DNA of 64,000 bases from Actinomycetota bacterium. GTDB lineage: Bacteria; Actinomycetota; Actinomycetes; Nanopelagicales; Nanopelagicaceae. The position numbers and the translations under genes are program-made. Every line of letters begins with the position of its first letter. Positions within the stretch are counted from its first letter, which is position 1. Below are positions 1-64,000 of the stretch, in pieces. The notes beneath the pieces were generated by a model, which searched no databases, had not been told where the DNA came from, and worked only from the letters and a program-made list of their open reading frames with translations. The stretch is taken from contig CANLHI010000002.1 in NCBI GenBank assembly GCA_947490845.1, forward strand, positions 23,958 to 87,957, in the 5' to 3' direction.

Positions 1-2
1 CT

Positions 3-1748
3 GAAGTTGTAGAAGCCCGCAATATGCGCGCGCAATATTTAGATCGCATGGATATCGAACGCGAACGTGGCATCACCATTAAATCTCAAGCAGTTCGTCT
101 GCCATGGCGCAGCGGTATCGATAGCCAGGAATACATCCTTAATATGATCGACACACCTGGGCACGTTGACTTTACATACGAAGTATCGCGCTCGCTCGCT
201 GCTTGCGAAGGCGCAGTTCTTTTAGTTGATTGCGCACAAGGAATCGAAGCACAGACTCTTGCCAACCTTTATTTGGCGATGGAGAACAACCTAACAATCA
301 TTCCAGTGCTAAATAAAATTGATTTACCGAATGCCCAACCAGAAAAATTTGCTGCAGAGCTTGCTCGCTTAATTGGCTGCCAACCTGAAGATTGTTTGCG
401 TGTTTCAGGAAAGACTGGCGATGGCGTTGCCGAACTCCTCGATCAGATCGTTGCGCAGATTCCGGCACCAGTTGGCGATGCAAACGCACCTGCGCGCGCA
501 CTTATCTTTGACTCGGTCTATGACTCATATCGCGGCGTTGTTACCTATGTTCGTGTTATCGATGGTCGCATCAATCCGCGTGAGCAGATCCAAATGTTTT
601 CAACCGGCGTACGACATGAAGCCCTCGAAGTCGGCGTTATCTCACCAGAGCCAGTGCCAGGTAAAGGTTTAGGCGTGGGTGAAGTGGGTTATTTAATTAC
701 CGGCGTTAAAGATGTTCGCCAATCACGTGTTGGTGACACTGTTACTAATTATCAAAACCCAACTAAGACACCATTGGCTGGATATAAAGATCCCAAGCCA
801 ATGGTTTTCTCCGGGCTCTTCCCACTAGATGGTGCTGACTTTCCTTTACTGCGTGATGCTTTAGATAAGTTACAGCTCAATGATGCCGCCCTTGTCTATG
901 AACCAGAGAGTTCAGCGGCGCTGGGCTTTGGTTTCCGCTGTGGCTTCCTTGGTCTTTTGCATATGGAGATCGTGCGCGAGCGATTAGAACGCGAATCAGG
1001 AATCAGTCTTATCTCAACTGCGCCAAACGTTGTTTATCGCGTGATGTTAGAAGATGGCAAAGAATTTGTTGTTACCAACCCATCAGAATTTCCTGACGGC
1101 AAGATCAATTATGTGAAAGAGCCAATCGTTAAATCCACCATCCTGGCGCCATCTGACTACATCGGCACAATCATGGAACTCTGCCAAGATCGCCGCGGAA
1201 CTTTGCAAGGAATGGATTACATATCGGAGGATCGCGTAGAAATCCGCTACACCTTACCCCTTGCTGAAATTGTCTTTGATTTCTTTGATCAGCTAAAGAG
1301 CCGTACTAAAGGTTACGCCTCACTCGACTATGAAGAACTTGGTGATGAAGAAGGCAACCTTGTTAAGGTCGATATTTTGCTGCAAGGCGAAGCAGTCGAT
1401 GCCTTTAGTGCGATCGTTCACCGCGATAAGGCTTACTCATATGGCGTGATGATGACCGGTAAACTTCGCGAACTAATACCACGTCAACAGTTCGAAGTTC
1501 CTATTCAGGCAGCGGTTGGTTCGCGCATCATTGCTCGCGAAAGCATTCGTGCAATTCGTAAAGATGTTTTGGCTAAATGTTACGGTGGAGATATTTCACG
1601 TAAGCGCAAACTTCTGGAGAAGCAGAAAGAAGGAAAGAAGCGCATGAAGATGGTGGGACGCGTTGAAGTTCCACAAGAGGCTTTCGTTGCCGCCCTTGCC
1701 ACCGATGCTGATATCGAAAAGATTAAAGCCGCCCGTAAGCAAGACTGA
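3..1748 (+). CDS. lepA: Elongation factor 4 (LepA), 5' end truncated by window edge
   Basis: Frame is open to the window edge ([33 protein letters not shown]); GTPase motifs DTPGHVDF and NKIDLP; LepA C-terminus [22 protein letters not shown]. Confidence 0.97.
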
Positions 1749-1750
1749 TC

Positions 1751-2869
1751 GTGCTCTCTTTCTACGTTCATATCCCGTACTGCATAAAGCGCTGCGGATA
1801 TTGTGACTTTAATACCTATACACCTAGCGAACTACAAGATGGTGCATCCCTTGAGATTGTCTCCAATGATTACATTGACGCCGTTCTGCTCGAATTAAAG
1901 TCGGCGCCGACTGATCCCGTGCCGACTATTTTCTTTGGGGGAGGTACGCCTTCACTATTGCCAGCCAATGACTTGGGACGAGTTATCACTGCGATCAAAG
2001 CGCGAAATACCGTTAGCGATGACTGCGAAATAACTTTAGAGGCCAATCCAGATTCTGTTACTGCTGAGAAATTACAAGGTTATATAGCAGCCGGATTTAA
2101 TCGAATTTCATTTGGTATGCAATCAGCGAAGCCACACGTCTTGGCAGTCCTTGATCGCACGCACAATCCCGATAACGTAAAACGCGCAGTTGATATGGCG
2201 CGCGCAGCCGGATTTGGCAGCATAAGTGTTGATTTGATTTATGGAACACCGGGTGAATCACTAGAAGATTGGCGCGCGACTGTAACGCAGGCGCTATCGC
2301 TAGATATCGATCACATCAGTGCTTACGCGCTAATCGTTGAAACTGGCACCAAACTTGCAGCGCAGATAAAACGCGGTGATTTAACTATGCCTAACGATGA
2401 CTTGATGGCAGATATGTATTTGCTAGTTGATCAGATGTGTAATGAGGCGGGTCTTGCTTGGTATGAGCTTTCAAATTGGTCAAAGCCCGGCCATGAGTGT
2501 CAACACAATATTGCTTATTGGAAAAGTGCGAATTGGTGGGGCTTAGGTCCCGGCGCGCATTCACATATAGATAAGAAGCGCTTCTGGAATGTTAAACATC
2601 CAACGGCGTATAAGCAGAAGTTATTTGCAAAGGAATCTCCGATTGCCGATTCAGAAGATTTAACTGATGAGCAGCTACGAGATGAATCAATCATGTTGGC
2701 AATTCGCATGCGCAGCGGACTTTCGTTAGATTTACTAAGTAGCGCAGCGCAAGAGCGAGTTATGCAATATCAAAGTAGTGGCCATTTAAATCAAATAGAT
2801 GGCAAGTTGCAGTTGACCGCCCAAGGACGAATGATCGCCGATCGTTTGGTCCGTGAGGCGCTGGGCTAA
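1751..2869 (+). CDS. hemW: HemW-like radical SAM protein (coproporphyrinogen III oxidase-like)
   Basis: Radical SAM motif CIKRCGYCDFNTY and FFGGGTPSLL; GTG start just after lepA; conserved lepA-hemW order. Confidence 0.93.
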   Translation: MLSFYVHIPYCIKRCGYCDFNTYTPSELQDGASLEIVSNDYIDAVLLELKSAPTDPVPTIFFGGGTPSLLPANDLGRVITAIKARNTVSDDCEITLEANPDSVTAEKLQGYIAAGFNRISFGMQSAKPHVLAVLDRTHNPDNVKRAVDMARAAGFGSISVDLIYGTPGESLEDWRATVTQALSLDIDHISAYALIVETGTKLAAQIKRGDLTMPNDDLMADMYLLVDQMCNEAGLAWYELSNWSKPGHECQHNIAYWKSANWWGLGPGAHSHIDKKRFWNVKHPTAYKQKLFAKESPIADSEDLTDEQLRDESIMLAIRMRSGLSLDLLSSAAQERVMQYQSSGHLNQIDGKLQLTAQGRMIADRLVREALG

Positions 2870-2892
2870 GAGCCTTGTAGTACCTTTAGCCA

Positions 2893-3231
2893 ATGAGCAC
2901 TAGCGCAACTCTCATCCTGACATTTCTGGCAGTTATATTTGTTATCTCAGGCCTTTCCAAAGCCAGCGGTAATGAAAAAGGCTTGTCAGGCACGCGCGAC
3001 GTGAATGTGAAAGATGGAATCGCTCGTGTAATCGGTCTCTTTGAAGCCTTGCTTGCGCTGGGTCTAATCGTTGGCATCAAATGGAATGGATTGGCTTACT
3101 TCCCACTCTTGGGTCTCTGGTTCTTTATGGCTGGAGCAATCTACGTACATTTTAAAGCCAGCAAAGTCCGCACTGCGTTTCCGGCCTTTTTTCTGCTAAC
3201 TCTGATCTCAATTGCACTCGTACTGATTTAA
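2893..3231 (+). CDS. Small DoxX-like integral membrane protein
   Basis: 112 aa, about four hydrophobic segments, ISGLSKASG-type N-terminus typical of DoxX-like proteins. Confidence 0.6.
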
Positions 3232-3254
3232 AGAGAGATATAAAGAAGATAAAT

Positions 3255-3992
3255 ATGCATTCCCAACGCCGTCTAGAAATTTTGCGCGCTATCGTCGATG
3301 AGTACGTAGCCACGCAAGAACCTGTCGGCTCGAAATCTATTGCTGATAAATCAGCACTCGGTCTCTCACCTGCCACTATTCGTAATGAGATGGCCGTTTT
3401 GGAAGATGAAGGCCTAATCACACATCCGCACACCTCTGCTGGGCGCATCCCAACAGATCTGGGCTATCGCGTCTTCGTGGATAAATTGGCAACTGTTAAG
3501 CCTTTATCCTCTCCCGAACGTCGTGCCATTGAAACTTTTTTGGATGAGGCAAATAACTTAGAACAGTTGATGAAGAGATCTGCAAAGTTGTTAGCAGATT
3601 TGACTAAGCAGGTTGCAGTGATTACCTATCCAATGATTGGTGACGCACCTGGCAGCGAAAAGATGACGATTTCAGGCACAGCTAACTTGGCGCGTTCGGG
3701 TGAAGATTTAGGGACATCGCTATCACCAATTCTAGAAGCGCTGGAAGAGCAAGTTGTCCTACTGCGCTTATTGGGTGATGCCAATGAAACCGTGCAGGTT
3801 CGTATCGGCGGCGAACAGAATGAGACAAATTTACGTCAGACATCCCTTGTTACAGTTGGTTATGGCGCTGATAACTCAGCGATCGGAGCACTTGGGGTTT
3901 TGGGGCCAACCCGCATGGATTACGCCGGATCAATGGCGGCAGTTAGTGCAGTTGCTCGTTATGTCGGACGCTATATATCGGAGAGCAATTAA
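3255..3992 (+). CDS. hrcA: HrcA-like heat-inducible transcription repressor (short form)
   Basis: N-terminal wHTH ([25 protein letters not shown]...[41 protein letters not shown]) and C-terminal GxTANLAR / [14 protein letters not shown] are HrcA hallmarks; directly upstream of dnaJ. Confidence 0.92.
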
Positions 3993-3995
3993 TTT

Positions 3996-5096
3996 ATGTC
4001 AGATCATTACCAAAGCTTGGGCGTTGATCGCGGTGCTAGCGCCGATGAGATAAAGAAGGCATATCGCAAGATTGCCCGCGAACTTCACCCCGATGTGAAT
4101 CCAGATCCTGCGGTGCAAGATAAATTTAAAGAAGTTACTGCCGCCTATGAAGTATTAAGTGATCCACAAAAACGCCAGTCATATGACATGGGTGGTTCTG
4201 GCTTCGGCGGAGGATTCGGCGGCGGTGGATTTAGCGACATCATGGACGCCTTCTTTGGGGGCGGACAAAATCGCGGACCACGTCCACGTATGCGCCAAGG
4301 ACAAGATGCTTTGATTCGCGTTGAAGTTGATTTAAATGAAGCGTGCTTTGGAGCAGAAAGAGAAATCTCTGTTGAAAATGCGGTGGCTTGTACTAAATGT
4401 AAAGGTCAAGGATCTGCTGACTCAGCGGAGCCTTCGATGTGCCAAGTCTGTAAAGGGCGCGGTGAAACTCAGCAAGTGCAGCGCTCATTCCTTGGTCAAG
4501 TAATGACTTCACGTCCTTGCGGTTCTTGTCAGGGTTACGGCAGCATCATACAAAATCCTTGTCGCGAATGCGCCGGCGATGGACGAGTACGTGCGCGTCA
4601 AAATATAAGTGTGAAAATTCCAGCAGGTGTTGAAACCGGCAACCGCATTCAACTTTCTGGTCGAGGTGAAGTCGGATCAGGTGGTGGCCCGGCGGGAGAT
4701 CTCTATGTTGAAATCGTTGAATCACAACACCCATTCTTAATTCGCGATAACCATAACCTGCACGTTGCTATTGAAGTTTCATTTGCAGCAGCCTCACTTG
4801 GCACCAAAGTCATGGTCGAATGCTTAGATGGTCCAATCGAAGTCGAAGTTCGTGCTGGAACACAAAGTGGTGCCACCATTCCGGTTCGCGGAAAAGGAAT
4901 GACGCGGCTGCGTGCTGCAACACGTGGAGATTTAATTGTGCATGTTGAAGTGCAGACACCACATAAATTGAGCAGGGATCAAGAAGAGATGCTCCGTAAA
5001 TTTGCTTCAGCTCGCGGTGAAAAGCCAGGAGATGTAAAGATCAAGGGGCTTGAGCAAGGATTCTTTAGCAAGTTCAGAGATGCCTTCGGACGCTAA
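3996..5096 (+). CDS. dnaJ: Chaperone DnaJ
   Basis: J domain with HPD (ELHPDVNPD), G/F region, four CxxCxGxG zinc-binding repeats (CTKCKGQG, CQVCKGRG, CGSCQGYG, CRECAGDG). Confidence 0.97.
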   Translation: MSDHYQSLGVDRGASADEIKKAYRKIARELHPDVNPDPAVQDKFKEVTAAYEVLSDPQKRQSYDMGGSGFGGGFGGGGFSDIMDAFFGGGQNRGPRPRMRQGQDALIRVEVDLNEACFGAEREISVENAVACTKCKGQGSADSAEPSMCQVCKGRGETQQVQRSFLGQVMTSRPCGSCQGYGSIIQNPCRECAGDGRVRARQNISVKIPAGVETGNRIQLSGRGEVGSGGGPAGDLYVEIVESQHPFLIRDNHNLHVAIEVSFAAASLGTKVMVECLDGPIEVEVRAGTQSGATIPVRGKGMTRLRAATRGDLIVHVEVQTPHKLSRDQEEMLRKFASARGEKPGDVKIKGLEQGFFSKFRDAFGR

Positions 5097-5815
5097 TGCT
5101 GACTCTCTTCTTTGTTAACGATCTTCCTAAAGTTGTTGGTAGTGGTTATGAATTTGGTGGAGAAGAAGCGGGCCATGCCATCCGCGTGCTGCGCACTCAA
5201 GTGGGAGATAGCTTGGCGCTCTCAGATGGGCAAGGCGCTTGGTCAATCGTGCAAGTAAAAGCAGTTGCTAAGAAGTCAATGACAGTTGAAGTAATGCAGT
5301 CGGGTTTTGAAGAGGCGCTGCCTGTTGAATTCACCGTTGCACAAGCGTTGACTAAAGGCGATCGCATCAAAGAGTCAATTGAGTTAAATACTGCAGGTGG
5401 CGCGGATGTAATTTTATTGTGGGCGGCAACCCGTTCGATCGGAAAATCGACTCCAGATCTCATGCAGAAATTAGGCACAACTGCGCGTGAGGCCAGCAAA
5501 CAGAGCAGACGCAATCGCATTCCATTTGTGATGGGGGTGCTGGATGCTAAGAAGATTGCGGCAGAGATTCCAAATTACGATTTGGCAATTGTTTTTCACG
5601 AAAGTGCGCAACTTAAGTTAACTGAAGTTGTAAAGCCTGGTATTAAGAAAGTCTTAGCGATTATTGGCCCCGAAGGTGGAATCACTGATGAAGAGTTAGC
5701 GATCTTCATAGCTGCTGGCGCTCAAGTTGCTTTGCTGGGCCGTCCAATTTTCCGTTCCGCACATGCGGGTATGGCGGCGCTTTCTGGCCTAAACGCGGCT
5801 TTAAATATCTGGTAA
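5096..5815 (+). CDS. rsmE: 16S rRNA (uracil-1498-N3)-methyltransferase RsmE
   Basis: C-terminal SPOUT motif IIGPEGGITDEEL and LGRPIFRSAHAGMAAL; start overlaps dnaJ stop (TAATG). Confidence 0.92.
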   Translation: MLTLFFVNDLPKVVGSGYEFGGEEAGHAIRVLRTQVGDSLALSDGQGAWSIVQVKAVAKKSMTVEVMQSGFEEALPVEFTVAQALTKGDRIKESIELNTAGGADVILLWAATRSIGKSTPDLMQKLGTTAREASKQSRRNRIPFVMGVLDAKKIAAEIPNYDLAIVFHESAQLKLTEVVKPGIKKVLAIIGPEGGITDEELAIFIAAGAQVALLGRPIFRSAHAGMAALSGLNAALNIW

Positions 5816-5830
5816 AGGTATAGTCAACTT

Positions 5831-6178
5831 ATGGCGCTGGATCCTGATTGCATCTTCTGTAAGATCATTGAAGGTCAGATTCCTGCCGATATAGTTTTTC
5901 GAAACGAAAACGTGGTTGCATTTAGCGATTTAAATCCGCAGGCACCGACCCACGTCTTAATAATTCCGACTCTGCATACCGAAAATGCGGCATCCCTTGC
6001 AAAGATCTCTGCAACGATCACGGCAGCGCTATTTACCGCCGCTAGCGAGATTGCAGCCGAACGAGGTTTAACTGGCTATCGAACCGTCTTTAATACTGGC
6101 GCCGACGCCGGTCAGAGCGTTTTTCACGCTCACTTGCATCTGCTTGGTGGGCGTGGGCTCGCATGGCCACCCGGTTAA
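5831..6178 (+). CDS. HIT family hydrolase (histidine triad)
   Basis: DPDCIFCKIIEGQIP N-terminus and HIT motif FHAHLHLLGGR. Confidence 0.93.
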   Translation: MALDPDCIFCKIIEGQIPADIVFRNENVVAFSDLNPQAPTHVLIIPTLHTENAASLAKISATITAALFTAASEIAAERGLTGYRTVFNTGADAGQSVFHAHLHLLGGRGLAWPPG

Positions 6179-6197
6179 AAGTAGTATCACGGACTAT

Positions 6198-7181
6198 ATG
6201 GAACGAACTCTGATCACCGTCCCACCTGCGATCTCGATGGTTTCACTCATCGGCGCCAATGATGCCAACTTACGAGCTATCGAAGCAGCCTTCCCGAGCG
6301 TGAATATCACCGTTCGCGGAAACGAAATAACTTTGCGTGGTCCGCATATTGATTGCATCGTGCTGGAAAAATTGTTTGCTGAAATGATGGTTGTGATTCG
6401 TTCCGGTCAGGCGCTGACCGTTGATGCGGTCAAGCGCAGCATCGTAATGTTGGGACAAGAGCCCGCTGAAAGTCCAGCAGAAGTTCTTTCTCTAAATATA
6501 GTTTCTAATCGCGGACGCACGATCCGACCAAAGACAGCCAATCAGAAGAAGTATGTTGATGCGATCGATGAAAACACCATCACATTTGGAATTGGCCCGG
6601 CAGGAACAGGAAAGACATACCTTGCAATGGCTAAGGCCGTTGCTGCGCTGCAAGCAAAGAAAGTAAATCGCATAATTTTGACTCGCCCGGCCGTTGAAGC
6701 AGGGGAGAAGTTAGGCTTCTTGCCTGGCACCTTAAGTGAAAAGATTGATCCATTTCTTCGCCCGCTCTTTGATGCCTTGCATGACATGATCGACGTAGAT
6801 TCGATTCCACGTTTAATGCAGACCGGTGTGATTGAGGTTGCCCCGCTTGCATACATGCGCGGTCGTACCTTGAATGATTCATTTATTATCTTGGATGAGG
6901 CGCAGAACACGACACCTGAGCAGATGAAGATGTTCTTAACTCGCTTAGGTTTTGGTTCAAAAATGGTAATCACCGGCGATGTCACTCAAGTCGATCTTCC
7001 AAACGGAGTCCGCTCAGGGCTACGTATCATCACCGACATTTTGCAAGATGTCGAAGATATTTCCTTTATGGAGCTAACAGCCGAAGATGTGGTTCGCCAT
7101 CGTTTAATTGGGGATATCGTCAAGGCATATGAAAAATATGACGAGGTAAAATCAGCTCCTCGCAACTTGCGCAACCAATAA
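6198..7181 (+). CDS. phoH: PhoH-like ATPase
   Basis: Walker A GIGPAGTGKTYLA, Walker B FIILDEAQNTTPEQMKMFLTRLG; ATG at 6198 preferred over the 6144 ORF start because it clears the HIT gene. Confidence 0.93.
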   Translation: MERTLITVPPAISMVSLIGANDANLRAIEAAFPSVNITVRGNEITLRGPHIDCIVLEKLFAEMMVVIRSGQALTVDAVKRSIVMLGQEPAESPAEVLSLNIVSNRGRTIRPKTANQKKYVDAIDENTITFGIGPAGTGKTYLAMAKAVAALQAKKVNRIILTRPAVEAGEKLGFLPGTLSEKIDPFLRPLFDALHDMIDVDSIPRLMQTGVIEVAPLAYMRGRTLNDSFIILDEAQNTTPEQMKMFLTRLGFGSKMVITGDVTQVDLPNGVRSGLRIITDILQDVEDISFMELTAEDVVRHRLIGDIVKAYEKYDEVKSAPRNLRNQ

Positions 7182-7192
7182 ATACAACAATT

Positions 7193-7630
7193 ATGACAAT
7201 AGAAATTACCAATAAATCTGGCGAACTTGTGCCCACTGAAAACGTGCGCACCCTTTTGCAAAATTCTTTAGTTGAGTTAAAGCTAAACCCCGAATGTGAA
7301 GTAAATCTGGTCTTTGTCGATGTCACCGAAATGACTGAACTGCATATTAAATGGATGGATGAGGGTGGACCAACCGACGTTCTCTCATTCCCGATGGATA
7401 TTCCAGTAGATAGCAATGAATCGGTAACTCTTGGCGACATCGTCATTTCACCAGTTGTTGCAGCAGAGCAAGCAGCGGCGGCTGGCCACAGCGCCGAACA
7501 CGAGATCTATATTTTGGCCGCGCACGGTCTTCTTCATATCTTGGGATATGACCATGCAGATAAGGCTGATGAGAAAGTAATGTTTGCACTGCAAGAAGAT
7601 CTAGTTAAGAAATATGAGGCTTTGGCTTGA
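7193..7630 (+). CDS. ybeY: Endoribonuclease YbeY (rRNA maturation factor)
   Basis: TDVLSFPMD and zinc motif HGLLHILGYDH. Confidence 0.95.
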   Translation: MTIEITNKSGELVPTENVRTLLQNSLVELKLNPECEVNLVFVDVTEMTELHIKWMDEGGPTDVLSFPMDIPVDSNESVTLGDIVISPVVAAEQAAAAGHSAEHEIYILAAHGLLHILGYDHADKADEKVMFALQEDLVKKYEALA

Positions 7631-8907
7631 ATACCTTTAATATCAGCGCGATTATCGTTTTGATTGCCTTTGCTGGTTTCTTAGCTGCCTCTGAATCAGC
7701 GCTCACCTCAATTTCGCGCATATTAATCGAAGAACTTGAATCCAAACGCGGCGGACATTTGCTCAAGAAATATTCTAAGCAACCTTCGCGCTATTTAAAT
7801 GTTCTTCTCTTAGTACGCAAGATCTGCGAATTCACGGCAGCAGCCCTTCTGGCAGTTGCTTTGTTGCGTCAGTATTCATCTGCGCAGGCGATGGCGATGA
7901 CGGTTGCGATCATGGTTGTGCTCTCCTACGTTGTCGTCGGCGTTGGCCCTCGCACCTTGGGACGCCAGCAACCGCACAAATGGGCGCGCGCCGGTATTTC
8001 AGTTGCCTATTTCCTAGCATTTATCTTGGGACCAGTTACAAATCTTTTGATTGCAATCGGTAATGCGATTACCCCGGGTAAGGGTTTTCGTAGTGGTCCA
8101 TTTACCAATGAAGCCGAACTTCGCGACCTGGTTGATCAAGCGCACGAGCGCGGCTTAGTGGAATCTGATGAACACGAAATGATTCACTCGGTATTTGAAC
8201 TCGGCGATACCTTGGTTCGCGAACTCGCCGTGCACCGCACAGATATGGTTTGGATTGAACGCGATAAGAGTTTGCGCCAAGCGCTCTCACTTGCCCTGCG
8301 CTCTGGTTATTCCAGAATTCCAGTGGTCGGTGAAAACCTAGATAACATCATTGGCATCGCATACGTTAAAGATTTAGCAAAGCGTGCCCTTGATCACCAC
8401 GAGGCTGAAGTAAGTGAAAAAGTTGAGCAACACATGCGCCCGGCCGTCTTTGTGCCAGAGATAAAGATTGCGGCAGAGCTATTAAAGGAGATGCAGCGCG
8501 ATCAAATCCACTTAGCGATTGTGGTTGACGAATATGGTGGCACCGCGGGCATCATCACGATTGAAGATATTATCGAAGAAATTGTCGGTGAAATTGCGGA
8601 TGAGTTCGATGATGGAATCGAAGCATTTATCTGGATTACCGAAGATAAGGCACGTGCGAAAGCGACCTTACATATTGAAGATTTGGCTGATGAGTTAAAA
8701 GTTGATATCGATAAGGCAGATTTTGAAGATGTCGACTCTATCGGCGGCTTGATGGCACAGAAGCTAGGACGTGTTCCAATTGCAGGAAGCACTATTTCGA
8801 TTGCAGGATGGACTATTACTTCAGAGCGCCCGGTCGGTCGACGTCGTAAAATAAGTAGCGTAATCATTGAGCGAATTAAAGATGTGGCGCCGGAGGATCA
8901 TGAGTAA
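7627..8907 (+). CDS. CNNM/CorC-type hemolysin family protein (DUF21 + CBS + CorC_HlyC)
   Basis: N-terminal TM DUF21 (SESALTSISR), CBS motifs (RSGYSRIPVVGENLDNIIGIAYVKDL; IVVDEYGGTAGIITIEDIIEEIVGEIADE). Confidence 0.93.
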   Translation: MNTFNISAIIVLIAFAGFLAASESALTSISRILIEELESKRGGHLLKKYSKQPSRYLNVLLLVRKICEFTAAALLAVALLRQYSSAQAMAMTVAIMVVLSYVVVGVGPRTLGRQQPHKWARAGISVAYFLAFILGPVTNLLIAIGNAITPGKGFRSGPFTNEAELRDLVDQAHERGLVESDEHEMIHSVFELGDTLVRELAVHRTDMVWIERDKSLRQALSLALRSGYSRIPVVGENLDNIIGIAYVKDLAKRALDHHEAEVSEKVEQHMRPAVFVPEIKIAAELLKEMQRDQIHLAIVVDEYGGTAGIITIEDIIEEIVGEIADEFDDGIEAFIWITEDKARAKATLHIEDLADELKVDIDKADFEDVDSIGGLMAQKLGRVPIAGSTISIAGWTITSERPVGRRRKISSVIIERIKDVAPEDHE

Positions 8908-9223
8908 TTCATTTAGCAATGCTGAAGATTCTAAGTTGGCAACTCTTGCTAATTCCACTTTGGTGCGCACTGGGGCTAAGCAAGCAGCAGCGTTACGCGA
9001 TTCAACTGGACGTACCTATGTCGCAATAAATATCGCGACTGCATCACTTTCACTTGATGCAGTGCAAGCAGTTTTCACAGTCGCAGCAGCTTCACAAATA
9101 TCTGGAATTGAATCTGTTGTATTCGTGGGGGAGTCCGCCGCAGAAACGGCTGTTATTACTGAAAATTCACCGCAAGCGACAATCTTTTTCATCGATGCTA
9201 GCGGGAGCGTAACTAGGGCATAA
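8900..9223 (+). CDS. Cytidine-deaminase-like protein lacking canonical zinc motifs
   Basis: EDSKLATLANSTLVRTGAKQAAALRDSTGRTYVAINIATASLSLDAVQA resembles the actinobacterial CDA-like ORF downstream of CNNM genes; no HAE or PCxxC motif; ATG at 8900 overlaps the previous gene. Confidence 0.6.
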   Translation: MSNSFSNAEDSKLATLANSTLVRTGAKQAAALRDSTGRTYVAINIATASLSLDAVQAVFTVAAASQISGIESVVFVGESAAETAVITENSPQATIFFIDASGSVTRA

Positions 9224-9232
9224 GATAGCCCA

Positions 9233-10021
9233 ATGCGTATCGTGCGATTTACTCCGGGACCTGAATCCGGTCTTGGCGCTGATCCACTCTTTGGAGTACT
9301 CGAAGAAGATAACTCGATCACGATTATTTCGGGAGATCCGATTTATCACGGCGTCACCAAGACGGCCGCTAAAGTTGAACTTTCCAAGGTGCGTTTATTG
9401 GCGCCAGTTATTCCACGGAGCAAGATTGTCGCGGTCGGCAAGAATTATGCCGACCATGCCAAAGAGATGGGCTCAGATGTTCCCAAAGAGCCGATCATCT
9501 TCTTGAAACCAAATACATCCGTGATTGGCCCAGGCGACACAATTGTTTGGCCCGCTATGGCCCCAACGATTGATTACGAAGCAGAACTAGCTGTTGTGAT
9601 TGGACGCGTCTGTAAAGATGTTCCTAAAGAGCGAGTTAACGAAGTCATCTTTGGTTACACACTCGCCAACGACGTTACTTGTCGTGAACTTCAAAAGAGT
9701 GATGGCCAATGGGCACGCGCAAAGGGATTCGATACTTTCTGCCCAATCGGCCCATGGATTGAAACTGACTTTGTGCCAGGCACGCAGCGAATCTTCTCTA
9801 AGGTAAATGATGAACTGCGCCAAGATGCAACGCTGGACCAAATGATCTTTAGCGTCTCTGACATAGTTGTATTTGTTTCACAGGTTATGACTCTATTGCC
9901 CGGCGATGTAATCATCACTGGAACACCCGCAGGAATTGGTCCACTGATCGAGCGCGGCAATGTCGTTGTAAGCGTTGAAGGACTTGGTCAATTAACAAAT
10001 AAGGTGAGTGCCAAACCGTGA
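9233..10021 (+). CDS. Fumarylacetoacetate hydrolase (FAH) family protein
   Basis: VGKNYADHAKEMGSDVPKEPIIFLKPNTSVIGPGD, DYEAELAVVIGR, LPGDVIITGTPAGIGP. Confidence 0.93.
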   Translation: MRIVRFTPGPESGLGADPLFGVLEEDNSITIISGDPIYHGVTKTAAKVELSKVRLLAPVIPRSKIVAVGKNYADHAKEMGSDVPKEPIIFLKPNTSVIGPGDTIVWPAMAPTIDYEAELAVVIGRVCKDVPKERVNEVIFGYTLANDVTCRELQKSDGQWARAKGFDTFCPIGPWIETDFVPGTQRIFSKVNDELRQDATLDQMIFSVSDIVVFVSQVMTLLPGDVIITGTPAGIGPLIERGNVVVSVEGLGQLTNKVSAKP

Positions 10022-11478
10022 GTGAGAAAAAAGTAAAGGTCCGTTTCGCTCCATCTCCAACTGGTGATCTACATGTTGGAAATATACGCACCGCGCTATT
10101 TGATTGGGCTTATGCGCGCCACACAGGTGGCACATTCCTATTCCGTATCGAAGATACTGACACGACCCGCGTAACCGATGAATACATCCAAGCAGCGATC
10201 GATACTCTTAAGTGGCTTGGCCTTAATTGGGATGAGGGCCCAGAAGTCGGTGGCGAGAATGGCCCTTACTTACAATCGCAACGTTTAGATATTTACGCGC
10301 ATTGGGCTGCAAAGTTTCTAGATCAGAAAGATGCTTACCACTGTTACTGCTCACCGGATGAGTTAGAAGCGGTTCGCGAAGCACAACGTGCTGCAAATGT
10401 GGCACCTGGATATAACGGGCATTGTCGCGAGTTAACTGCTGATCAAATTGCTGGATATAAAGCACAGGGGCGCGGAGCCGTTGTGCGCATGCGCATGCCA
10501 GATGGCAACACAACTTTCACCGATGAGATTCGCGGCGATGTAACTTTTGATCATAAGTTTGTACCCGACTTTGTCTTGGTGCGCGCCGATGGTTCACCGC
10601 TTTACACCTTGGCCGTGGCAGTCGATGACATTTTGATGAAGGTCACTCACGTTTTGCGTGGAGAAGATCTGCTCTCATCAACGCCGCGTCAGATCCGTGT
10701 CTATCAAGCGATGGGGGTTGCAATCGATGACTACCCAGTCTTTGCGCACCTTCCCTTTGTAATGGGCCAAGATAATGCCAAGTTATCTAAGCGCAACGGT
10801 GAAGTTTCGATTGCTTGGTATCGCGAACAAGGTTATTTGCCTGAAGCGATCTGTAATTACTTAGCTTTGCTCGGTTGGTCACCAGGTGAAGATCGTGAAA
10901 ATGTAACCATGGCCGAACTATGCGAACTCTTCACGGTAGATAAGGTGCATTCATCACCAGCGCGCTTTGATATGAAGAAGCTAGAAGCAATAAATGGCGA
11001 CAAGATTCGCGCGCTGACTCTTGATGAATTCCTAAAGTGGTCTCTACCGTTCTTAACTAAAGCAGGCGTAATCACCGGAACTGATGCTGAGATTGCATTG
11101 GTCAAAAAAGCACTTCCAATAATTCAAGAACGCATCATAAAACTTGATGAAGTACCAGCCATGTTGCGCTTCTTATTTGTTAAAGAATTCGCCGTTGAAG
11201 AAGCATCACTTTCTAAAGTAACCGATGCTGCATCAAAGGAAGTTTTAAAGCGATCACTTGCAGAGCTAAAACCCCTTACAGTCTGGAACCACGATTCAAT
11301 CGAGGCCGCACTTCGCATATCGCTAATTGAAGAGTTGGGCCTTAAGCCGCGCATCGCATTTGGTGCAGTTCGCATTGCAACGACCGGATCAACAATTTCT
11401 CCACCTTTATTTGAGTCAATGGAGTTGCTGGGTAAAGAGGCTTCGCTAGCCCGAATCACTGCGGCAATCGCGCTGTAA
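10018..11478 (+). CDS. gltX: Glutamyl-tRNA synthetase
   Basis: Class I aaRS HIGH-like motif (APSPTGDLHVGNIRTALFDWAYAR), KLSKRNG motif. Confidence 0.97.
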   Translation: MSEKKVKVRFAPSPTGDLHVGNIRTALFDWAYARHTGGTFLFRIEDTDTTRVTDEYIQAAIDTLKWLGLNWDEGPEVGGENGPYLQSQRLDIYAHWAAKFLDQKDAYHCYCSPDELEAVREAQRAANVAPGYNGHCRELTADQIAGYKAQGRGAVVRMRMPDGNTTFTDEIRGDVTFDHKFVPDFVLVRADGSPLYTLAVAVDDILMKVTHVLRGEDLLSSTPRQIRVYQAMGVAIDDYPVFAHLPFVMGQDNAKLSKRNGEVSIAWYREQGYLPEAICNYLALLGWSPGEDRENVTMAELCELFTVDKVHSSPARFDMKKLEAINGDKIRALTLDEFLKWSLPFLTKAGVITGTDAEIALVKKALPIIQERIIKLDEVPAMLRFLFVKEFAVEEASLSKVTDAASKEVLKRSLAELKPLTVWNHDSIEAALRISLIEELGLKPRIAFGAVRIATTGSTISPPLFESMELLGKEASLARITAAIAL

Positions 11479-11506
11479 ATCTGAGGTATTCTTTCCCCTG
11501 TTGTAT

Positions 11507-11578
11507 TGGGGTATGGGGTAATTGGCAGCCCTGCTGATTCTGGTTCAGTAAGTCTAGGTTCGAGTCCTGGTACCCCAG
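11507..11578 (+). tRNA. tRNA-Gln (CTG)
   Basis: Acceptor TGGGGTA/TACCCCA, anticodon stem-loop CTGA-TTCTGGT-TCAG, T-loop GTTCGAGTC. Confidence 0.93.
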
Positions 11579-11629
11579 CGCAGTTCCCAAAGCAGCAAAA
11601 GTAAGACCGCAGTAAATGGAATGTACTAG

Positions 11630-11705
11630 GGCCCCGTCGTCTAGCGGCCTAGGACTCTGGCTTCTCAAGTCAGCTACGAGGGTTCGAATCCCTTCGGGGC
11701 TACCA
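11630..11705 (+). tRNA. tRNA-Glu (CTC), CCA encoded
   Basis: GGCCCCG...CGGGGCT-A-CCA, anticodon stem-loop CTGGC-TTCTCAA-GTCAG, T-loop GGTTCGAATCC. Confidence 0.93.
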
Positions 11706-11711
11706 ACGCAT

Positions 11712-11750
11712 CAGAGCGCTTACAGATTTTAACCTTCAGTAAGCGCTCTG
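11712..11750 (+). terminator. Strong hairpin downstream of tRNA-Glu, probable terminator
   Basis: Perfect 12-bp stem CAGAGCGCTTAC / GTAAGCGCTCTG with 15-nt loop; weak U-tract. Confidence 0.55.
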
Positions 11751-11906
11751 TTCACGTTTGAGGTTTTCTATTTCTCTAACGTTTCTTAACTTAACACGGA
11801 TCGTTCACAAGTTCTTTGATTGATTAAAGCCTGCCATTCATAATTGGAAGATTAGATCGCCTCGTTGTAACCCACAACTAACTAAATTCTAACGAGGAGA
11901 AATAAA

Positions 11907-13511
11907 GTGAAAATTTCTAAAGCGAAGCGCGGAATAGCAGTTATTTCTGCTACTGCGTTTCTAGCAATTTCAGCGGCGCCTGCAAATGCAGCGGCGCCAG
12001 TATATGTAGAGGCAGTTGCATCATCTGCAACTCTTACGCCTATTGCCGCAGCTGGTGACATGGTTGGTTCTTACCTTGTTCCGGGAATTCCAGATGGACT
12101 TGGCGTTGTTAAGAGCGGTAATTCCCTACGTATTATTACCAACCACGAGTGGAGCGCAACCAACGCAGTTGCAGCCGGCCGCACAACAGCAGGTGGACTA
12201 GTTTCAGGTTCATTCCTAAGCGACATGACTTATGACCTAACAACTAAGAAGGTTACAAAGGCTGTCGATCTATTTAAAGATGTAGTTTGGTATGACTATG
12301 CAACAGGTAAGTACGGTCAAAATCCAGGTGCCCCTGCAGGTGCTTTAGTCAAGGATTCATATGGAACTCTGAATCACTCATACCTTCTGAACCGTTTCTG
12401 CTCTGGAGCTCTAGCGCCAGCGGGATCATTCTTTGACAAGGCATCAGGTAATGGAGTTAGCGATGCAGTATTTCTCGCCGGTGAAGAAGGCGGAGATGAA
12501 TCTCGCGCATTCGCAACAAACTTAACAACTGGTCAACTCGTACAACTTCCAGCTCTTGGATTGGCTGCTTGGGAGAATGTGATTCCAGCGCCAACTAAGG
12601 GTAAGGCAACTGTACTGATGACCAATGAAGATGGTTCTGCCACAGATAGCCAGCAATGGATGTATGTCGGAACAAAGACAAAGACCGGTGCTTGGTATGA
12701 AAAGGCTGGCTTTACCAACGGAAAGTCATACGTTGTAGCAGCAGCTGCAGATGCAGTAGTTGCAAATGACAATGAGATCCGCTCAAAGTACGGAAAGAAC
12801 AAGCCTTTCCCAATCACATTTGCTGAAGTTAATACCAAGGCAAATGGAAAAGATCAGAACATTGAAGCTAACGCTAAGGGAATTGAATTTGCTCGCGTAG
12901 AAGATGGTCACTTTGATCCAAAGAAGCCAAATGACTATTACTTCGTAACTACTGAGTCAAATAAGGACGCAGTAGCAACAGCGCCAAATCCAGCAACTCC
13001 AACGGTAACACGTGACGGTGGAGCGCTATGGCGCATTCGCTTTAATGATGTTTCAAAGCCTTTGGGTGGCGCAACTCTTGAATTGCTACTTGATGGGTCT
13101 GAAAGCATTTACATGTCTAAGCCAGATAACATCGCAGTGGATTCACTTGGAAACGTATTGATCCAAGAAGATCCTGGTAACAACGCACACCTTGCACGTA
13201 TCGTTTCCTACCGCATCAGCGATGGAAAAGTTGGAACAATTGCACAATTCAAAGGAGAATACTTCGATTCAACTCGCCCTAATTTCATCACTCAAGATGA
13301 AGAATCATCAGGAATCATCGAAGTAACAAGTGAATTGCGTACATCAAAGTCCGATACTGCTAGTTACTACATGTTCGTGGCGCAGGTCCACGCAACACCA
13401 GCCAAGGCTCGTCCTGACCTTGATCCAGCAGATGCCACATTGGCAAAGGCTGTTGAAGGCGGACAGTGGTACATCTTAAAGATTACGAACTGGACTGACG
13501 TCTACAAGTAA
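11907..13511 (+). CDS. Secreted PhoX/DUF839-like protein (putative alkaline phosphatase family)
   Basis: Signal peptide (MKISKAKRGIAVISATAFLAISAAPANAA); FLAGEEGGDESRAFA, LPALGLAAWENVIPAPTKGKATVLMTNEDG, DNIAVDSLGNVLIQED resemble the DUF839/PhoX propeller. Confidence 0.6.
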   Translation: MKISKAKRGIAVISATAFLAISAAPANAAAPVYVEAVASSATLTPIAAAGDMVGSYLVPGIPDGLGVVKSGNSLRIITNHEWSATNAVAAGRTTAGGLVSGSFLSDMTYDLTTKKVTKAVDLFKDVVWYDYATGKYGQNPGAPAGALVKDSYGTLNHSYLLNRFCSGALAPAGSFFDKASGNGVSDAVFLAGEEGGDESRAFATNLTTGQLVQLPALGLAAWENVIPAPTKGKATVLMTNEDGSATDSQQWMYVGTKTKTGAWYEKAGFTNGKSYVVAAAADAVVANDNEIRSKYGKNKPFPITFAEVNTKANGKDQNIEANAKGIEFARVEDGHFDPKKPNDYYFVTTESNKDAVATAPNPATPTVTRDGGALWRIRFNDVSKPLGGATLELLLDGSESIYMSKPDNIAVDSLGNVLIQEDPGNNAHLARIVSYRISDGKVGTIAQFKGEYFDSTRPNFITQDEESSGIIEVTSELRTSKSDTASYYMFVAQVHATPAKARPDLDPADATLAKAVEGGQWYILKITNWTDVYK

Positions 13512-13534
13512 TTTATTAGTCGAGGGACGGGGAG

Positions 13535-13560
13535 AGAGGCCAGGTGACTGGCCTCTTTTC
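13535..13560. terminator. Rho-independent terminator
   Basis: AGAGGCCAG-GTGA-CTGGCCTCT followed by TTTCTTTTC. Confidence 0.75.
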
Positions 13561-13564
13561 TTTT

Positions 13565-14269
13565 CTACCAGGAGTTAGCGCCGAGGCCACCATCAAAGTC
13601 ATAAGTTGATCCGGTGGCCCAGGCATTGGCATCTGATAATAAAAACTCAGTGACTCCAACAACTTCCTTAGCGCTGGCATAACGCGCAAGCGGCGTCGCT
13701 GCCTTCCATGCTGCAACACCTTCTGGCCATGCCTGGTCTATTCCGTCGCGGCCAATTAGCCCAAGTCGCAGACCAAGCACGCGCATCGGAGCATGCGCTC
13801 GTGATGCCGAACGAGTTAATACATCTAGGGCTGCCTTGCTAGCTCCATATATTTCATGGCCTGGCCGTGGATTTAGCGCTTCAACAGATGAAATATTTAA
13901 AACAACAGTGACACCAGATTTAGCACTTTCATCAATAATCTCTTTAGGCGCATCGACATTGATGCGCATCATCAACTCTATCTCTGCGCGGCTGGCATGG
14001 GCTGGATCTAAAATTGCTTGGTTGGCTGCATTGTTAATTACAAAATCTAACTTACCCGCGCGGGCAATTGATTCCTGCACAAGTGAATTACCAGATTTGG
14101 TTACTGCCAGATCTTCAGCGATAACGTGTAAATTTGGGCGTGCTTTTAGCTCTCCAGTATTTACTTGAGCGCAGACCGTAAAGCCCAGTTCTAGAAAGCG
14201 ATCAACGTAAGCGCGTCCGATTAAGCCAGATGCGCCGGTGATAAGAATGTTTTTGCCCGAAAAAGTCAT
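13565..14269 (-). CDS. SDR family oxidoreductase
   Basis: ITGASGLIGRAYVDR, NNAANQA, YGASKAALDVLTRS. Confidence 0.88.
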   Translation of the reverse strand: MTFSGKNILITGASGLIGRAYVDRFLELGFTVCAQVNTGELKARPNLHVIAEDLAVTKSGNSLVQESIARAGKLDFVINNAANQAILDPAHASRAEIELMMRINVDAPKEIIDESAKSGVTVVLNISSVEALNPRPGHEIYGASKAALDVLTRSASRAHAPMRVLGLRLGLIGRDGIDQAWPEGVAAWKAATPLARYASAKEVVGVTEFLLSDANAWATGSTYDFDGGLGANSW

Positions 14270-15564
14270 CGCAGCGGATCCAGCGCTTTAACTCGCTGAT
14301 TAACGCGAGCTATTAAATCTGCCAAGTCAATCTTGGTGCTGGCACGATGGGCAACTACTTGATCACCTGCCACCCAGACATCTGTAACATCACCGCGACC
14401 GGCCGCAAATACAAGAAGGGCATTCACATTGTGAACTGGCGTTAGGTGCGCAGCGTGTAAGTCGATTGCAATCAAATCTGCTTCTTTGCCGATTTCGATA
14501 CTTCCGATGCGATCGGCCAACCCAACAGCGCGGGCGGCTTCAATAGTTGCGGCGCGCACAATAGAAGTTAGATCAACATCTGCAGGGGATTCACGTAAAG
14601 CAACGACGTGGGCTGCCATGCGCATTACTGAGAACATATCTAGATCATTTGATGAGGCGCAACTATCTGTACCAAGCCCAACTGCAATGCCAGCTTTGCG
14701 CATATCGTTAAAGCGCGCCAAGCCAGAACCAAGTTTTAAGTTACTGCCGGGGCAATGTCCAACGGATGCGCCCTTACTTGCTGCAATCTTCATATCTGAA
14801 TCACTTAAATGAACTCCGTGACCGAAGATTGTCGGCACATCTAATATTCCAGTGTCGCGGCAGACTTCAGCTGGAGTCTTGGAATAACGTGTAGCAATAT
14901 CTAGATTTTCTGCCTCAGTCTCAGATACATGCAAATGAATGCGCGCACCGAGCTCTTTGGCTATCTGTGCTACTTCCGTTAAGTTCTCTGGTGAATCCGT
15001 GTAGGTGGAATGTGGCATCAGATAAGTTGGAATATACGGTCCGCCTATTTTGGCTAGTTCATCTTTCCATTGATGCGCGCGTTCGATGCGTTGGTGCCAT
15101 TGCAGACCATCTAAACCTGGAAAATCAAAGAAGATTGGGCCGGCGATATGGCGCAAGCCCACGCGCACCGCACCGCGATGAGTTGCGACAGGGTTTAAAT
15201 ACATATCCATTGTCGTAGTTGTTCCAGATAGCAGCGCTTCAAGGGCGCCGAGTTCAGTGCCGAGTTCGCAAGTTGCCTCATCCATGATCGCACCTTCGGC
15301 AGCCCAGACAAGTTCGAGAAAACCTTGCAGGTTTACACCCTCTGACCAGCCACGCAATAAAGACATTCCAAGGTGAGTGTGGCTATTGATTAAACCAGGT
15401 GCGATTAATTTGCCAGCGGCGTCATAAACATTCTTAGCCGTCGGTTTATCTGTTCCGATGTAAGAAATCTTGCCATCAGTGATTCCGATTGAAACGTTCT
15501 CTAAAATCTCATTTGCGTTATTTGAGGTAACCGCATAACGCGCATTGGTGATTAAGAGATCCAT
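14266..15564 (-). CDS. Amidohydrolase, MTA/SAH deaminase-like
   Basis: APGLINSHTHLGMSLLRG, HLHVSETEAE, GHGVHLSDSD, VGLGTDSCASSNDLDMF typical of MTA/SAH deaminase/TRZ-ATZ hydrolases. Confidence 0.85.
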   Translation of the reverse strand: MDLLITNARYAVTSNNANEILENVSIGITDGKISYIGTDKPTAKNVYDAAGKLIAPGLINSHTHLGMSLLRGWSEGVNLQGFLELVWAAEGAIMDEATCELGTELGALEALLSGTTTTMDMYLNPVATHRGAVRVGLRHIAGPIFFDFPGLDGLQWHQRIERAHQWKDELAKIGGPYIPTYLMPHSTYTDSPENLTEVAQIAKELGARIHLHVSETEAENLDIATRYSKTPAEVCRDTGILDVPTIFGHGVHLSDSDMKIAASKGASVGHCPGSNLKLGSGLARFNDMRKAGIAVGLGTDSCASSNDLDMFSVMRMAAHVVALRESPADVDLTSIVRAATIEAARAVGLADRIGSIEIGKEADLIAIDLHAAHLTPVHNVNALLVFAAGRGDVTDVWVAGDQVVAHRASTKIDLADLIARVNQRVKALDPLR

Positions 15565-16305
15565 TTAGGAAGCCAGGATTTTAATTGCACCATCAATTAT
15601 TGTGATTACATTTCCGGCGCATCCCTTAATGACTTCCCCAACTCCTTCGTGGCTAATCTCTTCCTTCGATAAACCTGCGGCAGGGTTAGCAACTGCTGCA
15701 ATCGCGGCATAGCGAAGGCCGGCCTCGCGTGCCAGTGTGGCTTCAGGAACACCAGTCATGCCAACGACTGTTACGCCCATTACTGCGCACATACGAATCT
15801 CGGCTGGTGATTCAAAACGTGGACCGTTAAACACGGCATAGATACCGTGTTTATGTAATTTAATATCCGCTTTGTCGGCAGATTTTGATAGAGCCTTTTG
15901 GATTTCGCGGTCATAGATATAGGTCATATCTATATGTTGAACCCCGCCTTCTTGCACGCCATCAAAGAATGTATCTGCGCGACCATGGGTAAAGTCGATG
16001 AAGTCATCAACTAATTGCACAGCACCGGGCTTAAGTTTCTTATCGACTCCGCCGACGACATTCACACCAATGATTAATTCGGCGCCCCAGTTCTTGAGCG
16101 CTTGAATATTTGCACGGTAATTGACTTGGCTAGGGGGAACTGTGTGATTAACCCCGTGACGTGTAAGGAAGGCAACATCTGCGCCATGCCATTTGCCGGT
16201 TGTGATAACCGCTTGGCCATAGGTTGTCTCAACTGTTGTAGAAGGCTGACCAGCCAGGGCTGGCAGATTATAAAAACCGGTACCAGCGATAATTGCGATC
16301 TTCAA
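15565..16305 (-). CDS. S-methyl-5'-thioadenosine phosphorylase / purine nucleoside phosphorylase
   Basis: AIIAGTGFYNLPAL, FLTRHGVNHTVPPSQVNYRANI, FNGPRFESPAEIRM, VVGMTGVPEATLAREAGL. Confidence 0.9.
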   Translation of the reverse strand: MKIAIIAGTGFYNLPALAGQPSTTVETTYGQAVITTGKWHGADVAFLTRHGVNHTVPPSQVNYRANIQALKNWGAELIIGVNVVGGVDKKLKPGAVQLVDDFIDFTHGRADTFFDGVQEGGVQHIDMTYIYDREIQKALSKSADKADIKLHKHGIYAVFNGPRFESPAEIRMCAVMGVTVVGMTGVPEATLAREAGLRYAAIAAVANPAAGLSKEEISHEGVGEVIKGCAGNVITIIDGAIKILAS

Positions 16306-16309
16306 TTCA

Positions 16310-17821
16310 TTACTCCTTAAGGCCGGCCATTAGGCGGCCAATATAGTTGCGATCAGCACCTTTTGAATCTAGAACAGCGACAATCTTGCCGCCTGACATA
16401 ACTGCAATGCGATCTGAAAGCGAGAGAATCTCATCTAATTCAGCAGAGACCAGCATCACCGCTGCGCCCTTATCGCGCGCTGCAATTAACTGGTTATGGA
16501 TGAATTCAATTGAGCCAACGTCGACTCCGCGAGTTGGTTGCGCCGCAATAAGAACTGGAAGATCTTCACTTAGCTCGCGAGCAACGACAACTTTCTGCTT
16601 ATTTCCACCGGAGAGCGAACTGGCTGTATTGAAAGCAGATGGTGTGCGAATATCGAATTTCGCAACGGTTTCGACTGCGTTCTTGGCAATTGCGGAAAGA
16701 TCACGGATCCAGCCCTTTGCAAACGGTGCTTGATCAAATTGATTTAAGATCAAATTATCTGCAATTGAATACGTTGAAATAAGGCCATGCTTTTCTCGAT
16801 CTTCAGGAACATGAGAGATGCCTGCTTCATGGACCGCATGCGGGTTCAAATTCTTAGTTGGCACACCTTTTAATAACACTTCACCGGATTCACGATTGCG
16901 CATTCCGCAGATCGCCTCAACTAGTTCGCGTTGACCATTGCCTTCAACTCCGGCAACTCCAAGAATTTCACCAGAATGCAAAGACAGGTCAACACCTTTG
17001 ACCATTAACAATTTGCGGTCATCTAGAACTTGTAAGCCTTTAACTTCAAGTACCACAGCACCACGTTTTGCCTCAGTGCGGTTGACCTGCAATACAACCG
17101 AGCGGCCCACCATCATTTGGGCAAGCCCTGCTTCATCAGTCTCTTTCGGAGAAGTTGCACCTACAAGTTTGCCACCGCGCAGAACCACCACGCGATCGGC
17201 AACAGCCATAACTTCGTGAAGTTTGTGAGTAATTAGAACTATGCCAACCCCGCTCTTGGCAAGGTTACGAATTACTTCAAGTAATTCATCAATTTCTTGT
17301 GGAGTTAAAACTGCAGTTGGCTCATCGAGAATAAGCAGCTTCACATCTTTTCGAAGTGCTTTCAAAATTTCAACGCGTTGCTGCATGCCAACTGGAAGAT
17401 CTTCGATTACCGCATCAGGATCAACTTCAAGTCCATAGCGCTTGGAGAGCGCCAAGATCTCATCACGGGCAGCCTTCTTATTGATAAAGAGTCCACGCTT
17501 GGGTTCGCCACCCAAAATGATATTTTCTGTAACTGTCATGACGGGTACTAGTTGAAAGTGCTGATGCACCATTCCAACGCCACGTGCGATAACTCCAGCG
17601 GTATCGCCAAATACGATCGGTGTTCCACCGATTTTGATCTCACCTGAGTCAGGTTTAACAAGGCCAAAGACCGCTTTGAGTAAAGTGGATTTTCCTGCTC
17701 CATTTTCACCCAGGAGTGCAACGACTTCACCCGCATTAACGGTTAATGAAATATTGTCATTTGCGACAACGCCGGGATAGCGCTTTGTGACACCAGTGAC
17801 TTCAAGAAGGGCGCTCATCAA
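16310..17821 (-). CDS. ABC transporter ATP-binding protein (BMP/nucleoside importer type, duplicated NBD)
   Basis: Two NBDs; GENGAGKSTLLK, LILDEPTAVLTPQE, VEGNGQRELVEAICG, LSGGNKQKVVVARELS. Confidence 0.93.
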   Translation of the reverse strand: MMSALLEVTGVTKRYPGVVANDNISLTVNAGEVVALLGENGAGKSTLLKAVFGLVKPDSGEIKIGGTPIVFGDTAGVIARGVGMVHQHFQLVPVMTVTENIILGGEPKRGLFINKKAARDEILALSKRYGLEVDPDAVIEDLPVGMQQRVEILKALRKDVKLLILDEPTAVLTPQEIDELLEVIRNLAKSGVGIVLITHKLHEVMAVADRVVVLRGGKLVGATSPKETDEAGLAQMMVGRSVVLQVNRTEAKRGAVVLEVKGLQVLDDRKLLMVKGVDLSLHSGEILGVAGVEGNGQRELVEAICGMRNRESGEVLLKGVPTKNLNPHAVHEAGISHVPEDREKHGLISTYSIADNLILNQFDQAPFAKGWIRDLSAIAKNAVETVAKFDIRTPSAFNTASSLSGGNKQKVVVARELSEDLPVLIAAQPTRGVDVGSIEFIHNQLIAARDKGAAVMLVSAELDEILSLSDRIAVMSGGKIVAVLDSKGADRNYIGRLMAGLKE

Positions 17822-18816
17822 CCTTGTCCCTTCTCATACGGTTGGCCTTCTGCGGCCGGAGGTCTGACTTTTCCAGCCGAAATTGCTAGAACAATAATTA
17901 CCATGACGTAAGGCAAGATTCCAACAAATTGTGGTGGAATATTTACAGTGCCATCAATCATTAATTGGTTTGCACCAGCTTGTGATAAACCAAAGAACAT
18001 GGCAGCTGCAAGTGCGCCCAGCGGATTCCAGCGACCAAAGATCATTAAGGCAAGGGCGGTGAAGCCTTTACCAGCTGTGAAGCCACGATTCCATGAACCA
18101 ACTAACTCGAGCACAAGGTATGAACCGCAGAGGCCGCCAATAGCACCAGCTACGGCAACGTTTATATATCGCAACTTTGAAACAGATACGCCAGCAGTAT
18201 CAGCAGCGGATGGATGTTCTCCGACAGCACGAGAGCGCAGCCCCCAAGAAGTGTGGAAGAGCGCGAAGTACAAAGTCAAAATCACGACAAATCCCAAATA
18301 CATCAAGACGCCGTGCTTGAAGAGAACATCTCCAAAGAATGGAATATTGGAAAGCCCTGGGATTGGTTTTTGCTTAAACATATTTGGAAGCATGTTGCCT
18401 TGAATATAGAAAAATGAAGTCAGCCCCGTTGCCAAAATATTCAGAATTGTTCCGGCAATGATCTGATCCATCTTCCATGTCACGCTCATAAGCGCAAGAA
18501 GTAAACTCATTGCAACGCCAGTAGCCATCGCAATACAGAAACCGATCAAGATGCTCTTGGTTGCAATTGCCGCATAGAAGGCAACGAAAGAAGTCAAAAG
18601 TAGCGTGCCTTCGATACCGATATTCACAATGCCCGTGCGTTCGCACATGATTCCGACCATGGCAGCAAGAGCCAATGGCATAGCGAAGGTAACCGCAATA
18701 GAAAAGACCGAAGTAGTTACATTCGAGGACTGCAGATAGAGATAGAAAGTTGGGATTGCTACTGCAAGTGCGTAGTAAAACCCACGGCGCTTAACTAATG
18801 AATTCAATTTCCCCAA
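17818..18816 (-). CDS. ABC transporter permease (BMP family importer)
   Basis: Multi-TM; ERTGIVNIGIEGTLL motif; overlaps NBD gene. Confidence 0.92.
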   Translation of the reverse strand: MGKLNSLVKRRGFYYALAVAIPTFYLYLQSSNVTTSVFSIAVTFAMPLALAAMVGIMCERTGIVNIGIEGTLLLTSFVAFYAAIATKSILIGFCIAMATGVAMSLLLALMSVTWKMDQIIAGTILNILATGLTSFFYIQGNMLPNMFKQKPIPGLSNIPFFGDVLFKHGVLMYLGFVVILTLYFALFHTSWGLRSRAVGEHPSAADTAGVSVSKLRYINVAVAGAIGGLCGSYLVLELVGSWNRGFTAGKGFTALALMIFGRWNPLGALAAAMFFGLSQAGANQLMIDGTVNIPPQFVGILPYVMVIIVLAISAGKVRPPAAEGQPYEKGQG

Positions 18817-19892
18817 CCTCCCGTCAATGATCGGTTGGAAGAATTCTTAAAGAATCTTGAGATTAGGGGAGCGGTTACAAACAAGAGAATCATTGCAAGA
18901 AGTAGATCGACTAACTCGGGGGCAACGCCGGCATCGAATTGCATATTGGCAGCTCCTGCACGCATGCCACCGATTAATATCGCACCGGGGATAATTCCAA
19001 TTGGATGGACTCTGCCAAGTAGTGCAATCGTTATTCCATCAAAGCCCAGACCTAAGTTAAAGGCTGGTTCGAATCTATAAGTAATACCAAGAGTTTCAAC
19101 TGCGCCACCCAGTCCAGCAATTCCGCCTGAGAAAAGCATTGCAAAAAAGATGGTGCGCTTATAAGAAATACCGGCATACCAAGCCGCGAATCTATTTCGA
19201 CCGACTGAGTTAAATCGGAATCCTGTAGTTGTATATCCAAGGATCCACCACATGGCACAAGCTAAAAATACAGCTACAAAAAAACCACTTGGTAATAGTC
19301 CGAACATTGGAAGACGAACAGATTCAATGATTTGAGGCGTGCGAGTAAGTGCCTGATCAGGCTCCTTAAATGGGTGAGAAGCAAGATAATCCACGATACC
19401 CATCACAATTGAGTTCAACATGATGGTAGTAATTACTTCGTGAACTCCGCGGAAAGCCTTCAAATATCCAGCAATAGCACCGACTAATGCTCCAAAGAAG
19501 AAACCAAAACCTAGGGCAACCGAAACATGAATAAATGGCGGCAAATTTGTTAGTGCATAGCCAGCCCAAGCAGAAGCGAGGGCGCCACTGAGCAATTGAC
19601 CTTGAACTCCAATATTAAAAAGACCAGCACGCAACCCTAAAGTCACTGCCAGACCACTGAGGACGAGTGGAGTTGCCTTGCCTAGGGTTGCTGCAATGCC
19701 TTCGCTAGATCCAAAAGCAGCAGTGAATAGCGAGTTGTATGCGAGAACTGGATCAAGTCCCTGCAACAACATAAGTAAAGAAGCAACAAGCATCGCAGCG
19801 AGAACTGAGATAATTGGAACCAGCCACGAACCTACATCGTATTTCTGCTTCTTGCCTTTTACTTCATTAATTAACGCAGACATGACATCCAA
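18804..19892 (-). CDS. ABC transporter permease (BMP family importer)
   Basis: Multi-TM; LRAGLFNIGVQGQLLSGAL motif; overlaps preceding permease gene. Confidence 0.92.
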   Translation of the reverse strand: MDVMSALINEVKGKKQKYDVGSWLVPIISVLAAMLVASLLMLLQGLDPVLAYNSLFTAAFGSSEGIAATLGKATPLVLSGLAVTLGLRAGLFNIGVQGQLLSGALASAWAGYALTNLPPFIHVSVALGFGFFFGALVGAIAGYLKAFRGVHEVITTIMLNSIVMGIVDYLASHPFKEPDQALTRTPQIIESVRLPMFGLLPSGFFVAVFLACAMWWILGYTTTGFRFNSVGRNRFAAWYAGISYKRTIFFAMLFSGGIAGLGGAVETLGITYRFEPAFNLGLGFDGITIALLGRVHPIGIIPGAILIGGMRAGAANMQFDAGVAPELVDLLLAMILLFVTAPLISRFFKNSSNRSLTGGWGN

Positions 19893-19963
19893 TTTCTAGT
19901 GTCGAAAATTTGTTGTATCTATTTCTTAACTCTAGTCGTTATCGCGAAATTTCCCTAGAGTGG

Positions 19964-19995
19964 CGAATGGGTGCGCATCTCTGCGCACCCATTCG
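19964..19995 (-). terminator. Hairpin between substrate-binding protein gene and permease genes (attenuator/processing signal)
   Basis: Perfect 14-bp stem CGAATGGGTGCGCA-TCTC-TGCGCACCCATTCG. Confidence 0.65.
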
Positions 19996-20029
19996 TAGTA
20001 CCCACCTATATTACATTTTTACTTACTTA

Positions 20030-21079
20030 CTATGGCTTTACGCCAGTAGCTAGTTCGCCAGAAACGATCTGAGCAGTAATTGCTGTGACCTTATCCTGGA
20101 CTTCTTGTGGTACTGATGAAGATAGATCGTGATAATCAGCTAGTCCAACTTCACCAACGAAGTTACCGGCAGCGATGGTTCCATCGTTTGCAGCGATAAT
20201 TAGGTCGGTAACGCCCTTAACTAGCTTCTTCTCAGCTGATGTGACCAAGCATGGTTGTGCTTCTGGAACTGTGTTCCACTGGTCAATATCTACACCGATA
20301 CAGAAAGTTCCAGCTGTCTGAGCAGTCTTTGTGATTGCTCCATTACCGGTAGTTCCACCTGCACCGAAGATTATGTCAAATCCCTGACCTAGCAATTGTG
20401 ATGCAGTTGATGCACCCCATGCTGGATCGGAGAATGCGGTGTCGCCAGCAGCATGGTAAATAACTGATGACTTGATTGTCTTACCAAGTTCCTTAGCTGC
20501 GTATGCAATACCAGCCTCGTAGCCTTCACCAAACTTGCGAACTGGTGGAACTTCCTTCATGCCAAGTACGCCACCAATTTTGTCGCTCTTGGTTAGGTTT
20601 CCGGCCAGGTAACCAGCAAGGAAGCCAGCGCGATCTTCATCGAAGATCAAGCCAGTTACGTTTGTAGTTGTAGCTCCGTTGAACTGATCTACGCCGATGA
20701 ACTTAGTATCAGGATATTGAGCAGCAGCAGCAACAGTTGCTTCTGCCATCAAGAAACCAACAGTAACAATTACGTTGTAACCCTTATCTCCGAATAGTGC
20801 GATGTTCTTTGCATAATCCTTGGAGTCAGTAGTTTCTACGTACTTAGCAAAGCCGCTAGTTGCTTCTGCTCCAGCCTGTGCGCCTTCCCATGCTGCTTGG
20901 TTGAATGACTTATCGTCAACTTTTCCAAGGTCAGTTACTACACCAATACAAAATGCGTTTTCTGTTCCGCAATCAGCTTCAGAAATTGCTTTCTCAGCTG
21001 TAGAACAACCGCTCAGTGCGATTCCGAGTAGACCAGCAACGGCACCAGCCACTGCAATAGTCTTAAATTTCTTGAACAA
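20030..21079 (-). CDS. BMP family ABC transporter substrate-binding lipoprotein
   Basis: Lipobox LLGIALSGCSTAEK; GVVTDLGKVDDKSFNQAAWEG is typical of BMP. TTG at 21079 preceded by GAGGAG preferred over the track start at 21094. Confidence 0.93.
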   Translation of the reverse strand: MFKKFKTIAVAGAVAGLLGIALSGCSTAEKAISEADCGTENAFCIGVVTDLGKVDDKSFNQAAWEGAQAGAEATSGFAKYVETTDSKDYAKNIALFGDKGYNVIVTVGFLMAEATVAAAAQYPDTKFIGVDQFNGATTTNVTGLIFDEDRAGFLAGYLAGNLTKSDKIGGVLGMKEVPPVRKFGEGYEAGIAYAAKELGKTIKSSVIYHAAGDTAFSDPAWGASTASQLLGQGFDIIFGAGGTTGNGAITKTAQTAGTFCIGVDIDQWNTVPEAQPCLVTSAEKKLVKGVTDLIIAANDGTIAAGNFVGEVGLADYHDLSSSVPQEVQDKVTAITAQIVSGELATGVKP

Positions 21080-21238
21080 TTGAGCTCCTCTCAAAGGATC
21101 AGTCGAGTTACTAATCCATTCTTTCTGGGTGTCGCAAGACTAGTCCTGCACGCTTATTAAGCAACGGCACATCGCCGCCTCGTGTCGCAGGGTTAAAATG
21201 CAAAGATCAACTTGAGGTTGAGGCTCTAAGATTGGGAC

Positions 21239-21727
21239 ATGTTGAAAGCAAAAGCTCTTGCCGCAGCACTGGCGTTACTAACCGCCATCGGCTCACCAAC
21301 AGCTGATGCGCTGAGCAAGGGAACGTTTTATCTTGAGTTAAAGACTGGGTGCTATTCAGCAAATAAAGCTCCGACTAAATCAAGCAAGTGGTCCGATAAG
21401 AATTACAAGACCCTTTATTCAGTAAGTTGTACTGCACCTCACCATTACGAAGTTTTCTATGCCGGCAAAATCAAAGCAAAAGATTTGAATTCTGATGCAG
21501 CACAGAAGGAGGCCGGAATCGCTTGCGATAACGAGGCGATAAACACCTTGATGGGACAGAAAGATCTGCCACCGACGCTAACTTACGGATATTTCTTTCC
21601 GGACCCAGGTGCTGAAGAAAAGAAGTATGGAAAGAAAATATTCTGTTTCTTTCGAGTCGCAGATCCCAAAAATGGTGATTACACACTTTCAATAAAACGC
21701 ACCTTTAGAGAAATCAGCTACGTTTAA
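21239..21727 (+). CDS. Exported protein, weakly Septum_form-like
   Basis: Signal peptide; VSCTAPHHYEVFYAG resembles the C-x2-PH-x-EV pattern of septum-formation domains. Confidence 0.5.
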   Translation: MLKAKALAAALALLTAIGSPTADALSKGTFYLELKTGCYSANKAPTKSSKWSDKNYKTLYSVSCTAPHHYEVFYAGKIKAKDLNSDAAQKEAGIACDNEAINTLMGQKDLPPTLTYGYFFPDPGAEEKKYGKKIFCFFRVADPKNGDYTLSIKRTFREISYV

Positions 21728-21728
21728 T

Positions 21729-23648
21729 TTACTTTCGCTCGCTCGCGCCTTTTCCTAAATACTTCTTCTGCACTTTGCGGGCTTCTTTGTAATTTTCATA
21801 TGCTTTTTTAGTCGACTCAAGCGTTGAGACTTCTGGAATCGGTACTTCCCACCATGCTTCACCGCCTGGGGCATATAGCAAAGGGTCACTATTTATATGA
21901 ATAAGGGTTGCAGTTGGGTGTGCTTTGGCAACCTTCATCGCTGCTGAAAGATCTGCAATCGCACTTGGGCTCTCAAGTATTCGAATTACATTCATACCAA
22001 GACTTTCGGCATTCGTTGCTAAATCCACCGGCAGAAAATCACCGGATTCGTGGTTATTTGATTTAGCATCACGGAAGCGATATTTCGTGCCAAATCTTTG
22101 TGAACCGATATCTTCAGATAGATGGCCAATTGATGCGTAACCATGGTTTTGCACAAGAACCACAATAAATTTCAGCCCTTCGGCAACAGCTGTTACAAGT
22201 TCGGTATGCATCATTAAATATGAGCCATCGCCCATCATGACAACTGGAGTGCGCGATGAATCAGCTCGTGCCACGCCAAGGCCGGCAGCGATTTCATAAC
22301 CCATACAAGAGAAGGCATATTCCATGTGATAGCCAAGCGGATCGCGCACGCGCCATAATTTATGAAGGTCTCCGGGTAGTGAACCAGCTGCGCCAACTAG
22401 GACATCGCGCGGATCTGTGGCTGCTTGAACAGCGCCGATGATTTCGCTCTGACTTGGCTTGGCTAACTTCTGATCTACGAAAGATGCATCAACGATTGCA
22501 TCCCACTCCTTATTTTCATCAACAATGCGCTTTGCGTAATCGGCAGAGACTTTAAAGTTTGACAATTCAGAAGTCAGTTCTTCCAGCGCAGTTCTAGCAT
22601 CTGCAACGACCGGAATAGCGCTGCCATGTTTAAAGGCATCAAATGCGGTGACATTTATATTGATAAATTTGACGTCAGGGTTCTGAAAAATACTGCGCGA
22701 AGCAGTTGTGAAATCGCTATAGCGAGTTCCGATACCAATAACTAAATCTGCCTCTTTTGCCAGGCGGTTTGCTGCAGTCGTGCCGGTTGCACCAACTGAG
22801 CCGCACATTTGTGGATGATCCCAATTCAGCGATCCCATTCCGGCCTGCGATACTCCAACTGGAATTCCAGTTGCTTCAACAAATTTGGCCAGTGCAGCAT
22901 GCGCATCTGAATAGATGATGCCGCCACCAGCGACAATAAAAGGCTTTTTAGACTTTGCAACCGCGCTTGCAGCAACTTTAGAAAGACCAATATCTGGACG
23001 CGGCCTGCGGATATGCCACTCGCGATCAGCTAAGAATTCTTCAGGAACCTCAATGGTTTCGGCCTGCACATCTTCAGGAAGACAGATGGTCACCGCTCCA
23101 GTTTCTGCTGGATCAGTTAGCACGCGCATCGCACCAAGAAGTGAGCTAAAGAGTTGTTCTGGACGATTGATGCGATCAAAGAATTTAGAGAGTGGCTTAA
23201 AGGCATCATTTACAGACATTGTTAGGTCATAGGGCTGTTCTAGTTGTTGCAGCACTGGATCGGATACTCGGTTTGCGAATGTGTCTGCGGGGAAAAGCAG
23301 AACAGGTAAGCGGTTGGTAGTTGCAACGGCTGCGCCAGTTAACATATTTGTGGCACCTGGTCCAACGGAGGATGCGCAAGCAAAAGTTGCACGGCGACGA
23401 GTCATGCGCGCAAAGGCTGATGATTCGTGGACCATTGCTTGTTCGTTACGGGCCTGGTGATAAGGCATTAAACCTGGATCAGAAATAGAAAGTTGCTTTA
23501 GCGCCTGGCCAATTCCCGCCACATTTCCGTGGCCAAAGATTCCAAAGACTCCGGCGATAGTGCGTTCGCGGTGATCGCCATCGACGGTGTATTGGTGAGA
23601 AAGGAATTCAATAATCGCTTGTCCTACGCTCATCTTGCGAGTGGCCAT
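21729..23648 (-). CDS. iolD: 3D-(3,5/4)-trihydroxycyclohexane-1,2-dione acylhydrolase (ThDP enzyme)
   Basis: GVFGIFGHGNVAGIGQAL, FACASSVGPGATNMLTGAA, VVMMGDGSYLMMHTELVTA, HINSDPL; typical IolD length. Confidence 0.93.
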   Translation of the reverse strand: MATRKMSVGQAIIEFLSHQYTVDGDHRERTIAGVFGIFGHGNVAGIGQALKQLSISDPGLMPYHQARNEQAMVHESSAFARMTRRRATFACASSVGPGATNMLTGAAVATTNRLPVLLFPADTFANRVSDPVLQQLEQPYDLTMSVNDAFKPLSKFFDRINRPEQLFSSLLGAMRVLTDPAETGAVTICLPEDVQAETIEVPEEFLADREWHIRRPRPDIGLSKVAASAVAKSKKPFIVAGGGIIYSDAHAALAKFVEATGIPVGVSQAGMGSLNWDHPQMCGSVGATGTTAANRLAKEADLVIGIGTRYSDFTTASRSIFQNPDVKFININVTAFDAFKHGSAIPVVADARTALEELTSELSNFKVSADYAKRIVDENKEWDAIVDASFVDQKLAKPSQSEIIGAVQAATDPRDVLVGAAGSLPGDLHKLWRVRDPLGYHMEYAFSCMGYEIAAGLGVARADSSRTPVVMMGDGSYLMMHTELVTAVAEGLKFIVVLVQNHGYASIGHLSEDIGSQRFGTKYRFRDAKSNNHESGDFLPVDLATNAESLGMNVIRILESPSAIADLSAAMKVAKAHPTATLIHINSDPLLYAPGGEAWWEVPIPEVSTLESTKKAYENYKEARKVQKKYLGKGASERK

Positions 23649-23685
23649 AATTATTTTTCGCCTTTCTAAATTTTCTTGAGTCTAA

Positions 23686-25176
23686 TTAATTCTGTGGGAA
23701 CCCGAGGTTGATGCCGCCGTGGCTTGGATCAAGCCAACGAGATGTGATCGCCTTGCCACGTGTGAAGAAGTGAACTCCTTCTTCGCCATGCGCTTTGGTA
23801 TCACCAAATAGTGATTGCTTCCAACCACCGAATGAGTAATACGCAACTGGCACAGGAATTGGAACGTTGATTCCAACCATGCCAACTTGAATTTCATTCT
23901 GGAAACGACGCGCTGCGCCACCATCGTTTGTAAAGATGGCAGTTCCATTGCCGAAGGCACCGCTATTAATTAGTGACACACCCTCGTCATATGACTTAAC
24001 GCGCACAATAGATAGGACTGGTCCGAAGATTTCATCCTTATAAACGCTAGATGTTGTTGGAACCTTATCGATCAAGGTTGGTCCAAGCCAGAAGCCTGCA
24101 GCTTCGCCATCTGCCTTAACATCGCGACCATCGACGACAACTTTTGCGCCATCTTTGATTGCGACATCGATATATCCAGCGACTTTATCGCGGTGTTCTT
24201 TCGTAACAAGTGGGCCCATATCGCAGCCACGGCGACCATCACCGGTGCGCAACTTATCCATACGGCTAACAATTTTTTCGATCAAGGCATCAGCCACAGG
24301 TTCAACAGCGACAACAACTGAGATCGCCATGCAACGTTCTCCGGCAGAACCAAAGCCTGCGTTAATTGCTGAGTCTGCAACTAGTTCAAGATCAGCATCT
24401 GGCAAGACCAACATATGGTTCTTGGCGCCGCCGAGAGATTGCACGCGCTTGCCAGCCTTGGCGCATTCTTCATAGATATAACGCGCAATTGGAGTTGAAC
24501 CAACAAATGAAATCGCTTCCACATCGGGGGAGTGCAACAAACCATCAACTGATTCCTTATCGCCATTTAGAACGTTAAAGACGCCATCCGGCAAGCCCGC
24601 TTCCTTCCATAACTTACCAATCCAAATTGCAGCCGATGGATCTTTCTCTGATGGTTTTAAGACGACGGTATTTCCGGCAGCGATAGCAATTGGGAAGAAC
24701 CACATCGGCACCATTGCGGGGAAGTTAAATGGAGAAATGATTCCCACAACACCGAGTGCCTGACGAGTTGAGTAAACATCAACACCGGTTGAAACGTTTT
24801 CAGAGTAGTAACCCTTAATAAGCTGCGGCATACCAACTGCAAATTCGACTACTTCTTGACCACGAGTAATTTCACCGAGAGCATCAGATAAAACTTTGCC
24901 GTGTTCGCTGGTAATGATTTCGGCTAATTCACCCTTTTTAGCATTTAATAGTTCGCGAAACTTAAAGATAATTTGTTGACGCCCCGCAAGTGAAGTCTTT
25001 GACCAACCCGGAAATGCTTTCTTCGCAGCAGAGATTGCCGCAGTAATCTCAGCACCATTTGCCAAAGCAACTCGCTTTGTTTCAACGCCAAGTGCTGGGT
25101 CATAAACAGGTGCGGTCCGCCCTGATGTGCTTACATATTCTTTATTATCGATCCAGTGATTTACGGTGGTAGTCAT
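23686..25176 (-). CDS. mmsA: Methylmalonate-semialdehyde dehydrogenase (CoA acylating)
   Basis: ALDH; FNFPAMVPMWFFPIAIAAGNTVVLKPSEKDPSA, SVDGLLHSPDVEAISFVGSTPIARYIY, GSAGERCMAISVVVAV; adjacent to iolD. Confidence 0.93.
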   Translation of the reverse strand: MTTTVNHWIDNKEYVSTSGRTAPVYDPALGVETKRVALANGAEITAAISAAKKAFPGWSKTSLAGRQQIIFKFRELLNAKKGELAEIITSEHGKVLSDALGEITRGQEVVEFAVGMPQLIKGYYSENVSTGVDVYSTRQALGVVGIISPFNFPAMVPMWFFPIAIAAGNTVVLKPSEKDPSAAIWIGKLWKEAGLPDGVFNVLNGDKESVDGLLHSPDVEAISFVGSTPIARYIYEECAKAGKRVQSLGGAKNHMLVLPDADLELVADSAINAGFGSAGERCMAISVVVAVEPVADALIEKIVSRMDKLRTGDGRRGCDMGPLVTKEHRDKVAGYIDVAIKDGAKVVVDGRDVKADGEAAGFWLGPTLIDKVPTTSSVYKDEIFGPVLSIVRVKSYDEGVSLINSGAFGNGTAIFTNDGGAARRFQNEIQVGMVGINVPIPVPVAYYSFGGWKQSLFGDTKAHGEEGVHFFTRGKAITSRWLDPSHGGINLGFPQN

Positions 25177-25352
25177 GCGCTCATCCTATGACGCGGACCC
25201 CAGACTTATAAACGGCCCTAATCTTGATCCCCGCCACATCCATGGGGCGCAATTTCCATTGGGTTAGCCGATAGATGCATTAAATCGGCCTGCATCCAAC
25301 TGCAATCTGGCTGAAGCCCTGCCGAAAGCGCATCACTTGATAAGGTCAGGGG

Positions 25353-26216
25353 ATGTCGCTACTAAAACTCGCTGATGGTCGTAACTTCGAATACGAAGAT
25401 AACGGGGTTACTTCTGATCAAGCAATCCTTTTTCTTCATGGCACACCTAGCGCCGATAAACTTTGGTCACAATGGTTGCCGCAAGTCACGGGCTGTTTAG
25501 CGATTGCGACAAGTCGCGCCGGTTACGGTAAATCTGATCGTCACAAGGGGCGCACAGTCGCCGATGATTTAGCTGATCAACAAGCGCTGCTCGATCATTT
25601 TCATATAGAAGAATTTGTCTCAATTGGTTGGTCAGGTGGTGGCCCGCATGCAATAAATATGACGCGCGATCCACGAAATAAGGGCGCAATCACCTTGGCA
25701 GGTGTTGGCGAATGGGGACATGCAGATTTAGATTTCTTAGCCGATATGGGACCAGAAAACGAAGAAGAATTTGGTGAAGCGCTAAAGGGTGAAGCAGCGA
25801 TTGCGGCTTGGATGTCAAAGAATGCACCTGTCTATAAAAATATTTCAGGGCCCGAAATCATCGAAGCCTTTGGAGGCTTAATTGGAGATGCCGACAAGGC
25901 CGCGCTCACCCCTGACGTTGCTGAAGAGATGGCGAGAAATTTTAGACATGCCGTTGTAGATAGTTTTTATGGATGGGCCGATGATGATTTAGCGTTCGTG
26001 CAGAAATTTGGTTTTGATTTAGGTGCGATAAAGAAGCCCGTTTTAATATGGCAAGGCGATGATGACTTTATGGTTCCTAAAGCTCACGGTGAATGGCTCG
26101 CTAAACATATCCCAACGGCCAAGTTAAACTTTCTCCCCGGCCATGGTCATATTTCACTTGGTACTGCATATCGCCCAGAGATAATTAAACAAGCGATGGA
26201 GTTGCTAAAGGCTTAG
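25353..26216 (+). CDS. Alpha/beta hydrolase
   Basis: LFLHGTPSADKLW, nucleophile elbow IGWSGGGPHA, C-terminal PGHGHISLG. Confidence 0.88.
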   Translation: MSLLKLADGRNFEYEDNGVTSDQAILFLHGTPSADKLWSQWLPQVTGCLAIATSRAGYGKSDRHKGRTVADDLADQQALLDHFHIEEFVSIGWSGGGPHAINMTRDPRNKGAITLAGVGEWGHADLDFLADMGPENEEEFGEALKGEAAIAAWMSKNAPVYKNISGPEIIEAFGGLIGDADKAALTPDVAEEMARNFRHAVVDSFYGWADDDLAFVQKFGFDLGAIKKPVLIWQGDDDFMVPKAHGEWLAKHIPTAKLNFLPGHGHISLGTAYRPEIIKQAMELLKA

Positions 26217-26680
26217 TTCTTCTCCACTAAGGGAGTGAGCCTGCCACCAACAACCATGGCGGCACCGATTAGCACGAGATTTTTAACTATGTATTGTCCT
26301 TCAAGAGTTAAATCAAATGGGAAAGATTGAAAACATACCTCAGGAAGTAGCACAAGCGGCAAGAATGTGCCGGGCATTTGTAGGGCAAGGAGAAAGAGCC
26401 CGAGGCGAATAAAGGAAGGAAAGAGTAGACATATTCCAATTGTTGCTTCCCAGATGCCCAGAATTGGAATAAAAACATCAGGATCAAACCAATAAACAGT
26501 CTTTGTGATTAGGTCATTTGCTGGGCTATTACCGAAAACTTTAAGAACTCCGAACCAAATAAAAATAGTTCCAAGTGAGATTTGAAGCGCTGGCATACTG
26601 ACTCGATTAAGGAATTTGATTAAATTTAGATCAAACTTCTTAAGATCACCGAATTTGCTCATATTTTTATCCATTCTCAC
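26213..26680 (-). CDS. DoxX-like membrane protein
   Basis: ISLGTIFIWFGVLKVFGNSPA and four hydrophobic segments. Confidence 0.6.
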   Translation of the reverse strand: MRMDKNMSKFGDLKKFDLNLIKFLNRVSMPALQISLGTIFIWFGVLKVFGNSPANDLITKTVYWFDPDVFIPILGIWEATIGICLLFPSFIRLGLFLLALQMPGTFLPLVLLPEVCFQSFPFDLTLEGQYIVKNLVLIGAAMVVGGRLTPLVEKN

Positions 26681-26764
26681 TTTTTCACTTTCTCTATTTT
26701 ACCTACCTTTGACTCGTTAGGTGAGTTAGAATTTGCGCGTGAGAAGTTATGGGGTGGCTCACGC

Positions 26765-27115
26765 ATGAGCGAAATAGTCGTTATTTATGACGGTCAATGC
26801 GGGTTGTGTAAAAATTCCATTTCGTGGGTCTCTCAGAAACTTGAGATTAGTGCCCTTGATTTTCACACCGCAGATCTTGCGCAATTTGGACTAACCGCAG
26901 AACAATGCTCGCGCGAAGTCTTTGTGATCACCGAGCAGCACCGCTATAGCGGTGCTCAAGCAGCAGCCTTCCTACTAAAGCACAGAGGTAACAAAGTGCT
27001 GTCCGCGCTAATCACCCTCTCGGGTCCGCTTGCCCGCATCGTTTACAGATGGGTGGCTAGCCACAGAAACTCATGGCCGGTAAAAATTCTTTCGCAACTT
27101 CTTAAGACTAGATAA
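26765..27115 (+). CDS. DCC-family (DUF393) thiol-disulfide oxidoreductase-like
   Basis: VVIYDGQCGLCKNSISWV motif. Confidence 0.88.
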   Translation: MSEIVVIYDGQCGLCKNSISWVSQKLEISALDFHTADLAQFGLTAEQCSREVFVITEQHRYSGAQAAAFLLKHRGNKVLSALITLSGPLARIVYRWVASHRNSWPVKILSQLLKTR

Positions 27116-28580
27116 TTCCCTGCTCTAAACCTTTTAGTACCTCTTGTGCGCGCACCTTTAACTCGGGCAGATCACTTAAGCGATTTAGACCAAATACTTG
27201 TTGGCTCATTCGGTGATTTTTAGCAAAGGTTTCTCTATGTCGATCTAGAAAATCCCAATACAAAGTTGTAAATGGACAGGCATCTGCGCCAACGCGCAGC
27301 TTGGGGTTATAGGCACAAGGTTTGCAATAGTCAGACATCCGCGAGATGTAAGCACCACCTGCGGCATATGGCTTAGTCATCATCTGACCACCATCTGCGT
27401 GAACACCCATGCCAATAACATTTGGAACCATTACCCATTCAGTGGCATCGATAAATACTTCGCGCATCCAATCTAGAAATTCTTGCGGATTGGTTCCGGT
27501 TACCAAAGCCAAATTAGATAAAACCATTAACCGGGGGATGTGATGCACCCAAGCCCGGTTTTGGATATCTGTGCCTATCTCTCTCATGCAGTTCATTTTG
27601 GTGGTGCTGGGATCTAAAAAAAGCGGCAGCAGTTTTCGGTTGGCACCCAATTGATTATTGCTTCGATACTCCGGCCCCAAAAACCAATACATCCCGTTTA
27701 CATATTCGCGCCAACCAATTACCTGACGAACAAATCCTTCGGCGGATTCGATTGGAACTTTGCCGGTTTCAAATGCCTTCATGGCTGCATCAATTACTTC
27801 ACTGGGATGAAGCAGGCCGTTGTTTAAGTAAGGAGAAAGCAGTGAATGGTGCAGCGCCCAGTTCTGCGTGGTCATCGCATCCTCTAGTGGCCCAAACTCG
27901 GCGAAATGGTTATCAATAAAGTTCTTTAACTGGGCAAGTGCGCCCTTGCGCGTTGTTGCCCAGGTATTTGTCGGCAGATGAGATAACTCAGCGGCCACTT
28001 CTTTATCAATCTCATCTCGCTTATGTTCTAGATATGCCGGGCCTTCATATTTCTTAGGCGGTGGCATGCGGTTATCTTTATCAAAGTTCCAAGACCCACC
28101 TATCGGATCCGTCTCGGCCATTAATACATTTAGGCGCAGCCGTTGTTTGCGATAGAAATTCTCCATTAAGTAAGACTTTTGCTCATCTGCCCAAAGTTTA
28201 AAAAGCTTGCGAGAAGTCAGAAAGAAATCATTTTCAACAAAAGTTACCTTGTGCTTTTTAAGCGCCTCGTATTGGCGAAAGGAACTTGGCTCTGCGCACA
28301 CTATCGGAAGCGCTCCGTGCTTCTTAGCGATTTCCTTTAGCCCATCAATTGTCGTCGCAGCTTTAATATATTCAACTTCAAAGCCTTCAACTTCTAAGGT
28401 TTGTGCAAAATGGCGGGCGCTAGAAATTAGAAAGAACAACCGCTCCTTGTGCCAATTGCGCCCTTTGGTGATGCGCGCACTTTCCACAAAAACAATCAGA
28501 TCTGATTTAGGGTCAGAGTCCTTTAGCGCCCCGTGCTTGCGATGTAGATGATCAAATGGGATATAGATAACGCGCTTCAT
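27108..28580 (-). CDS. Cryptochrome/photolyase of the iron-sulfur (PhrB/FeS-BCP, 6-4 type) family
   Basis: [18 protein letters not shown]-terminus; [18 protein letters not shown]-x2-C-x12[14 protein letters not shown] C-terminus; four cysteines in the FeS-BCP arrangement including NCMREIG. Confidence 0.92.
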
Positions 28581-28720
28581 TTATTCTCACGGCACCGATC
28601 ACTGCAGTACTTCACTTCAGACCAATTCTTGGCCCACTTCTTGCGCCACTCAAATTCCAGGCCACAGCGCACACAGACTTTTGGTGCAAAACCATTCTTG
28701 ACCTTTGCTGAGCGTGACAT
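28577..28720 (-). CDS. DUF2256-like small zinc-finger-like protein (47 aa)
   Basis: Reverse-strand translation [47 protein letters not shown]; stop overlaps photolyase ATG (ATGA). Not in supplied ORF track. Confidence 0.88.
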
Positions 28721-28843
28721 TGGGCAATGGTAGGTCAGCGCCCTCGAAGATGGGCTTTATGAAATAGGCGTAATGTTCAAACGGGCTTTTCTTGCCGCGT
28801 CCTATAAGATTCGAGCTTATCAATAAGAGAAAAGAGAGATGTC

Positions 28844-28993
28844 ATGGGCGCTTGCTCCTGCGGTTACACCAGAGATGAAGAGAAGAATTGCGATGGAACA
28901 CATAAGGTCGTAAAGGCTGTAAAGGCTGAATTGGCTGAAAAGCTCGAAGCCAACGGTTTTCCACACGCTTCCGAATACGTAAAGAACAACTAA
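28844..28993 (+). CDS. Small CDGSH-like iron-sulfur protein (49 aa)
   Basis: Translation MGACSCGYTRDEEKNCDGTHKVVKAVKAELAEKLEANGFPHASEYVKNN; C-x-C-x9-CDGTH; purine-rich RBS AAGAGAGA upstream. Not in supplied ORF track. Confidence 0.65.
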   Translation: MGACSCGYTRDEEKNCDGTHKVVKAVKAELAEKLEANGFPHASEYVKNN

Positions 28994-29096
28994 ACCCGGT
29001 ATTTGTCCATTATTTCTCGATTGGACATGCAAAGTTCAGGGTTCAGGCTTAACATTTGGCAACTCGTAAGAAATTCACAGACCAAGGGGAGTAATC

Positions 29097-29471
29097 ATGG
29101 ATGAAAAAGGTTTATTAGAGCTTTGGAACACAAAGCGCACACAGATTATCAATGCTCAAATCGCGCCAACACTTTTGCTAATCGGAGTTTTTGTATTAGC
29201 AGCATTCGGCAAATTTGAGAGCGCATCAGATGGCGCCAAGTACCTAACTGTTGGCGTTGCCGCAGCCACCGGAATCCTGGCAATAATTTCTCAATACGCA
29301 GCCGTTCGTGAGGCTGAAGCCCTGCTTGTAGATTTGAAGAAGATTCAAAAGCCATCTGCACTTGCAACTAAAATTGCAGAATCACGTAGTCTGTTATCAC
29401 TTTCAGCTATTGCAATGGTTGGTCTAGGCACTGGCGTATTCGCTCTAGTTGTATGGGCAGTACTGGGTTAA
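29097..29471 (+). CDS. Small integral membrane protein, unknown function
   Basis: 124 aa with three hydrophobic segments; upstream AGGGGAG RBS. Confidence 0.65.
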   Translation: MDEKGLLELWNTKRTQIINAQIAPTLLLIGVFVLAAFGKFESASDGAKYLTVGVAAATGILAIISQYAAVREAEALLVDLKKIQKPSALATKIAESRSLLSLSAIAMVGLGTGVFALVVWAVLG

Positions 29472-29475
29472 TTCT

Positions 29476-29598
29476 TTGGATAAATTTCTGATTCTGGCAG
29501 CCTTCATCGTCTTTCTTTCAGTGGCGTTGATTGTCTATGACCGACCTGCAAAAAAGAAGCAGAAAATTACCGGCCGCGGTGGAGACTTCGAGTCCTAA
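29476..29598 (+). CDS. Single-TM small protein (40 aa)
   Basis: TTG start; MDKFLILAAFIVFLSVALIVYDRPAKKKQKITGRGGDFES; 4 nt after the preceding ORF. Confidence 0.45.
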   Translation: MDKFLILAAFIVFLSVALIVYDRPAKKKQKITGRGGDFES

Positions 29599-29636
29599 CT
29601 ATTTAAGAATTAACGCAAGGCGGGCGCCTGCAATGA

Positions 29637-30398
29637 TCAGTAAGTAGCGCGCCCACCTGATAAGTCAAAGACGAATCCAGTTGTGAAGGATGCGGCTGGA
29701 GACACGACGAAAGCCACTAGATCTCCAACTTCATGTGGCTCTCCGATGCGTCCCATAGGTATGCGAGAAATCATGTATTCCAGTACCTGCGGTGAAGTGT
29801 TGTCATTAATTGGTGATCTCACAACGGCGGGTGCAATCGTATTAATTGTCACTCCCTTGCTGGCTACTTCCTTTGCACTGGATTTCACGTGGCCAATAAG
29901 TGCGGCCTTAGTTGATGAATAAGGTCCCATGTTGGGGTTACCTTCTTTTCCTGCAATCGATGCAATATGCATGATTCGGCCATAGCCGCTCTTTAGCATG
30001 TGAGGCATAACTGCGCTCTGCAAGCTAAGAGCGCTATAAAAGTTAATCTCGAATATTTTTCGATAATCATCGAGGGAGAGTTCGTGACTTGGAACTCCCG
30101 TTGAGCCAGTGACACCTACTGAATTAACTAGAATTTCAATTTTTTTGTGCGCAGCCAAGATTCCAGCGATGGTTTTTTTCACTTCATCAGAACTTGTGGC
30201 ATCTAGGTAAATACCTTCAGCTTGCCCACCGTCAGCTTTAATCTCATTAGCAATTAATTTGGCGCGGTCGAGGTCCTTATCAAGTATCACAACATGAGCA
30301 CCATTAGCAGCAATGGATTTAGCACATGCTGCACCTATGCCACTTGCACCACCGGCTACAACGGCGGTCTGTCCCTCTAACGAAGTCTTGAGTTTCAA
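29637..30398 (-). CDS. SDR family oxidoreductase
   Basis: AGGASGIGAACAKSIA, NSVGVTGS, YSSTKAALIGHVKS. Confidence 0.92.
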   Translation of the reverse strand: MKLKTSLEGQTAVVAGGASGIGAACAKSIAANGAHVVILDKDLDRAKLIANEIKADGGQAEGIYLDATSSDEVKKTIAGILAAHKKIEILVNSVGVTGSTGVPSHELSLDDYRKIFEINFYSALSLQSAVMPHMLKSGYGRIMHIASIAGKEGNPNMGPYSSTKAALIGHVKSSAKEVASKGVTINTIAPAVVRSPINDNTSPQVLEYMISRIPMGRIGEPHEVGDLVAFVVSPAASFTTGFVFDLSGGRATY

Positions 30399-30508
30399 TG
30401 TTCACCTATCTGAACTGTTCTGTGAATAATCACCTTGCGTCTTTATAGTAGTGACAGTGATCAGCAATGAGTAGATAGTGTATAGCCTGAATAATTTAAA
30501 TTATTTAC

Positions 30509-31756
30509 ATGGGCGGACAAATGAGTTTTAGCGAGGCTAGTGAGCGCAGCCACAAATTAATGCGCAGGCAAGCACTATGGGGTGGCGCAGCCAACGGCGC
30601 GTTGGTCATCTTCGCAATTCCATATTTATTGCGCCTGGATGCATCGATTACTTTGGTAAGTATTTATGTTGCTCTCACATCTTTAGGACCGCTCATTATT
30701 GGCCCCCTAGCAATTGCTCATTTGCGAAGCTCGGATCAACGCCGCAATTGGATGCTGGCTTGCGGCGTGATCTCACGTATTTTTTTCATACTGCCGGCAT
30801 CTGCCCTGCTCTTTAGCAGCTACCGCGCCGAGATCGCAATCGCCATATTCTGTATCGGCGCCTTACCAACCATTGTCTTTGGAGCGCTCTGGGCACCAAC
30901 TCCAGGAATTGTCTTGGATCAAGAACATCAACCCAGAGTTATAAATGCACGAACTCGGATTGCAAGCGGGGGAATGCTCTGTGCAAATGCCGTGGTCGGT
31001 GTTGGAATGATTTTTCTCCCCTTTCCCTATAACTACATTCTTGTTTTCTTCTTATCAGGGGCTCTCGGGTTTGTTGAGATTTTTGTGATCTCACAAATTG
31101 ATATTCCCACGCGTGAAGAATCGGATGTTGAAACCTTCAAGGAGAGTTTTGAAATAAAGAAGATTTTGCAGGAGCATCAGTTCATTACATTCTTAATCGG
31201 AATGTCTCTGATCGTGACCGCCTCCTCCATTGCCGGGCCACTTCAGGCTGTGTATTTCATCGAGGAGCGCGGTTTATCAGATCGTTGGATGGGTGTGTGG
31301 GCCATGATGCTCTCACTCGGCGTAGTACTTGGTTCGACGATGTGGAAACGTGTACAAGAAAAAGTCGGAACATATGCGATTTTGTCATGGACTATGCCAC
31401 TAGCAGCCTTCTATTTCCTCTTCATCGTGATTTCTCCCAATAAAGAGTTTATTCTTATCGCCACAATGTTTGCTGGTGCGATGAATGCCGGAGTAGAAGT
31501 AGGCGCATGGACTGGCCTCTATAGATTTGGTAGCGAAGCGCGACGTTCGATGTTGATAAATATCTACATAGGGTTTGCACTCGGAATCCCATTTGTTGCA
31601 GCCCTATTCATTCCAGCAATTACCAATAGGTTCACACTGACGGAAATCTTTGTAGTTTCCTTCGCAATTCGCTTCCTTGCAGGTCTTTATTTCAGCATCC
31701 CACGCGTTTATGATCTGCTTAAGGATGAAGTACTTACAAATGAGACGAGTAAATAG
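30509..31756 (+). CDS. MFS-like transporter
   Basis: About 12 hydrophobic segments; MFS-like length and layout. Confidence 0.7.
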   Translation: MGGQMSFSEASERSHKLMRRQALWGGAANGALVIFAIPYLLRLDASITLVSIYVALTSLGPLIIGPLAIAHLRSSDQRRNWMLACGVISRIFFILPASALLFSSYRAEIAIAIFCIGALPTIVFGALWAPTPGIVLDQEHQPRVINARTRIASGGMLCANAVVGVGMIFLPFPYNYILVFFLSGALGFVEIFVISQIDIPTREESDVETFKESFEIKKILQEHQFITFLIGMSLIVTASSIAGPLQAVYFIEERGLSDRWMGVWAMMLSLGVVLGSTMWKRVQEKVGTYAILSWTMPLAAFYFLFIVISPNKEFILIATMFAGAMNAGVEVGAWTGLYRFGSEARRSMLINIYIGFALGIPFVAALFIPAITNRFTLTEIFVVSFAIRFLAGLYFSIPRVYDLLKDEVLTNETSK

Positions 31757-32542
31757 GTGACACAAACATTCGCTAGTGGCGCACTTGCTGGACGGATCGT
31801 AGTTATTACTGGAGGCGGCCGGGGGATTGGAAGTGGCATATCAACAGTTGTCTCATCCGCTGGCGGAACAGTTGTCATCATTTATCCCAATGCCGGCGAA
31901 AAAGTTCATGCCGATAAAAAAATTGCCGAGATCGAGAAAAGCGGCGGCAAAGCTTTTGCCTATTGTTGCGATGTTGGTATACAAAGTGAATGCGAAAGCG
32001 TAATCGCCCAAATTATTAAGGATCAGGGTCGCGTCGATGCGCTAGTTAACAATGCTGGCATCTGTGATTTCACCGAATTTGAAAATATCACACCTGCTAT
32101 CTGGGATCGCCATCTGGCTGTAAACCTTTCCGGACCTTTCTACCTAACCCAAGCCGTTGTTAAAGATATGAAGCCACGCAAAAAGGGCGCGATCGTAAAC
32201 ATCAGTACCGTTTCTGCTTACCGTGGCGGTGACCGTCAAGTGCATTACATTTCTAGTAAAGGCGGATTAAGTTCGCTAACCACCTCATTGGCACATGAGA
32301 TTTCCTCAACAGGTATCCGAGTCAATGCAATTCTCTGCGGCGGCGTTGCCACCGATATAAATATTCAGCAACGCGCTGATCACGAAAAGGCCGGAGGTAA
32401 GCCATTTCAAGAACGCCCTGGCGTTCGATCTCTTGGCAAGCCAGAAGATCTCGGCAGCGCCGTGGTATTTCTTATTTCAGATGCAAGTGAATGGGTAACA
32501 GGATCTCTGGTGGCCGTAGATGGCGGCGCCTTAATCAGCTAA
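31757..32542 (+). CDS. SDR family oxidoreductase
   Basis: ITGGGRGIGSGIST, NNAGICDF, YISSKGGLSSLTTSLAHE. Confidence 0.92.
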   Translation: MTQTFASGALAGRIVVITGGGRGIGSGISTVVSSAGGTVVIIYPNAGEKVHADKKIAEIEKSGGKAFAYCCDVGIQSECESVIAQIIKDQGRVDALVNNAGICDFTEFENITPAIWDRHLAVNLSGPFYLTQAVVKDMKPRKKGAIVNISTVSAYRGGDRQVHYISSKGGLSSLTTSLAHEISSTGIRVNAILCGGVATDINIQQRADHEKAGGKPFQERPGVRSLGKPEDLGSAVVFLISDASEWVTGSLVAVDGGALIS

Positions 32543-32554
32543 AAAGGGGAAGCA

Positions 32555-33751
32555 ATGAAGATCGCAGATATCAAGGTTTACTTAACTGGTCCAAATAAAA
32601 ATGGTGAACCACAAGCACTTGTTGGTTATGGCAGAGGTTCAAGTTGGCTCTCCCGTACTGAAATTGCTAACCCGATGTCGATCCACCCAGAGTTTCGTCC
32701 ATATCGCGAATTGTGGCTCGGCATGCCAGGACGCACAATCGTTCAAGTTATCGCCGAAGATGGAAGTTATGGTCTTGGGGAAAGTGCTGGCGGTCGCGCT
32801 TCAGCAGAAATCATCGCGCAACATTTTAAGAAACTTCTTGTTGGTCGCCAAACTCATGAAGTAGAGCGCAACTGGGACATCATGTGGCGAGCATCAATGC
32901 CATATGGACGTAAAGGCTCACCAGTGATGGCAATTTCTGCCGTCGATTATGCGCTCTGGGATCTTTTAGCAAAGACTCGCAAAGAACCACTTTATGTCTC
33001 ACTCGGTGGCGCTGCTAAAGACACTGTGCAGTGTTATCTAACTGGTAACAACATTGCAGAGACAAAAGATCACGGCTTTATGGGACATAAACTTGCTATG
33101 CCTTACGGACCAGGATCTGGTCGCCAGGGCATGAATGGCAACGTCGAGCTAGTTAAACAAACTCGCGAGATGATTGGCTGGGATGTTGAGATCATGCTCG
33201 ATTGCTATATGGCCTGGGATGTTGAATACACCATTCGCATGGCGGCGCTGCTAGAACCGTATCGCCTAAAGTGGATTGAAGAAGTTCTGCCACCAGATGA
33301 CTATGAGGGCTACAGCATTCTTAATAAGAAGATCACATCAACTGCGATTGCAACCGGTGAGCACGAATACTCTCGCTATGGCTTCCAACAGTTACTTGAT
33401 GTGCGCGGTTGTGAAATCCTGCAACCTGACGTGCAATGGTGTGGTGGGCTAACTGAGACCAAGAAGATTTGCGCACTTGCATCCACTAAGGCGATTCCAG
33501 TTATTCCTCATGGTGGTGGGCTTCGTCCATGGGATCTTGCACTGATCTTTGCTGAAGTTGGTATTCCTTACGCTGAGTACTTCATCTTTGGTGAGTTTAA
33601 TCAACCAAACCCAGACCCAATCTTTACCGGAATTCACCATCCAATTGATGGTTGGTTCACTCCACCACCAGGGATCGGCGCCGGAATTGATTTCACAGCC
33701 GATGCCCATGACTATCTCTATGAGATAACTGGGGAATTGCCAAAGAACTAA
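32555..33751 (+). CDS. Enolase-superfamily dehydratase, L-rhamnonate dehydratase-like
   Basis: MR_MLE family; GFMGHKLAMPYGP, IMLDCYMAWDVEYTIRMAALLEPYRLKWIEEVLPPDDYEGY, GEHEYSRYGFQQL, LQPDVQWCGGLTE, IPHGGG resemble RhmD. Confidence 0.82.
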   Translation: MKIADIKVYLTGPNKNGEPQALVGYGRGSSWLSRTEIANPMSIHPEFRPYRELWLGMPGRTIVQVIAEDGSYGLGESAGGRASAEIIAQHFKKLLVGRQTHEVERNWDIMWRASMPYGRKGSPVMAISAVDYALWDLLAKTRKEPLYVSLGGAAKDTVQCYLTGNNIAETKDHGFMGHKLAMPYGPGSGRQGMNGNVELVKQTREMIGWDVEIMLDCYMAWDVEYTIRMAALLEPYRLKWIEEVLPPDDYEGYSILNKKITSTAIATGEHEYSRYGFQQLLDVRGCEILQPDVQWCGGLTETKKICALASTKAIPVIPHGGGLRPWDLALIFAEVGIPYAEYFIFGEFNQPNPDPIFTGIHHPIDGWFTPPPGIGAGIDFTADAHDYLYEITGELPKN

Positions 33752-33767
33752 CTAGTTCGCGCGAAGG

Positions 33768-34541
33768 TCAGTTGGAACTTTTAGTTTTTTTCGTGGTGTA
33801 GCGAACATTCTGCGAAACAATTGAGGTTGCCTCAGTGAGTAACTGCAGAACCTTGTCACGCCGTTCTGTCGAAGCTGGCAGGCCCGGCATCGAAATGCTA
33901 ATTGCGCCGAGCGTGCTGTTCTGGATATCTCTAATTGGCATCGCGTAACAGTAGATTCCTTTGGAATACTCTTCTTGATCTTCGGCATAGCCTTTGACGC
34001 GGATCTCATCTAAATTCTTATGCAATTTATTTATAGATGTGATGGTCTTGGGAGTAAATTGTTGGAAAACTATTTCAGAAAATAGATCTGAGACCTCATC
34101 ATTGGACATAGTAGACAAGATTGCTTTGCCGATTCCCGTTGCATAAGCAGGAAGTCGCGTTCCCATTATTGATTCCAACCTAATATCTTTGCGAAATTGC
34201 ATCTTGCTTAGGTAAACAACTTCAGTACCATCAAGCGTTGCTAAGTGGACGCTCTCTTTTAGCTCTTCGCCAATTGATTTCATTATGGGGCGTGCGTACT
34301 GAATCAGAGCAGAATTGCGAACCGCCGCTTGCCCAATTTCAAAAACTCGAATACCTAGGTTGTAGACATTTCCTTGTTGTTGCAGGTAATGCTCCTGGCT
34401 CATTGAATGTAAAAGCTCGTGAGTGCTGCTCTTTGGAATACCGAGCATCAGGCTGACCTTAGAAATAGTTAGACCGCTGGGATTTTCCATCATTAACGTG
34501 AGAATCTGCATAACGCGTTTTGCAGATTTAACTTCCTCCAT
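33768..34541 (-). CDS. IclR family transcriptional regulator
   Basis: N-terminal wHTH (SAKRVMQILTLMMENPSGLTISKVSLMLGIPKSSTHELLHSM), IclR effector domain (GTRLPAYATGIGKAILS). Confidence 0.92.
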   Translation of the reverse strand: MEEVKSAKRVMQILTLMMENPSGLTISKVSLMLGIPKSSTHELLHSMSQEHYLQQQGNVYNLGIRVFEIGQAAVRNSALIQYARPIMKSIGEELKESVHLATLDGTEVVYLSKMQFRKDIRLESIMGTRLPAYATGIGKAILSTMSNDEVSDLFSEIVFQQFTPKTITSINKLHKNLDEIRVKGYAEDQEEYSKGIYCYAMPIRDIQNSTLGAISISMPGLPASTERRDKVLQLLTEATSIVSQNVRYTTKKTKSSN

Positions 34542-34667
34542 TTGAAAACTCCTCCATCTCTCTATGGTGCACTAGGGATATCCTGATACTCTAATAAGGT
34601 CCGCAGCTTTGCGGAAGGGAAAATTGAAAAAAAGTTCAAATGTCTCCAATTTGAGAGGAAGCCAATA

Positions 34668-34985
34668 ATGGAGCGAAGAGCCTTCTTTATCTACATATAC
34701 CCAGGCAAAGAGGCCGAGTATGACACTCGCCATGATGAGATCTGGCCTGAGATGGAGCGGGCACTTACCGCATCCGGTTTTACGAACTACTCACTTTTCC
34801 GCTCCGGCACAACGATTCTTGGCTATGTCGAGTGCGTCCCAACGATTGCTGAAGCAAATCTTGCAATGGGAAAAACTGACGTTGTGAAAAAATGGAATGA
34901 GCATATGAGCGATGTCATTGACATGGTCAAGATGCAAAGCGCGCCAGTGCTAGAAGAAGTCTGGCACCTTAACGAAAATCGTTAG
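34668..34985 (+). CDS. L-rhamnose mutarotase-like protein (RhaM family)
   Basis: YPGKEAEYDTRHDEIWPEMERALTASGFTNYSLFRSGTTILGYVE. Confidence 0.85.
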   Translation: MERRAFFIYIYPGKEAEYDTRHDEIWPEMERALTASGFTNYSLFRSGTTILGYVECVPTIAEANLAMGKTDVVKKWNEHMSDVIDMVKMQSAPVLEEVWHLNENR

Positions 34986-36112
34986 TTAGCCATCTCCGGG
35001 CTTAAATTGGCAAAGCGCTCGCCCATTCTTTGATATCCCGCATCATTGGGATGCAATTTATCGGGCAGGTCTGCAACATCTGTTTCGTTAAATAACTTCA
35101 AGCCATCTAGGTATGTCAGATTTGCATCTTTGCGTATAGCAATTCCTTCTTGAAGGATCACACGAATTCGTTTGAGATATAACGCGCCTGTGGAAGTTTC
35201 AGTAGTACGCGCCTCTGATGTCAGCCCAGTTTCGCGAAGCAGAGTTGGACCCGTGACATCTTCATGGAATGGGCACCAGATCGGTGAAATGATTTTAATT
35301 GGTGTCCTTGGATGCCCTTGCCGAAGAATATCTAGGAAGTTATGAAATGCCGGAACAAATGCTCGCTCGCGCATAGCATCGGCGTTAACCACATTTATAC
35401 CAAGTTTAAGCGTTATGTAATCTGCTGGAAGTTGCGCAATAGTGCGGGCGACAAAGCCATCTAGAAAACATTGTCCAGCCAAACCTAAGTTATAGAGATC
35501 GAGATTGAGTCGATGACTGGCATTTACTGCCCAGATACTCGAAGGCACCTCACCTCCTTGGCTAATTGAACTTCCGTAGTGAATCCATTTCTTCTTCTCT
35601 ACTGGAGCAGGTGGCAAGATTTCTGCATCAGCGCTAATACTCTCAATGGCTGAGCTGGCGGATGCGGGTAGCCAGATTTCAACATCTTTTTCACCGGCAG
35701 GAAGGCCGCTAAATACCAAAGTATCAACGGCGCCCTGATTAACTTCTTCAGAACCCACGTTGGGGCTATTGAGGACAATCTGAATAAAGTTTCCGCCGTT
35801 GATTCCTTGGGTCTGGTGGAATTGACCATTAATGCGCAATTCATATTGTGATGGTTGCGGATCACCATGAAGACCGACCACATAAATTCGCGTCATAAGA
35901 ACTTTCATTTCAACTGTCGTTGCGGTGCTACGAAAACGCAGTCGCACACCAGAACCCACCTGCGCCATTCGCAGAATTCCGATATCTGACATTTGTGCGC
36001 GAGTCCATCTCGGCAAGCGCACTGGTGTATATCGCCCGGCTTTATCGAGATCGTGATCTAGTGCGCCGCGGACTTCGATGACATCGTTCGGGAATGTGAA
36101 TTTATTTGACAT
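34982..36112 (-). CDS. SGNH/GDSL-type hydrolase with N-terminal beta domain, probably cytosolic
   Basis: WIHYGSSISQGGE (block I), ITLKLGINVV (block III), LHPNDAGYQRMGE (block V); no signal peptide. Confidence 0.82.
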   Translation of the reverse strand: MSNKFTFPNDVIEVRGALDHDLDKAGRYTPVRLPRWTRAQMSDIGILRMAQVGSGVRLRFRSTATTVEMKVLMTRIYVVGLHGDPQPSQYELRINGQFHQTQGINGGNFIQIVLNSPNVGSEEVNQGAVDTLVFSGLPAGEKDVEIWLPASASSAIESISADAEILPPAPVEKKKWIHYGSSISQGGEVPSSIWAVNASHRLNLDLYNLGLAGQCFLDGFVARTIAQLPADYITLKLGINVVNADAMRERAFVPAFHNFLDILRQGHPRTPIKIISPIWCPFHEDVTGPTLLRETGLTSEARTTETSTGALYLKRIRVILQEGIAIRKDANLTYLDGLKLFNETDVADLPDKLHPNDAGYQRMGERFANLSPEMAN

Positions 36113-36210
36113 GAAGAAATAGTAAGACCATTGCTCAATTGTGGAAAGGTGCGATAGCGTAAAAGCGCAATCTATATATAGTGCAAAATTGAATTAAGGG
36201 AGAGCCTTCA

Positions 36211-36558
36211 ATGGTACAGAGAATTTGTTGGACTTTGCGAGTTAAACCAGAGCGCATAAATGATTACCGAGAATCACATGCAACGATTCCGGATTACTAT
36301 CGCCAGGCCCTTAGTGATGCGGATTGGCGTAACTACTCGATTTATATGATGGCAGATGGCTTAATCATTGGTTATTTAGAAACTGATGATTGGGATAAAG
36401 CACGGAAAACCATGTGGGCGCGCAAAGATGTATCCGAACGTTATAGCGCAGAAATTGGTGACAAGATGAAAGATGCTTTTATTTGGGGACCAGAAGGGCC
36501 GCCAAAGGAGTGGCAATTTATGCACCCTTGCGAGGAGCTAGTTTTCCGTTTGGATTAG
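36211..36558 (+). CDS. L-rhamnose mutarotase-like protein (RhaM family), second copy
   Basis: RICWTLRVKPERINDYRESHATIPDYYRQALSDADWRNYSIYMMADGLIIGYLETDD. Confidence 0.82.
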   Translation: MVQRICWTLRVKPERINDYRESHATIPDYYRQALSDADWRNYSIYMMADGLIIGYLETDDWDKARKTMWARKDVSERYSAEIGDKMKDAFIWGPEGPPKEWQFMHPCEELVFRLD

Positions 36559-36561
36559 GGC

Positions 36562-36577
36562 GTCCGCCATGGCGGAC
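36562..36577. promoter_or_regulatory. Perfect palindrome, candidate operator upstream of ABC operon
   Basis: GTCCGCCATGGCGGAC, 16-bp perfect palindrome in the intergenic region. Confidence 0.45.
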
Positions 36578-36714
36578 AATTAAACGATTGATCTAGGGTA
36601 ACCCTTGTGCGCAGGTGATTTGAGCGCGTATTTTACTTTTCAAGGTCGGTGGCATTCGTGCCGCCAATTTTTTTACTACTTCTAACTAGTTGAAGAAAGG
36701 TCAGAATCATAAAA

Positions 36715-38058
36715 ATGAAAAAGCAATCACGTATACGTATTGGCGCTGTTATTGGCTCACTTGTAGTTTCCCTTACAGGTTTCCAAATACAGAGTGCACA
36801 TGCTGTAACTGAACTTCGTTTTGGAGCTCTCGCTGGTATCGATGGAAACTTCAAACCAGTAATCGAAGCTTGGAATGCGGCTAACCCTGATATTCAAATC
36901 AAGGTGGAGACGCTACCTGGTGGTGTTGGTGAAATTGTTAAGTCGCTATCAGCTGCAGCCTTAGCAAAAAACGCACCTGACATCTTCAACAACCTCGATA
37001 CTTACAACGACCAATTAGCGGACGTCGGGTTTTCTGAGGATTTAGTTAAGTGGTTCGGTACGGGTACTTACCCACTAGCTCGCAAAAATTTCAATACTGC
37101 ATTCTTGAGTTCTTATGTTCCAATCAACTTCCCAAAGCAAGTAACTGGTCTTCCAATTGCTGCTGATGCGATCGTTGTTTTCTACAATAAGACACTCTTC
37201 AAAAAGGCTGGCGTTCCATTCCCTAAAAAGGGTTGGTCATATGATCAGTACTTAGACACTTGCGTAAAGCTTTCCAAGTGGGGCGCTACACAGAAGCCAC
37301 AGGTATGGGGTAACTCAGCAGGTCCTGGCGGCGGCGGAAACTCCATCTGGCAAGCTCAGTACAATCCATTCCTGCACTCAGTTGGTGCATACACATACGA
37401 TCGCAACTCCAATACATCAAAAATTGGATCACCTGCGGCTATTGGTGCATTTACTCAATTGCTAAAGCCATGGACGAACGGTTGCATTCCTAAGTACAGC
37501 ATCGTTTCCGGAAAGACTCCTCCAACCTTCCAAGGTGGACAAGTTGCTATGGAAATCTCTGTACGCGCATTGCTTCCAACATACCGCGATGGTTTGAAGG
37601 CTAAGGGTCAGGACTGGGATGTCGCAGATATGCCAGTAATTAAGGGACCAGTAAGCCCATACATCATCGGTGGCGGAAGCTACGGACTTGGAATGTCAGC
37701 ATCTTCAACAAAGAAGGAAGCTGCATGGAAGTTCATCTCATGGTTCTACACAACCAAGACTGGTGGAATCAACACACTTCAGGCAGGCGGATCTCTAGTT
37801 CCTCCAACTGATGAAGGTATTGCAAATGGTGATTGGCGCAGACTTGCCGCTCCACCTGCAAACGTGGATGCATTCGCTAACGCAATTAAGAATGCCTTCA
37901 TTGCACCTAAACTTCCCGGCCAAGCAGGAACAGTCCTAGATGACTCAATTCGTGTGGCAGTGCAGGAAGTTCTGTTGAAGAAGGTTTCAGTTGAAAAGGC
38001 CTTTAAGAAGGCTGAAGCAGCTGTAACAGCTTCAATCAAAAAAGAACTAGACAACTAA
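36715..38058 (+). CDS. ABC sugar transporter extracellular solute-binding protein
   Basis: Signal peptide; ELRFGALAGIDGNFKPVIEAWNAANPDIQIKVETLPG; family 1 SBP layout; followed by two permeases. Confidence 0.92.
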   Translation: MKKQSRIRIGAVIGSLVVSLTGFQIQSAHAVTELRFGALAGIDGNFKPVIEAWNAANPDIQIKVETLPGGVGEIVKSLSAAALAKNAPDIFNNLDTYNDQLADVGFSEDLVKWFGTGTYPLARKNFNTAFLSSYVPINFPKQVTGLPIAADAIVVFYNKTLFKKAGVPFPKKGWSYDQYLDTCVKLSKWGATQKPQVWGNSAGPGGGGNSIWQAQYNPFLHSVGAYTYDRNSNTSKIGSPAAIGAFTQLLKPWTNGCIPKYSIVSGKTPPTFQGGQVAMEISVRALLPTYRDGLKAKGQDWDVADMPVIKGPVSPYIIGGGSYGLGMSASSTKKEAAWKFISWFYTTKTGGINTLQAGGSLVPPTDEGIANGDWRRLAAPPANVDAFANAIKNAFIAPKLPGQAGTVLDDSIRVAVQEVLLKKVSVEKAFKKAEAAVTASIKKELDN

Positions 38059-38065
38059 GAAATAG

Positions 38066-38108
38066 ATTATCTGGCGGGGATCCTCGGGGTCTCCGCCAGA
38101 TAATTTTC
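38066..38108 (+). terminator. Hairpin between solute-binding protein and permease genes
   Basis: 12-bp perfect stem ATTATCTGGCGG / CCGCCAGATAAT followed by TTTCTTTT. Confidence 0.7.
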
Positions 38109-38124
38109 TTTTGATAAATGAAGG

Positions 38125-39039
38125 GTGGATATGTCTAAGGCAAAAGTTGGTGGTAAAACCAAACAACTTAAAGCAAACGATCGATTCTGGTTGAGTATAT
38201 TTTTGATCCCAAATCTTTCGATGTATACGCTCTTCATTCTCTTTCCATCGCTAATCGGTGTACTTCTAAGTTTTTGTGAATGGAATTTGTTAGGCCCGGT
38301 TAAGTGGGTTGGATTAGATAACTATCGCCTGCTTTTCTCAGATGAAAATTTCATCCCATCATTTGTGCGATCATTGAAATTTATGGCCCTTGGTGTTCTC
38401 CCGACGATCTTTGGTGGTTTCCTTATTGCGGTATTAGTAAATTGGAAAGTAAAGGGCATGGGCGCATTTCGCGCCATGTTCTTCCTTCCGCTGACAGTTT
38501 CAAGCGCTGTTGCTGGTATCGCATGGTCAAGTATTTTCAGTCCAGAGTTTGGTTGGATTAACGCCGTACTTGCCAAGGTTGGAATTACGGGGCCGGAATG
38601 GTTAACGAGCTATGAATGGGCGCTTCCTGCAATCACCATCATCGTAATTTGGCTGTCGTTACCGCTTGTAATCATTCTCTACCTCGCCGGCTTGCAGCGT
38701 ATTTCTCCAGAAATTTTGGAGGCAGCGCAAATTGATGGCGCGAGTGCATGGCAGCGCCTTTGGGGAATTATCTTCCCTTGCGTTGCATCAACAACTGCCC
38801 TAGTTACAGTGATCGAAATTCTTGCCTTCCTGGGCGCTCCCTTTGAAATTGCTTTGTTGATGACCGAAGGCGGCCCCCTGGATGCGACTACATCACTGGC
38901 TTATTACGCCTACAAAGTAGCTTTTAGAGATTTTGAGATCGGTTACGCATCGGCAATTACTATGGCGCAATTCTTTATCATGCTGGCGATTGGTCTGATC
39001 GTTCTGCAGATACGTAAAATTATGAAGAAGAGAGGTTGA
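38125..39039 (+). CDS. ABC sugar transporter permease (MalF-like)
   Basis: Six TM; EAA loop EAAQIDGASAWQRLWGIIFPC. Confidence 0.93.
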   Translation: MDMSKAKVGGKTKQLKANDRFWLSIFLIPNLSMYTLFILFPSLIGVLLSFCEWNLLGPVKWVGLDNYRLLFSDENFIPSFVRSLKFMALGVLPTIFGGFLIAVLVNWKVKGMGAFRAMFFLPLTVSSAVAGIAWSSIFSPEFGWINAVLAKVGITGPEWLTSYEWALPAITIIVIWLSLPLVIILYLAGLQRISPEILEAAQIDGASAWQRLWGIIFPCVASTTALVTVIEILAFLGAPFEIALLMTEGGPLDATTSLAYYAYKVAFRDFEIGYASAITMAQFFIMLAIGLIVLQIRKIMKKRG

Positions 39040-39899
39040 TGATGGCGAATACTGCATTCTTCACACGCCGCCGCAATGCAAATACATTGCGCTATACAAT
39101 CACAGTGCTATTGGCCGTACTCTTCATGTTCCCACTTTTATATTTGGTCTCTGGCTCGCTAATGAAACTAGAAGAAGTTTCGGTCTATCCGCCAAAATTA
39201 TTCCCATCGTCAATTAATTGGCAAAATTATGTCGATGCGCTAGAAGTTATGACTGGTCGCATTTTCTTAAACTCCTTTATCTTCACCTTCGGAATTCTCA
39301 TCTTGCAACTTATAATTTCATTCACTGCTGGATTCGCGTTAGCTAAGATGCCGTTCAAGCGTGCGGCGCTCATTGTTGGACTCTTTGCAGTCCCGGTCTT
39401 TTTGCCAACGAATGTTTCCATCATTCCTTTATATTTAGTGACCTATAAATTGGGTCTGCTCAACACCTGGGGTGGCATGATCTTGCCAATCGTTGGCTCA
39501 ACCGCCTTCGGAACATTGCTCTTCCGCCAATTCCTTGTTAACTTCCCTGACGGCTTAGTAGATGCTGCTCGTATGGATGGCGCAGGTTGGCCGCGAGTGC
39601 TCTTCCAAATCGTCTTGCCACTTGCTCGCCCACCAATTGCTTCTTATTCAGCCGTAACTTTCCTAACCGGTTGGAATATGTATATCTGGCCACTGATGGT
39701 CGGAAACACTGAAGAGTTAAAGGTGGCAACCGTTGCACTGGCGCCGCTAGTAGGCGGAGGCTTGGGCTTCTACGGAAATATTCCGCCGAATGTTACCTAT
39801 GCAGCTGCCCTAATTAGCGCTGCACCAGTCATTATTTTCTTCCTCTGGGCCCAGCGTGGATTTATCAATGCAATCGCTGGAACCGGTTCTGACTCTTAA
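39039..39899 (+). CDS. ABC sugar transporter permease (MalG-like)
   Basis: Six TM; EAA-like loop DAARMDGAGWPRVLFQIVLPLARP; ATG at 39039 or 39042. Confidence 0.93.
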   Translation: MMANTAFFTRRRNANTLRYTITVLLAVLFMFPLLYLVSGSLMKLEEVSVYPPKLFPSSINWQNYVDALEVMTGRIFLNSFIFTFGILILQLIISFTAGFALAKMPFKRAALIVGLFAVPVFLPTNVSIIPLYLVTYKLGLLNTWGGMILPIVGSTAFGTLLFRQFLVNFPDGLVDAARMDGAGWPRVLFQIVLPLARPPIASYSAVTFLTGWNMYIWPLMVGNTEELKVATVALAPLVGGGLGFYGNIPPNVTYAAALISAAPVIIFFLWAQRGFINAIAGTGSDS

Positions 39900-39913
39900 G
39901 GGAGAATGTTTTA

Positions 39914-41122
39914 ATGGCAGATAAATTAGGAATAGCTCTTGTCGGTTGCGGTTTTATGGGACGCCGCCACATCTTGGGCTATTCATCGCTGAAAAAAGCG
40001 GGGATGCTCGATGCCACCATCGTTGCGCTAATGGATATCAATGGAGAAGTCGCTGAAAAGGTGGCGCTAGAAGCCGAAGAACTCTTAGGTCACAAACCAA
40101 ATGTTTACACATCCCTCGATGCTCTCCTTGCCGATCCTGACGTGCAAGCAATTGATATTGTCACTGAACCAAAGACACATCACAATATTGCAAACACTGC
40201 AATGAATGCTGGGCGCCACGTGCTGTGTGAAAAGCCGTTGGCTCTTACGGTCAAGACCGGTATGTCGATGGTGGATTGTGCGAAGAAGAATGGCGTTGTT
40301 CTTGCAACAGCAGAGAATTATCGCCGTGGCGGTCAAAACCGTTTAGCGAAAGCGGTAATTGATTCGGGCATCCTCGGCAAAATTCACTTAATGACCGAGT
40401 TCTGGGCCGGCGGTGATGACAAGGTAATCATTAGCAAGTGGCGCCATATGAAAAATACTGGCGCAATCGGTATGGATATGAGCATTCACTATGCAGACAT
40501 CATTGAATACATGATGGGGCCAGTTGAACATGTTTCGGGGCGCGGAATTATCGCAGAGCCGATTCGCTATGCAAAAGATGGCAGTGATCCAGTTATTCCC
40601 GATGGTGAAGATTCACTCTTTGCATCGATGCGAACTAAGGCCGGTGCCGATGTTCTATTTTCTTATCTGCCATCAGGTCCTGGCAAGCATTATCGGATGC
40701 GCGTGGTGCACGGCAAAAATGGTTCAGTAGAAATTCCGGGCGATCGCAGCGACGGAGATATTTTTGTTCATCTAGAAGGTCGCACTTTAAAGAACGAGGA
40801 GATCACCAAAGAGCTTGGTTCAAAGTTCGCTCTCTCACCTGTTACCAAAGCAGTTCTGGGCCCTGATGGCACAGGTGGCAAAGGTGCTGCTTGGGCCGAT
40901 GTCGATTCTGGTTACTTGGCCGTTGAAATGCATGATTTCATCGAAGCCGTTCTAACCAAACGCCCACCTGAGGTTGATGGCATGGGCGGCATGCGCGCAC
41001 TTGCAGTTGTATTGGCGATCTTAGAGTCAGGGGTCACTGGAAAGACTGTAAGCGTGGATGAGATTTTGGCGCATACAGTTCACTCCTATCAAGATTCCAT
41101 TGATCTGGAACTGGAGAAGTAA
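39914..41122 (+). CDS. Gfo/Idh/MocA family oxidoreductase
   Basis: IALVGCGFMGRRHILGY; GRHVLCEKPLALT; GIGMDMSIHYADIIEYMMG-type motif. Confidence 0.93.
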   Translation: MADKLGIALVGCGFMGRRHILGYSSLKKAGMLDATIVALMDINGEVAEKVALEAEELLGHKPNVYTSLDALLADPDVQAIDIVTEPKTHHNIANTAMNAGRHVLCEKPLALTVKTGMSMVDCAKKNGVVLATAENYRRGGQNRLAKAVIDSGILGKIHLMTEFWAGGDDKVIISKWRHMKNTGAIGMDMSIHYADIIEYMMGPVEHVSGRGIIAEPIRYAKDGSDPVIPDGEDSLFASMRTKAGADVLFSYLPSGPGKHYRMRVVHGKNGSVEIPGDRSDGDIFVHLEGRTLKNEEITKELGSKFALSPVTKAVLGPDGTGGKGAAWADVDSGYLAVEMHDFIEAVLTKRPPEVDGMGGMRALAVVLAILESGVTGKTVSVDEILAHTVHSYQDSIDLELEK

Positions 41123-41623
41123 ATGACTGAAGCGCTGAAGTTTCATCAGGTCGCATACGTTGTCAATGATCTCGATGCTGCCGTAAAACACTGGGCAGAT
41201 GATTTAGGAATAGGACCCTTCACCGTCTATACCCTGAAATCTCCAGGCTTAAAAAATTGCATGTATAAAGGTCAAGCTACTGATTTTGGGCTAAGACATG
41301 CCATGGGTTGGTCTGGCACAACTCAAATTGAATTAGTGCAACCGCTGCATGGTCCAAGTATTTTCAAAGATCAACTGGAATCAACAGGTGAGGGCCTAAA
41401 TCACATCGGTTGCATCGTGCAAGATCACCCAGCTGCAGTTGCTGATTTTCTAGCACGTGGCTTTACACCGCTGCAAAGCGCATCTGGATTTGGCGCAGAA
41501 GGGGATGGTGCATTTGCATATTTCCGACCTCCCTTTGGCGCCGGAACAATCGTTGAGTTAATTTCACCACCCAAAGTTCGAATTCAACCCGATTACATCT
41601 ATCCAGTTGCGGAAGGTAAATAA
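41123..41623 (+). CDS. VOC family (glyoxalase-like) protein
   Basis: HQVAYVVNDLDAAVKHWADDLGIGPFTV; second betaalphabeta half GLNHIGCIVQD. Confidence 0.9.
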   Translation: MTEALKFHQVAYVVNDLDAAVKHWADDLGIGPFTVYTLKSPGLKNCMYKGQATDFGLRHAMGWSGTTQIELVQPLHGPSIFKDQLESTGEGLNHIGCIVQDHPAAVADFLARGFTPLQSASGFGAEGDGAFAYFRPPFGAGTIVELISPPKVRIQPDYIYPVAEGK

Positions 41624-42762
41624 TGAAATCAGCAGCACGCATCGCCAAAGTTGAGGTATTCGCCGCAGGCATATCTTGCTTCGTTCGCTTAACTACCGAA
41701 GATGGCGTTCAAGGAGTTGGTGAATCAACTGCTTTTGCATATCCCAATGCAGTGGCCGAAGTTATCCGTAACTTTGAACCATTCCTAATTGGCGCAGATG
41801 CCCACGATGTTGAACAGAACTGGTTAAAGATGTATCGCGCACTTGGTTGGCGCGGCCTCATGCTCGGCGGTGCGATTAGCGCAATTGACCAAGCGATGTG
41901 GGATATCCGTGGCCGAGTATTTGAAACTCCAGTTTGGCATCTGCTGGGCGGGCGTAGTCGCAAGGCTGTTCGTGGCATGAAAGTAGTCTTTGGTAATTCC
42001 AAAGAAGAACTCATCAACGATTCATTGAAGGCGCAGAAAGAGGGATACACAGCGATCAAGATCATCTTGCATCAGCATGATCATCATCAGATGCGCCATG
42101 CGCAGAAGATCGCTGATTTAGTCGATCGCATGGCTTCACTGCGCGATGCGGTTGGAAATACTCTAGATATCGGAGTTGAATTACACCGCAACATGCAACC
42201 AGGAAACTCAGTGGCACTTATTGAAGAGTTAATGCCATTTAGACCACTCTTTGTTGAGGATCCGATTCCGCCAGATAGCGTGCTCTCATTTGCAGAAGTA
42301 TCTGCCAAGGTGCGCACTCCAATGGCCGCCGGTGAGCGCAATACATCAATCTATGAATTCCGTGAATACATTGAGCATGCCGGGCTCGCCTTTGTTCGCC
42401 CAGATATCGGTATTGCCGGCGGCTTCACCCACGTGCGCAAGATCTGCGCAATGGCTGAGGCGCATCATCAAGGAATCTTGCCGCACGCAGTTCCATCGGG
42501 CGCCATTGCCACAATGGCACATATTCATATGGGTATCACAGCTCCCAACTGGGAAGCACAAGAGCATGTGGATCAAAACGTTGATCCAATTCAACAAATG
42601 GTCAAGCGTATTCCATTTGTTAAAGATGGTTGGCTCTATCCATTCGATGAACCAGGTCTTGGTATGGAACTAAACGATGCCTACTTTGCAACGAATCCAC
42701 CAGTTACAGTCTTCCCAATTAAACCTGACCTACGCGAGGATGGATCGGTGGCACTGCGATGA
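41623..42762 (+). CDS. Mandelate racemase/muconate lactonizing enzyme family protein
   Basis: MR_MLE family; GGAISAIDQAMWDIRGR, LFVEDPIPPDSV, AAGERNTSIYEFREYIEHAGLAFVRPDIGIAGGFTHVRKICAMAEAH. Confidence 0.92.
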   Translation: MKSAARIAKVEVFAAGISCFVRLTTEDGVQGVGESTAFAYPNAVAEVIRNFEPFLIGADAHDVEQNWLKMYRALGWRGLMLGGAISAIDQAMWDIRGRVFETPVWHLLGGRSRKAVRGMKVVFGNSKEELINDSLKAQKEGYTAIKIILHQHDHHQMRHAQKIADLVDRMASLRDAVGNTLDIGVELHRNMQPGNSVALIEELMPFRPLFVEDPIPPDSVLSFAEVSAKVRTPMAAGERNTSIYEFREYIEHAGLAFVRPDIGIAGGFTHVRKICAMAEAHHQGILPHAVPSGAIATMAHIHMGITAPNWEAQEHVDQNVDPIQQMVKRIPFVKDGWLYPFDEPGLGMELNDAYFATNPPVTVFPIKPDLREDGSVALR

Positions 42763-43808
42763 GTAAAATTCGAATCGGAATCGCTGCAACGCATGTAAAT
42801 AAGGATTTGTTATTTGAAAAGCATGAGCTTGCTCGCCTGGCAACCTATGGGGAAGTGGACTTCCAAGAATTTACCGTGCCATCTGATTGGCATTCAATTG
42901 AGAACGATCCAGCAACCGAGAAGCGCTTATGTGAATTTGCCGCCACTTTAGATATTTTAATTGTCTGCCATGGCTCACCTCGCGTGACGGCGGCAGTTTT
43001 CGCCGCTGGCAAGAAGTTAAAACTGGTTGGCGAACTAGAAGGTGATCGTTTTGCCGCACGAATTGATCTGCAGGCAGCACATGATCATGGCGTTGTTGTC
43101 GTTGATACAACTCACGGGTCTTCATGGCCGGTATCAGAATGGGCGCTGGCACTTGCCCTATTAGGTCTGCGCGAGCAGGCACGTTTTCGTGACATTATCG
43201 AAGGCAAGAAAATGTCATATGACGATTACCGCACAAATCCGCCGGCCCGCGAACTTACCAATCGTCCAGTCGGAATTATTGGCTTTGGTCATATTGCTTG
43301 GCGCCTCTGTGAATTCCTCAAGCCATTTCACACACCAATCTTTGCCTATGACCCATATGCCCCGCGCGAGCTAGCCGATGCCCTCGATATTAACTTTGCA
43401 TCTCTAGAAAAAGTTATGGGATGCGATGTTGTCATCTGTTTAGCGCCAGATACGCCTAAAACACGCGGAATGATTGGCACCAAAGAGTTTAGTTGGATGC
43501 AAAAAAATGGCGTTTTTGTTAACGTCTCGCGCGGTGTTGTTGTTGATGTGAAAGCCCTGGAAGCAAAGGCTGCCCAGAATGATTCCTGGATTGGCATTGA
43601 TGCCCACGATCCAGAACCAATCTCTGTGGATTCTCCACTTCGCAAGATGCGCAATGTCTTTCTCTCACCACACATTGGCGGCCTAACTGCTGAAGCAACG
43701 CCACGTTTCTTCTCGCTGATGGTCGATGAGATTGATCGCTTCCTCAACGGTTCAGAACCACGCGCGCAAATTACCGCGCGCGTAACTGCAGGTCGCCAAG
43801 GTAAGTAA
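42759..43808 (+). CDS. D-isomer-specific 2-hydroxyacid dehydrogenase
   Basis: VGIIGFGHIAWRLCEFLKPF, VFVNVSRGVVVDVKALEAKA, LSPHIGGLTAEA. Confidence 0.92.
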   Translation: MSKIRIGIAATHVNKDLLFEKHELARLATYGEVDFQEFTVPSDWHSIENDPATEKRLCEFAATLDILIVCHGSPRVTAAVFAAGKKLKLVGELEGDRFAARIDLQAAHDHGVVVVDTTHGSSWPVSEWALALALLGLREQARFRDIIEGKKMSYDDYRTNPPARELTNRPVGIIGFGHIAWRLCEFLKPFHTPIFAYDPYAPRELADALDINFASLEKVMGCDVVICLAPDTPKTRGMIGTKEFSWMQKNGVFVNVSRGVVVDVKALEAKAAQNDSWIGIDAHDPEPISVDSPLRKMRNVFLSPHIGGLTAEATPRFFSLMVDEIDRFLNGSEPRAQITARVTAGRQGK

Positions 43809-44687
43809 ATGATTATCGATTCCCATTGCCACGCCTGGCGCGCTTGGCCCTATGACAAAAAAGTGCCGGATCCCGATCATCGCGGCTCCATCGAAGCACT
43901 TCTCTATGAGATGGACACCCACGGTGTTGACCATGCAACTGTTGTCTGTGCGCGCATTGGCGGTGAGGCAGGCGGAGATGGTTTTCCTAATGAAGATAAC
44001 AATGATTACGTTGCAGCCTTTGCCCGCAATCATCCCGATCGCATCACAGCCTGGGTAGATATTGATTGCATCTGGCGCAAAGAACATCACACACCGGGGG
44101 CGGTAAAGCGGCTACATGAAGAACTCGATCGCAACAACGCCACTGGCTTTACGCATTATGTCGGTGCACAAGATGGATGGTTTGCCTCCGATGAAGGCAG
44201 AGAATTCTTCCGCGTCGCAGCCGAGCGCAAAGTAATCGCATCATTAGCAATTGGCCCAGAATGGTTTCCGGCACTTCGCGAAATCGCAAAAGAGAACCCG
44301 ACGCTGCCGATTTTGATTCACCATATGTCTTTTCCCGGTAACAAGGATGGTGTTTACAAAGAGAGTGATCTTGATGAATTAGTCAAAACGGCAGAACTTC
44401 CAAACGTTGGTGTGAAGATTTCAGGCTTTAATTACAACAGCCATAAGAAATGGAATTTTCCATACCCTGATTCTCAAAAACTCTTCAAAATCATCTTCGA
44501 GGCCTACGGAGCCAAGCGCCTTTATTGGGGTTCAGACTTTCCCGCATCGCGTGACATGTTGACCTACACACAAGCCCTAGAAGTTCTGCGCTCCAGCGTG
44601 GATTATGTCTCGGCAGCTGATAAAGATCTAATCTTGGGAGATAACCTGGCAAGACTTCTCAAGGTTCGGCAAATTTTACCGTCATAA
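43809..44687 (+). CDS. Amidohydrolase-2 family protein (fuconolactonase-like)
   Basis: MIIDSHCHAWRAWP; ILIHHMSFPG; LYWGSDFPASRDMLTYTQALE. Confidence 0.85.
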   Translation: MIIDSHCHAWRAWPYDKKVPDPDHRGSIEALLYEMDTHGVDHATVVCARIGGEAGGDGFPNEDNNDYVAAFARNHPDRITAWVDIDCIWRKEHHTPGAVKRLHEELDRNNATGFTHYVGAQDGWFASDEGREFFRVAAERKVIASLAIGPEWFPALREIAKENPTLPILIHHMSFPGNKDGVYKESDLDELVKTAELPNVGVKISGFNYNSHKKWNFPYPDSQKLFKIIFEAYGAKRLYWGSDFPASRDMLTYTQALEVLRSSVDYVSAADKDLILGDNLARLLKVRQILPS

Positions 44688-44720
44688 GAAGATAACCAAA
44701 CTAGAGAGAGAAGAACTCAC

Positions 44721-45017
44721 ATGGCCGCTGTACTAATCGCAAAATACTATGTAAAGCCAGGCAATTCCAAGGCTGTTGAAGCAGCGCTGCGTGAAATGTC
44801 AAAGTTTGTTAAAAACGATGAACCTGATTGTTTGGTCTATAACGCCAATATTGATCCTGAGAATGAGAACCTTTACTGCCTATATGAGATCTATAAAGAT
44901 GATGCAGCAATTGTTGCCCACCGTGAGACCCCACATTTCAAAGCCATCATTGAGGGAAAGATCGTTCCACTGCTTGAAAAGCGTGAGCGCGAGATCTTCC
45001 GTCAGGTTATTGGATGA
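44721..45017 (+). CDS. Antibiotic biosynthesis monooxygenase (ABM)-fold protein
   Basis: 98 aa ferredoxin-like ABM: VKPGNSKAVEAALREMSKFVKNDEPDCLVYN... LYCLYEIYKDDAAIVAHRETPHFK. Confidence 0.88.
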   Translation: MAAVLIAKYYVKPGNSKAVEAALREMSKFVKNDEPDCLVYNANIDPENENLYCLYEIYKDDAAIVAHRETPHFKAIIEGKIVPLLEKREREIFRQVIG

Positions 45018-46018
45018 AACTTCTCTCCTTTGAAGTAACAGGTGTGACCGGGCGAGAAGTTCGTCTGGGCGCACTTGTAAAGGGAGATGCCGATAAGGGT
45101 CAGATCATCGATCTCACCGCTGCGGCGCAAACGTTATTTGCCTCTGATGGAATGAGTGCAGCCGGGCGAGATCGCTTGGCTAACGCACTCGTTCCGCCAG
45201 TTGTATTGCACTTTATCCAAGGGGGAGCCCGCTCACGTGAGGCGGCAGAGAAGGCAGTTGAGTTTGTTACTCGAAGTGGCGATGAGTTCTCACCTAACGG
45301 TGGAAAAATAAATTACTCCACAAATGAAATAAAGCACATGCCAGCGATTTCTAATCCGCCTCTTTTGCGTGATTTCATGGCCTTTGAACAACACTTACTA
45401 AATATTTTTCCAAAACTTAATCGCCCAATTCCAGAGGAGTGGTACAAACGCCCCGTTTATTACAAGGGCAATTCCTCCAGCATCGGGGCACATGGCCAAG
45501 AAGTAAAGTTTCCGCAATACGCTGATAAATTAGATTTAGAATTCGAATTTGCGGCAATTATCGGTAAAGGCGGCGTAAATATCTCAGAGGGTTCTGCCCG
45601 AAGCCATATTTATGGTTACACCATCTATAACGATCTTTCGGCGCGTGATATTCAAGCACTAGAAATGACTGTGGGGCTAGGGCCCGCAAAGGGCAAGGAT
45701 TTCATCGGAGCACATGTGCTTGGTCCAGTAATTGTCACCGCTGATGAAATTAAAGATCCTTATGACTTATCTATGAAGGCAACTATAAATTCAGAGATCT
45801 GGTCGCAAACTAGTTCAAGTGGGATGCATTGGAAATTTGAGCAGATGATCGCTTATGGCTCACAGGATGAAGAGCTCCAAGTTGGCGAAGTCTTTGGTTC
45901 GGGTACTTGCGCCAATGGTTCTGGCGCAGAACAAGGAAAGCACCTTGTCTCTGGAGATGTTATTGAGCTAGAGATGACTGGCTTGGGCAAGCTGCGCAAT
46001 AAAGTCGTAAAAGTTTAA
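45014..46018 (+). CDS. Fumarylacetoacetate hydrolase family protein (candidate 2,4-diketo-3-deoxy-sugar-acid hydrolase)
   Basis: RPVYYKGNSSSIGAHGQEVKFPQYADKLDLEFEFAAIIGKGG; IYGYTIYNDLSARDIQ; FGSGTCANGSGAEQGKHLVSGDVIELEMTGLGKLRNKV. Confidence 0.92.
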   Translation: MKLLSFEVTGVTGREVRLGALVKGDADKGQIIDLTAAAQTLFASDGMSAAGRDRLANALVPPVVLHFIQGGARSREAAEKAVEFVTRSGDEFSPNGGKINYSTNEIKHMPAISNPPLLRDFMAFEQHLLNIFPKLNRPIPEEWYKRPVYYKGNSSSIGAHGQEVKFPQYADKLDLEFEFAAIIGKGGVNISEGSARSHIYGYTIYNDLSARDIQALEMTVGLGPAKGKDFIGAHVLGPVIVTADEIKDPYDLSMKATINSEIWSQTSSSGMHWKFEQMIAYGSQDEELQVGEVFGSGTCANGSGAEQGKHLVSGDVIELEMTGLGKLRNKVVKV

Positions 46019-46842
46019 CGCTCAATTTTAGGCGCTATTGGTATCCCTAGTCTGCGATGCATTTCTGGGATCGAAAGTTTATCTTCATCCTTAAAAGTCA
46101 GTGAGCAAATGTTGCACCTGACTTGCCATTGCATCCAGGAATAGTTTTGATACCCCATCCTGTAGGTGACTACAAAAACTGTGGGCGCAAGAGTGCGACA
46201 CCTCATGCATCGTTTGGGGATAATTATTCTCTTGACTACCTGACTCTCTGCTCGGTACCCACCCTCGTATCTAAATCCAATTCCATAGAGATCAACTTCT
46301 AACAAAAAAGTACCTGGATTTAACGAACTTTCGAATTTAGCATCAGCCAAAGTTTTATAGGCATAGAACCCGCATTCACAAGAAGCCACAGGGGGAGTGT
46401 GCTCAGGAAATTTGTCACAGATTGCGCTGTCATCAGCGCTATAACCATCACCGGTCAGACCCCTAAGCGTTGGTTTTCTCTCGGTGATTACCGCTAATTT
46501 GTAGCCGTGCATTTCTTCAACTGGTAGATCAAACGGATCGGCATAACTCAAGCGCTGCGCATTATCGGTTACCCCTTGACGTTCCCGATCACTGGCAGCT
46601 GCCACCAAAATAAAAGCAACGATGTATAGAGCCGGTCCTAGCAATATGTAAAAGCTCAGACCAATGACAACTAGATCTCTGGGAATTAAGGGACTCTCTC
46701 TGTCACTAAACCCACCTGCGAGGTAGCCAAGTGCTAGAACAGCCAGCGTTATAACGGGGTATAGCCGAACAGCGCGAATTAATTTCTGTCTTTTCTCAGC
46801 CGAACTGGCCATCGAAGGGCCCCCTTTTCGCGCGCTGGCCAA
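46015..46842 (-). CDS. Membrane protein with two N-terminal TM segments and Cys-rich cytosolic region, unknown
   Basis: TM segments then CECGFYAYK, RCMRCRTLAP, VRCNICSLTF Cys motifs. Confidence 0.6.
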   Translation of the reverse strand: MASARKGGPSMASSAEKRQKLIRAVRLYPVITLAVLALGYLAGGFSDRESPLIPRDLVVIGLSFYILLGPALYIVAFILVAAASDRERQGVTDNAQRLSYADPFDLPVEEMHGYKLAVITERKPTLRGLTGDGYSADDSAICDKFPEHTPPVASCECGFYAYKTLADAKFESSLNPGTFLLEVDLYGIGFRYEGGYRAESQVVKRIIIPKRCMRCRTLAPTVFVVTYRMGYQNYSWMQWQVRCNICSLTFKDEDKLSIPEMHRRLGIPIAPKIER

Positions 46843-46930
46843 GGTTAATGGGGCTAGGCAAGAATCTCATCTCAAGATGAAATTCCACTTTTGCGCTGCT
46901 AATCTGAAGTCAGAGAGAAGGGGCAATATT

Positions 46931-47041
46931 GTGGCTGAGATTGGTCAACCAGAACGTGTAGTCCGCCGGGAACGCGAGAATGAACCTGCACTAGATCCAG
47001 TAGTGCCACTGACCTCTCCTGCGCTAGAGCCCGCCAAGTAA
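46931..47041 (+). CDS. Possible small ORF (36 aa), unknown
   Basis: GTG start with GAAGGGG upstream; MAEIGQPERVVRRERENEPALDPVVPLTSPALEPAK. Confidence 0.3.
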   Translation: MAEIGQPERVVRRERENEPALDPVVPLTSPALEPAK

Positions 47042-47055
47042 TTCTTTCTTTTTCA

Positions 47056-47697
47056 ATGAGAAGAGAAATCAGCGCCTGTGCGTTAGCACTTTCCATCTCG
47101 CTAACTCAAATTTCCAATCTGCATGCAGCAGATACTGGTGCACCAGCACCAGCTCCAGCTCCAGTAGTGGCAACACCAACTCCAACTCCAACTCCAACGC
47201 CAACACCAACACCAACGCCAACACCAACGCCAACACCAACACCAACGCCAACACCAACACCAACACCAACACCAACGCCAACGCCAACACCAACGCCAAC
47301 CCCCACACCAACTCCAACTCCAACAACGGAAGTTGCGGTGGATGAGTTAGCGTTGAGTCGTACCTTGATCTCAGCGAACAATTATCGGCAGGCGCTAACT
47401 GAACTCAAGAGAGTTGATCGAATCGTTGTAAATAACGCTGATGTCAATAATTTATTAGGTTTCGCTTCACGGAAATTGGGTCAATACAGCCAAGCAGGCA
47501 GCTATTACCTAAAGGCGTTAAAGATTGATCCAAACCACTTAGGTGCTCTTGAATATCAAGGCGAACTCTTCTTGCTCCAAAAGAAAGTGGCTCCGGCAAA
47601 GCAAAACTTAGCCAAACTAAAGCGACTATGTGGCACTTCTTGTGAAGAGTATTTAGATTTGATGAAGGCTATTAATGCCTTTACGAAGAAGAAGTAA
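47056..47697 (+). CDS. Exported Thr-Pro-repeat protein with C-terminal TPR-like domain
   Basis: Signal peptide MRREISACALALSISLTQISNLHAA; long (TP)n linker; TPR-like C-terminus (NNLLGFASRKLGQYSQAGSYYLKALKIDPNHLGALEYQGELFLLQ). Confidence 0.8.
   Translation: MRREISACALALSISLTQISNLHAADTGAPAPAPAPVVATPTPTPTPTPTPTPTPTPTPTPTPTPTPTPTPTPTPTPTPTPTPTPTPTPTTEVAVDELALSRTLISANNYRQALTELKRVDRIVVNNADVNNLLGFASRKLGQYSQAGSYYLKALKIDPNHLGALEYQGELFLLQKKVAPAKQNLAKLKRLCGTSCEEYLDLMKAINAFTKKK
47173..47325 (+). repeat. In-frame hexanucleotide tandem repeat ACN-CCA encoding (Thr-Pro)n
   Basis: About 25 tandem copies of ACN CCA with N varying among a/g/t/c. Confidence 0.95.
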
Positions 47698-47744
47698 AGG
47701 ATTCAACGGGCAGATCACGGGTTCGAATACGCTTTAATTAACTC

Positions 47745-48152
47745 ATGCGCCACCTAAGAAACGCCTCTCAACTTCTCTTAGGAGCAGCCCTTGCCTATGC
47801 CGGTATCGGTCACTTGACTACGAACCGTTTGGAATTTCAGGCACAGGTTCCAACCTTGCTTAAAGATTATGCCGACTTCGTTGTCTTGGTATCTGGCGCA
47901 GTCGAAATACTTCTCGGCGCAGGCTTGCTAGTTCTTTGGAAATACCGCGTGCAGATCGGTTGGCTCACAGCCCTCTTCTTTATCGCAATCTTTTGGGGAA
48001 ATATTTCGCAATATATAAACCACACTGATGCCTTCGGACTCAACAGCGACCGTGCCCGCGCAGTACGCCTTCTCTTTCAACCGCTCCTCGTTATATGGGC
48101 GCTCTGGTCTACTGGTGCCTGGAGAAGTTACCGAGTACGCAAAGCTAAATAA
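47745..48152 (+). CDS. DoxX-like membrane protein
   Basis: LLLGAALAYAGIGHLTTNRLEFQAQVP; four TM segments. Confidence 0.7.
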   Translation: MRHLRNASQLLLGAALAYAGIGHLTTNRLEFQAQVPTLLKDYADFVVLVSGAVEILLGAGLLVLWKYRVQIGWLTALFFIAIFWGNISQYINHTDAFGLNSDRARAVRLLFQPLLVIWALWSTGAWRSYRVRKAK

Positions 48153-48191
48153 AAGAGAACGCTAAGGACGACTTTGCCATAACCTAGCCTT

Positions 48192-48274
48192 GGAGGATTC
48201 GCATAGCGGCCGAGTGCGCGCGTCTCGAACACGCGTAGATGAAAGTCTCGAGGGTTCAAATCCCTCATCCTCCG
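48192..48274 (+). tRNA. tRNA-Ser (CGA)
   Basis: Acceptor GGAGGAT/ATCCTCC, anticodon stem-loop CGCGT-CTCGAAC-ACGCG, long variable arm, GGGTTCAAATCCC T-arm. Confidence 0.92.
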
Positions 48275-48349
48275 CTCTTTTTTCACTCATATCGGTAAGT
48301 ATTTTGGTTCCACCAAGACAGCCTTTGCAAGTGCATTTAATCTTTACTA

Positions 48350-48790
48350 ATGCGCCGACTGATTGCACTCCCTGTAATTGCATTAATCCTCGCCGGTTGT
48401 GCGCAAAAGCCCGCATTTGAAGAGTTAGCCGATGGCCAGTGCACAGATGCGCAGAGTAAATTAATTGAAAAACATATCTCAGGTCAGATAGATGCCTTAG
48501 CTAAGAAGGATTGGGAGGCGGCCTACTCATTTGCCTCAAAAGATTTCCAGGCAGCAGTTGCAATTGATCAGTTCACCTTCATTATCGGTGCGCAGTATGC
48601 AATGTTGGTTGAGAATCAGGGTTATGAGTTCGATGACTGCGCTATTGCCAGTGAAATCATCAAGCAAGAAGTTAGTGTCACAAGTGGTGAACAGGTTTTT
48701 AACCTGACCTACAGAATCTCAGTCACAGGCAATGCCCTTGGTGTTGAATCGGCCGAGGTCGGTAAAGTTAAGGCGCAACAAAATATCTAA
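48350..48790 (+). CDS. Putative lipoprotein, unknown function
   Basis: Lipobox MRRLIALPVIALILAGCAQKP; DUF4864-like layout (IDALAKKDWEAAYSFASKDFQAA). Confidence 0.6.
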   Translation: MRRLIALPVIALILAGCAQKPAFEELADGQCTDAQSKLIEKHISGQIDALAKKDWEAAYSFASKDFQAAVAIDQFTFIIGAQYAMLVENQGYEFDDCAIASEIIKQEVSVTSGEQVFNLTYRISVTGNALGVESAEVGKVKAQQNI

Positions 48791-48913
48791 CCCAGCGCTC
48801 TAGCCACCATTTGCTTGCTAGCCCGAGGAAGTGCACTAGCATTTAGCGAAGTGTTAACGAGAAATTTGCCAGGTTTTTACTTGATGTAGATAACGATGAA
48901 GCAAGATCCCCGC

Positions 48914-50569
48914 ATGAAAAAATTTCCGCTAGTTGCCATAACCTTCTTAACCGCCTCCGCACTAATTACCGCTGGGCAACTGCCCGCACTGGCTAATGAA
49001 GCCACCGTTAAGGTCACCGAGATCGCCGCCATTAGCTCTGGCGATGGTGAGGGCAGTAGCGAAATCGCAGCCTTCCACGCCGGCTCAAAGCGGATTTTCG
49101 CCACTAATGGAGTTAAGAACGCAATCGATATCTTTGATATTTCAGATGTAGCAAATCCAAAGAAGGTTGGCGCGGTCTCATTAGCGCCTTATGGAAATGA
49201 TGTTACAAGCGTTGCCGCTGGCCGCGATGTTGTTGTAGCCGTTGTGCTCGTTACTGAAACATACTCAGCAGCTGGTGCACCTACTACTCCAAATGGAAAG
49301 ATCGTGGTCTTTGATACCAATGGAAAAGTCTTGAGTTCACCAGATATTTTAGGTGTATTACCTGACTCGGTTACTTTTGCACCAAATGGGACAACCGCAC
49401 TTGTCGCGATCGAGGCCCAGCCAGTCTGTGCCAAGGACAATCCGGCAACTACTGAGAAGGAAAACTTAGATTACTCAAAGGCTTCAGATCCAGTCGGTGG
49501 CGTATCAGTTGTTGATCTAAGTAACCCAGCTGCGCCAGTGGTCAGATTTGCCGGCTTTGATCAATTCACTGTGGAGGCGATGAGAGCCAAGGGAATCGCA
49601 GTCTCATCCGTTGTAAACAACGTCGCTAAGGATTTCGAGCCAGAGTTTGTTACTGCAATAGATAACAACTATGCATATGTCACTATTCAAGAGGCCAATG
49701 CAATTGGCAAACTAAATATTGAATCTGCCACCTTTGAAAGCATCACACGTGCCTTTGAATCTAGAGTCTCCAAGGTCGCTCGCGACACCAGTGATAGAGA
49801 CTCTGGCGCAGGTCCTAGAACTTATCGCTATGTAGTTGGGGCCTCACAGCCAGATGCAATTGCTGGTTTCAAAATGGGCTCGGGACAATACTTTGTGACT
49901 GCCAACGAGGGCGATGCGCGCGAGTACACCTGCCTAAACGATGATCTTCGTGGCGCCTCACTCAAAGTAGACACCAAGCGTTTCCCTAACTGGACCACGC
50001 TCTCAGGTGCTGCTGCCCTGGGTCGCGCAAAGGTAAATCCAAATATTGGCGATATAGATGGCGATGGAGATATCGACACTATCCATCTACGTGGTTCAAA
50101 CTCAATGACTATGTATCGCAATGGCGTAGCGCTCTGGGACAGTGGCGCTCTATTAGATCAGATTCAGACAACGGCCTTTGGTGTTGCAAATATCAATGGT
50201 TCACACTCTTATTCATCCGATAAGACCACGATGAACTACGTGGGTCAAGATCGCTCCGACGATAAGGGTGCAGAGCCAGAAGGTGTTGCAGTTGGAATGG
50301 TTGGCGGCCGTCGAATTGCAGTCCTTGGTCTAGAGAGAATGACTGCTCTAGCCATCTTTGACATCACAGTGCCAACATCACCAGTCTTTCAAGAGTGGCT
50401 TCAGATACTGCCAACAAAGGCAACTCCGGCCAAAGATGTTAAGCACTGGTCACCAGAAGGAATCGTCTTCGTTCCTGCAGACAAGTCACCTTCTGGCAAA
50501 GCACTGATCATCACAAGCTATGAGCTATCTGGTTCACTCTCGATTCATCAGATCGAGCCACGCAGCTAA
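48914..50569 (+). CDS. Exported choice-of-anchor-I-like propeller protein
   Basis: Signal peptide MKKFPLVAITFLTASALITAGQLPALA; NAIDIFDISDVANPKKVGAVSL, FVTANEGDAREY, DKGAEPEGVAVGMVGGRRIAVLGLERMTALAIFDI. Confidence 0.75.
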   Translation: MKKFPLVAITFLTASALITAGQLPALANEATVKVTEIAAISSGDGEGSSEIAAFHAGSKRIFATNGVKNAIDIFDISDVANPKKVGAVSLAPYGNDVTSVAAGRDVVVAVVLVTETYSAAGAPTTPNGKIVVFDTNGKVLSSPDILGVLPDSVTFAPNGTTALVAIEAQPVCAKDNPATTEKENLDYSKASDPVGGVSVVDLSNPAAPVVRFAGFDQFTVEAMRAKGIAVSSVVNNVAKDFEPEFVTAIDNNYAYVTIQEANAIGKLNIESATFESITRAFESRVSKVARDTSDRDSGAGPRTYRYVVGASQPDAIAGFKMGSGQYFVTANEGDAREYTCLNDDLRGASLKVDTKRFPNWTTLSGAAALGRAKVNPNIGDIDGDGDIDTIHLRGSNSMTMYRNGVALWDSGALLDQIQTTAFGVANINGSHSYSSDKTTMNYVGQDRSDDKGAEPEGVAVGMVGGRRIAVLGLERMTALAIFDITVPTSPVFQEWLQILPTKATPAKDVKHWSPEGIVFVPADKSPSGKALIITSYELSGSLSIHQIEPRS

Positions 50570-50579
50570 ACTCTAAAAA

Positions 50580-50624
50580 CATTTAAAAGACCACCCCAGA
50601 TACTTCGGGGTGGTCTTTTAAATG
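50580..50624. terminator. Bidirectional intrinsic terminator
   Basis: Perfect 18-bp stem CATTTAAAAGACCACCCC-AGATACTTC-GGGGTGGTCTTTTAAATG. Confidence 0.9.
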
Positions 50625-50678
50625 TATAGACAGTTGACGTGAGGAAGTTGTGCGGTTCTGATTAAAAGTTAACGGCAA

Positions 50679-51161
50679 CTACCCACAACTAATGTTGTGA
50701 ATGTCAGCAAACATATCCGCCACTTTCCCGGGACGCTCCAGCACATAATCACCACACACCTGACAAAGAGCATCAAAGTAATAAACTCCGCGCTCTTCCA
50801 TCCACTTGTAGTCATAAATAAATGCCACAACCACTTCACCAAAATCCGGCAACGATCTATGCCCACGTGCCCGATGGGCAGCATCTAGCTCCAGCTGCGC
50901 CAGCCCGCCGACTTCAGGCTTTGCATCCATTGGAATCACTAATCCACATGTGCAGCGCCATTCTTGGCCACAGTAGTTCACATAACCCCAATGCCACTTC
51001 TGATCTTGCCAACCCTTTAAGTTGGTATAACGCAGCCATGTCTTAAAACGTCCGTACTTCTCCATTGCACCACCAGGTGTGTCATTCTGTTTTTGCTTTA
51101 GTTCAACTAACAACTCAGCGGCGACGCTCACATCAACATATTTCTTCTTTGCTTTTGGCAT
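50679..51161 (-). CDS. Cys/His-rich protein of unknown function
   Basis: YCGQEWRCTCGLVIP, AAHRARGH, ALCQVCGDYV; ATG at 51161 (MPKAKKKYVD) preferred over 51170. Confidence 0.55.
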   Translation of the reverse strand: MPKAKKKYVDVSVAAELLVELKQKQNDTPGGAMEKYGRFKTWLRYTNLKGWQDQKWHWGYVNYCGQEWRCTCGLVIPMDAKPEVGGLAQLELDAAHRARGHRSLPDFGEVVVAFIYDYKWMEERGVYYFDALCQVCGDYVLERPGKVADMFADIHNISCG

Positions 51162-51175
51162 AACAAACACAGTCC

Positions 51176-51529
51176 TTAATGGACCTCAAAGTTATTGAGA
51201 CCCGCTCTTCTGGCGGTGTCATTCATCGCCAGCAGGTCTTCCTTTAGAACCACCGTGCGCGGTTGGCGCGGTTGGTACCAAGCAGCTAAAGGCTTATTGC
51301 TTAGTTCTTGACCTAGGAAAACTCTAACACCGAGGTGCGACAAAATATTTCTTATTTCTTCCGGGAATATCGCAGAGCCTTTGCCTGTTCTGATCACTAC
51401 TCGCACTACCAATTCTGAGGAACGTCTACTAGGAATATTAGAGACCTTGTGGATAACTTCCTGAGAGAAATCTGCAGCTAATTTAAATCCGTTGCAGAAT
51501 TGGTTTTGCAAGGAAAACATGGGCCACAA
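51176..51529 (-). CDS. Hypothetical protein
   Basis: 117 aa ORF 5' of and co-directional with the previous ORF; no recognised motif. Confidence 0.45.
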   Translation of the reverse strand: MWPMFSLQNQFCNGFKLAADFSQEVIHKVSNIPSRRSSELVVRVVIRTGKGSAIFPEEIRNILSHLGVRVFLGQELSNKPLAAWYQPRQPRTVVLKEDLLAMNDTARRAGLNNFEVH

Positions 51530-51557
51530 CGATGTGGCCCCTTAACGAAAGGAATAC

Positions 51558-52805
51558 ATGTCTACAAATATCAGAATGGCGCCAATGGTTGCCGGAGCAG
51601 AGCTCGTCATCGATGGGGACAAAGTCACCATCAACCAACTCTCTGTAACAAACCCAGAGTTGGCCGCTTACTTAACATCTAAGGAAGGCCCAGAGCAGTT
51701 AGTTGCTCTAGTCGACCTGATTAACCTCGCTGTCAGCGTGAAAAACCTCGCCGGCAGTTCGCTGGAGTCAGAGAACATCAAGAAATCTGCAGAACTAGTA
51801 GTTCAGAGCCTGAACGGTACTGTCGCTACTTTGATCCAGAGCATCAATTCTCAGGCTGATCAGCTTGTACATCCAGAAACTGGCATCGTGGCTCAGAAGA
51901 TGCGCGAAACCGCATCAGCCATCGGTACCAATCAGGATTCCAAGTTGCGTGAACTTCTTTCCCCAAAGAAAGAGGGCACACCAATGGCCGATCTACAGTC
52001 AACAATCACAACTGCGCTCAACACTCATGTAACTAATATCAAGACTGATATTACGAACCTGAACACTGTGCTCAGCCAATTCATCGGCGCCCAGAAAAAG
52101 GGCAAAGAGGTCTATGCCAACTCACGTGAAAAGGGTGGCGATTTAGAAACGCTGCTTGATTCAATGATTCAGTTGGAAGCAGTTGTCCACGGCGATGATG
52201 CCAAGTACACCGGTGATACCCAGTCCCCTTACGGTAAAAACATCGGTGACGAAGTCATCACTCTCAACCCAGAAATCACTGGGGGAGAAGAAGTAAATAT
52301 CGTCTGGGAAGCCAAGACAGATAAAACATTTAAGGATGCAAAGGGTCGCCTAAAGCGCGACAAAGTTGCCGCTGAATTAAATGATGCAATGGATAATCGC
52401 GATGCGGTTTGCGCAATCTTCGTCTCAGATGCGCGTGAACTAGATCTATCTGTCCAACCGATCTGGCAAGAGTTTGAAGGAAACAAGCTCGCCATCGTCC
52501 TAGATGATGAAGACCCAGATCAACGCTTAGTGCGCATGGCCTACCTATGGGCCCGTGCCTATGCAATTAAATCGATCGCACCGGAAGATAGTGAAAGCAC
52601 TATCGACATCGAGGCTATCGATCGCGTTATCCAGAACTTGGCACGCGAATTTAAACGACTCAAGCAGCTTAAGGATTTCCATACCCCGATCCGTAAGAAC
52701 ATTGAGTCAGCGCAAAAGTTCGTTGAGGAGTTCCAGGACAACCTTGATGAAATGCTGGATGAACTAAGCGAGCTGGTCGCAGCCGCTGAAGAAGAAACTG
52801 AATAA
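51558..52805 (+). CDS. Coiled-coil protein with predicted PD-(D/E)XK (DUF2130-like) domain
   Basis: SPYGKNIGDEVITLNPEITGGEEVNIVWEAKTDKTFKDAKGRLKRDKVAAELNDAMDNRDAVCAIFVSD: D...ExK plus DUF2130-like trailing K/D and IFVSD; flanked by helical coiled coils. Confidence 0.55.
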   Translation: MSTNIRMAPMVAGAELVIDGDKVTINQLSVTNPELAAYLTSKEGPEQLVALVDLINLAVSVKNLAGSSLESENIKKSAELVVQSLNGTVATLIQSINSQADQLVHPETGIVAQKMRETASAIGTNQDSKLRELLSPKKEGTPMADLQSTITTALNTHVTNIKTDITNLNTVLSQFIGAQKKGKEVYANSREKGGDLETLLDSMIQLEAVVHGDDAKYTGDTQSPYGKNIGDEVITLNPEITGGEEVNIVWEAKTDKTFKDAKGRLKRDKVAAELNDAMDNRDAVCAIFVSDARELDLSVQPIWQEFEGNKLAIVLDDEDPDQRLVRMAYLWARAYAIKSIAPEDSESTIDIEAIDRVIQNLAREFKRLKQLKDFHTPIRKNIESAQKFVEEFQDNLDEMLDELSELVAAAEEETE

Positions 52806-52829
52806 ACCCCTGTAACACCCCCTAGCAAC

Positions 52830-52872
52830 GCACCGCTTGGCCGGCCCTCCCCGTCGGGCCGCCAGGCGGTGC
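52830..52872. terminator. GC-rich nested hairpin between nuclease-like and TPR genes
   Basis: GCACCGCTTGGCCGGCCC-TCCCCGTC-GGGCCGCCAGGCGGTGC, near-perfect stem with one bulge; no strong U-tract. Confidence 0.45.
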
Positions 52873-52946
52873 TTTGCACCCCTTGTCAGTGACTATTAGT
52901 AACTTTCGATCTATCCGCAGCGAGAAACCCAGAAGAGAAGGAACCG

Positions 52947-53891
52947 GTGAGCGCAGAAAACAACAAAGAGAATCACACCCAAGAGCAAGAACTCTGGGAA
53001 CGCATCAGCACAACCGAAGGTATTGAACGCGCAGAAGTTTTAGATGAACTTAGCCATATCGCCTATCAGCGTGATAGTTACAGCGAGTGCATACAGTTAG
53101 TTGATACATCGATTGAGATCTACTACAAACTTGGTATGGACTCTCACGTCAGAGAACTCATCCACGCCTACGAAGGCAAAGCCCTATCGCTGCGCAAGTT
53201 AGATCGTTTAGCGGAATCGGCGGATACTTTTGAAGATATTGCCAAACTCCATCAGATCAATGACGACACAGAAGGTTTCGCTCGCGCTAAACGGGCGGCA
53301 GGCTGCGATTGGTATGAAGTTAAAGAGTGGCAGAAATGTATTGATGGACATAGCGCAGCACGTGATGCAATTGATCCGGAAGCCACACCAATGTCTATGG
53401 GAACAGACCTACTTAACATCGGAATGGCGCAGGCCAAGCTAGGCCAGCATCATGCAGCGATCGAGAACTTTTTACGCGCTCGCCAGTTGTTCAAGGAAGC
53501 GAAGAACCCGGAATACGTTAACTGGGTAGATCAGTACGCCACCATTTCTTACTCCGAAATCGGAAATGGCCCGGAGGCATTGTTCCACGCCAAGCATTAT
53601 TTCAATTATTCAAAAGTTGCCGAAGAGCTAATCCTGGAGGGCTACGCACTTTATTACATCGGCAAAGCGCACATTCTTTGCGAAGAGTTTGAAGATGCAG
53701 AGCGCACCCTGACAAAAGCACTAACACTGCTAACGCTTGAGAAGACAAAAGATTGGGAGGATATTCTCGGCGCAAATCGCTCACTTGCTAAAGCTCTAAC
53801 TGCACTGGGCCGAGAAGATGAAGCTAAAGAGAGGCTAGAACGTACTAAAACTATAGAAGAAACGTTCTGTGATGATGAAGAGGCTGCATAA
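52947..53891 (+). CDS. TPR-repeat protein
   Basis: Repeating helical TPR-like units (LLNIGMAQAKLGQHHAAIENFLRARQLFKEA; ALYYIGKAHILCEEFEDAERTLTKALTLL); GTG start. Confidence 0.75.
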   Translation: MSAENNKENHTQEQELWERISTTEGIERAEVLDELSHIAYQRDSYSECIQLVDTSIEIYYKLGMDSHVRELIHAYEGKALSLRKLDRLAESADTFEDIAKLHQINDDTEGFARAKRAAGCDWYEVKEWQKCIDGHSAARDAIDPEATPMSMGTDLLNIGMAQAKLGQHHAAIENFLRARQLFKEAKNPEYVNWVDQYATISYSEIGNGPEALFHAKHYFNYSKVAEELILEGYALYYIGKAHILCEEFEDAERTLTKALTLLTLEKTKDWEDILGANRSLAKALTALGREDEAKERLERTKTIEETFCDDEEAA

Positions 53892-53916
53892 ATCAGCAGC
53901 TACTGCGACTGCTGTC

Positions 53917-54819
53917 TTATGTACGGTGAGAGAAGTGCTCCTTTAAATATGTATCAATTCCGCTAAGGGCAAGTTTTAATTGCTCAGTCGTGTAACTCTC
54001 AAAAAAAATCACTTCTAATATATTCGGATCTTTGGCGCCGTTAAACCCGATCTCAACGGTGACTAGACCTGTAACGTTTTCAATGACATCCATCAGGTCT
54101 ACTGCGGTGTTGTGCAATTCTGAATCTGTTAGTTTTGGAATACTTATAACAATAGTTAACTGTCCTGGTTGACGTTTCAAATCAAATGGAAATCCTGAAG
54201 TCATAATTCCATCAGGCCTGCTAATTTTTCCGCTTGATCTAAGCACCGGTTCCCATTGAATCTTGGATTTCTTAGACTCTTGTGTCAGGAGCATCAGAGA
54301 ATTCTCAAAAATACTTTCAAGACTGCGTTCAGATTTGTGTTTCATTTCAATTTTTGCCGAGTTCCATTCTCCACAAAAATCAATCCATTCCTTTACATAG
54401 TTGGACCGAAAGCTTGGGTTAACAGATTTTTCATTTTCGAATGCGGCAACGCTATCTGCCTGCCATTTAATTACATCTTCGAGGTTAGAAATCATTCGGT
54501 TTTGCAACTCAGCAATAGCTTCGGTCGCGTTTTGCGTGCTTTGAACTTTAAGAACTGCCCTTACACATTTGGATCGAAAGTTCAGGCTATTTATAGTTTT
54601 CCGTGCAGGCCCTGCAATTGTGTGAATCTGTGTCGCAATGGGGCGGTAATCAAAACCCTGAGTCCATGCATGTTTTGCCGATAGCAGGGTCAATTTTTTT
54701 TCGATTTTATCTAAGGCCGGCGAGCCAATGGTTAGTGCGGTGCTCGCGAGTTGCTCCCATTCCTCATCGCACATATTGATCAAAGTTGTCCCACTCGAAT
54801 CCTGAAGCGCTTTAGCCAA
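53917..54819 (-). pseudogene. Hypothetical protein gene, probably with disrupted 5' end
   Basis: 300 aa ORF from TTG; reading frame stays open 61 further codons upstream with coding-like sequence but no ATG/GTG/TTG until stop at 55003-55005; an ATG exists one base out of frame. Confidence 0.45.
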
Positions 54820-55211
54820 GCTTTTCTCGGTACTTTTGGTCAGGCCCTTAACCTTCGCCTTTAGATAGGCATGCTTAGCCTCGGCAAGATTGAGCCCGCT
54901 GGTGGGTAGGGCGTACGGGAACGGGTCAAAATCGATCTCGGGAATGATGCTCTCCTCGGGAATATTCTGTGGCCGGCTCGAGTTGAACCGGATGTAACAT
55001 TCTTAGTGTACTATAAACCAGGAGTAGTTATTCAGCATCTGCGGCGTGAGCCGTATTTTTTCGGCCCTAAACGGGGCCGTAATACTAAAAACCGCTGAGG
55101 ACAGGAACGAACAACTTCATAAAGAGGATGCACCAAAACAGTGTCTGAGGCTACCTCTAGGTTAACTAGAAGTGGTCAGGGCAATCCAACAACGAAGGGA
55201 AGTACCGTTTT

Positions 55212-55607
55212 ATGTTTTATGACCTAGATGGATCCATCGAGGATTCTGACCACCGTCTGTATTTGGCCAAAGTCCGCACCAAGAATGGCAAGCCAGGTAA
55301 GTACCAAGATCGCTCAAAGGCTGATCGCCCTAAGGACAAGCTCGCTGCAATCAAGGCTCAACGCTGCGACAAGTTCAAGATCACCGATATCGACATCGCT
55401 AAATCAATTGTGACAAGCGCTCGCTGGTCACGCGCCGCAGCTGCAGCCGAGGGCCGCACTTCAAAGCGCATGGAAGATCGTTGGTACATCTGTGAGAACT
55501 GCTCACACGGAAAAGCCAAGATCTATCACGTCTCAAAACTTAGCTCTGCAGAATACGCAGCTAAGTTTGAGGCATCAAAGTCAGGGGAGTTCTCACTTGC
55601 TGCCTAA
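55212..55607 (+). CDS. Small basic hypothetical protein with CxxC
   Basis: RWYICENCSHGKAKIYHVSK; overlaps start of next ORF. Confidence 0.5.
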   Translation: MFYDLDGSIEDSDHRLYLAKVRTKNGKPGKYQDRSKADRPKDKLAAIKAQRCDKFKITDIDIAKSIVTSARWSRAAAAAEGRTSKRMEDRWYICENCSHGKAKIYHVSKLSSAEYAAKFEASKSGEFSLAA

Positions 55608-56136
55608 TGACCCAACTCAGATAAAATCGATTTTTACCCAGATAATCGCACCTATCGCTGATGTTGAAGAGCGGATGTTTGCTCTCAACGTGCACCGTGG
55701 GATAACCCGCCTTGGATACAAAGCAGAACTTGTTGAGAGCAATGGTTATTTTTCTCATATACGAATTCCTGCAGCCGATCACTACTACATCGAAATCTCC
55801 GCAATTGAAGATGAAGATGGAGTCACACTTCCGCTAATGGTTTATGAAGAGTATGACGAAGATATTCGGCCACTTATGGAAAAAGCTGCGGGTATAAACG
55901 GTAGCTATCGCTACCAAGCCGATTTCGCTGTTCACTATGACGATTTCGATGCACAACGTATGCATGATCTCGGTCTATCCGAAGACGAAATATGTGGCCA
56001 GGCTTTTATCGGTGTAGTGGAGTACACCGCATACAACTTCCAGGAATTTATCCAGGGAGCGCTATATAAGTTCCAACGTGCATATGACGTAGAAATTTAC
56101 CCAGAGATGCGCGTATCCCAGCGCAAAGTCTTCTAA
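55597..56136 (+). CDS. Hypothetical acidic protein
   Basis: In-frame TTG at 55597 preceded by GGGGAG; overlaps stop of 55212 ORF, suggesting coupling; the longer 55492 start is less likely. Confidence 0.55.
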   Translation: MLPNDPTQIKSIFTQIIAPIADVEERMFALNVHRGITRLGYKAELVESNGYFSHIRIPAADHYYIEISAIEDEDGVTLPLMVYEEYDEDIRPLMEKAAGINGSYRYQADFAVHYDDFDAQRMHDLGLSEDEICGQAFIGVVEYTAYNFQEFIQGALYKFQRAYDVEIYPEMRVSQRKVF

Positions 56137-56148
56137 GGAAGGAGACCC

Positions 56149-56469
56149 ATGCAAACAACATCAACCTACAAACGAACAGAAAAGATAACGAGGTACACCA
56201 TTTCAACTCCACTGATCTCACACAAGAACTCCAGCGACCAACACGAGGTCTTCATCACCTTGGGCAATGGCCGCAGCATCAACATCCCCAAGAACGGCTC
56301 TTACCGGGTGCACACTTCCGGAGTCCTTGAGGTAAACCTTGAAGCCACCACCACTTATTACGCGCAAGGCGAGTGGCTAAAGATCAAAGACACCAATCAG
56401 ACCAAGATGCTCAAGCATTTCCAGGATGGTGCAAATACTCAATCCGCCGACATTATTTCCCTGAGCTGA
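56149..56469 (+). CDS. Hypothetical protein
   Basis: 106 aa, AAGGAGG RBS upstream. Confidence 0.55.
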   Translation: MQTTSTYKRTEKITRYTISTPLISHKNSSDQHEVFITLGNGRSINIPKNGSYRVHTSGVLEVNLEATTTYYAQGEWLKIKDTNQTKMLKHFQDGANTQSADIISLS

Positions 56470-56472
56470 TCA

Positions 56473-57312
56473 ATGAATCATTTCAACGATGACACTACAG
56501 CTGTAAATCTCGGGATTATTAACCATACTGATGCAATGGACTCTGAGATGGAAAAAGGGTTGGTGCTCGCTGCTGATCATCCGTTCCTTGTACTAAAGGA
56601 AGGCTTCCATCAAAAACCTGAACTAAGCAGCGAAGTCGAAACAGCAATGCGAGGCGTTTTAACTCAACTGAACCCTTCTGATCCAGGAGCCAGAATGGGA
56701 TTTGGCGGTGCCTACGAATGGATAATGGCTATAGCTTGCTGCGTTTCTGGACTGCAGACAGTTCCTGGAGGTCATTCAGAAAAAGGTTTTGACTTACTCG
56801 AATACGGAAATAGTTTGCAAGGGCTTTGGTCTCTCAAGAGTTCTGCGCAACCGAAACCGTCAGGTGAAATACGTCTTAAAAATAAAATGTCCTCCGCTAC
56901 AAGTACGAGAAATAGCCCACAGAGTTATCAAACACCAACCGTGTTTATAGCTCCCTACTTACCGGGTATTACTTATTTTGATCCAAGAATCGCTCCCAGA
57001 TATGCAAGTCGAATCGAACAGAATGATGAAGCGGTTACCATAAAGGCCACATTAACTAGGCAGTTTGCATTAGAGAACCCAGAATGCGTTATTCCCTTCA
57101 ATGCACCAGAAAATCCAGGATCTGCAAATCAGGTATGGCAATTAGATGTTGTAACGTCAATTCTAACTTCTGGAACATATCCAAACTTAGGTCCAATTAT
57201 GTCTGAAATGAAGAAGAACGCTGCCACAGTCCAATATTTAAAGAATCAACATGACCGAGGGCATATAGATAAAGGAACTCTCGATACGCTACTTACAAAT
57301 TTAGAAAACTGA
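56473..57312 (+). CDS. Candidate type II restriction endonuclease partner (PD-(D/E)XK-like)
   Basis: GFDLLEYGNSLQGLWSLKSSAQPKPSGEIRLKNK resembles an RE catalytic core (D ... xxK); ends 1 nt from a convergent C5 methyltransferase. Confidence 0.45.
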   Translation: MNHFNDDTTAVNLGIINHTDAMDSEMEKGLVLAADHPFLVLKEGFHQKPELSSEVETAMRGVLTQLNPSDPGARMGFGGAYEWIMAIACCVSGLQTVPGGHSEKGFDLLEYGNSLQGLWSLKSSAQPKPSGEIRLKNKMSSATSTRNSPQSYQTPTVFIAPYLPGITYFDPRIAPRYASRIEQNDEAVTIKATLTRQFALENPECVIPFNAPENPGSANQVWQLDVVTSILTSGTYPNLGPIMSEMKKNAATVQYLKNQHDRGHIDKGTLDTLLTNLEN

Positions 57313-57313
57313 T

Positions 57314-58708
57314 CTAACCTTCTAAATTAACAATTCTTGGGGTGAAATTTTTTTTGTCGGCTAATGTTTCGCGAAAAGCATGCGACTTGAATTCAAGCAG
57401 TTCCGCCTCAGGAGAATTTGGTGCGCTAAGAATCGCCTTCGTAAGCGCTGGATAATTACCAAGCAAGTCAAGGTCTCTAATAACCAGAGATTTCATCACG
57501 TTATAGACAGCTCCGATATTTACAGCATTACCAAGTTGTTTGTATGAGAGCGAATCTCTTTGGTCGAGGAAATCAAACCACTCAGGGAAGCCCTGCAATC
57601 TTGCGGCTTCCCTGACTGATATTCGCCTCTTGCTCTTACCGATAACCGAGGTTTGCGTTATAGCGACGAGAGCAGGGACGTATGTAGCCTTTTTTGCCCT
57701 TATTCCAGAAGGCCGGAAATGAAGAATCGTTTGAGCGATTCCTTTCGCGTCTTGGGCTTGCCATTCAAATTTTCTTCGGCTTGGAGGGAAATGCGAAAGA
57801 TAGTTGTACTTTTTTAGCCAAGCATCTAAAACCTTTTTGTTATCGGTATAAAGCTCAGAATTCTTGCGGAGAAATATCTCTTTCCACTTGGGAGTTCCAT
57901 AGGGGATATCAAGATTTTTTGCTATTTTCCATTCATCTACCCAGATTGGGAATCCAGGTAGATTTTTGCCGTCATTATTTTCTCGGTAAATTTGTACAAA
58001 CTCATTCCAGGCATCTAGCCACTCAATTTCTGATTTTGAAAGTTTCAAATCAGCCTTATCTTTTGTTGACATTAAATCAAGTGGTAGGTCTGATGCCAAT
58101 TTCCACTTCCGTGGATTCCAATCGGCTTCAAATTGCTCTTTTGACGGAAGAGAGGGCTCTTCGTGAAGTCGCTTCGCTCCGCTATTCAACCTGGTAGCCG
58201 CAATGAACACTCGTTCGCGAACTTGTGGTCGCCCCCCAAACGAAGGATGGATGCGATGAGGAGATACTACAAAGGGCTTCGAACTAACTCGGTATCCAAG
58301 TTCCCGCAAAGTTTGAATGATTACTTGCCATTCGTGGGCGTGCCTTGGGCCTGCGATATTTCTTACATTTTCAAGTATTACTAATTTTGGTTTTCTAACC
58401 TCAATAATCTTTGCGATATTCCAGAACAGCGTCCCACGCGCCTCCTCCATCCCTTTTTGCTTGCCAGATTTACTAAATGGTTGGCATGGAAAACCGCCTA
58501 CTAGAACATCATGGTCCGGAACTTCCATGGTGACGTCGTTCGCAGCGAGTGTTATGTCGCCTTGAGGTTCAATACCCCAATTTCTCAAGTAGATTCGGGC
58601 TGCCGCCTTATCAATTTCTGAGGCATAAACACACTCTCCACCAAGAGCACCTAGCGCACCATGGAATCCTCCGATTCCTGCGAATAGGTCGACGAATTTA
58701 AAAGTCAT
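57314..58708 (-). CDS. DNA (cytosine-5-)-methyltransferase
   Basis: Motif I FVDLFAGIGGFHGALGALGGECVYASEID, motif IV GGFPCQPFSKSGKQKG, motif VI LVILENVRNI, motif VIII RPQVRERVFIAA, motif X QLGNAVNIGAVYNVMK. Confidence 0.96.
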   Translation of the reverse strand: MTFKFVDLFAGIGGFHGALGALGGECVYASEIDKAAARIYLRNWGIEPQGDITLAANDVTMEVPDHDVLVGGFPCQPFSKSGKQKGMEEARGTLFWNIAKIIEVRKPKLVILENVRNIAGPRHAHEWQVIIQTLRELGYRVSSKPFVVSPHRIHPSFGGRPQVRERVFIAATRLNSGAKRLHEEPSLPSKEQFEADWNPRKWKLASDLPLDLMSTKDKADLKLSKSEIEWLDAWNEFVQIYRENNDGKNLPGFPIWVDEWKIAKNLDIPYGTPKWKEIFLRKNSELYTDNKKVLDAWLKKYNYLSHFPPSRRKFEWQAQDAKGIAQTILHFRPSGIRAKKATYVPALVAITQTSVIGKSKRRISVREAARLQGFPEWFDFLDQRDSLSYKQLGNAVNIGAVYNVMKSLVIRDLDLLGNYPALTKAILSAPNSPEAELLEFKSHAFRETLADKKNFTPRIVNLEG

Positions 58709-58834
58709 AGTCGAAGCTTATCTCGCCCTACTGACAAAACTTGGGATTGGGCAATTTGGTGCGAAGTTTCGCACGCGCAACTCACTAAGTAAGATTCACC
58801 CACTACTTAACCCAACAGAAAGCAGCCCCCACCC

Positions 58835-59074
58835 ATGTCCTTCATCATGTACTCAACCTCCTGGTGTGGCTATTGCAAGCGGTTGAAATCTCAATTGGCT
58901 GATCTCGGGGTTAGCTTTGAAGAGATCAATATTGAAGAGGTAGAGGGTACGGCAGAGATTGTTGAGAAGGTAAATGGTGGCAATCGCACGGTGCCGACGC
59001 TAGTTTTTTCAGATGGAAGTGCGATGACTAATCCTTCAGCGAAAGCGGTAGTGGAGAAGCTCGCTTCGCTTTAA
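58835..59074 (+). CDS. Mycoredoxin/glutaredoxin-like protein
   Basis: MYSTSWCGYCKRLKSQLADLGVSFEEINIEE; GNRTVPTLVFSDGS. Confidence 0.92.
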   Translation: MSFIMYSTSWCGYCKRLKSQLADLGVSFEEINIEEVEGTAEIVEKVNGGNRTVPTLVFSDGSAMTNPSAKAVVEKLASL

Positions 59075-60252
59075 GAATTACTTACGGTAATTAATTTGCC
59101 AGAATCTGTTGTGGCAAGAAGTGCGCCGTTACTTAGTACTTCAAGATCGCGGATGCGTGCGCCCATATCAAGGCGAACTTCTTCGATGATCTCGAAGTTA
59201 TCGTTGATCTTCATAAAGACGAGAACTTCTTCGGCAAGTGTGCCAAGGACAAGTGCGCGGCCCCAGCTGGCCCAACCTTGTGTGGGTAGTTGTACTAATT
59301 CTGTTGGCGCAATTGAAGGGACCCAATATTTAATTGGTTCGGGGTAACCGGTGTGGGTGCCAGTTTTTGTGGGGCGCACGTAATCGCCGCCGCCATAAGG
59401 TTGGCCGTATGAGACAAAGGGCCAGCCGTAATCGTTGCCTTCTTTAATTACATTTATCTCATCGCCTCCGCGTGGTCCGTGTTCAGCGGCGAGCAAAGTC
59501 TTTTGATCAAATAAGAGGATGCCTTGGGGATTGCGATGGCCTTGTGAGATTTTGGTGGCTGATTTGGAAGTTAACTTAAAGATAGAGCCAAGGTCACCGC
59601 GTTTGGCGCGGTTATCGATTTCGGTGTATCCCAGGTCGCCGATAGTTACGTAGACGGAATTTTTATCAATAACGGCAAAGCGGCCGGCTGTGTGTTGGAC
59701 TGCAGAGATTGGAACGCAGGGTTTTGTGACAAACCAGTTAGAGACAAATTTCATTCGCTGCTTTTTACGGTCATAGGCAAGTTCATCTATGACAATTTCA
59801 ACACAGGAGCCAGTTGCGCCTAAGCGGGGATAGGAGATCAGGACCTTGGCTGCAAGAGAAGTTTCCGAAAGGATGGCAATGTCATTAATGGCAAAGCGTG
59901 AATCGATAATTCGCTTATTTGAAGGTATAAAGGTGCCTAACTTACGCAAATTCTTTCCATCGCTATTGAAGGTGAAGATCTCACCACCGCTTGCCCCGCC
60001 ACCGAGCAAAATAGTGTCATCGCTAAGTACGGCAAGGGCTGGGCCGCGAGTGTTGCCGCCCCCAGTAACAGTTTTAGTAATTGACTTTGAGGAAATGGAT
60101 AATGAGATTTGGTTATCTGCAAAATCGGCAGCGCTGGCGGGTGAGATTATGCCGAGCAGTAACGCAGATACGAGCAGGGATCTTTTCACCACGAGAAAAA
60201 CCTTAGGTATAGGTGCGTTGGTAGGCAAGTTGAAATAGCGCCAGGGGCTCAA
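59071..60252 (-). CDS. Exported PQQ-dependent sugar (glucose/sorbosone-type) dehydrogenase
   Basis: HRNPQGILLFDQKTLLAAEHGPRGGDEINVIKEGNDYGWPFVSYGQPYGG; internal GTG at 60189/60192 gives a cleaner signal peptide. Confidence 0.9.
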   Translation of the reverse strand: MSPWRYFNLPTNAPIPKVFLVVKRSLLVSALLLGIISPASAADFADNQISLSISSKSITKTVTGGGNTRGPALAVLSDDTILLGGGASGGEIFTFNSDGKNLRKLGTFIPSNKRIIDSRFAINDIAILSETSLAAKVLISYPRLGATGSCVEIVIDELAYDRKKQRMKFVSNWFVTKPCVPISAVQHTAGRFAVIDKNSVYVTIGDLGYTEIDNRAKRGDLGSIFKLTSKSATKISQGHRNPQGILLFDQKTLLAAEHGPRGGDEINVIKEGNDYGWPFVSYGQPYGGGDYVRPTKTGTHTGYPEPIKYWVPSIAPTELVQLPTQGWASWGRALVLGTLAEEVLVFMKINDNFEIIEEVRLDMGARIRDLEVLSNGALLATTDSGKLITVSNS

Positions 60253-60346
60253 AGCGCTCTCATAGCCTCGCGCTTGTTTAAGTAGAGAATTGATGCCGAA
60301 TGGTGTTCGATTTGGTTAACGGATTTGGCAGTAACGAGGAGTTTCG

Positions 60347-60850
60347 ATGAAGAGAGTATTTGCCACAGTCTTGGCGCTATCACTGCTTGGTATGACACCG
60401 GCCCAAGCGCATCAACCAGTATTTCTACTTGATACTGATACAACGGCGGCTAAAGGTCCTTTATTGGTTGATGGGACTGTCTCATTTGCTGTGCAAGCAT
60501 CATTTAATAAGTCTGGAGAGAAGAGAGCATTTAGAGCAGGGCTTAAAGATGGAGATTTACTTGCTGTGCAGTACTTGATTATGGATAAGCGTCCAAGTAA
60601 TGCCTTAAAGAGCTCGAAGTTACCTCAGTTGGTTATCACGGCACCTGATGGAACAAAGACTGTGATGAAGTTAAGTGAGCGCACGCCCTTCTATGAGCCA
60701 TATAGCGGCACTAATTACTTCTATCTAGCGCGTTATGAAGTTCCGGCAAAGGAAGGGATCTATTCCTTTACCTTAACTTCTCGCGCCAAATCTGCTGTGA
60801 CGATCGCAGTGGGGGAGCAAGAGATACGCGGTGAAGTTCTTAGGGGATAG
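60347..60850 (+). CDS. Exported protein, unknown function
   Basis: Signal peptide MKRVFATVLALSLLGMTPAQAH; beta-rich. Confidence 0.65.
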   Translation: MKRVFATVLALSLLGMTPAQAHQPVFLLDTDTTAAKGPLLVDGTVSFAVQASFNKSGEKRAFRAGLKDGDLLAVQYLIMDKRPSNALKSSKLPQLVITAPDGTKTVMKLSERTPFYEPYSGTNYFYLARYEVPAKEGIYSFTLTSRAKSAVTIAVGEQEIRGEVLRG

Positions 60851-60916
60851 TAATTAAGTAAGAGTTCTTGCCCGCTCGAAAGAGGTAGTGGAGAAGATCG
60901 CTTGGCTTTAAAAGAG

Positions 60917-60945
60917 AAAACCCCGCCATTGCTGACGGGGTTTTT
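60917..60945 (+). terminator. Intrinsic terminator
   Basis: AAAACCCCG-CCATTGCTGA-CGGGGTTTTT. Confidence 0.85.
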
Positions 60946-61040
60946 CGCTGTTGCTCTGGATAGAGCGCACACCAATGACTAAGTAGGTAAAGGTTATCAA
61001 ATAGTTAATTAAGTGGGCGAGTTGGCGTAAACTCGGCCCT

Positions 61041-61493
61041 ATGAAAAGAATTGTTAGCGCACTTGGGATGGCCGTAGTTTTATCGATAGTTGTTGCACCG
61101 GTTTCATCTGCAGCCGTTAAAGCGGGGGATGCGTGCAAGAAGGTTGGGCAGACAAGTGTGGCTGGTGGGTTTAAGTACACGTGTGTGAAAAAAGGTAGCA
61201 AGATGGTTTGGGGAAAGGGTGTTGCGGTTAAGGCCGCTACAGCTAAACCTGCTGGTGCTGGATACACCTTGGAAAAGGTTAAGGCCAATGCAAGTGCGGC
61301 TAGTTGTTGGACTGTGATTAAGGGAAATGTTTATGACTTAACAAAGTGGATTCGATCGCATCCCGGTGGGGAAAGTGCGATCATCTCTTTGTGCGGGGTA
61401 GATGGCAGCGCCTCATTTGCATCCCAGCATGAGGGTAAGTCAAAGCCTGAGTCGCGTTTGGCAGGATATTTGTTGGGGCCGCTAACTAAGTAG
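61041..61493 (+). CDS. Exported cytochrome b5-like heme-binding protein
   Basis: Signal peptide; Cys-containing module GDACKKVGQTSVAGGFKYTCVKKGSKMVWGKG; cyt b5 core CWTVIKGNVYDLTKWIRSHPGGESAI...FASQHEG. Confidence 0.88.
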   Translation: MKRIVSALGMAVVLSIVVAPVSSAAVKAGDACKKVGQTSVAGGFKYTCVKKGSKMVWGKGVAVKAATAKPAGAGYTLEKVKANASAASCWTVIKGNVYDLTKWIRSHPGGESAIISLCGVDGSASFASQHEGKSKPESRLAGYLLGPLTK

Positions 61494-61553
61494 TTTTCCT
61501 TCACTGTCGGTGGGCAGGGATAGGTTTATTAGTGAGCGAAGGGTGGTTTGGCG

Positions 61554-61952
61554 ATGTTCGAACTATTGGCGTTGACGGCAGTTATCTATTTATTTATCAA
61601 TCGCAAGAAGAAGGTACGCAAAGCGCGCGGGCTCGATGCTGAACTGCGCGAACTAGTTGAAAGCACCTATTACTCCGATGCGATGGCTGCTGAGATAAAG
61701 GGATATTTGTTATCTGTGGTGGGCGATGATCGAGATGGTGGGCAGAAGTTCTCTGATGCACGAATTGCGCAGGGGCAGGCGATTTTAGATCGGGCAGGTC
61801 CTGCAGCTTTTTATTGGATGACTGAGATTGCAACGCAGTTAGCAGTTTTATCTGCGGCCAAGATAAATGGCATGGGCACCAACGTGGAAGTAGAACTTGG
61901 TTCAGTTGGGGTTACACCGGATGCGGTTGTGCGCGTCGTCGTTCAAGGATAG
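61554..61952 (+). CDS. Hypothetical membrane-anchored protein
   Basis: N-terminal TM (MFELLALTAVIYLFINRKKK); 132 aa. Confidence 0.55.
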   Translation: MFELLALTAVIYLFINRKKKVRKARGLDAELRELVESTYYSDAMAAEIKGYLLSVVGDDRDGGQKFSDARIAQGQAILDRAGPAAFYWMTEIATQLAVLSAAKINGMGTNVEVELGSVGVTPDAVVRVVVQG

Positions 61953-61955
61953 TTA

Positions 61956-62630
61956 TTGGCTGTGCCATATTCTTTAGGTATGACTAAATTACGCGGATTG
62001 CTTAAGGCATCGCACTTTGGGCCGACGCTTTTGGTTACAGCGATCTCTTGGTTCTTTGCCCGCTATTACTGGTGGGAAGGCCCGGCCTTTGTAATTGCCT
62101 TCGGTGTATTTACTGGTCAGCTAATTGTTGGCTGGAGTAATGATTTATATGACTATGCAGATGATTTAAAACATAGCCGCATAAAGAAGCCACTGGTTGC
62201 AGGCACCATCACATCTGGTTATCTAACTAATTGGCTGCGCTTTATGGTGCCGTTCTCTTTCATCGCAAACTTACTGGGCCCACTTGGCATTAAAGGTGGG
62301 CTGGTTTATATGTTTGGTATTTCAATGGGAGTTGCCTATAACTTCTACTTTAAATACAACATCTTTTCTTGGTTGCCATATGCGCTGGCCTTTGCCGCGC
62401 TGCCATCGTGTGTTGCGATATCAAAAGATATTAATCCGCCGGTTTGGATGTGGCTCGGGGGAGCGATCTTTGGAAGTGCGGCGCACTTTATAAATGTCAT
62501 AAAAGATATGGATCAAGATCGCGCCAGCGGCATTGGCGGTGCGCCACAGCGCCTCGGTAAGAGAAATTCCATCGTTGCTGCAGCGCTCTTGATCGCATTG
62601 GGGATTCTCGTTCTTATAATCACGATCTAG
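61956..62630 (+). CDS. UbiA-like prenyltransferase family membrane protein
   Basis: GWSNDLYDYADDLKHSRIKKPLVAGTI (DxxxD-type) and INVIKDMDQDRASGIGGAPQRLG; multiple TM; possible TTG start. Confidence 0.85.
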   Translation: MAVPYSLGMTKLRGLLKASHFGPTLLVTAISWFFARYYWWEGPAFVIAFGVFTGQLIVGWSNDLYDYADDLKHSRIKKPLVAGTITSGYLTNWLRFMVPFSFIANLLGPLGIKGGLVYMFGISMGVAYNFYFKYNIFSWLPYALAFAALPSCVAISKDINPPVWMWLGGAIFGSAAHFINVIKDMDQDRASGIGGAPQRLGKRNSIVAAALLIALGILVLIITI

Positions 62631-62702
62631 GGGCAGGGTTCGTTAACCGGAAGTTCACTGCTTCAACGCGCGATTGGCGCATGGGGAAACTATCCTTCTG
62701 TC

Positions 62703-63308
62703 ATGTTTCTTCGCCGTAGAGATCTGATGGTTGGCCTATTTGGCGCTGCTATCTCATTTATTTCAGGTGCAGCGGTTGCTGCCGAGGTGCCAAAGTTAAA
62801 GTGCACACGCGTTGGACAAACTGTTATTTATCGCAATCAGAAATTTACCTGCGTTAAGAAAAGCGGCAAATTAGTTTGGGGCAAAGGGGTTCCTGTGCCG
62901 GTAAAGAGTGCGAGTCCGAAGCCTTCACCATCGGCTAGCCCAAGTGCCTCTGCGACGCCTTCTGCAACGCCTTCGGCGAGTGCGACTCCAACTAAGAGCC
63001 AAATCAAGTTAGCTAGTTCATCTGAGATTCCAAATGGCACGGTGAAGGTATTCCCAGGCGGTCGCACGACAGGGCTGGTTGCGGCCATTGTTTTGATTAG
63101 AGATAGTGCGGGGCTTCGCGCGCTAGCTGCTGAATGTCCGCATGCTGGTTATTTAGTTAAAGATAATGGGAGTGGTGAATTAATTTGCCAGGCGCATAAC
63201 TCACTCTTTAGCGCAAAGGATGGAGAAGTATTGCGTGGGCCAGCCTCTTATGGCTTAAGTCGTTATGTTGTTACTGAAACTGGCGGGGATATCTTCTTAA
63301 CTCTTTAA
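62703..63308 (+). CDS. Exported Rieske [2Fe-2S] protein
   Basis: RRDLMVGLFGAAISF signal; KCTRVGQTVIYRNQKFTCVKKSGKLVWGKG module; Ser/Pro/Ala linker; Rieske CPHAGYLVKDNGSGELICQAHNSLF. Confidence 0.9.
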   Translation: MFLRRRDLMVGLFGAAISFISGAAVAAEVPKLKCTRVGQTVIYRNQKFTCVKKSGKLVWGKGVPVPVKSASPKPSPSASPSASATPSATPSASATPTKSQIKLASSSEIPNGTVKVFPGGRTTGLVAAIVLIRDSAGLRALAAECPHAGYLVKDNGSGELICQAHNSLFSAKDGEVLRGPASYGLSRYVVTETGGDIFLTL

Positions 63309-63988
63309 CGAACGCTACGCATTACGGCAGTTACCTTGCCAAGGATCTCGCAGTTATCGCCATTGATTGGCGCGAATGCTGGGTTGGCAGGTAGTAACCA
63401 GATGTGGCCACCCTTGCGCTGGAAAGTCTTAACAGTTGCTTCGCCATCGATCATCGCAGCAACGATCTCGCCGTTGTTGCAATCTTTCTGTTCGCGAATA
63501 ACAACGTAATCACCATCGCAGATTGCGGCATCGATCATTGATTCACCGACAACTTGCAACATATATAGGTTGCCCTTGCCGACTAAAGTTTCGGGAAGAG
63601 CGAATGTTGATTCAACATTTTGCTCTGCTGTGATTGGACCGCCGGCTGCAATGCGGCCAACTAGTGGCACATTCTTTGTGGTTTCAATTTCGATTTCTGA
63701 TTTCTCACCTGGCATCAATACTTCAAGGACTCCGCCGCGAGTTGGGTGGGCGGTTATAAAGCCCTTTTCCTGCAAGATCTCGAGCTGATATTTAACAGAT
63801 GCGGGCGAGCTCAGGCCAGCGGAGGCTGCAATGGCGCGCATCGATGGGGGAAACCCCTGATCGTCCATGCTCGCCTTGATGACCTGCAGGATCTTGAGCT
63901 GGCGGGCGGTTAGGCCATGCTCGCCGGCGGCTGTATCGGGCAGTTCGGTGACCTTGGCACTTGACTTGGAGGCTGGTTTTTTGCTCAT
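63305..63988 (-). CDS. lexA: LexA SOS repressor
   Basis: N-terminal wHTH (LTARQLKILQVIKASMDDQGFPPSMRAIAASAGLSSPASVKYQLEILQEKGFI), S24 peptidase (VGRIAAGGPITAEQN, VVGESMIDAAICDGDYVVI). Confidence 0.96.
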   Translation of the reverse strand: MSKKPASKSSAKVTELPDTAAGEHGLTARQLKILQVIKASMDDQGFPPSMRAIAASAGLSSPASVKYQLEILQEKGFITAHPTRGGVLEVLMPGEKSEIEIETTKNVPLVGRIAAGGPITAEQNVESTFALPETLVGKGNLYMLQVVGESMIDAAICDGDYVVIREQKDCNNGEIVAAMIDGEATVKTFQRKGGHIWLLPANPAFAPINGDNCEILGKVTAVMRSVR

Positions 63989-64000
63989 GGATACAGGGTG

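Follow-up and report, generated by a model that had tools for sequence, protein, structure and literature searches.

A candidate restriction-modification module with a DNA-damage-type methyltransferase promoter in an actinobacterial genome

The window, the whole 64,000-nt stretch of actinobacterial DNA analyzed here, probably carries a two-gene, Type II-like restriction-modification (R-M) module. A C5 cytosine methyltransferase (M) would be expressed from a RecA-NDp promoter, and the convergent open reading frame, ORF279, would be its restriction endonuclease (R). The combined explanation is one that we consider rather better than an even bet, and it draws on the anatomy and conservation of the gene pair, on the partner genes that related methyltransferases carry and on a conserved promoter box before M.

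RESULTS

Anatomy of the gene pair

The two genes are arranged tail-to-tail, stop to stop, with 1 nt between them (Table 1), as the sequence-only reading of this DNA had described. By its sequence, M is a full-length, complete C5 cytosine methyltransferase with predicted DNA specificity and activity. It matches Pfam DNA_methylase (1.1e-73, residues 3–408), TIGR00675 of NCBIfam (9.7e-63) and the PADLOC model DruM2 (PDLC00034; 1.7e-177), and GFPCQPFS, LENV, RPQVRERVF and QLGNAV are all present in its translation. Searches of Pfam, NCBIfam, PADLOC, PHROGs and the PDB sequences gave no significant match for ORF279, described earlier as unannotated; PDB matches to death-associated protein kinases (E 0.07–1.3) were rejected as chance. 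The 279-aa extent first given to it is the longest frame, and its true start is probably at residue 22, because both relatives with intact copies align from that residue, with ATGGA there in all three genomes and CATACT before it. The homologue in one of them (G026) is 258 aa long.

The pair has a lower GC content than its flanks. Three small unnamed ORFs (131, 214 and 106 aa; window 55212–56469) lie on the same strand as ORF279, the last of which stops 3 nt before the longest ORF279 start; none had a full-length counterpart in the relatives' loci that were searched. At the other end, between M and a glutaredoxin-like gene, the inverted repeat GTGCGAAGTTTCGCAC (58759–58774) stands where the homology of the M leader ends.

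Table 1. Positions in the window of the two genes, the candidate active-site residues and the methyltransferase promoter
Feature	Position	Strand	Remarks
ORF279, candidate restriction endonuclease	56473..57312	+	279 aa; no family match
ORF279, probable true CDS	56536-57312	+	258 aa
E82, candidate motif I residue	56716..56718	+	predicted helix; from translation; kept in G039 remnant too
D107 (GFDL), candidate motif II residue	56791..56793	+	kept in G039 remnant too
S120-L-K122, candidate motif III	56830..56838	+	Ser for the usual acid
E132, possible relocated carboxylate	56866..56868	+	K-x9-E
C5 cytosine DNA methyltransferase (M)	57314..58708	-	464 aa; Pfam, NCBIfam, PADLOC
M leader, homologous to G026 and G142	58709..58755	-	sequence comparison
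RecA-NDp/PafBC-type promoter box, putative, TTGTCAGTAGGGCGAGATAAGCT	58715..58737	-	6 nt before M ATG; published consensus

Relatives and conservation

Intact ORF279 genes are found in two other genomes of the same bacterial family (G026 and G142; 79–81% identity). In both, the gene is again tail-to-tail with an M, which is 84–85% identical to the window's M, so that every intact ORF279 found (3/3) is paired with an M of this type. In the three-genome comparison, synonymous change is saturated and non-synonymous change is low for both genes, which indicates that ORF279 and M are both under strong purifying selection and that the pair is maintained. The flanks on the ORF279 side differ among the three genomes. 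In the favored explanation, the module would have been acquired horizontally.

A truncated ORF279 remnant (G039, L011 8035–8367; 43% over its conserved part) adjoins a Schlafen-type helicase gene and a UvrD-like helicase gene, and no M was found near it in the stretches read. Among 398 genomes of the phylum outside the family, the only ORF279 homologue was one weak broken fragment, and none was found in viral contigs, phages or plasmids.

Druantia-like context

In both relatives (G026 and G142), the genes for DruF, DruE and DruK diverge from M, and the pair adjoins this Druantia-like operon (L007 1093–12943; L009 4172–16046). The C-terminal part of DruF in these operons matches DruL4, and the protein resembles a fusion of DruF with DruL that combines type II and type IV Druantia features. 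Neither this neighborhood nor the DNA-damage-type promoter of M was part of the sequence-only reading.

The pair could accordingly be read as a remnant or module of a larger Druantia-like island, with M as DruM, ORF279 as an extra component, and DruF, DruE and DruK lost from the window. Besides the adjacency in both relatives, such an origin would fit the failure to find DruE in any other of the 295 genomes searched in the order, the DruM2 match of M, the box before DruF, which is the same as the M box in both loci, and the homology of the M leader, which stops where the relatives have the divergent DruF promoter. On its own, the DruM2 match is not enough to class the window as a Druantia system, because the model gives several Ms that lack Druantia genes scores (612–618 bits) no lower than those of the Ms of this pair (588–597 bits); PDLC00034 is not specific for Druantia. 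DruF, DruE and DruK are absent beside the pair in the window, which fails the definition of Druantia type II by DruM, DruF, DruG and DruE (PMC13316683; PMC8565338), and DruE was not found in the window's genome (assembly 79% complete). The pair is also unlike a decaying remnant, because it is intact and shows low non-synonymous change against its relatives. We consider an island origin unlikely. Counting against the R-M explanation, only three intact ORF279 copies were found, and because two of them stand beside DruF-DruE-DruK, the functional unit may be larger than the pair.

The promoter of the methyltransferase

The box before M fits the RecA-NDp consensus, tTGTCRgtg-8nt-TAnnnT (PMC5656591), except at two bases outside TTGTCR and TAnnnT, and PafBC motif variants of M. 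tuberculosis include TGTCAG-N10-TA-N3-T (PMC8151990). A search pattern that let two positions be A or T placed the box at the same position in all 10 close M leaders, with a relaxed form in an eleventh (L031), and also ahead of DruF in the two Druantia-linked loci; it is absent from the leaders of ORF279 and of two partner genes described below (the 242-aa family and the 325-aa gene). A spacing of 11 yielded 12 box matches versus 0–2 at other spacings. The promoter of M is probably leaderless, and the end of the leader homology gives an approximate outer edge of the module. A scan of the pair for consensus promoters and terminators returned nothing.

The genome of the window contains one full-pattern match, at M. 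The promoter class is general but rare, because 31 other genomes have 0–4 matches each (0–2 for a reversed control), some of them genomes in which no M turned up. This occurrence both with and without M is a point against the favored explanation. The window's genome also encodes a tandem pair of WYL-domain genes (G000:C3), which we take as a PafB/PafC-like pair from their WYL match and tandem arrangement rather than from a PafBC-specific model. RecA was not found in the window's own assembly (79% complete), and the recA control was therefore taken from the same genus: in G103 and G016 the box precedes recA, next to an SOS-like box, in support of a working RecA-NDp box in this lineage.

The conserved leader might instead be a site of M autoregulation, or an ordinary promoter, and not a PafBC target. 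Across these loci M is what stays constant, and the sole full-pattern match of its own genome stands before it, as autoregulation would have it. The box and its spacing nevertheless agree with the published consensus (PMC8151990; PMC5656591), the box occurs where no M was found, and PafB/PafC-like genes are present. Because of the published consensus and the recA control, we favor a RecA-NDp/PafBC-type promoter and give the two alternatives a low probability.

The exchangeable partner slot

Ms of this type occur in 13/200 genomes of the family, and the contents of the convergent slot were counted only where the neighborhood of M was readable. The slot holds ORF279 at 3 loci, a 242-aa family at 4 loci directly and at 2 more with one gene between, a 325-aa orphan at 1 locus and a Z1 helicase at 2; in G262, whose M is more distant, an HNH gene occupies it. 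One M (L035) is an exception, with neighbors on the same strand and not convergent. The 242-aa family (L028 5344–6066, L034 6450–7172, L029 13777–14511, L030 6422–7150, L032 12735–13463 and L015 1–450) has D83 and E101-x-K103. Its predicted model (pTM 0.80), whose topology is our own reading from the order of secondary structures alone, makes it a candidate PD-(D/E)XK-like family, and it is probably another undescribed family of restriction endonucleases. The target-recognition region of the window's M aligns without gaps with those of the Ms linked to this family (52–58% identity).

The 325-aa orphan, found in one genome only (L033 5915–6892, convergent with M), contains KGWDYQFEGEHFSHK, which by eye resembles KGFDLLEY...WSLK of ORF279. 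ORF279 has no detectable homology to either the 325-aa or the 242-aa partners. Near more distant Ms (L047, L048 and L050), Vsr-like mismatch nuclease genes were read from translations, and the M at L047 has an HNH gene in convergent orientation.

Our main argument for ORF279 as a candidate nuclease is that candidate nucleases occupy this slot again and again in sibling loci. Together with the tail-to-tail linkage of all intact copies, this supports the pairing proposed by the sequence-only reading, and ORF279 is likely to be the restriction partner of M.

The candidate active site of ORF279

The sequence-only reading had also suggested that ORF279 could contain a PD-(D/E)XK core with Ser in place of the usual acidic residue before xK. 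The stretch concerned, GFDLLEYGNSLQGLWSLKSSAQPK, is present (residues 105–128), and E82, D107, S120-x-K122 and E132 are invariant in 3/3 full-length copies; truncation has removed S120-L-K122 from the G039 remnant. Searches of Pfam, NCBIfam, PADLOC and the PDB sequences gave no profile-level similarity to PD-(D/E)XK proteins. The AlphaFold model, one of the checks proposed for this assignment, is unusable (pLDDT 37.9) and gives no fold evidence. The motif D-x10-14-[DES]-x-K appears in 39% of shuffles and is weak evidence alone. A version with Hjc spacing and hydrophobic neighbors turns up in 0.03–0.1% of shuffles; of 205 real ORFs, the three ORF279 copies alone have it. These values are only suggestive, because the pattern was designed with the sequence already in view. 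A PD-(D/E)XK-type core is plausible for ORF279, with precedents for the relocated carboxylate given below.

That M is effectively solitary, with ORF279 a linked gene of another role (regulator, accessory or immunity protein), would suit the empty profile searches, the unusable model and the weak motif, but it is quite improbable given that the two genes are linked tail-to-tail in three settings whose flanks differ, and that candidate nucleases use the same slot in sibling loci.

DISCUSSION

Proposed mechanism and significance

In the R-M mechanism that we propose, M would methylate a cytosine within a specific site and ORF279 would most likely cut the unmethylated site as its R partner, probably by means of a PD-(D/E)XK-type core in which the third acidic residue has moved or been lost. 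The RecA-NDp (PafBC-type) promoter would drive M, so that DNA damage would bring more methylation and no more restriction, and the raised level of M would protect the host whenever its DNA is broken, by R or otherwise. One source of the damage could be R, cutting host sites that are under-methylated; another could be repair synthesis that leaves unmethylated DNA. The protection and restriction steps are drawn from gene anatomy, and damage-inducible methylation as self-protection from the promoter sequence alone. Palindrome avoidance in the window pointed to no word specific to it; the lack of an avoided site there counts against the proposal.

How restriction systems avoid killing their hosts is an old question, and the usual answers are C proteins or autorepression of the methylase. 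A methylase controlled by the DNA-damage activator of the host would, if true, be a direct feedback from damage to protection. A limited search of the open-access literature found no description of a DNA-damage-type methylase promoter in R-M systems. More tentatively, and with somewhat less than even confidence, we propose a class of Type II-like R-M modules in streamlined actinobacteria in which the methylase but not the nuclease is wired to PafBC, self-inflicted breaks lead to extra methylation, the partner slot is freely exchanged, ORF279 is a new endonuclease family, and the adjoining Druantia-like operon of relatives has the same promoter type. ORF279 is a candidate for such a family, and an exchangeable slot beside one methylase type offers a route to endonuclease families that similarity searches miss.

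Comparison with known systems

Among Hjc-type PD-(D/E)XK nucleases, the active-site residues of Hjc are E9, D33, E46 and K48, and the E-x24-D-x12-(S)-x-K of ORF279 fits their spacing (PMC1913061); ORF279 differs in its third acid, a Ser, and in lacking a profile match. Relocated carboxylates (PD-XXK-E) have been described for Cfr10I, NgoMIV and others (PMC551604) and for BsaWI, with K165-x9-D175 (PMC4652773). Like these enzymes, ORF279 has an Asp and a Lys at plausible positions and a Ser before xK, and its E132 may take the K-x9 position that D175 fills in BsaWI. Unlike them, it has a D-to-K spacing of 14 residues, versus 21–53 in the CCGG family (PMC4652773), and it shares no detectable sequence similarity with Cfr10I, NgoMIV or BsaWI.

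As for Druantia types II and IV, the window has an M that matches the nonspecific DruM2 model, and in its relatives DruF, DruE and DruK adjoin the pair; the window itself differs in having none of the three, and in an ORF279 that matches no PADLOC model. The RecA-NDp/PafBC regulon is resembled in the box before M, in the tandem WYL genes and in the boxed recA of the two same-genus genomes; the difference is its target, which here would be the methylase of a restriction system, as read from sequence.

Type II R-M systems with a C5 methyltransferase are the model for the favored explanation: two compact genes, a complete methyltransferase, a convergent partner of typical R size, a module that appears mobile between genomes and a partner gene exchanged among related Ms. 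The window's pair departs from them in that its partner, a candidate R, belongs to no described family, and in that its M carries a putative DNA-damage-type promoter.
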